Shown one piece after another: positions 1-25,677 of a DNA stretch of 25,677 nucleotides. The notes under the pieces are model-generated. The model made no database searches, had not been told where the DNA came from, and saw only the letters and a list, made by a program, of their open reading frames with translations. The position numbers were made by a program, and so were the translations under genes. Each line of letters begins with the position of its first letter. The stretch's first letter is position 1. This stretch comes from a virus. Where the stretch lies: positions 1-25,677 of the IMG/VR virus record IMGVR_UViG_3300010318_000041, one strand, 5' to 3'.

Positions 1-731
1 CCATAAGCTTTATAACGGATTAATTCAGAAACTTTTTTATTGGCACCTTTGGCTTGTTGTTCCTTAAGATTTATCAGTTTGCTTACAAGTTTTTCTTTTT
101 CTAATCGAGTAGCAGAATAATTTTTTGGCCAATCTTTTTTAAGATAATATTCCATATCTTTTTCTTTTTGAGCAATTTGTTTTTCTACTATAACAATTTG
201 TTGAGTAATAGCATTTGTATTCCCAACATTTTTAGAACTGTCTATAAATGTTTTTGAAGTAATTACAAAAAGCATCAGGCAGAATATGGATGTTCTAAGT
301 ACACCAACTGCTGCTGCTTGCCATTTGTTATCAGAACGATAACCAGATAGAAATACAAAACAAACTTCTGTGAGTATTGCTTTTACATATGTTTTGGTAT
401 CAATTGCCCCATCAATTGCATAAAATTCAAGGGCTTCACTTACAAGAAATCCGGTTATGGTAGCTAATAGTGCGAAATAAAAGACATTTTTATAACTATT
501 TAAAATCAAATTCTTAAACCAGCGAACAAATCTTTTTTCCTTCCACTTATTAAGATTATCTTGACTGAAGACATCATAGACCGACATAGACGAATCATTA
601 AAAATTGACCGTATTAAATCATTAATTTCATCAAGAAAAGACATGGTTTCTTCTTTAGTGTCGGCTAATTCAACTTGATATCTGTCCCTAAGTTTCTTAA
701 CTTTTTTTACGATTTCGTTGTCTTGTTGCAT
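1..731 (-). CDS. Membrane protein, 3' end cut by window edge
   Basis: An open frame runs from ATG at 731 to the window edge with no stop, giving 243 residues so far, so the C-terminus is missing. It begins MQQDNEIVKKVKKLRDRYQV. An N-terminal acidic/helical part of about 80 residues is followed by three hydrophobic stretches that look like membrane helices, around NVFYFALLATITGFLVSEAL, AILTEVCFVFLSGY and TSIFCLMLFVITS. A lysine/glutamate-rich helical tail, probably coiled coil, follows from about residue 175. The start lies one base after the HNH gene stop at 733, so it is the next member of that operon. No family is recognised. An inner-membrane anchor or lysis-related role is possible but there is no direct evidence. 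Confidence 0.75.
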   Translation of the reverse strand, partial: MQQDNEIVKKVKKLRDRYQVELADTKEETMSFLDEINDLIRSIFNDSSMSVYDVFSQDNLNKWKEKRFVRWFKNLILNSYKNVFYFALLATITGFLVSEALEFYAIDGAIDTKTYVKAILTEVCFVFLSGYRSDNKWQAAAVGVLRTSIFCLMLFVITSKTFIDSSKNVGNTNAITQQIVIVEKQIAQKEKDMEYYLKKDWPKNYSATRLEKEKLVSKLINLKEQQAKGANKKVSELIRYKAY

Positions 732-732
732 A

Positions 733-1356
733 TTATTTCTTTTTTCTTTTAGCTTCTCGTTCAGCTTTTCTTTTTTCTTTAGCTAATCGCTTTTTTTCTT
801 TTTCAGTCACATAAGCTTGGTACTCTACTTTTAGTAACTCAATTTCATCTTTAATATCAACATTTTCTTCTTTTTCTTTTGTTTTTGCTACAAGCTCTTT
901 TCTAATAAAGTTTTCTTCATTACTTTTTATCTTGTGACAACTTGGTTTTCCACTATTTTTACTTAATGGTGTACTGCAAACAACTTGTAAATTATTTTTG
1001 CCACAAAAAATACGTTCTGCCATTTCATCATAGGTCATATCAACTTCAACCTTATGCAAAGGTACAACTGGATCAATATGATCTACTTGCACATACTTTT
1101 GCATAAACATATCACCGCAAATAGCACATTTATATCTTACTTGAGGTCTTTTGCCGGGTGTCCCATCTTTTTTTAATGCAGGCGGCAGCTCATGTTTAGC
1201 ACGTTGCAATGTCTCCCACATTTGAGGTGACATTCTAAAAGACTGTCTAAGAGCACCTTTTACACGATTGCGCTCTTGGTTCCAGCGACCATTTTCATCG
1301 TACTCTTTATGTACGTTTTCTAAAGTCCTTTTGGGTTTATTTTTTCTTTTTGGCAT
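733..1356 (-). CDS. HNH endonuclease with lysine-rich tail
   Basis: A 207-residue protein with a zinc-stabilised HNH (treble-clef) nuclease core. The first cysteine pair is C77-x2-C80 (CAICGDMF). The catalytic motif is VDHIDPV (D92, H93), the central Asn is in the NNLQ motif (N122), and the second zinc pair falls around C127 and C140-H141 (SCHKIKS). HNH proteins of this type cut DNA with one metal ion. The last 55 residues are almost entirely Lys/Glu/Arg and helical, which suggests a DNA-binding or coiled-coil tail. The gene sits in the SbcC operon, starting just after the upstream stop at 1358. It could be a free-standing homing endonuclease or a phage nuclease used in DNA processing; the sequence does not decide between these. 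Confidence 0.8.
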   Translation of the reverse strand: MPKRKNKPKRTLENVHKEYDENGRWNQERNRVKGALRQSFRMSPQMWETLQRAKHELPPALKKDGTPGKRPQVRYKCAICGDMFMQKYVQVDHIDPVVPLHKVEVDMTYDEMAERIFCGKNNLQVVCSTPLSKNSGKPSCHKIKSNEENFIRKELVAKTKEKEENVDIKDEIELLKVEYQAYVTEKEKKRLAKEKRKAEREAKRKKK

Positions 1357-1357
1357 A

Positions 1358-1858
1358 TTATATTTCTACTTTCGGGGCATTATCGTCAAACCTTTCTTTT
1401 AGATACCAAGATACATACTCACATTTTTGTTCTAATGTTTTAATTGTTGGATTGTAATCTTCATTAATGTCTGCAATAGCTTCTGAAACAGCTTTAAGTG
1501 ATTTATCGGCCTCTTTTTCAGCTTTGATTTGGGCAAGCTGTTTGGCATAAGCTACAAGATTTTTTTCAAATTCAGATTTTAATTCAGCCTCAAATTTATT
1601 ACCAAACTTATATATGCAATCCATCATCTTTTTTAAAGCATTAATTGTCTGATTATAAGGCTTTGCTAACTCAGCTTTTTTAGCCATCAGTGCAATAAGC
1701 TCTTCATCCCTAGCTTTTTGAACAATTAAATCTTGTTTTTGCCTAAGATAAATAATAAGAGCCTTATCAAGCTCTTCTTTGTTTTTAATTTCTTTTATTG
1801 CATTTGCAAAAGTAGGGTGTTTTTCTTCTACAATTTCGTCAATAGTTTTTTTAGCCAT
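1358..1858 (-). CDS. Helical protein with internally duplicated motif, unknown function
   Basis: 166 residues, predicted almost fully helical and charged. Two segments align without gaps: residues 51-89 and 118-156 share D-x2-L-x-A, then A, then Y-N-x-T-I-x2-L at identical spacing (Y68/N69 and Y135/N136). This implies an internal duplication of a helical hairpin. The pattern resembles Gam-like or other phage coiled-coil proteins with a PY-x3-I-x2-L core, but I cannot assign a family. The ATG shares one base with the stop of the preceding gene (TAATG), so it is translationally coupled to the 1858-2217 gene and SbcC. A role accompanying the recombination nuclease is inference from position only. 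Confidence 0.7.
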   Translation of the reverse strand: MAKKTIDEIVEEKHPTFANAIKEIKNKEELDKALIIYLRQKQDLIVQKARDEELIALMAKKAELAKPYNQTINALKKMMDCIYKFGNKFEAELKSEFEKNLVAYAKQLAQIKAEKEADKSLKAVSEAIADINEDYNPTIKTLEQKCEYVSWYLKERFDDNAPKVEI

Positions 1859-2217
1859 TACAATTTACCCTCACGTTTATCAAATTTAGGTATTTTTTTT
1901 AAACAATTATTTTTATTTAACCATCTAATAGTAGCCTCTACTATCATCATATGCGGCAACTCTTCTTGAGTTACCTTTTTTCTTTTTTGCCCAAGAAAAA
2001 TTGGCATTGAATCAATTGAAAATTTTGTTTTGGCAGAACCAATGATAGATTGTAAATCAAAATGATCCATTATGTAATCGCAAGTATTTAAATGTACATA
2101 TTTATTCATAAGGTTACTAAGGCTTTCAAGCTGGTCTTTAAAACATTGGCTGTCAATATCTTCAAGAAATTGCCTCATATCTTTTTCCATTCTATATTTT
2201 AATTCGTCCTTACTCAT
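1858..2217 (-). CDS. Hypothetical protein downstream of SbcC
   Basis: 119 residues from ATG at 2217 (MSKDELKYRMEKD). That start makes a perfect ATGA overlap with the SbcC stop at 2214-2216 and has a GAGAG purine run nine bases upstream. A TTG three codons earlier (2226) is possible but less likely. The protein is helical at the N-terminus, contains three cysteines (two in the N-terminal half, one in NNCLKK) and ends in a basic segment (KKIPKFDKREGKL). No motif or family is recognised. It is encoded between SbcC and the duplicated helical protein, so it belongs to the recombination operon. Confidence 0.65.
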   Translation of the reverse strand: MSKDELKYRMEKDMRQFLEDIDSQCFKDQLESLSNLMNKYVHLNTCDYIMDHFDLQSIIGSAKTKFSIDSMPIFLGQKRKKVTQEELPHMMIVEATIRWLNKNNCLKKIPKFDKREGKL

Positions 2218-4247
2218 GCCACACAACTCTCTTCGTTAATTCTTTTTACTTTTATAATATCACAAACCATTTCTTTAACTTCTGAAGAATGATCAACCAT
2301 TAATATTTTTTTATCAGTATTTAAATTTTTTAAAATCTCTAAGCATTCAATTTTAGATATAGAATCAAGGCCGTCAAAACCTTCGTCAATAATTAATAAA
2401 TTAACACCTTTTTGAGTCATGCTTTCAATCATTTCACCTATAGCTAAGTCCACAGCAAAATCAGCCGATGTACGCTCTCCACCAGACAAAGTTTTTATAG
2501 GCACTTTAGAATCGCCCTCAAGATTAATAACAGCATTTACTTCGTTCTTAATAGACCCCGTTTTGGTTTGTTTAGCGTTTTCAAAAGAAATTACAGCATT
2601 GACCATATTAGGAATCATGTTGATGATTTCAGTAGCTCTGTTGCCAATATAACCAAGCGTATCTTGAAATTTTTGTAAAGTATAATTTTTAATTAGTCGA
2701 ATTGATTCTTCTGATAAAATTACTTTTTGATCAATATCATTAAGCTCATTTTGCCTAGATTCTAGGTCAGTTTTAAAATTTTGAATCTTAATATTGATAT
2801 TTTCAAGGTCTCTTTCGTAGTTTTTAAGAGCATCTTGGTAAGCGTCTTTGATAGTCTTCATTTGTTGAATATCATTTTTACGCTTAACAATTTCAGCCAT
2901 TATCTCAGATTCTTTCTCTTTATATAGAAATGTTGTTGTAGCATATCTCTGGTTGTAATCGTTTATAGCTTTTAAATATTCTTTATCAAGGTCATTAGTT
3001 TGCTGAATAAGTTCAGATTTTTTATTTTCAAGAGTTTCTAGTTGTTTAGTTTCTTCTTGATTTACTTTAGTGTTTCTTTTAGCTTCCAAAAGTTGTTCAG
3101 CTTTTGTCTTCATTTCTATATAATGCGGAATTTGAACTATTTCTTCTTTGTGTTTATTTACTTTCATACCAATTTCGGCAATAGCATATCTAATTTCCAC
3201 AAGCTTTTTTTCCGAAGTCCAATTTTGCATACAAGTAGGGCAAGTGCCAGCTTCAATATGTTGGTATTGTTCTTGAAGTTTTTTCATTTCATTTTCTTTT
3301 TCAATTGCTTTACACTTTGCATTTTGAGCATCGTCAATTTTTTTTTGAATTTTATAAAGGGCCGATGTCATTTGTTGAATGTCTTGCTCTTTTTGAGCAA
3401 GATTATTGTGCATTTTTTGTTTTAATTGTGAAATTTCTGTTTCAATATTTTGAGCCTGACCAAGTAACAGAGCTTTACCTTCAGATTCTACTGGCTCTGG
3501 TTTTTTACCTAAACTAGCAACATTATTTTCATATTGCCTATGTTCATTGCGAATAGTCTGCTCTAGTACATCAATACTTAGGTTAATCTCATCTTCAGTT
3601 GTAAAAAATGTAGGCTCTTGAGGTTTTTCTTTTTGTGCTAAGTAATCATTAAGTTGATTAATTGTATGTTTAATTTCAGTAATACTGCTTTCAAGCTTAA
3701 TCTTTCTTGGTTTATATTGTTCTTTAAGTAGCTCATTCATTTTCTCAATTTTTTCTTGATATTTACCTAAGTCCAAACACTGGACAAGAAATTCATGGGA
3801 TTGTTTTGGTGTTAAATTGAGAAAAAAGCCACCTTGTTTTTGGCGTTTATAACACATTGTTTTTAATAGATTTCGGTCTACACCGATAATTTCATCTAAT
3901 TTTTCTTCAGCAAGCTTGCTGTTTCCAGATACGGTTCCTTCTGGTGTTTCAATGGTAAGTCCATCTTTTTTGGAACGGGTAATGGTAATCCCTCCCTCAA
4001 ATTTACCTTGAACCCAAATAGGCGATTTAGTAATCCTACTCTGCAATTGTGTCGAAGGGATATCCGATATTCCAAGAAGGAAAGCGAGTGCTTCCACTGT
4101 TGTTGATTTCCCTGCTCCACTAGAGCCTCCTGTATTTGTATTCTCACCGTCAATTTGAATTAGGTGACTTCGACTTTCGAGGTCAACTGTTTGTTTTTCA
4201 ACAAACCTACCAATTCCTGAAAATGAATAATTTTTTAGTTTGAGCAT
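2214..4247 (-). CDS. SbcC/Rad50-like recombination nuclease ATPase subunit (T4 gp46-like)
   Basis: 677 residues with the complete SMC/Rad50 architecture. Walker A is GSSGAGKST (41-49). A long antiparallel coiled coil covers roughly residues 160-520 and is interrupted by a zinc hook CPTC (336-339). The ABC signature is LSGGE (587-591), Walker B is LLIIDE (617-622), the D-loop follows at GLD, and the H-loop His is at 653. In this family the ATPase controls the SbcD/Mre11-type nuclease that resects DNA ends for recombination-dependent replication. The likely partner here is the phosphoesterase at 6864-8537, about 2.6 kb away rather than adjacent. The start overlaps the preceding small gene (stop at 4235) by 13 bases. 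The length is close to phage gp46 proteins and much shorter than bacterial SbcC. Confidence 0.95.
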   Translation of the reverse strand: MLKLKNYSFSGIGRFVEKQTVDLESRSHLIQIDGENTNTGGSSGAGKSTTVEALAFLLGISDIPSTQLQSRITKSPIWVQGKFEGGITITRSKKDGLTIETPEGTVSGNSKLAEEKLDEIIGVDRNLLKTMCYKRQKQGGFFLNLTPKQSHEFLVQCLDLGKYQEKIEKMNELLKEQYKPRKIKLESSITEIKHTINQLNDYLAQKEKPQEPTFFTTEDEINLSIDVLEQTIRNEHRQYENNVASLGKKPEPVESEGKALLLGQAQNIETEISQLKQKMHNNLAQKEQDIQQMTSALYKIQKKIDDAQNAKCKAIEKENEMKKLQEQYQHIEAGTCPTCMQNWTSEKKLVEIRYAIAEIGMKVNKHKEEIVQIPHYIEMKTKAEQLLEAKRNTKVNQEETKQLETLENKKSELIQQTNDLDKEYLKAINDYNQRYATTTFLYKEKESEIMAEIVKRKNDIQQMKTIKDAYQDALKNYERDLENINIKIQNFKTDLESRQNELNDIDQKVILSEESIRLIKNYTLQKFQDTLGYIGNRATEIINMIPNMVNAVISFENAKQTKTGSIKNEVNAVINLEGDSKVPIKTLSGGERTSADFAVDLAIGEMIESMTQKGVNLLIIDEGFDGLDSISKIECLEILKNLNTDKKILMVDHSSEVKEMVCDIIKVKRINEESCVA
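2254..2262 (-). promoter_or_regulatory. Possible internal extended -10 element in the 3' end of SbcC
   Basis: The minus strand reads TTTGTGATATTATA, the same 14 bases as at 5770 and 12485. It lies about 37 bases before the ATG at 2217 and ahead of a purine-rich ribosome site. It is inside coding sequence (Cys-Asp-Ile-Ile), so chance occurrence is possible. Confidence 0.25.
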
Positions 4248-4471
4248 TGTTTAATTATTTCCTCTGTTGAAACTTCTTCAATTTCAATTTCTGTTAAATT
4301 TGGAGTGTAATGACATCTTTTATACATAGCATCGGTTTCATTTACATATTTGTATAAACCATTAAATGTAACAACCTCTTCATTTTTAAGTATTTTTTCT
4401 CCAACACTTTCGCCAACAAATACTGTTTCATTATTATGTTTAAATTTTATTTTATATGTTTTTTCACTCAC
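4235..4471 (-). CDS. Small hypothetical protein
   Basis: 78 residues, starting at GTG 4471 (MSEKTYKIKFKHNNETVFVG). The GTG overlaps the preceding TGA (GTGA) and has GGAG nine bases upstream. The N-terminal half looks beta-rich and the C-terminus is acidic (TEIEIEEVSTEE). It lies between the zinc ribbon gene and SbcC, overlapping the SbcC start by 13 bases, so it is co-translated with them. No family is recognised. Confidence 0.6.
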   Translation of the reverse strand: MSEKTYKIKFKHNNETVFVGESVGEKILKNEEVVTFNGLYKYVNETDAMYKRCHYTPNLTEIEIEEVSTEEIIKQCSN

Positions 4472-4743
4472 TTTAAATTCTCCAGTACAGAATCACCTCT
4501 TCTTTTTAATTGAGATTCTTCTCTATCTTCAATAATTTCTACAATGTTTCTGTCTAACTCTGTTGCTTTTGCTTGCACTCCATTGTCAACAACTATTTTG
4601 CTTTTTTGAGATGGGGAAGAGAGATGGCGAACCATCCTCTCTCCACATACACATTCTATGTTATCTTTTATATTACTAGAAGATTTATAAAACTTTTTTG
4701 TTATTGCAGCACAATGTCCACAAGCATAGACTATTCTTGGCAT
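4468..4743 (-). CDS. FmdB-like small zinc ribbon protein
   Basis: 91 residues. The N-terminus MPRIVYACGHCAAI carries C8-x2-C11, and a second cysteine pair C31-x-C33 (ECVCGERMVRH) completes a zinc ribbon. The layout (MPxxxYxCxxC, a Ser-rich linker, then CxCG with a following VRH) resembles FmdB-type putative regulatory zinc ribbons. The second half is charged and helical. Its ATG overlaps the ClpP-like gene stop (TAATG), so the two are translated from one mRNA. Its function is unknown; nucleic-acid or protein binding is inferred from the fold. Confidence 0.65.
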   Translation of the reverse strand: MPRIVYACGHCAAITKKFYKSSSNIKDNIECVCGERMVRHLSSPSQKSKIVVDNGVQAKATELDRNIVEIIEDREESQLKRRGDSVLENLK

Positions 4744-5735
4744 TACATTTCCGAAATAAAGTTGCTAAAACTCATTTTGACAATATTTCTTTTGCTATTT
4801 GCAATTTTGGCTTTTTGCTCTTTAATTGTTTGCTCAATTTTTTCAAGAGTAAGCTCTTTGTCCATCAAACAAAGCTCTGCTTTTTTAGGCCCCTGAACAA
4901 TTTCGTTATTCCAACCTATTTTGGCTTCAGAATCATTTTCCCTGCATTTTTTACCAAATTTACCACTTTTTGCCATAAAGTCATCAAGCAATACATATCC
5001 TTTATTAGTTCTCACAGAAGCCGTGACACTTACAGGGTATGTTCTAATTGGGCAATTGTCAAAGCTTAATTTTAGATTAAAGCCAAAGTATCTAATGTTT
5101 TTACTGTTAACCCCTACCAAACTTTGACCGCATTTAACAGAAACCACTTCGTCTGCATACCCATTTCTTACAGCTTCATCTCCATTTAGCCATAGTTCAT
5201 TATCATATTCTGACTGATATTGCTTAAGGGTTTTTTTGCCGTTAGTTCTATCGACTGTTTGTTGATCCATCATCCCAAGTCTTCTTAACCATAGACCGTA
5301 TCTAGAATCAATCTGGCTGTTTCCACCACCAAATTCCCCTCTAAACCCACCAGATGCTTTGTGACTCATGAGAACGCCATATTTTAAAATATATCTTTTT
5401 CCAAGGTGTTGTACAAGCTGAAATCCCATAGAAGCTGAAAAAAGAGTTACAGTATGAATAGGTCTATTAAGGCCTTGTAAAAATTCAATAAGCTCAAGCC
5501 CAGCCTGAATGCTTCCACCCGGAGTGTCCAAAAACAAATAGATAGGATATCCACTTTTAAGGTCTGCATTCATTTTTTTAGCCTGACCAATCAGTTTAGA
5601 AACAGAACTTCCGGTAAAAGCATTGTTCAATACAAGAGTGTTATCTTTGGTTAAGGTAATTTCTTTTTTTGAAATTTCTGCTGAGTTAACTGTTAACGAA
5701 ATAGCAAGCATTAGCATTGCAATAAATAGCCTCAT
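4743..5735 (-). CDS. Secreted ClpP-fold serine protease
   Basis: 330 residues. Residues 1-19 form a Sec signal peptide (Lys/Arg-poor but with R2, a hydrophobic core LFIAMLMLAISL, and a cut near VNS-AE). There is no lipobox Cys. The ClpP fold follows: oxyanion strand LDTPGGS (69-75), nucleophile in ASMG (S102), catalytic His in LMSHKA (H125), and an EYDNELWLNGDEA segment aligning with the ClpP Asp region (D178 the best candidate, its register offset by about two residues). The C-terminal third (200-330) is not ClpP. It contains C202, C228, C264 and C289, which could form disulfides outside the cytoplasm, and ends in a charged helix. AGGAG sits five bases before the ATG, and a promoter-like TGATATTAT lies at 5770-5778. 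Cytoplasmic ClpP-like prohead proteases normally lack a signal peptide, so a periplasmic role is inferred. Confidence 0.85.
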   Translation of the reverse strand: MRLFIAMLMLAISLTVNSAEISKKEITLTKDNTLVLNNAFTGSSVSKLIGQAKKMNADLKSGYPIYLFLDTPGGSIQAGLELIEFLQGLNRPIHTVTLFSASMGFQLVQHLGKRYILKYGVLMSHKASGGFRGEFGGGNSQIDSRYGLWLRRLGMMDQQTVDRTNGKKTLKQYQSEYDNELWLNGDEAVRNGYADEVVSVKCGQSLVGVNSKNIRYFGFNLKLSFDNCPIRTYPVSVTASVRTNKGYVLLDDFMAKSGKFGKKCRENDSEAKIGWNNEIVQGPKKAELCLMDKELTLEKIEQTIKEQKAKIANSKRNIVKMSFSNFISEM

Positions 5736-5740
5736 AAAAT

Positions 5741-5745
5741 CTCCT
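5741..5745 (-). promoter_or_regulatory. Shine-Dalgarno site for the ClpP-like gene
   Basis: AGGAG five bases upstream of the ATG at 5735. It fixes the start at the first residue of the signal peptide rather than a later Met. Confidence 0.75.
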
Positions 5746-5769
5746 TTGTGTGAGGTACGTGTATAATGT

Positions 5770-5778
5770 ATAATATCA
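5770..5778 (-). promoter_or_regulatory. Candidate extended -10 promoter, TGATATTAT
   Basis: The minus strand reads TTTGTGATATTATA, i.e. TG-n-TATTAT (extended -10), in the 71-base gap before the ClpP-like gene. The expected transcription start is near 5763, leaving a leader of about 27 bases that contains AGGAG. No convincing -35 hexamer is visible 17 bases upstream, only T/A-rich sequence. An 18-base stretch covering this site and its flanking T-tract (TTTTTTTGTGATATTATA) is identical at 12484-12501. Activity is inferred. Confidence 0.5.
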
Positions 5779-5806
5779 CAAAAAAACTTTTTTTACAAAC
5801 AAAAAG

Positions 5807-6445
5807 TTAATTTTCTTTTTCTTTTTCTTCTTTATGTTTAACTAATGCCTCCAAAATAGTTCCTGTATTTCCCGGTTTAATTTCTAACGTATTTTCATTT
5901 ATTTGCGTTAGCGTAGCACCATCTGAAGCATTTACATTAACATTCATATTTGAACCACTACCAGTTTTTACATTAGTAGGATTGAGAATTTTTTCTAATA
6001 ATTCAATACTTTTAAAATACTGACTAAGTTGTTTGAGGTCTAAATTCTCAATAATCGTTCTGTCTCCAGTTCTGAGATATTCATTCATTTCTTCGCCGTA
6101 GTATTTGTGGTGAACACTAATAAGATTGGCAATAAAATTGAGGCTTTCTACTCTAGTGTCGGTCAGTTTTTTTACCATATTTTTTTGAATATCGCTAAGA
6201 TACTCCATGCGTTTCTCATACCATTTTTGCTTGGCCGACATATATAGAACTAGGTCTTTTTTTACTCTGGAGATTTTACTTATTTCTACATAAGTCTTTC
6301 CAGCCATATAAAGGCCAAATAGCCCATTTACCTTATGCTCGTCTTTAACCAGACTTTCAAGTCCAACACAACCGTTGTCAACAAATGTATTAATTTTTTT
6401 AACTTCTTCATCTGTAAAGTCATTGTCAATTTTACTTAAATCCAT
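5807..6445 (-). CDS. Helix-turn-helix-like phage protein (possible small terminase)
   Basis: 212 residues. Residues about 40-75 (LFGLYMAGKTYVEISKISRV and the segment after it) look like the resolvase-type helix-turn-helix seen at the N-terminus of many small terminase subunits. A long helical segment (75-155) with KWYEKR and HHKYYGEEM follows, then a Ser/Gly/Asn-rich linker and a short beta/acidic C-terminus. Small terminases have this order: HTH, oligomerisation helices, flexible tail. However, the large terminase is 12 kb away and no diagnostic residue proves the assignment. The ATG overlaps the preceding stop (TAATG). Alternative: another HTH-containing replication or virion-assembly factor. 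Confidence 0.6.
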   Translation of the reverse strand: MDLSKIDNDFTDEEVKKINTFVDNGCVGLESLVKDEHKVNGLFGLYMAGKTYVEISKISRVKKDLVLYMSAKQKWYEKRMEYLSDIQKNMVKKLTDTRVESLNFIANLISVHHKYYGEEMNEYLRTGDRTIIENLDLKQLSQYFKSIELLEKILNPTNVKTGSGSNMNVNVNASDGATLTQINENTLEIKPGNTGTILEALVKHKEEKEKEN

Positions 6446-6867
6446 TATTCCTCCGATAACTGTCCATTTGGCCCAATTTGAGGGGGTTGTGCTTTTAGCT
6501 TATCTTGACTTGGTTTGAGCATAGAATAACGCCTTACACCATTAACAAATACTTTGACTTCAATATCTACCCAAAACATTTGCCACACCCATGAAACTAA
6601 ATTTCTACATCTAGCGTCAAAATTTTCGATGACACCTTTTTTCTCATATCCTTTAGGCATCGTAACAAAAAACTCAACTAAATTTTTTTTTGTTGATTGC
6701 ATTGTAGCTTTTGTTAAATCATATTTAACCTCAACACCTTCAACATCATCAAAAACAATATACGGCCATTTTTGCAGACTTTCCTGATGTACACTAGAGA
6801 TTTCACCAGTTAGCATGGTAATTTTTCTCATATCCTCTAGCATAGCTTCCACGGTTTCTGTTTTCAT
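6445..6867 (-). CDS. Hypothetical protein
   Basis: 140 residues. It starts at ATG 6867 in an ATGA overlap with the SbcD-fusion stop and ends in TAATG with the next gene, so it is firmly embedded in the operon. The central part is alternating beta-like and contains several tryptophans (KWPYIVFDDV, SWVWQMFWVDIEVKVFVNG). The C-terminus is Pro/Gln-rich (AQPPQIGPNGQL) and probably disordered. No recognisable family. The aromatic beta-rich core would fit a small virion or DNA-binding protein, but this is only an impression. Confidence 0.6.
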   Translation of the reverse strand: MKTETVEAMLEDMRKITMLTGEISSVHQESLQKWPYIVFDDVEGVEVKYDLTKATMQSTKKNLVEFFVTMPKGYEKKGVIENFDARCRNLVSWVWQMFWVDIEVKVFVNGVRRYSMLKPSQDKLKAQPPQIGPNGQLSEE

Positions 6868-8537
6868 ACTTCCCTCAAAAACTCTTTTATACTTTCTTTT
6901 TTAACACCCTCAATTGGTTGAAACTCTTTTTCTAAGTAATTTTCAAGCGTCATAGAAGTATCTTTAATATTTTTGGCAACTTTAACATCAGTTGGCTTTA
7001 CTTTAATACTAGCTTTGTCTTTTAATTCTTTTTTAACTTTATTAATCCAAGCGGTTTTACCCTCAAGCACCACATAGTTTCTAGCATCTGGATTAAGTGC
7101 TGGTAATTCTTCACCTTCTTTGACCTCATATGAGGTAATTGGTGTAACTATATTTTCAGTTGAAAAAAATTTTTTTGATTTAACAGCACCAGTGTCTTCA
7201 TGTTCAAATACCCAAATTCCTTTGGGTTGATTAGCGTCTGCCATTGTATCCCATTTAGGAGTACCCGGATAAAAGCATTTTCCTACTTGCTGGCTTTTGT
7301 GAATGTGACCTGATATAATTTCTTGTTGCGGAACTAACGCAGGGTCAATTCCTTCCTCACTAAAAAACCCATTCTCATATTGAGCACCAGTAAACGTCTG
7401 GTGAGCAATAAGGCAACCTGTAACACCTTGTTCGTAAAGATATTTACAATCCTCTAAAAAACTTTTGTAATCTTCATAGTATGGCATATAGCCTATATTA
7501 TCTATTTCTGTAGGTACGTCAATAATGTTTATGTTATATTTGTATTGCTCATCTAAAAGAGATACAGAATTTAAACCAGCATTTTTTGATTGCCCTAAAA
7601 TCATGTCGTGATTTCCTACTAAGGCTATTATGTCATATTGTTTTTGTATTCTTTTAAAAGTTTTTTTCCAAAAATCAAATACTTCTATTCTAATTACGCC
7701 GTGGGTATGGAACAAATCTCCTAAAAAAACTATTGTAGATACGTTATTTTCTTTTGCTATTTTTACTATAAAATCTATTAATTTTTCACAATCTTTTAAA
7801 TTATTTATTTGTAAATGTGGATCACCTACATATAAATATTTATTAAATTTTATTTTGTTTTCTATATAACTTTTTTTGTCTTTTATATAAAATGGTATCC
7901 TAATTAATTTTATGCCATTCTTTTTACAAATGTCGTTTTTTATTTCATCTCTATTGTTTATTGTAAAAAAATCTTCTTTAAAAAAATCAGTATTTTGAAA
8001 ATGTTGTTTTCCATCGTATTCAAAAGCTAACTTTAATTCTTTACAATAGCCATCCAATTCTAATTTTTTTCCTGTCTTATCATTTACAAGCCAATCAGGT
8101 CTTTCTTTTGGAAATTTTTTACCAGTGATATCCTCAAATATTTCTCTACAATATTCTTCGTTTTTGTATATTTTATTTTTTAAATGAGGTATTATCCCAT
8201 TTACTTTAAAAGAAAACAGTGTAGTTTCATATTCTTTGTTGTTTGGGCCTAAAACTTTTAATTTTTCTTTATTGCCATTGTATTTTGTAGATAGTAGTTT
8301 GTAACCTTTTTCTTCAAAAAAACCCCTGACTTCTTCTATGTTATATTGTCTTTTTCCTGCACAATAAGAACACCTGTGACCTTCTTTAAAAACCTTAAAA
8401 GACATCGGAAAAACATGTCCCTTATTACATTCCATATCTAATTTTTGTAGTTGACCTTCGTATTCATTGGAAATTAATTTATACCCTTCTTTTTCTATAG
8501 TATTTTTGACATACTTTAAAGTGTGTTTATTTGGCAT
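6864..8537 (-). CDS. Homing-endonuclease-like domain fused to SbcD/Mre11-like nuclease (T4 gp47-like)
   Basis: 557 residues in two parts. Residues 1-232 hold two copies of a roughly 60-residue module (GYKLIS/GYKLLS) of the treble-clef type, the first with Cys 37, 56 and 59. A Vsr/EDxHD-like nuclease core follows, with LELDGYC (E160, D162), EYDGKQHF (173-180) and a trailing KNGIKLIRIPF strand. Residues 233-557 are a full-length Mre11-type phosphoesterase: GDPHL (D239, H241), GDLFHTHG (D274), GNHD (308-311), H379 and SGHIH (409-413). At 325 residues this part matches T4 gp47 in size. There is no ATG, GTG or TTG codon near residue 233, so the nuclease seems expressible only as a fusion. AGGA lies upstream of the ATG. 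The start is 24 bases after the GroES-like gene stop. Confidence 0.9.
   Translation of the reverse strand: MPNKHTLKYVKNTIEKEGYKLISNEYEGQLQKLDMECNKGHVFPMSFKVFKEGHRCSYCAGKRQYNIEEVRGFFEEKGYKLLSTKYNGNKEKLKVLGPNNKEYETTLFSFKVNGIIPHLKNKIYKNEEYCREIFEDITGKKFPKERPDWLVNDKTGKKLELDGYCKELKLAFEYDGKQHFQNTDFFKEDFFTINNRDEIKNDICKKNGIKLIRIPFYIKDKKSYIENKIKFNKYLYVGDPHLQINNLKDCEKLIDFIVKIAKENNVSTIVFLGDLFHTHGVIRIEVFDFWKKTFKRIQKQYDIIALVGNHDMILGQSKNAGLNSVSLLDEQYKYNINIIDVPTEIDNIGYMPYYEDYKSFLEDCKYLYEQGVTGCLIAHQTFTGAQYENGFFSEEGIDPALVPQQEIISGHIHKSQQVGKCFYPGTPKWDTMADANQPKGIWVFEHEDTGAVKSKKFFSTENIVTPITSYEVKEGEELPALNPDARNYVVLEGKTAWINKVKKELKDKASIKVKPTDVKVAKNIKDTSMTLENYLEKEFQPIEGVKKESIKEFLREV
7842..8537 (-). mobile_element. EDxHD/Vsr-like homing endonuclease domain inserted at the front of SbcD
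   Basis: This is the DNA encoding residues 1-232 of the fusion. It looks more AT-rich than the phosphoesterase part, with long T/A runs, and carries treble-clef modules plus an EYDGKQHF nuclease core typical of homing endonucleases related to Vsr. It lies exactly in front of the codons for KYLYVGDPHL, which would be the expected N-terminus of an SbcD/gp47 protein. This suggests an invasion at the start codon. No intein splicing residues (no Cys/Ser at the start, no terminal HN) and no room for a 5' exon were seen. Confidence 0.6.
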
Positions 8538-8561
8538 TTATTTCAATCCTTTTTTTTATAC

Positions 8562-8888
8562 TTAGTCATTATTATCCTTAATAAAAATTACATCTTTCAT
8601 TTCACCAACAATAAAGCCTTCAGGAAATTCTTCGCTTTCTAAAATTTGTTTGGCCCAAGCCTTAGTGTATAAAGTTTCTTCTTTAAAATAAATTTTTGTA
8701 CCTTTATTAATCCACTTAATATTATTGCCTATTTCAATAGCTGCGTCAACTAAAAGTTCAAGTTCTTCAACTCCAACCTTTTGTTTTGTTATGGCAAAAC
8801 CTGTAACCGCCTGATGTTCTTCAAGTTGCCTGATTTTTTTGTGAGGTTTCAAAATTAAATTACCATTAAAAGATGATTTTTTATTCAT
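8562..8888 (-). CDS. GroES-like co-chaperonin (divergent)
   Basis: 108 residues that align along their length with the GroES pattern. LILKPHKKIRQL matches the N-terminal strand (IRPLHDRV in GroES). EEHQAVTGFAITKQ matches the mobile loop, with TGFAI where GroES has GGIVL, the tripeptide that docks on GroEL. AAIEIGNN matches VLAVGNG, INKGTKIYF matches VKVGDIVIF, and the C-terminal GEMKDVIFIKD matches SESDILAIVE. The dome/roof loop is shortened. The phage also encodes a GroEL-like protein 11 kb upstream (20160-21944), the obvious partner. The ATG overlaps the sigma-factor stop (ATGA) and AAAGGAG lies just upstream. The alignment was made by eye; a distant beta-barrel protein cannot be excluded. 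Confidence 0.7.
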   Translation of the reverse strand: MNKKSSFNGNLILKPHKKIRQLEEHQAVTGFAITKQKVGVEELELLVDAAIEIGNNIKWINKGTKIYFKEETLYTKAWAKQILESEEFPEGFIVGEMKDVIFIKDNND

Positions 8889-9922
8889 AGGTCAACTCCT
8901 TTAAGCCTTATTACTTTTTGTTCAATTAATTTTAATTTTTGACAAGCATATAAAACCGCTTGTAATGCGTCTTTTTTAGCTACTTTTGTTTCTACATTAT
9001 TTGATTCATCTATATAAGTATCATATACCGCAAACCCTTTGTCATCGACTTCAGTTTCAGTTTCAATACTACAAATATTTGAGCCATTGAGTATATCGTT
9101 AAGTTCATAATCTTGAAGAACTCTTTTATCACCAGATTCTTTTAGATAATGATTAATGGCTTCTAATAGTAATTCAGGGTCTTCAATTTTTTCACGACTT
9201 TTTAATAAGTTAGCTTTATAAATAATTTTCTTGTCAGATGGAAAATAGTGAAGAGAAGTTTGATTGTATAAGTCCATGATATTACTTTTCATTCTAGCAA
9301 TACATACACTTCTAAAAACTGTTCTAAATGGCCCTACCCATTTATCTACACCTGTACAAAGCCCGGCTACTGATGAAGAAATCATATCCATAAGACCTAA
9401 ATGATTTTTAGGTGTGGCTTTAAAAAATTTCATGGCCATATTGATTGCTAATGGCATACTATTTTCAATAATTTTTTGCCTTACTTCTTGATGTTCTTTC
9501 CAAGCATTGGCAGCTTTTTTTGGCAAGTTACCTCGCCAATTTTCAATTACAAATATCATAAATTTATAATTAATATGAAATTTTTTAATTTCCTGAACAT
9601 CATCTTTTTTAAATGCTGGCGAAACAAATTTACCAAATGTTTTTGAATCTTCTCTAAAATATGGCCTAGCTGTAAGAATATTTCCTTTTTCAATTTTAAT
9701 AAACATTAAAAATTTTTGATATATTTTGTCGCTTTGTTTATAAGAATTAATGGTTTCTCTGAAAATTTCTTCTAGTTCCATTATTCTTTCAACTTGAGCT
9801 TTTTGTTGGGCAGTAAACTCTTTTTTATTTAATTTTTTGCCCTTATTATTTTTTTCTAGTATTTTGGCAATACTGTTTGCTAAATTGTAGAAAACCGGGT
9901 CGTTGACCTTCTTTCTGTTCAT
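8885..9922 (-). CDS. Phage RNA polymerase sigma factor lacking region 4.2
   Basis: 345 residues. Residues 148-225 match sigma region 2 (RQKIIENSMPLAINMAMKFF, GLMDMISSSVAGLCTGVDKW, then FRTVFRSVCIARMKSNIMD), the part that binds core polymerase and melts the -10. A helical region-3-like segment follows (about 245-285). Residues 318-345 match region 4.1 (ALQAVLYACQKLKLIEQKVI, then RLKGVDL), but the protein stops exactly where the -35-binding helix-turn-helix of region 4.2 should begin. The 147-residue N-terminal part is lysine-rich and unrecognised. T4 gp55 late sigma factors also lack a -35-binding region. It is encoded between the UvsW-like helicase and the GroES-like gene, with an ATGA overlap to the latter. 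Confidence 0.8.
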   Translation of the reverse strand: MNRKKVNDPVFYNLANSIAKILEKNNKGKKLNKKEFTAQQKAQVERIMELEEIFRETINSYKQSDKIYQKFLMFIKIEKGNILTARPYFREDSKTFGKFVSPAFKKDDVQEIKKFHINYKFMIFVIENWRGNLPKKAANAWKEHQEVRQKIIENSMPLAINMAMKFFKATPKNHLGLMDMISSSVAGLCTGVDKWVGPFRTVFRSVCIARMKSNIMDLYNQTSLHYFPSDKKIIYKANLLKSREKIEDPELLLEAINHYLKESGDKRVLQDYELNDILNGSNICSIETETEVDDKGFAVYDTYIDESNNVETKVAKKDALQAVLYACQKLKLIEQKVIRLKGVDL

Positions 9923-9923
9923 G

Positions 9924-12476
9924 TTACACCTTTATAAATTTTATTTCATTTGTTGTTTCTTTATACATAGAAAGTCTTTTTTGCAAATGATTTTCTAAAA
10001 GACTTATGTTGCTTACTCTAAAATCATAAATTTTTGAATAAGGCTTGGGCTTGTGATAGCCCTTGTATTTACTGTTTTCAAGAATACGGACACTTCTACC
10101 AACAGCCCCCTGCTTAGTTCTGGTTTCAGAACCGCCGCCAACCCAATTTATAGTATTGTGTGTGCAGTACATATTTGTTCCTGTTGCAATACAGCTTGTA
10201 CCAATAAGAACTCTTACTTGTCCAAGGTTGAAGGCCTCAACTGCTTCATCGACTTTTCGAGTTTCCAAACCGAATTTAGCAGCATCAGCCTTTGATGCAG
10301 AATGTACATATTCAAAGGGAACATTTAACCTGTCAACCAACATCCTAATCTGTTCCAATTCCTCCACCAAGATTAATGTTGATTCCTGAGCTTGATTCCA
10401 AGCTGAGTTAGCAATTTTAGTCGCAATATCGGCAATGTTTGGGTTGTACAAAAATTGTTTTCTTTTGGCTTTTAGTGGGTCTGTATAGTTCTTACTGTCT
10501 CTGCTTGTAGTTTCAAAAACAAAAAATTTTACTGGACAAATGTACCCACCATCTACGGCTTCTTTTGTTGTTAATTTATATACTTTTTTACCAATAATAG
10601 ATTCTAATAGTTTATCTTTACCATCACCTCTAACCTGAGTACCTGACAAGAAGAAGCGATATGGAACGGCGTTTAGTACGCCATGAAATACTGTTTCAAG
10701 AGTTTCAGCCGCAAGTGTGTGAGACTCGTCACCAATTACTACATCAGCATTGGCAAAAAAATCAAAAGCCTCAGTACCCGGCTTGAGCATCGTAAGTGAT
10801 TTTGATACACATACTGTGAAAAGTTTACCTAATTTTTTCTTACCAGCTCCATAGGCTCCAACATTTGATTTTCCAAAATGGTGCTCAAACTTTTCTAAAA
10901 TCTCTAAAAAAATAGATTTACTAGGAGTTACAATAACTGTTTTAAGCCCTAGCTCACGGGCTAGGGTTAAAATAATAGCTGTTTTACCCGAATTATGAGT
11001 TACTGTAAAATCATTCATTACATATAAATTATCACAATCAACTTCAAAACCGAAGTACTCATCTTCTGGTAGCTCTTCAACTTTAAAGCCAGTTCTTAGT
11101 ACATTTTTTATTTGTTTTCTTGGTCGAGCTTTTTTTCTTTCCAATAAAACAGGTATTCTATTTATATCTCCAGAAATTGTAACTTTATAATAAATACCTT
11201 CAGTTCCATTTTGAGATTTCTTTTTTTCTTCTTTTTGATATGCGGCAAACCCCAAAGACCTTGCGATAAAAAGTATGTCATCGGATAGTTTTTTATTTTT
11301 TTGAGTAATTTCGTAGTAGTTATTACCTAGATATCCATCTGAATCTATTAAACCAGCCAAAACTTTTAATCTACTTTCTTCAGAATTTATTTTAAAATCT
11401 TCTGGAATGTGTTTGTTGTATATTAAATTATAATGTTTTAAATTATTTCTTAATACATTCAGACCCATGCCTCTTAGTGGGTTATATATATAAAAAGTTT
11501 TTGCCAGATTGTTTTCTGATATAACCTCTTTTCTTACATTCAGTCCTAGTTGTCCTGCGTATTTAACCCATTCATCTTCTAATTTTTTATCCATCGTTGT
11601 TAAAGAAGGTCCGTCTGAACTACCATCACCTAGCCATAGTCCTAAAATATATGGGTCTATTGCGGTTAATCTACCTTCAAAGTTAATACCTGTTCTGTAT
11701 AATTTATATCTATGTTTAAATGATTTTGTCTGTTTTAAATAGTCTTTAACAGAAATGTTTACAACAGGATTTGCACCTTTAAAGTCTTTTCTTCTCTTTT
11801 TATCTTCAGTTCTATATTGCGATTGATTGTTTGTTTTTTGTAAAGATAAAATATGCCCCATATTTACAACAAAAAAATCTCCTTTAACAGGTATTATTTT
11901 TGCCATTTTTTCTTTGCCTCTGTGTAGTTTTAAAACTTTACGAGGTTTCGAGTCTGGCCCCATTAAAAAATCTCCTACTTTAACATCTTCTACTTTTTTT
12001 AAAGAACCGTTGTACATTAAAATTTCCTGACCTTTAGCGTGACACCCCGTACAAAGCTCTACACAGCCATGTTTTGCTTGAATAAGACGTTCTACAGATT
12101 CTTTCTGGTATGGATATAGCTCAAATGGCAAAGTTTTTCTCCATGGCATTTTGCGTGGCTCTGGGTAGCTAATACGGTTGTGTATATCAAAACTATACCC
12201 AGACAAATATGGTAAAGAACCCGGATGAAAAGCCAATTTTTGGTTAGAATCTAGTGTTAGCATACAAGTTTTTAATTTAGATTCTAGTTCTTTCTTTCTC
12301 AAATCATAAGTATGGGGCTTGTTTTGCTGTAACCATCTGTTTTTTTTAAGTTTTTGCAAAGCAAATTGGGCTGACGTATCACTATAAGTCAGGCTTTTTT
12401 TCAAATCATCGACAACTTCCCTATTGGGAGTTTCGAGGTAACATTTGGTTGGATTTTCTATCGTAATCTTTATCAT
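9924..12476 (-). CDS. UvsW-like SF2 helicase with LAGLIDADG intein in the P-loop
   Basis: 850 residues from ATG at 12476 (MIKITIENPTK). A GTG at 12494 is in frame but lies inside the promoter-like element. The host protein is an SF2 DNA helicase: Walker A ELCTG/SGKTAI split by the intein, Walker B GDESH (D589-H592 in numbering from the GTG), motif III LSGT, and motif VI around KQGAVGRSVRIL. An unusual roughly 125-residue N-terminal domain precedes the helicase core. UvsW in T4 unwinds R-loops and branched DNA, switching replication mode. Without the intein the protein is about 499 residues, the usual UvsW size. No Shine-Dalgarno is seen before the ATG, and the -10-like element ends about nine bases before it. 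It heads the run of genes down to 5807. Confidence 0.92.
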   Translation of the reverse strand: MIKITIENPTKCYLETPNREVVDDLKKSLTYSDTSAQFALQKLKKNRWLQQNKPHTYDLRKKELESKLKTCMLTLDSNQKLAFHPGSLPYLSGYSFDIHNRISYPEPRKMPWRKTLPFELYPYQKESVERLIQAKHGCVELCTGCHAKGQEILMYNGSLKKVEDVKVGDFLMGPDSKPRKVLKLHRGKEKMAKIIPVKGDFFVVNMGHILSLQKTNNQSQYRTEDKKRRKDFKGANPVVNISVKDYLKQTKSFKHRYKLYRTGINFEGRLTAIDPYILGLWLGDGSSDGPSLTTMDKKLEDEWVKYAGQLGLNVRKEVISENNLAKTFYIYNPLRGMGLNVLRNNLKHYNLIYNKHIPEDFKINSEESRLKVLAGLIDSDGYLGNNYYEITQKNKKLSDDILFIARSLGFAAYQKEEKKKSQNGTEGIYYKVTISGDINRIPVLLERKKARPRKQIKNVLRTGFKVEELPEDEYFGFEVDCDNLYVMNDFTVTHNSGKTAIILTLARELGLKTVIVTPSKSIFLEILEKFEHHFGKSNVGAYGAGKKKLGKLFTVCVSKSLTMLKPGTEAFDFFANADVVIGDESHTLAAETLETVFHGVLNAVPYRFFLSGTQVRGDGKDKLLESIIGKKVYKLTTKEAVDGGYICPVKFFVFETTSRDSKNYTDPLKAKRKQFLYNPNIADIATKIANSAWNQAQESTLILVEELEQIRMLVDRLNVPFEYVHSASKADAAKFGLETRKVDEAVEAFNLGQVRVLIGTSCIATGTNMYCTHNTINWVGGGSETRTKQGAVGRSVRILENSKYKGYHKPKPYSKIYDFRVSNISLLENHLQKRLSMYKETTNEIKFIKV
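10992..12044 (-). mobile_element. Intein with LAGLIDADG homing endonuclease
   Basis: A 351-residue in-frame insertion starting at Cys (CHAKGQEILMYNGS, block A) and ending VTHN (block G). The next host residue is Ser of the P-loop (SGKT). Block B is NMGHILSL, block F is FGFEVDCDNLYVMNDFTVTH. Two LAGLIDADG helices are visible: YILGLWLGDG (about 282-291) and VLAGLIDSDG (378-387), both with the catalytic acidic residue. All splicing residues (Cys1, penultimate His, terminal Asn, Ser+1) are present, so it should be splicing-competent, and the endonuclease also looks intact. Insertion in the Walker A loop of an ATPase is a common intein site because it is highly conserved. Confidence 0.93.
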
Positions 12477-12483
12477 ATAACTA

Positions 12484-12489
12484 TATAAT
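12484..12489 (+). promoter_or_regulatory. Candidate -10 (TATAAT) for the endolysin gene
   Basis: The same AT-rich sequence reads TATAAT on the plus strand, 23 bases before the endolysin ATG at 12512, with AAGGAGAG as ribosome binding site between. No -35 is recognisable. The two divergent genes may share overlapping promoter sequence. Confidence 0.3.
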
Positions 12490-12493
12490 ATCA
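12485..12493 (-). promoter_or_regulatory. Candidate extended -10 promoter before the UvsW-like helicase
   Basis: The minus strand reads GTGATATTATATAG (TG-n-TATTAT). A transcript from this site would start near 12478, two bases before the ATG at 12476, so the helicase mRNA would be nearly leaderless, in line with the absence of a Shine-Dalgarno. The 15-mer TGATATTATATAGTT is identical at 21958-21972 before the chaperonin gene. No -35 consensus is visible. Confidence 0.5.
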
Positions 12494-12511
12494 CAAAAAA
12501 AAGGAGAGATT

Positions 12512-12931
12512 ATGTCTTTTAAATATAGTGCCAAATCTCTAGCAAAATTAAATACTTGCCACCCAGATTTGCAAAAAATACTTAAAAAAGCAATAAAACA
12601 CTATGATATCACTATCTTAGAAGGTGTTCGTACCAAAGAATGCCAAGAAGAGCTAGTTCGTACCGGTATGTCAAAAACTATGGACTCTAAACATTTGAAA
12701 CAAGCTGATGGCTATTCTCATGCCGTTGACTGTGCTCTTTGGCCGGTTGATTGGAATGACCGTGATAGGTTTGTATTTCTACAAGGTTATCTCAAGGGTT
12801 TAGCTGACCAAATGAAAGAAGCTGGTGAAATTAGCCATTCTCTTCGCCTTGGTGTAGATTGGGACGGTGATGGTAATATCAAGGAACATTCTTTCTTTGA
12901 TGGGCCTCACATTGAGCTTTCTTTGAAGTAA
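12512..12931 (+). CDS. M15-family peptidase endolysin
   Basis: 139 residues and the only convincing plus-strand gene. The fold is that of the zinc-dependent M15 (D-Ala-D-Ala / L-Ala-D-Glu) peptidases used as phage endolysins. ILEGVRTKECQEELV is the conserved early segment. DSKHLKQADGYSHAVDC supplies the SxH...AxD zinc ligands (H61 and D73, H70 nearby), and FFDGPHIEL supplies the third His (H133) and a neighbouring Glu. The length is typical for a single-domain M15 endolysin such as that of T5. There is no signal peptide or SAR segment, so it would need a holin. AAAGGAGAG precedes the ATG. The 3' end overlaps a minus-strand membrane-protein gene by 53 bases. Confidence 0.9.
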   Translation: MSFKYSAKSLAKLNTCHPDLQKILKKAIKHYDITILEGVRTKECQEELVRTGMSKTMDSKHLKQADGYSHAVDCALWPVDWNDRDRFVFLQGYLKGLADQMKEAGEISHSLRLGVDWDGDGNIKEHSFFDGPHIELSLK

Positions 12932-13091
12932 ATATGACTCCATACATATAATATAAAAAAACAGCCATTCCACTAACATATAAAAGATAGCCGGGTAGAG
13001 ATAGTACATTTTCCTCTACAAATTCCCATGAACTGTAGGATAGGTAAGTACAAAAAAAACACATCCAAATATAAATTAATTTATTTCTCAC
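12879..13091 (-). CDS. Small two-helix membrane protein (holin candidate)
   Basis: 70 residues from GTG at 13091, with AGGG eight bases upstream. Two hydrophobic segments are visible, around LIYIWMCFFCTYLSY and PGYLLYVSGMAVFLYYMYGV, followed by a basic tail (SKKAQCEAHQRKNV). The start overlaps the end of the 45-residue gene by 11 bases, and the last 53 bases run antisense to the endolysin gene. Size and topology fit a class II holin, and the neighbour is the endolysin, but no holin family signature is recognised. It could instead be an inner-membrane partner of the cytochrome. The overlap with a gene on the other strand lowers certainty that it is real. Confidence 0.45.
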   Translation of the reverse strand: MRNKLIYIWMCFFCTYLSYSSWEFVEENVLSLPGYLLYVSGMAVFLYYMYGVIFTSKKAQCEAHQRKNVP

Positions 13092-13218
13092 AATTATGCC
13101 CTGCCCAATTTATTTTTTCTGCAATTGAACCTTTTTTATTACAGGCTTGTTCTTCAATATAATTTGCACCTAAAATAACAAGTAATATAAGTACAAATAC
13201 AACTATAGCACTTTTCAT
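13081..13218 (-). CDS. 45-residue single-pass membrane or secreted peptide
   Basis: A short ORF: ATG at 13216-13218 forms a TAATG overlap with the preceding stop and ends TAA at 13081. It begins MKSAIVVFVLILLVILGANY and continues with a polar tail of about 25 residues containing C26 and C43. The hydrophobic segment 4-17 with a Lys at position 2 suggests an N-in signal anchor, placing the Cys-containing tail in the periplasm. It is the fifth gene of the helicase/cytochrome operon and overlaps the next one. A spanin-like lysis role or a periplasmic partner of the cytochrome are both conceivable; neither is shown. Confidence 0.55.
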   Translation of the reverse strand: MKSAIVVFVLILLVILGANYIEEQACNKKGSIAEKINWAGHNCEK

Positions 13219-13544
13219 TAATAAACTCCAACTTTAGCTTTTGGATGCTTGGTACAGTCTTTTCTAATTCTTTTTAGAAAATTTAAAGCACCTTCATAGT
13301 CACCCCACCCATTTTCGGGGTTCATTGCTCTATATTTTTCTGGGTCAGATTCCATTTTATTAATTGCAATGTTTAAATGTTTAATAGCATCTTCACAACC
13401 CATTTGGTGAAGCCCTCTAAGACCCTCTTCTAAATTGAAAGAATTGTAATACATTGGCGATACATTATAAGTGTAATTTCCACACTCTTCTACAGAAGAA
13501 TCTTCAATTCCAGTATTGATTATAATATCTACATCCCAACTCAT
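13218..13544 (-). CDS. Conserved phage protein of unknown function (MSWDV family)
   Basis: 108 residues beginning MSWDVDIIINTG. A Cys/Asn/Tyr-rich core (ECGNYTYNVSPMYY), the segment GLRGLHQMGCEDAIKHLNIA and the signature NPENGWGDYEGALNFL are all clear. I recognise this overall pattern (SWDV..., TYNVSPMY, NGWGDYE) as a small family that recurs in phages and bacteria without known function. No signal peptide, so cytoplasmic. The ATG overlaps the cytochrome gene stop (ATGA), so it is co-translated with it. Confidence 0.7.
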   Translation of the reverse strand: MSWDVDIIINTGIEDSSVEECGNYTYNVSPMYYNSFNLEEGLRGLHQMGCEDAIKHLNIAINKMESDPEKYRAMNPENGWGDYEGALNFLKRIRKDCTKHPKAKVGVY

Positions 13545-13831
13545 TTTAGTTTCTCCAAGTAATCTGCAAGTTCTTTAATTTCAGCATTTGTAAGTTTTTT
13601 TACAAATGGATACATTTTTTTTGAATGACCACTTGTACGTTTTTTATCTCGAATCAATTTAACCTGATCTTCAATGTACCATGCGTGTTGTCCGGCAAGT
13701 CTGGGGGCTTTTTGTGATTTTTTCCCTTCGGCTTTTTTTCCGTGACACGACATACATTTTCTTTTATAAAGTGAATTAGCATTTGCTGCCAAAGAAATAC
13801 TCATTAAAAATAGAAATAGACATTTAATCAT
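13541..13831 (-). CDS. Periplasmic class I cytochrome c (c4/c553-like)
   Basis: 96 residues. Residues 1-19 are a Sec signal peptide (MIKCLFLFLMSISLAANA). The mature part has the haem c attachment site CMSCH (C26-H30), then APRLAGQ, an aromatic helix (WYIEDQVKLIRDKKR), a distal Met ligand candidate M73 (KKMYPF) and the closing helix LTNAEIKELADYLEKL. This order is that of bacterial c4/c553 mono-haem cytochromes, soluble electron carriers in the periplasm; haem attachment would use the host Ccm system. A GGAGG sequence lies four bases before the ATG. It is co-transcribed with an SF2 helicase and small membrane proteins and overlaps both neighbours. A cytochrome c is highly unusual in a phage; acquisition from the host is inferred. 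Confidence 0.93.
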   Translation of the reverse strand: MIKCLFLFLMSISLAANANSLYKRKCMSCHGKKAEGKKSQKAPRLAGQHAWYIEDQVKLIRDKKRTSGHSKKMYPFVKKLTNAEIKELADYLEKLK

Positions 13832-14048
13832 TATGCCTCCAATGATCTTTAATTTTTACCAATCTATATCCTCTTTGTTCTTTTAAATGTTCTTTAATTT
13901 TTACCAATCTATATCCTCTTTGTTCTTTTAAATGTTCTTTAATTTTTTCTAAACCAATAATTTCTAATAAATTACCAACATTCATATCATATAAAACTGA
14001 ATTTTCAAATCTTTTTTTAAATTCTTTTAAAATCCCTACATCTGTCAT
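13824..14048 (-). CDS. Small protein with 15-residue tandem repeats
   Basis: 74 residues in an ATGA overlap with the helicase stop at 14045. The N-terminal half (MTDVGILKEFKKRFENSVLY and on) is helical. The C-terminal half contains two exact copies of IKEHLKEQRGYRLVK followed by a degenerate third (IKDHWRHND). The repeats are exact at the DNA level too (45 bp unit), so the duplication is recent. Each repeat is a basic amphipathic helix plus a short strand. No family known. The stop lies inside the cytochrome gene start region, so the two are co-translated. Confidence 0.6.
   Translation of the reverse strand: MTDVGILKEFKKRFENSVLYDMNVGNLLEIIGLEKIKEHLKEQRGYRLVKIKEHLKEQRGYRLVKIKDHWRHND
13836..13840 (-). 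promoter_or_regulatory. Strong Shine-Dalgarno for the cytochrome c gene
   Basis: GGAGG four bases before the cytochrome ATG, lying inside the end of the repeat protein gene. It supports translation of the cytochrome and the chosen start at the signal peptide. Confidence 0.65.
13846..13947 (-). repeat. 45-bp perfect tandem repeat, two copies plus a partial third
   Basis: Positions 13846-13890 and 13891-13935 are identical, and 12 bases of a third copy continue to 13947. The unit length is a multiple of three, so gain or loss of a unit keeps the 74-residue gene in frame. Confidence 0.95.
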
Positions 14049-15106
14049 GCAATCCTCACTTCCATATTTGTACCATCATATCTTTTAAGCATATCAGTAC
14101 GCATCATAGCTTTGATTTTGTGAAGCATAATTACTTCTTTATTGAATACTTTTGGACTTCCTTCAGCACATCTAAAATAAAATTTACGGATATTTTTTGG
14201 GTGCTTTCTTAGTACTCTAGCATATAATTGGTTAGAAATATCAACATCGCTACTGCATCTCATGTCAAAAAGGCCCGTAATATTGCCATCTGAAAACCCT
14301 AGAATGCCACGTTGAATTACAATTAAAGTATCATAATCACCATTTTTGAAATCTTTAACCATTTCGCTTTTCCGATCATTTTTACAATTAGAAACGGCTA
14401 CTTTTCTACCAATTGATTTTAAGTAATCGGCTATGACATTGGCTTCAGAAATTCTTTTGCAAGCTATCATAAGTTTTGACAAATCAAAACCTTTTCTTTT
14501 AGCTTGTTTATACATTTGATCAATTACATTTTTAATTTGTTTTTTGGATTTTACCTCTACCACATCCATATCAACTGTAGCAAAAACATTTTTTTCAATA
14601 AGTTGTTCGCCAGAAATATATGTAAACTCATATTTTTTACCAAAATTTTTAAGTCTATTGAATTCAGATGGAGAGCCGGTCATCAACAATTGATGTTTAG
14701 GCTTTAATTTTTTAACAATATTTTGAACCATTTTTTTTAGGTAAAATTCATGGCATTCATCAACAATAAGTAAATCAACAAAATTATATGGGTATTTTTT
14801 GATAGCTTGCGGTAGACCAATTTGTACTTGGACATCTTGGCCAAACTCACCAAAAGTATAGCTGACCTCAACATGAGGGTTTTGCAAGCTTTCAATATAT
14901 TGATTTTTAAGTAGATTCTGCCCGTGAGTTAGGACTAAAACTTTAGCGTTTGGATGTTGTTTAATATATTTTGATATCACAATATGTGATATCGTAGTTT
15001 TACCAGAACCCGGCGAGGCAGCTAGAACTGCTGCTTCGACACCGGTTTTTTGGCAATCTGCCAGAAGTTTGTTTGCTGAATATGTTTGATAGCCATAATC
15101 ACTCAT
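14045..15106 (-). CDS. Compact SF2 DNA helicase
   Basis: 353 residues from ATG at 15106 (MSDYGYQTYSANKLL); an ATG two codons earlier (15112) is also in frame. Motifs: Q-like YQTYSANKLL, Walker A ASPGSGKTT, Ia VLVLTHGQNLL, Walker B LIVDECHEF (DECH), motif III MTGSPS, motif IV/V region TLIVIQRGILGFSDG, and motif VI NQLYARVLRKHPKN. It is shorter than UvsW and lacks its N-terminal domain. The gene is preceded by a good sigma70-type promoter whose predicted start falls on the A of this ATG, and there is no Shine-Dalgarno, which is why I prefer 15106. It heads the operon with the repeat protein and cytochrome c. A DNA repair or replication restart role is inferred from the fold. Confidence 0.88.
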   Translation of the reverse strand: MSDYGYQTYSANKLLADCQKTGVEAAVLAASPGSGKTTISHIVISKYIKQHPNAKVLVLTHGQNLLKNQYIESLQNPHVEVSYTFGEFGQDVQVQIGLPQAIKKYPYNFVDLLIVDECHEFYLKKMVQNIVKKLKPKHQLLMTGSPSEFNRLKNFGKKYEFTYISGEQLIEKNVFATVDMDVVEVKSKKQIKNVIDQMYKQAKRKGFDLSKLMIACKRISEANVIADYLKSIGRKVAVSNCKNDRKSEMVKDFKNGDYDTLIVIQRGILGFSDGNITGLFDMRCSSDVDISNQLYARVLRKHPKNIRKFYFRCAEGSPKVFNKEVIMLHKIKAMMRTDMLKRYDGTNMEVRIA

Positions 15107-15112
15107 GTACAT

Positions 15113-15141
15113 ATGGTATCATGCATTGCACATTAAGTCAA
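15113..15141 (-). promoter_or_regulatory. Sigma70-type promoter with extended -10 before the SF2 helicase operon
   Basis: The minus strand shows TTGACT (15136-15141), a 17-base spacer and TACCAT (15113-15118), the latter preceded by TGA to form TG-n-TACCAT. Counting seven bases beyond the -10 puts the transcription start at 15106, the A of the helicase ATG. This is the only site here with a clear -35. Confidence 0.55.
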
Positions 15142-15148
15142 GAAAAAG

Positions 15149-15685
15149 TTATGCTTGCCCAATCACATCTTCTTCATCGGTTTCTTCAGAACCATCTTCA
15201 TCAATTTCTTGATCTTCATCATCCCATTTTTTAAGAATTTTATTTATTTTTTTGCTTTTTTTATCTTTTTCTTCATCTTTTTGTAGAGAATTGTTTGCGC
15301 TATATTGGTGCAATTTTTTAAGTATGCTAGTAAAATCAAATTCTTTTTCATTTTTAGCAACTAAACCTTCAAGCTCATCAATGCTTTCACCAAGAGCATC
15401 GCCTTCAGCCATTTCCTCTGGCGGCATCTCTTCTGGTGGAAGCTCTTCTTCCATCGTAGCCTCTTCAGGTGGCATTTCTTCTGGTGGAAGTTCTTCACCC
15501 GGCATACCACCCATAGCTGCTTGTTCTGCTGCCATTTGAGCTTCTTGAAGTTGCTGTTGTAACATTTGCATTTCGGACTCTCTTTGCCCTTCTTGCATTC
15601 CAAGTCTAAAAGCAACATCTACAGCGTTCATATATTTAGAACGTAATTCAAAATATTTTTGTTTCCAATCGGTTTTTGCGGCCAT
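15149..15685 (-). CDS. Acidic Glu/Pro-rich protein, possible scaffold or virion-assembly protein
   Basis: 178 residues. An N-terminal coiled-coil-like helix rich in Gln and Met (about 10-58) is followed by a low-complexity segment with repeated ELPPEEMPPEE units (64-93), a helical segment, a lysine patch (KDKKSKKINKILKKW) and a very acidic tail (DEDQEIDEDGSEETDEED). The gene directly follows the portal gene with a 12-base gap and an AGGAGA ribosome site. Phage scaffold and prohead-core proteins are often acidic coiled coils encoded next to the portal, so that is the best guess, but there is no sequence family match I can name. Confidence 0.65.
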   Translation of the reverse strand: MAAKTDWKQKYFELRSKYMNAVDVAFRLGMQEGQRESEMQMLQQQLQEAQMAAEQAAMGGMPGEELPPEEMPPEEATMEEELPPEEMPPEEMAEGDALGESIDELEGLVAKNEKEFDFTSILKKLHQYSANNSLQKDEEKDKKSKKINKILKKWDDEDQEIDEDGSEETDEEDVIGQA

Positions 15686-15697
15686 TTTTTATATCTC

Positions 15698-17536
15698 CTA
15701 TTCCATATCTTCATCTAACATATCTTGTTGAAGCATTTTTAACATCTCAACAGCATCAGGCCTGTACGCAAAATATGCCTGAACAGCTTGAGGGTTTAAT
15801 TGCATCATCATTTCAATTTGCTGAAACCAAAAACCATCTCTTCTATATTTAAGTATTGGATCGACCATATAAGCAGGGTCAATTTTATGTCCCATATAAT
15901 TAGAAGTTTCAAGATATTTATCTACAACTACCTGATATCTTTCATTAAAATCAACTTTACCAGCTAAATGTTTTCCAACACTTTTTTTGTCAACATACTC
16001 AAGAATTTCATCCATATTCATGTGAATAGGCGCATCTTGCTGCAATCTCAATGCCTCATCCTGCCTAGTGTCAGCGTCAAGGCCAGAAAGAGTTATAGTG
16101 CAAATTTGAGCTAGTTCTGGATCAATAAGTGGGAATAGTTTTTCATTAATAAAGTCTTGAAACTTTAAAATTAATGGTCTAATACCAGTATCACGGGCCG
16201 CAGTAAGTTTATATTCATTATTTGCTTCTGATAGAGATTGTTGATTAGTACCTTTTGAAAGATGACCATAACCCGGTAGTTCATCAGGAGACATACCAAA
16301 AGCAGATAAGATATTTCTAGCAACAGAATCGTAAAGAAATTGAAATTCGCCATCTTTCTTTTGTTGATTCATTGGAACCCATTGCACATTATCTTCAGAA
16401 GATACACCAAAAATAGGTGTTCTAAACGAATTACCAACACTGTTAATTGACGCATTAAACTGTTGTTTAATACCTTCAATAGTGGCGTGGTCAATTTCAT
16501 CGGATTGAACCACAAGAATACCTTTTGTAGCTCTACCATTTGCAAAATAAAGCCTGTTATAGGTTTCAATTGAAATATGTGTTGTAACAGCTTGCATGAT
16601 AGTATCAAGCGGTGTTACCGGATATCCGTTATGCTCAATATCGGTTGAAGGATACAGGTTGCAAACAAACATTTCTTCTTGAGTAAAAGCTTGCCTTGGA
16701 GTACCTTCTAAAACCTGTATCCAAGAATAACTTCCAGCAAGAGCTGATTCAGGGTCAATTTTGTGACCGGTCATTTCCTCAAGAAGTTTAATAGATGAAC
16801 GCCTTACATCATCAGCATACTCACCTTGCTTAACTGCTTTATAAATTGTACCAGCATCAACCGGCCTAAATCTATGAAAAAATTTATTTCCAAAATCATC
16901 TTCTTCATATATTGCTTCTGTACAAAACCTGCCAAAAGATAATCCATTTATAGTTTGAACATAAAACCATTCTGAAATTGACATTTTATCTTCTGAAGAA
17001 ACACCTTCATTACTTCCACAGTTCATTAAAATATTTAATACACGATTAATTCTTTCGTGAATTTTAATTCTTTGATCTGGTTTTAGAATTTGTTCGTAAT
17101 CTTGTTTTATATTACACTCAACACCAATGTCAAACCTATCTTTTCTTACACGCCCAAACATAGACATTGTATTACCTCTAGCTCTTAAAATAGAAGCTAT
17201 AAGATGGTCTTCTTGTCTAATTCTTTTAATAGTCCAATCTGGAAGTAGGCGTTTTTTATTTTTAAAAAGACCAAAATAATTGTCTTTAGTTACCGGGTCT
17301 TCGGTAAACGCAATTCTAGGCACACTAGTTTTATTTACTTTTTTTAGCGAGCCTGATGAGAACCCAACTAAATCAGAAAGTGATTTTTCTGAGCTAAAAT
17401 TTGTATCATAAGATTTTTGAAGTTGTTCATTAATTTCATTTGATAAAGCAAATAAAGTTTTCTTTTTGGGTGTAGAATCCCGATTTTTTGCGATACGTTT
17501 TGCAAGTTTTTCTAAATCTTCTTTGTTATCAAACAT
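15698..17536 (-). CDS. Portal protein
   Basis: 612 residues with the HK97/SPP1-type portal pattern. The wing/stem region includes DWTIKRIRQEDHLIASILRA and a long helical segment. The segment FANGRATKGILVVQSDEID, then EGIKQQFNASINSVGNSFRT, VQWVPMN, QFLYDSVARNILSAFGMSP and the closing crown (MDEILEYVDKK) match the conserved C-terminal half of phage portals. The portal is the dodecameric ring through which DNA is packaged. The N-terminus (KKKTLFALSNEINEQLQ) is extended. Its position after the large terminase with one gene between them is the classic packaging module order. Confidence 0.9.
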   Translation of the reverse strand: MFDNKEDLEKLAKRIAKNRDSTPKKKTLFALSNEINEQLQKSYDTNFSSEKSLSDLVGFSSGSLKKVNKTSVPRIAFTEDPVTKDNYFGLFKNKKRLLPDWTIKRIRQEDHLIASILRARGNTMSMFGRVRKDRFDIGVECNIKQDYEQILKPDQRIKIHERINRVLNILMNCGSNEGVSSEDKMSISEWFYVQTINGLSFGRFCTEAIYEEDDFGNKFFHRFRPVDAGTIYKAVKQGEYADDVRRSSIKLLEEMTGHKIDPESALAGSYSWIQVLEGTPRQAFTQEEMFVCNLYPSTDIEHNGYPVTPLDTIMQAVTTHISIETYNRLYFANGRATKGILVVQSDEIDHATIEGIKQQFNASINSVGNSFRTPIFGVSSEDNVQWVPMNQQKKDGEFQFLYDSVARNILSAFGMSPDELPGYGHLSKGTNQQSLSEANNEYKLTAARDTGIRPLILKFQDFINEKLFPLIDPELAQICTITLSGLDADTRQDEALRLQQDAPIHMNMDEILEYVDKKSVGKHLAGKVDFNERYQVVVDKYLETSNYMGHKIDPAYMVDPILKYRRDGFWFQQIEMMMQLNPQAVQAYFAYRPDAVEMLKMLQQDMLDEDME

Positions 17537-17547
17537 AATTTACTCTA

Positions 17548-18288
17548 CTATTTCCCTGCAATAAAATAAACATTTACAGGATCATCATTTTTATTTATAA
17601 TTATAACATCGTTTATTTGGGTGGTTTTTAGAAAAAAACCATTTTTCATTACTCCATTAATTAAAAATGGATTAATTGTAGTTTGCACAATACCATTAAT
17701 TGCAACATCGCATTTTTTATCTGCTTCAATATAAACAAATTTAAAAAAATCTATATTGTTTTCTTCTGATGGAATAAAAAGCCCTGAGTTTAAAAAATCT
17801 ACAGAATCAGAAGAAGCTGAATTTATGTAATTATAAGAAAAATTTATAATATCACCGTGCTCAAGGCTTTCAACACCGCCTTGAGCCAAAGAGTTTTTCC
17901 AAGTAATTTTTGTTCTATTATCTTCTACTTGAACATCAAAATCTTGCCCTGCAAAAGCCATTAATCTTCCAATGGACAACATTAAAGTATTTGGCACTAT
18001 TTTTTTTGGTATATAAATATAATCAAGATCATCGTTAGTGGTTAAAGTCAGCGTTTCTTGAGCAGGGATTGGAGTCGCAGGATATTCGGCACTGTTTTGA
18101 AATCCGCTAACTAAAGAAGAGGACAGCAAAAGTCTTCTAGAGTTAGCTTTTATTGTTGCTTCTTGTATTAATTCATCATCTAAATTTACCCCAATATATT
18201 GAAGGTTTCTATTAAAAGTTGTGTTGGCGGTGTTTGTATTTTCACCATCATAACCTCTTAAATCTAGCAATAAATTCATTCTGGACAT
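17548..18288 (-). CDS. Beta-rich virion-associated protein
   Basis: 246 residues, mostly alternating beta strands. Residues about 95-155 (DFDVQVEDNRTKITWKNSL, then a GDIINFSYNY strand) resemble the strand-turn-GDxIxxxY units common in phage neck, connector and fibre proteins. A second beta domain fills the C-terminus (FVYIEADKKCDVAINGIV, then VYFIAGK). No signal peptide. The gene lies between terminase and portal, so a virion or connector role is likely. The AT-rich 36-base gap before it contains TATAAT-like sequence but no clear promoter. Confidence 0.65.
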   Translation of the reverse strand: MSRMNLLLDLRGYDGENTNTANTTFNRNLQYIGVNLDDELIQEATIKANSRRLLLSSSLVSGFQNSAEYPATPIPAQETLTLTTNDDLDYIYIPKKIVPNTLMLSIGRLMAFAGQDFDVQVEDNRTKITWKNSLAQGGVESLEHGDIINFSYNYINSASSDSVDFLNSGLFIPSEENNIDFFKFVYIEADKKCDVAINGIVQTTINPFLINGVMKNGFFLKTTQINDVIIINKNDDPVNVYFIAGK

Positions 18289-18324
18289 TATTAATCTACC
18301 TTTATATATTATTAAAGATTATTA

Positions 18325-20160
18325 TTATACATCAAAAAAAATACTCTTTTTTTCCTGTGATTTCCTTGACTTATGTTTTTGACCGCCTGTTAAGTCATTG
18401 ATTTTGTTTTGCAAATCTCTAGGTCTTCCTTTAATATTTTCAAGATCATAACTGAACAAAACTTTAGAGCCTTTACCAAACATACTATAAAAAAAGTATC
18501 TAATCATATCCATAATATCAGCAGTTCCATCTTTACCATGCTCTGGCTTACCATCAATAGGATTTCCCTTACCATCAAGTTTCCATTTATAAGTCTCAAA
18601 AGCATCAAAAACACGTTCATTATTACGTGTTTTTAGTACCTTAAAATGTCTATTATTGTTTGCATCTACAATTTTAGATTGAACAACAGTAATACCATCC
18701 ACAACAGATTCCACACCTTTTTTAACACCTATTGCCGGAATTTTACCTTGGGATGTTTTTGTTTTTCTAAGCATTTTAATATATGCTGGATAGTTCGAGT
18801 CACAAAACCATTTGTTAACCCTATATATTTCCGTAAGCTCTTTTACTTTTTGAACAATTTCAGGTATTTCCATGTCTGGAGCTGAAGTAATATCAACAAG
18901 CCATGATTTTCCACCAGCTATTTTGGCAAATACACCCAAAGAAGTTTCGTCAGTATTTCCCCAATCGGCAGCACCATAAAATTCAATTCCAAGATTGTGC
19001 ATAAATTGAACTAATTCATCTAGGGTCTTGCCCTCAACTTCTTCACCTGACAAATATTTCCAAGCTTCATCAATACTGATAGCATTATCAACAATATCAA
19101 ATCTAGGGTAAACAAGACCGCTAGAGCTTGGCTTGTTACACAATAGCTGTGCCTCACCCATTTCAGGCGAGGTTTGTTTAAAGTTATTGTGAACCGCATA
19201 GATAGGTTTATAAAGATCGCCTACATCATCTTGCGGTCGGTCTACAAGAGAGTTTTTCATAACCGATAACATCGGATGGTCAGCAATTCCCGAATAAACT
19301 TTTACCGCTTCATATTTATGTCTTGATTCTTCATTAAGTTCTTTAAACTCTTCAGGAGATAAATTTCTTAATGGAAGCTCCCTACCAACATATCTTGTTA
19401 CTTTTCCTTTATTTTTTTTGGCCTCTGATTCTGGAATACGTTCAGTCACATCAATAATGTTCCAACGTAAAATTTCTCCACCAGATCGTTCTGTATCTTT
19501 AAGTGTTTTCTCCATTAATCCACCGGCATACTTACGAGTGGAAAGATAGACGGTTAGCGGAAAATACCCTTTATAAACACACGGAATCATTTTTGCTTCT
19601 TCCAATGCTCTTGGGTCTTGAACAACATCTATCTCATCCATAAATAACATAGGCACATGTTCGCTGTTCATCCCGGCTACCGTAGCAACAACAATTCTTA
19701 AATAAATAGCATCACCTTTGCTGGTGAGCCATTCAATTTTTGCCTTACTATCAGACAGCTTTCGCCAGCCATTTGCTTCAAGATATGGCGATAGTTTTCT
19801 AAAAAACGAGTTAACGTATTGGATTGCTTTTTCTGATTGTGATTTAATCGCTGCACCGTGAGCAACGGATATTTCAAAATGAAGCATACATAATACTTCA
19901 ATAGCCGCAGCAGACAGAGTTTTATAGGAGTCACGGGAAGCAAGCATACAAACTTGTGGAACATCCCGACTATTACCCGTTTTCATCAACTCATAGATAC
20001 GCCACATGGCATCAACCGGGCCATGTGTAGAACCGGGATATACAACACCCATTGGAAACTTAATATCTAAAAAGATATGCATCCAATTTCTAAGTTCCTC
20101 TGGCCCATTCAAAGGCTTTAAAACTAGTTCGTTTTTTAGCTTTTCTATTTCTTCTGACAT
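18325..20160 (-). CDS. Terminase large subunit
   Basis: 611 residues. The N-terminal ATPase has a variant Walker A, ASRDSYKT (74-81), and Walker B MLFMDE (171-176) followed by IDVV. The C-terminal RNase H-like nuclease has its acidic residues in FYGAADWGNTDE (D399), WFCDSNYPAY (D454) and GTADIMDMIRYFF (D548/D551). The protein cuts concatemeric DNA and drives packaging through the portal two genes downstream. Asp/Ser/Tyr replace the usual Gly residues of the P-loop; RD-x-[FY]-K-[ST] variants are known among phage terminases, so activity is likely retained. The start shares a TAATG overlap with the chaperonin stop. Confidence 0.93.
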   Translation of the reverse strand: MSEEIEKLKNELVLKPLNGPEELRNWMHIFLDIKFPMGVVYPGSTHGPVDAMWRIYELMKTGNSRDVPQVCMLASRDSYKTLSAAAIEVLCMLHFEISVAHGAAIKSQSEKAIQYVNSFFRKLSPYLEANGWRKLSDSKAKIEWLTSKGDAIYLRIVVATVAGMNSEHVPMLFMDEIDVVQDPRALEEAKMIPCVYKGYFPLTVYLSTRKYAGGLMEKTLKDTERSGGEILRWNIIDVTERIPESEAKKNKGKVTRYVGRELPLRNLSPEEFKELNEESRHKYEAVKVYSGIADHPMLSVMKNSLVDRPQDDVGDLYKPIYAVHNNFKQTSPEMGEAQLLCNKPSSSGLVYPRFDIVDNAISIDEAWKYLSGEEVEGKTLDELVQFMHNLGIEFYGAADWGNTDETSLGVFAKIAGGKSWLVDITSAPDMEIPEIVQKVKELTEIYRVNKWFCDSNYPAYIKMLRKTKTSQGKIPAIGVKKGVESVVDGITVVQSKIVDANNNRHFKVLKTRNNERVFDAFETYKWKLDGKGNPIDGKPEHGKDGTADIMDMIRYFFYSMFGKGSKVLFSYDLENIKGRPRDLQNKINDLTGGQKHKSRKSQEKKSIFFDV

Positions 20161-21944
20161 TACGCTCTCAAATTAGCTTCATTAATAAATTCATCAGCAT
20201 GATCAGTTGCCCTTCTAAAATCTTGTTCCTCTTTCCATGCCTGAAGTTCAAGCTGACTATCTCTTGGGCTGGCAACAATACCACCAAGATTACCCATAAC
20301 ACTAGCAATAGATACGCTGTTTTCAAGTGCTTGCACTACTGCCATAGTAGCATCAAAAATTCCTAGTTTTTCAGGGTCGCCAAACTCCATGTTTTCAATA
20401 TCATATACATATTCCTGATTTTGAAAATAATCAATGATAGTTTTTTCAATTTCTTCATTATTGTACCCAGCATTTTCAAGAAGTTTTCTTAGTGGTTCCA
20501 TAAGACTTGGAATTAAGACCTGTTGAACAAGATTGTAGTCTCTATCATCTTCAGAGTAACTAGTTTCCAAAAACAATACTAAATTTGTTAATACTCTACA
20601 ACCACCCGGCAACGCACCGTGAGCAATTGCACTTCTTACCGCACACACAGCGTCTTCACATCTATCATGTCTTTCTTTAAGCTCACCGTTAGATGCACCG
20701 TATATTTTAAGTTTGGCAATACCATTAGTTAGCTTACCAAGTCTTTCTTCAAGATCAAGCTTTTCAGCAATACTTGCAGCATTTTTAAGTTGAGTTTCAA
20801 GCTCATCTGCTCTTTCTTCGATATCCAGTTCGCTTGGCTCACCAACTACAGTACTTCTAAATCTATAATACTCAAACGTATCCATTCCGTTACCAAGGTC
20901 GTCAATAGTAGCTTTAGCTACTTGATTAGTCATGTCAAATATTTTAGCTCCGGTAAAGGCCGATAGGTCGTATAAAAATTCTAATCTAGAGTTTTTAATA
21001 TTAGTCATTGGCGTAGCCATTGGTACAACATTTAATGTTGTAGGATTACTAAAATTAAACGCAAGATTTGTCAAAACATTTTCTGAAAAGCCGTGTGAAA
21101 CAAGAACAAGATTGCTAAACTCAGAGTTTCCTTCATTTACAAACTTATGTCCAAGTTCTTCAATAATTGGCAGAAAAGAAACAAGATCGTTTACAATACC
21201 ATCAAACAAAAGAAACAACGGTCTGTCTAGTTTACAGCGTTGATTGGCCTTGTCGTTAATAAATGCTGTATGAAATTTGCCAATTGACTCTTCAAAGCCA
21301 ATAGCAATTGGTAGTCCTTCAATAAGCTCTACTTCATAACCGCTTGGCCCTGAAAGTTCTTGAATAGTAACGTGAGAAGACTCTCCAAAACCTACTTTGT
21401 CAAAAGCTTCCATTACAGCGTCAGCCATTTCTTCATCACCATTAGCAGATACTTGAGCTACTTTTTTTAGCAAGCCTTGATTGTCTATACTAATTTCAAT
21501 TGACTGATCTTTTACCTTGGGAATAAGTTGATTTTTAACAATTTTATTCATAACCCTAGTGGCACGCTGAGGTGACTCTTTGGGATTAGCCTCACAATAT
21601 CTAAATAGAGACTTTACCATAGTGGCAGAGATAATTGTAGTCGCAGTTGTACCGTCACCAGCTTCGTTGGCGGTCCTTTTAGCAGCATCTCTAGTTTGTT
21701 CAATAATCAAGTGCTTATAAGGATCAGCACTACCTAAAGAACTGAAAATAGTAACGCCATCCTTGGTATTCTTGTTTGGAATACCGGGATATTCGCTTTC
21801 AATAAGTGTTGTTTTACCACCCGGCCCATAGCTAGACCCTACAATTTCGGCAATTTCATCCATAGTCTGAGAGGTAATCTGCTTAAGCCTATCTGGACTT
21901 GAGCAATACATTTTAGCTGGGGTTTTTACTTTTTTAACAGTCAT
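20160..21944 (-). CDS. GroEL-like chaperonin
   Basis: 594 residues, full length for a group I chaperonin. Conserved nucleotide-binding motifs: SSYGPGGKTTLI (GroEL LGPKGRN), KDGVTI (61-66), NEAGDGTTATT with the catalytic Asp at D97 (GroEL D87), KLTNGIAKLKIYGASNGELK, the ATPase Asp in RCEDAVCAVRSA (D431, GroEL D398), HGALPGG, and the C-terminal LGIFDATMAVVQALENSVSI. The apical domain (about 190-370) is divergent, and the usual Gly-Met tail is missing (ends ADEFINEANLRA). AGGAG precedes the ATG. Giant Pseudomonas phages such as EL encode similar chaperonins; here a GroES-like gene is also present at 8562-8888. It is co-transcribed with terminase, so folding of packaging or capsid proteins is a plausible job. 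Confidence 0.95.
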   Translation of the reverse strand: MTVKKVKTPAKMYCSSPDRLKQITSQTMDEIAEIVGSSYGPGGKTTLIESEYPGIPNKNTKDGVTIFSSLGSADPYKHLIIEQTRDAAKRTANEAGDGTTATTIISATMVKSLFRYCEANPKESPQRATRVMNKIVKNQLIPKVKDQSIEISIDNQGLLKKVAQVSANGDEEMADAVMEAFDKVGFGESSHVTIQELSGPSGYEVELIEGLPIAIGFEESIGKFHTAFINDKANQRCKLDRPLFLLFDGIVNDLVSFLPIIEELGHKFVNEGNSEFSNLVLVSHGFSENVLTNLAFNFSNPTTLNVVPMATPMTNIKNSRLEFLYDLSAFTGAKIFDMTNQVAKATIDDLGNGMDTFEYYRFRSTVVGEPSELDIEERADELETQLKNAASIAEKLDLEERLGKLTNGIAKLKIYGASNGELKERHDRCEDAVCAVRSAIAHGALPGGCRVLTNLVLFLETSYSEDDRDYNLVQQVLIPSLMEPLRKLLENAGYNNEEIEKTIIDYFQNQEYVYDIENMEFGDPEKLGIFDATMAVVQALENSVSIASVMGNLGGIVASPRDSQLELQAWKEEQDFRRATDHADEFINEANLRA

Positions 21945-21963
21945 TAAAGTCTCCTTTAACTAT

Positions 21964-21972
21964 ATAATATCA
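21964..21972 (-). promoter_or_regulatory. Candidate extended -10 promoter for the chaperonin-terminase-portal unit
   Basis: The minus strand reads ATGATATTATATAGTTAAAGGAG: TG-n-TATTAT, then the AGGAG ribosome site (21951-21955) and ATG at 21944. The expected start is near 21957, giving a leader just long enough for the ribosome site. No -35 is visible. The 15-mer TGATATTATATAGTT is identical before the UvsW-like helicase. Activity is inferred. Confidence 0.5.
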
Positions 21973-23184
21973 TAACTTTTCCCAATCTAATTTATCTGAT
22001 TTTTTCAGATTATCAGAAGCATATAGATATTGTAAGTTAGTATAATGATTGAGTTTAATTAAATCTTTTTCTGTTTTTGCCATAGAAAGTGGTACAATAT
22101 GATCAACATGAACAGGCTCCGCAGCTTCTTCTAAAGTTATACCATATCTATTTTTAAAAGTATTTTCTAAATATTTTTTAAAAAATTCAAAATTACAGCC
22201 TATAATTTTTTCAGTAGTTTCGTTTTTAACAAAACCATTTTTTTTAATAGAATTACATATAAGTTTTCTAATGCGGCATTTGAAAGCAAAAAGTTTGTCT
22301 TTTTTGATTTTTTCTTTTTTCCACTCATGATTCTTAGTGTTTATACTTTTTTTATTTTTTTCACGATATTTTTTGGATTTTATAGCTATGTCTTCTTTAT
22401 TATTTTCATAATATTCTTTTGAATATTTTCTTAATTTATCTTGATTTTTTTCTCGATATTTTTTTTGCCTTTTTTTAATCTTATTTTTATTTTTTTGAAG
22501 ATAAACCTTTATTCTATCTCGATTTTTTTCTCGATATACCTTAGCTTTTATAGCTATGTCTTCTTTATTATTTTCATAATATTCTTTATTTATTTTATTT
22601 AAAGAATCTCGATTTTTTTCACGATACTCTTTTCTATACTCTTTTAGTTTTTCCTTATTTTTTTCTCTATATATTTTATTTATTTTAGCTATTTTATCTC
22701 GATTTTTTTCACGATATTCTTTATTTATTTTATTTAAAGAATCTCGATTTTTTTCACGATATTCTTTATTTATTTTATTTAAAGAATCTCGATTTTTTTC
22801 ACGATACTCTTTTCTATACTCTTTTAGTTTTTCCTTATTTTTTTCTCGATATACCTTAGCTTTTATAGCTATGTCTTCTTTATTATTTTCATAATATTCT
22901 TTTGAATATTTTTTTAATTTTTCTTTATTATTTTTTCTATATATTTTATTTATTTTAGCTATTTCATGTTTATTATTTTCTCTATATATTTTATTTATTT
23001 TAGCTATTTTATCTCGATTTTTTTCACGATATTCTTTGATTTTATCTTGATTTTTTTCTCTATATATTTTTGACTTAATTTTTTTGCAAGCCTTACATAT
23101 ATTTCCGTAACCACTCTTTACATTTTTATTTTTACAAAAAAGATGTAATTCTTTAATTTCTTTACACTTACTACACTCTTTCAT
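21970..23184 (-). CDS. HNH endonuclease with long repetitive basic linker
   Basis: 404 residues in three parts. The N-terminal zinc finger has C4-x2-C7 and C30-x2-C33 (ECSKCKEIKELHLFC, GNICKACKK). A central stretch of about 250 residues is built from repeats of YREKN-[KR]-[DE]-K/S-[IL], almost entirely Lys/Glu/Asn/Arg and probably a long charged helix. The C-terminal HNH core has VHVDHIVPLS (D361, H362) and YTNLQYLYASDNLKKSD (Asn near 383). Free-standing HNH homing endonucleases with this zinc-finger/HNH combination are common in phages; the repeats expand in length between relatives. It sits between the small zinc protein and the GroEL unit and interrupts no gene. Confidence 0.85.
   Translation of the reverse strand: MKECSKCKEIKELHLFCKNKNVKSGYGNICKACKKIKSKIYREKNQDKIKEYREKNRDKIAKINKIYRENNKHEIAKINKIYRKNNKEKLKKYSKEYYENNKEDIAIKAKVYREKNKEKLKEYRKEYREKNRDSLNKINKEYREKNRDSLNKINKEYREKNRDKIAKINKIYREKNKEKLKEYRKEYREKNRDSLNKINKEYYENNKEDIAIKAKVYREKNRDRIKVYLQKNKNKIKKRQKKYREKNQDKLRKYSKEYYENNKEDIAIKSKKYREKNKKSINTKNHEWKKEKIKKDKLFAFKCRIRKLICNSIKKNGFVKNETTEKIIGCNFEFFKKYLENTFKNRYGITLEEAAEPVHVDHIVPLSMAKTEKDLIKLNHYTNLQYLYASDNLKKSDKLDWEKL
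22696..22785 (-). repeat. 45-bp direct tandem repeat within the HNH gene
   Basis: Positions 22696-22740 and 22741-22785 are identical, and the next copy starts at 22786 before diverging. Less perfect and longer repeats extend over about 22370-23060, encoding the YREKN units. The in-frame unit allows length change without frameshift. Confidence 0.9.
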
Positions 23185-23372
23185 TTTTCTAACTTGGCTT
23201 CCAGTTCCCTAAAATGCTTTTTGCAAAATGGAAGTTCTTCTAAATCTTTCATTACTACTGTTTTATGATAAGATGAAAACATGAAGATTTCTTCATGTAC
23301 ATCATTACACCCTCGTTTGGAACAGGTCATTTGTTCGTCTTCTTCGATTTGTGCTTGGGTCCGTCTTCCCAT
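23181..23372 (-). CDS. Small zinc-binding protein
   Basis: 63 residues from ATG at 23372, chosen because GGAG lies about seven bases upstream; a later ATG at 23330 makes an ATGA overlap with the phosphoesterase stop and would give 49 residues. The metal-site candidates are C17-x4-C22 (CSKRGC) with H26 and the later CKKH (C50, H53). This Cys4/Cys-His pattern suggests a small zinc finger. No specific family. It overlaps both neighbours, so it belongs to the same operon as the phosphoesterase and the HNH gene. Confidence 0.6.
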   Translation of the reverse strand: MGRRTQAQIEEDEQMTCSKRGCNDVHEEIFMFSSYHKTVVMKDLEELPFCKKHFRELEAKLEK

Positions 23373-24076
23373 ATAATCTCCACTGGTTTGTGACTGTAAA
23401 TATATCTATTATCTAACGATGATGCGTTTACAAACATAGTATTTTTTTTATAAGAAACCCCATATTCTTCATGAATATGTCCAAAAACGTGCATCATTGG
23501 TTTAACTCTATTTTCAATGGTATCCATCAAATGTGGACATCCAACGTGCTCAACATCACCACTAATACCATGCCAACGTGGAACTGTATCTCTAATTCCA
23601 TATGGTGGGCCATGAGTAATTAAAATATCAGTATCATTAGGTATCATATCCCAATGTGGCTTAATTAATGGATGTTTTTTAAACCCATGATATGGGTCGC
23701 CATTTGGTAAATGTTCAATATCTCTATTAAAAGCCCAATTACAGAAAGTTGGTTGCACTGGACTTCCCCAAATTTTAATTTCTTCTTTGGTCCACGGACA
23801 TTTAATTGTAACACCAGAATCATTAAGATAAATTACACCATATTTACGGCACATTTCTTCAAATCTTTCAGGTTCTTTTTCAAAGCCCCAATCATGGTTT
23901 CCGGCAATCATGATTTTCCAATTAAAATCAAGTGAACCATACCATTTCAAAAACGGCTCAATTTCACCAGATTGACCACGGCCAGTAGCGTCACCAGCAT
24001 GAAGGATAATATCACCTTTTCCACAGTCAATTTCTTTATGACGATTATGTGTATCTGAAATACAGACTATTTTCAT
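23327..24076 (-). CDS. Calcineurin-like metallophosphoesterase
   Basis: 249 residues with all motifs of the two-metal phosphoesterases: SDTHN (D8, H10), GDIILHAGDATG, AGNHDW, ILITHGPP and FGHIHEEYG. The layout and length fit the small MPPED/UPF0046-like branch rather than Mre11, so the substrate may be a nucleotide, cyclic nucleotide or other phosphodiester. There is no signal peptide. The start overlaps the DnaJ-type zinc protein stop (24073), so it is co-translated with it. It is distinct from the SbcD domain at 6864-8537. Confidence 0.9.
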   Translation of the reverse strand: MKIVCISDTHNRHKEIDCGKGDIILHAGDATGRGQSGEIEPFLKWYGSLDFNWKIMIAGNHDWGFEKEPERFEEMCRKYGVIYLNDSGVTIKCPWTKEEIKIWGSPVQPTFCNWAFNRDIEHLPNGDPYHGFKKHPLIKPHWDMIPNDTDILITHGPPYGIRDTVPRWHGISGDVEHVGCPHLMDTIENRVKPMMHVFGHIHEEYGVSYKKNTMFVNASSLDNRYIYSHKPVEIIWEDGPKHKSKKTNK

Positions 24077-24291
24077 TCTAACTCCAAATCTGGTAATCTT
24101 TTGGCGACTACCAAGCCAGTGCCATTACATTTGTTGCAAAAATTGTAGCCATAAAAACACTCTTCTTGACCCAATCTTTTGGCCCACTTTCCAAGCTCTA
24201 CTTCATCGGTTATCATTAATTGTACATTACCATAACCATCACAGGCTTTACAAGAGTCGTAATATTCAAATGGTAAATCGTACTCAATCAT
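24073..24291 (-). CDS. DnaJ-type zinc-finger small protein
   Basis: 72 residues with two CxxCxGxG motifs: SCKACDGYGN (near residues 14-21) and FCNKCNGTGL (near 52-59). These are half of the four motifs that make the DnaJ central zinc domain, which helps unfolded-protein binding. No J domain is present. The gene follows the AAA+ ATPase with overlapping start/stop and precedes the phosphoesterase. A protein-folding accessory role alongside the phage AAA+ and chaperonins is an inference; such modules are also used in RNA-binding and regulatory proteins. Confidence 0.65.
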   Translation of the reverse strand: MIEYDLPFEYYDSCKACDGYGNVQLMITDEVELGKWAKRLGQEECFYGYNFCNKCNGTGLVVAKRLPDLELE

Positions 24292-25283
24292 CCCATAAGA
24301 CCTAATTTCTTTTGAGCTTTTTGGAAAGCTCTTTCAATTCTTGCTTTGTGTTCTTTCATTTCTTGAATAACTTGGCCAAATGTTTTATCATGTAACTCAG
24401 CTCTAATTACAATCTCAGAAATATGGGCAATACTTAGACCATCGGCATCTTTACTTACAAGAGCATCTATTTCTTTTTCAGAAAGTTTTCTTTTAGCAAT
24501 ATAGGCACCAAGCTTAACTCTTTCTTCAGCATTTGGCCCTTCAAGTTCAAACATTTGGTCAAATCGGCCCGGTCTATCAGCCAGTGATTTTAAAAGGTTT
24601 TCTGGTGTATTGGTTGTTGCAATAATAAAAGTTGGTAGTCTAAAACTTACCGATGCACCATCAAGTAATTCTAGCAAGCTGGCATCAGCACCTTTTGGCC
24701 CATGATATCCCTCAGTATTTCCACCACCAATATCTTCCATTACAAATAACATTCTCGTACAGTCTTTTGAAAATTTTGAGCCAGTAGAAAGAAACTTACT
24801 TACTGAACTACTTCGTACATCAGATGTATCCCAAAATAGAACAACAGTTCCCTTATCTTCCTCGACAAATTCCCGACTAATCTTGGCAATTGTTGATGAC
24901 TTACCCATACCCGGCTGCGAATATAATAAAATAGAACGCTTAGGGTCTTTGTTGTATTTTTTATAGATGTCTAGTTTTTCAAAGAAAAGCTTAGATTCTT
25001 TCTTGATAAGCTGAGTGTTACTAGCTGACTCAAGAAGGTCATGGGTTTTAAGTTCTAGCTTTTTAGTCCTTACACCAGCAGAAGTATCTACTAAAGTCCA
25101 AATACCGGGTTTTATAGTAAACTTTTCCTTGTCTTGTTCTTCATCTTCATATTCAAATTGAATAATGTGAGTTGCTGTTTGGATACAAAGGTCAGACTCA
25201 GGAAGTTCTTTAACGCCGCCGTACTCAAGGTCTTCAATTTTTGTTCTTTGTAATAATTTAAATTTACCTAATTCTTCTGACAT
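24288..25283 (-). CDS. AAA+ ATPase, BCS1-like
   Basis: 331 residues. After an about 110-residue beta-containing N-terminal domain, the AAA+ core shows Walker A SQPGMGKSS (122-130), a Walker B of the BCS1 type with Glu-Asp (MLFVMEDIGG, E183, D184), Sensor 1 IIATTN, and the arginine finger/Sensor region LADRPGRFDQ. The helical lid (about 255-331) ends in a basic coiled-coil-like tail. BCS1/FtsH-like AAA+ ATPases remodel or unfold proteins. The start is 1 base inside the preceding stop (25283). With the DnaJ-type protein next door, protein remodelling is likely; a replication clamp-loader role is less likely because of the DRPGRFD motif. Confidence 0.88.
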   Translation of the reverse strand: MSEELGKFKLLQRTKIEDLEYGGVKELPESDLCIQTATHIIQFEYEDEEQDKEKFTIKPGIWTLVDTSAGVRTKKLELKTHDLLESASNTQLIKKESKLFFEKLDIYKKYNKDPKRSILLYSQPGMGKSSTIAKISREFVEEDKGTVVLFWDTSDVRSSSVSKFLSTGSKFSKDCTRMLFVMEDIGGGNTEGYHGPKGADASLLELLDGASVSFRLPTFIIATTNTPENLLKSLADRPGRFDQMFELEGPNAEERVKLGAYIAKRKLSEKEIDALVSKDADGLSIAHISEIVIRAELHDKTFGQVIQEMKEHKARIERAFQKAQKKLGLMG

Positions 25284-25516
25284 TATGCCTCCTTTTCAGT
25301 TTTCCACTTCTTTTTATTTATACCAGCTACTTTAGAAAAAAATTTACCGTCTGTATACACTCCGTCTGTTTCACAGTACTTCCATGAAAAATTTTCTAAT
25401 CCTTTAGATAATTTCCAAGACATATTTCCATCAACTTCAAAATCATCGTCTTCACCCATTGCATAATAGATTTCAACATCATTTCTTTTTTCTTGTTTTT
25501 TAAGATAGCTTGCCAT
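25283..25516 (-). CDS. Small hypothetical protein
   Basis: 77 residues beginning MASYLKKQEKRNDVEIYY. It has an acidic middle (GEDDDFEVDG), aromatic residues (MSWKL, NFSWKY) and a basic end (INKKKWKTEKEA). No motif is recognised. It overlaps the AAA+ gene start by one base and begins two bases after the stop of the partial upstream gene. Confidence 0.6.
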   Translation of the reverse strand: MASYLKKQEKRNDVEIYYAMGEDDDFEVDGNMSWKLSKGLENFSWKYCETDGVYTDGKFFSKVAGINKKKWKTEKEA

Positions 25517-25517
25517 A

Positions 25518-25677
25518 TTAGCCCCATAGGTTGTTAGTTTTTTTCTTCACCACTTTCTTCTCTACTTTAACAGACTTTTCTACTTTTGTCAATTCTTTAG
25601 CTCTCCAAACATCAGGACCATCACTTACATCACATTCTTTGTTAGGGCAAAATGGCCCAATTCCGGGTGCATTTTGC
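25518..25677 (-). CDS. 3' end of an upstream gene, Cys-motif protein
   Basis: An open frame enters from the window edge and ends with TAA at 25518-25520. The visible C-terminal residues include IGPFCPNKECDVSDGPDVW, then a lysine/valine-rich tail ending in KKKTNNLWG. The CPNKEC pair could be part of a zinc ribbon. The rest of the gene lies outside the window, so no function is proposed. Confidence 0.6.
   Translation of the reverse strand, partial: QNAPGIGPFCPNKECDVSDGPDVWRAKELTKVEKSVKVEKKVVKKKTNNLWG

Follow-up and report, generated by a model that had tools for sequence, protein, structure and literature searches.

Soluble electron carriers are uncommon among the auxiliary genes of phages and are best known from cyanophages. 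The closest parallels to the gene described here are cyanophage plastocyanin (petE) and ferredoxin (petF), which are likewise phage-borne soluble electron carriers. These are copper or iron-sulphur proteins of photosynthetic hosts, whereas the present gene encodes a covalent-haem protein and its host is apparently chemotrophic. The accessible sections of one account (PMC10452541) give cyanophage examples of soluble electron carriers as auxiliary genes and indicate that the plastocyanin of these phages could donate to cytochrome c oxidase, and the available portion of another (PMC5082946) deals with the transcripts of the host's cytochrome c oxidase when cyanophages infect.

Haem-c domains or oxidase parts have also been described in phage-like sequence. 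SoxD was presented for viruses in two cases, both lacking the second haem motif and one also lacking the first (PMC8190135). Both ccoP and cydAB are named in a table of viral genes (PMC12713726), and cbb3 subunit I occurs in viral sequence, in a study that claims to be the first to show viral genes for cytochrome c oxidase in the marine environment (PMC3474794). In the passages available from these sources, viral SoxD, ccoP and cbb3 subunit I are enzyme subunits, and none is presented as a soluble carrier with one haem. A further study, as far as its accessible text goes, observed no cytochromes or similar electron carriers in its phages (PMC8115048). Our search of the literature, which took in Bdellovibrio phages, drew on sources available in part and had most subscription papers outside its range, turned up no phage reported to carry a soluble cytochrome c of class I. 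An earlier, sequence-only reading of this DNA had called such a protein rarely if ever reported; this holds for the soluble class I kind in the texts searched, with the qualification that SoxD, ccoP and cbb3 subunit I are listed as viral in the accessible parts of theirs.

Among solved proteins, the closest are cytochromes c4 and c553, which resemble the phage protein in sequence (E from 1.9e-17 for 1h1o to 3.8e-5 for 1dvh) and in fold. The sequence comparison returned 16 solved relatives at E 0.01 or better, headed by 1h1o, 8uf3 and 6q2u, all of the c4 kind, while 1dvh is a c553; the c4/c553 assignment of the sequence-only reading was thus borne out. The c4 label applies only as a likeness of sequence and fold. 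Cytochrome c4 is a two-domain protein, and the three solved examples, at 181-191 aa, each show two aligned haem domains, whereas the phage protein has a single CXXCH in 96 aa. Because it has one haem domain, the phage protein is not a c4 protein proper. A c553 is as short as the phage cytochrome, yet more distant in sequence.

The nearest cellular counterparts are short cytochromes c of Bacteriovoracia. The copy at L025, 53% identical in the best segment, belongs to the same family, with a single haem domain, a signal-like start and the invariant residues C26, C29, H30, M73 and P75. The short forms differ from the phage gene in being chromosomal, mostly near haem-attachment genes, and in being less basic on average (+5.5, 22 rows). 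What is new here is probably the use of a monohaem cytochrome c as an auxiliary electron carrier of a phage, with relatives that point to Bacteriovoracia as the host class.

The cytochrome gene and the phage gene run around it

The gene occupies positions 13541-13831 on the minus strand of the window, by which we mean the whole 25,677-nucleotide stretch of viral DNA that was analysed, and encodes 96 aa. The product matches the Pfam family Cytochrom_C at 48.7 bits against a curated cut-off of 21.3 (E 2.1e-12), and Cytochrome_CBB3 is also above its curated cut-off (E 6e-12). A CMSCH haem-attachment motif forms residues 26-30 (13742-13756, minus strand), and Met73 (13613-13615, minus strand) is the sole other Met beyond residue 19. 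Residues C26, C29, H30 and M73 are invariant in 9/9 rows of alignment A2 and 12/12 rows of A3, and Met73 is the likely distal haem ligand. The reading frame, the CMSCH site and the distal Met candidate had all been named from the sequence alone, and the profile match and invariant residues confirm them.

The AlphaFold2 model has a mean pLDDT of 85.6. In Foldseek, ranks 1-22 of 27 rows are titled cytochromes or haem-c proteins, with a probability of 0.98-1.00 and a TM to the query of 0.57-0.72; the lowest E was 2.6e-3 (probability 1.00), and none of the 27 rows fell below 0.001. Nine cytochrome families in NCBIfam were matched, none of them reaching its cut-off (the best, ccoP, scored 38.4 vs 179.95). 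Among PHROGs, the only match below 0.1 was phrog_8569 (E 0.032, function unknown), which fits the rarity of cytochromes among known phages. With a profile match above the cut-off, an N-terminal CXXCH followed by a later Met, and the fold, the ORF is, by sequence and model, a class I monohaem cytochrome c of c4/c553-like type, predicted to be haem-loaded and exported.

Residues 1-19 (13775-13831, minus strand) look like a signal peptide on visual inspection, as does the stretch in the copy of a clade mate, one residue different, under a crude script rule, and they have low pLDDT; the signal peptide proposed earlier therefore stands as a signal-like stretch, with export itself a prediction. A GGAGG ribosome-binding-like site lies at 13836-13840 (minus strand), with the ATG 4 bases on. 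It is present as claimed, and the earlier reading took it as a hint of good translation, but it does not single this gene out: GGAGG also precedes the genes at 24288-25283 and 5807-6445.

The cytochrome gene is encoded within a phage genome. On one side, and on the same strand, PHROGs matches identify a phage helicase (14045-15112; phrog_16, 1.7e-22, and also Pfam), a portal protein (15698-17536; phrog_12, 1.7e-17), a terminase large subunit (18325-20160; phrog_5653, 3e-11) and a phage GroEL (20160-21944; phrog_5725, 1.3e-85, and also Pfam). On the other side the run is bounded by an endolysin-type gene on the plus strand (12512-12931; phrog_465, 2.1e-37), and the order is the same in the related contig L003. 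The cytochrome ORF shares 8 bases (13824-13831) with a small upstream ORF (13824-14048, minus strand) and 4 bases (13541-13544) with a downstream ORF of unknown function (13218-13544, minus strand; phrog_4019, E 4.5e-13), in agreement with the few-base overlaps in a viral transcription unit noted before. The small upstream ORF contains a 15-residue internal duplication that is absent in the related contigs L002-L005, and in L006 it is replaced by other sequence.

Several other features of these genomes were observed. The terminase gene, uninterrupted in the window, is split in L003 into two overlapping ORFs (L003:1846-4095 and L003:4077-5552), the second of which opens with the C-terminal part of an intein (Pfam Intein_splicing, 4.4e-5, below cut-off); the interruption may be a split intein, and a similar terminase gap occurs in L002, L006 and L011. 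A second helicase in the window (9924-12494, minus strand) is interrupted by a LAGLIDADG intein (Pfam Hom_end_hint and Hom_end). The window also encodes a ClpP-like protein (4743-5735, minus strand) with a signal-peptide-like N-terminus and a match to the head-maturation protease family phrog_94, possibly an exported protease or else a relative of head-maturation proteases.

Occurrence, variation and selection among related phages

Five further IMG/VR contigs (L002-L006) carry the cytochrome gene in the same place, with 85-98% protein identity. The gene is thus found in 6/6 clade contigs that cover the place, window included; a seventh, L017 (4.3 kb), stops short of the position and is not among the six. 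The five other contigs come from five different metagenome numbers and have phage genes in common with the window on one or both sides of the cytochrome. An assembly chimera, which the sequence-only reading had named as one way its proposal could fail, or cellular contamination is refuted by these five contigs, and we give it practically no chance.

The frame is intact in all six copies, which differ from the window at up to 38/291 bases. Using our own Nei-Gojobori script on the mature part, and forming ratios only where synonymous changes exist, dN/dS was 0.155 for window-L004, 0.125 for window-L006 and 0.03 for L004-L006; the mature parts of window and L002 differ by a single change, which is not synonymous, and so give no ratio. 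The mature cytochrome is under purifying selection. In every comparison with L006 the signal part had changed more than the mature part, though not in window-L004.

The cytochrome also lies in a hot spot of divergence. Compared in 150-base blocks, the helicase keeps 93-100% identity to L003, L004 and L006, whereas the block 13612-13463, which runs from the final 72 bases of the cytochrome gene into the beginning of the next ORF, is 77% identical to L004 and 75% to L006, with 100% to L003.

By our own rule, the 129-kb clade mate has 166 ORFs. Two contain CXXCH, namely the cytochrome and an intein-bearing helicase, and no second c-type haem protein was seen among the 166. ARAGORN located one tRNA in the clade-mate pieces examined, with anticodon TCA (selenocysteine type) at L074:14825-14906.

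Further viral scans with patterns from A1, A2 and A3 returned the same five contigs alone; each scan used one or two short patterns, and other viral cytochromes c are possible. One candidate for a further carrier among annotated phages, MT836048 (L122), was rejected, having 29% identity and being the single match at E 1 or better. It is an unverified 'Bacteriophage sp.' faecal scaffold. Its 6.9 kb comprise, by eye, multicopper-oxidase-like and cytochrome-like ORFs, with no phage genes recognised in the same inspection, and it looks like a fragment of bacterial copper-handling genes.

A terminase search extended the comparison to six loci beyond the clade (L007, L008, L009, L013, L014 and L016), with terminase identities of 70-72%, apart from L014 at 81% and L016, which is at 69% by our own tblastn. 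In the stretches of these six loci examined, no CXXCH ORF of at least 50 aa was seen, save the intein-bearing helicase of L014, and the cytochrome profile matched 0/5 whole records (L014, L007, L009, L016 and L008), which may themselves be fragments. Since relatives without the cytochrome evidently manage, the gene seems to be accessory and particular to one phage clade. Among annotated phages, a tblastn with the terminase puts Myxococcus phage Mx1 closest (27% identity across 99% of the query, E 1e-62).

Cellular relatives and the probable host

A pattern scan of one genome per species (84,980 species) found 8 loci, the best of which, at 53%, is in a Bacteriovoracia MAG; the two patterns were drawn from the phage sequences, so the scan leans towards look-alikes. 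Within Bacteriovoracia, 75/129 genomes match the phage cytochrome at 1e-6, with a best score of 101 bits. Across Bdellovibrionota, 81/368 genomes pass 1e-8, of which 72 are in Bacteriovoracia and 9 among the other 239. In the phylum of G381 (a MAG titled Proteobacteria), 16 of 398 genomes sampled from that larger phylum pass 1e-11, with a best score of 70.1 bits. Many Bacteriovoracia matches are also below 70 bits, and the case for ancestry is carried by the top ranks and the trees.

The trees were built on 79 columns; the program flagged this small number and the meeting of long branches. Of the Bacteriovoracia matches they contain a top-scoring subset, since each genome search supplied DNA for at most 30 loci, and domains below 25 bits or without CXXCH were omitted. 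In the 80-row tree the phage copies form one clade (100/99) beside L045 of genome G068 (99/91), and SAR324 rows are placed among Bacteriovoracia. A 60-row tree omitted 20 rows, two of them Bacteriovoracia, that were long branches, SAR324 or a locus paired with such a row; only after this omission does a 100/100 split set the phage and Bacteriovoracia apart from the rest, and it fixes no place for the phage inside the group. We do not claim the phage as sister to L045, a grouping lost in the 60-row tree yet not rejected there (p-AU 0.457); nor is a position of the phage outside every Bacteriovoracia row rejected in that tree (p-AU 0.412). Apparently the phage cytochrome descends from a family with its strongest representation in Bacteriovoracia.

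The host class is probably Bacteriovoracia, as judged from the cytochrome together with the distant terminase likeness to Myxococcus phage Mx1, a hint in the same host direction. A provirus route to the host gave nothing further, with no terminase match in 368 Bdellovibrionota genomes in a search run without a positive control.

Thirteen host regions, chosen from the top matches, were drawn: 12 with the short form of the cytochrome (L086-L089 and L091-L098) and one with a long form (L090). ResB and/or CcsA lies a few kb from the short cytochrome in 10/12 short-form loci (L087, L088, L089, L091, L092, L093, L095, L096, L097 and L098, with ResB only in L096, which is cut). Neither was found in L094 (9.5 kb examined) or in L086, which holds a second copy in G068. 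Both are present with L025 (Pfam ResB 62 bits, Cytochrom_C_asm 105 bits), where TIGR03144 scores 149 bits, under its cut-off of 187.6. Over the class, ResB is above cut-off in 116/129 genomes, while CcmB is so in 10/129, all weak at 24-31 bits. With System II common and signs of Ccm scant in the likely host class, Ccs rather than Ccm would probably mature the phage cytochrome, which would correct the earlier assumption of a host Ccm system. COX1-family oxidases were found in 6/6 hand-picked genomes.

Longer Bacteriovoracia frames of about 160-195 aa also match and have a membrane-anchored look by eye; the phage has the short form only. The second short cytochrome c of G068 (L086:5662-8156) adjoins hemN, with a CRP/FNR-type regulator nearby, possibly a low-oxygen cluster in this one genome.

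Proposed role and alternatives

The cytochrome gene lies within a phage genome, has a metabolic-type cellular homologue and is kept by selection, as is expected of an auxiliary metabolic gene. We consider it reasonably probable that it is one, and that its product is a periplasmic c4/c553-like carrier of Bacteriovoracia ancestry that would serve terminal oxidases of the host, with export, haem loading, partners, benefit and host all being predictions. The gene would be transcribed with the phage gene run and coupled to its neighbours through the ORF overlaps. Sec would export the protein to the periplasm, where host System II (ResB/CcsA) would attach the haem, and electrons would then pass from a quinol-oxidising complex through the phage cytochrome to haem-copper terminal oxidases of the host. 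In this way proton-motive force and ATP supply could be sustained as the host's own transcripts and proteins dwindle. Support of respiration in the infected host, suggested earlier as one possibility, is in our assessment the likeliest role.

Through such a protein, phage control would reach the main respiratory chain of chemotrophs, and the dependence of a c-type cytochrome on a covalent-haem factory in the host makes for a sharp prediction about that host. A link to Bacteriovoracia would give a large phage, with a clade mate contig of 129 kb, a probable home among a class to which bacterial predators such as Bacteriovorax belong. One 96-residue protein could then serve to test whether phages sustain respiration.

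The net charge of the protein bears on what kind of carrier it may be. The aligned domain has a net charge of +13 in 4/4 phage rows, compared with a mean of +6 in Bacteriovoracia (35 rows, range -1 to 14) and +2.5 in 41 others; few domains of the family are as basic as that of the phage. Such a charge would fit docking to acidic oxidase faces. A more specific proposal, which we hold to be doubtful, is that in a phage of predatory-type Bacteriovoracia a basic carrier tuned to high-affinity oxidases keeps infected predators respiring at low oxygen after their own carrier supply stops; it would then be the first class I monohaem cytochrome c known to be encoded by a virus, and no virus that infects bacterial predators would have shown an auxiliary gene for electron transport before. 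The same charge could be read as host take-over, with the basic phage cytochrome competing for acidic docking faces and so redirecting or slowing respiration. The excess over the Bacteriovoracia mean and over the others is in keeping with such diversion of electrons. The host copy L045 is, however, equally basic (+14), so high charge is not a phage invention, and the haem and ligand residues are all retained, as in a working carrier; we regard diversion as unlikely.

The phage cytochrome might instead supply electrons to a cytochrome c peroxidase or to an oxidase of high affinity, and so protect the infected cell against peroxide or oxygen shortage. This idea draws on L045 in G068, whose core is the most phage-like: it adjoins hemN (364.7 bits vs a cut-off of 324.95), a CRP/FNR-type regulator (Pfam, above cut-off) is near and a RoxA-like di-haem protein is about 6 kb away. 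All of this comes from one genome, however, whose sister relation to the phage does not persist in the 60-row tree; the L045 contig has no COX1-family gene, and 10/12 short-form host loci have ResB/CcsA nearby instead. A stress or low-oxygen role is therefore, in our view, quite unlikely compared with general support of host respiration. It could also be argued that the gene is a passenger, gained from a host by recombination and functionless for the phage, given that 0/5 related phage records searched whole contain it and that it sits at the divergence hot spot, with a neighbouring ORF replaced in L006. Against this, the low dN/dS and the frame kept intact in every copy, despite the number of base differences from the window, make a functionless passenger very improbable.
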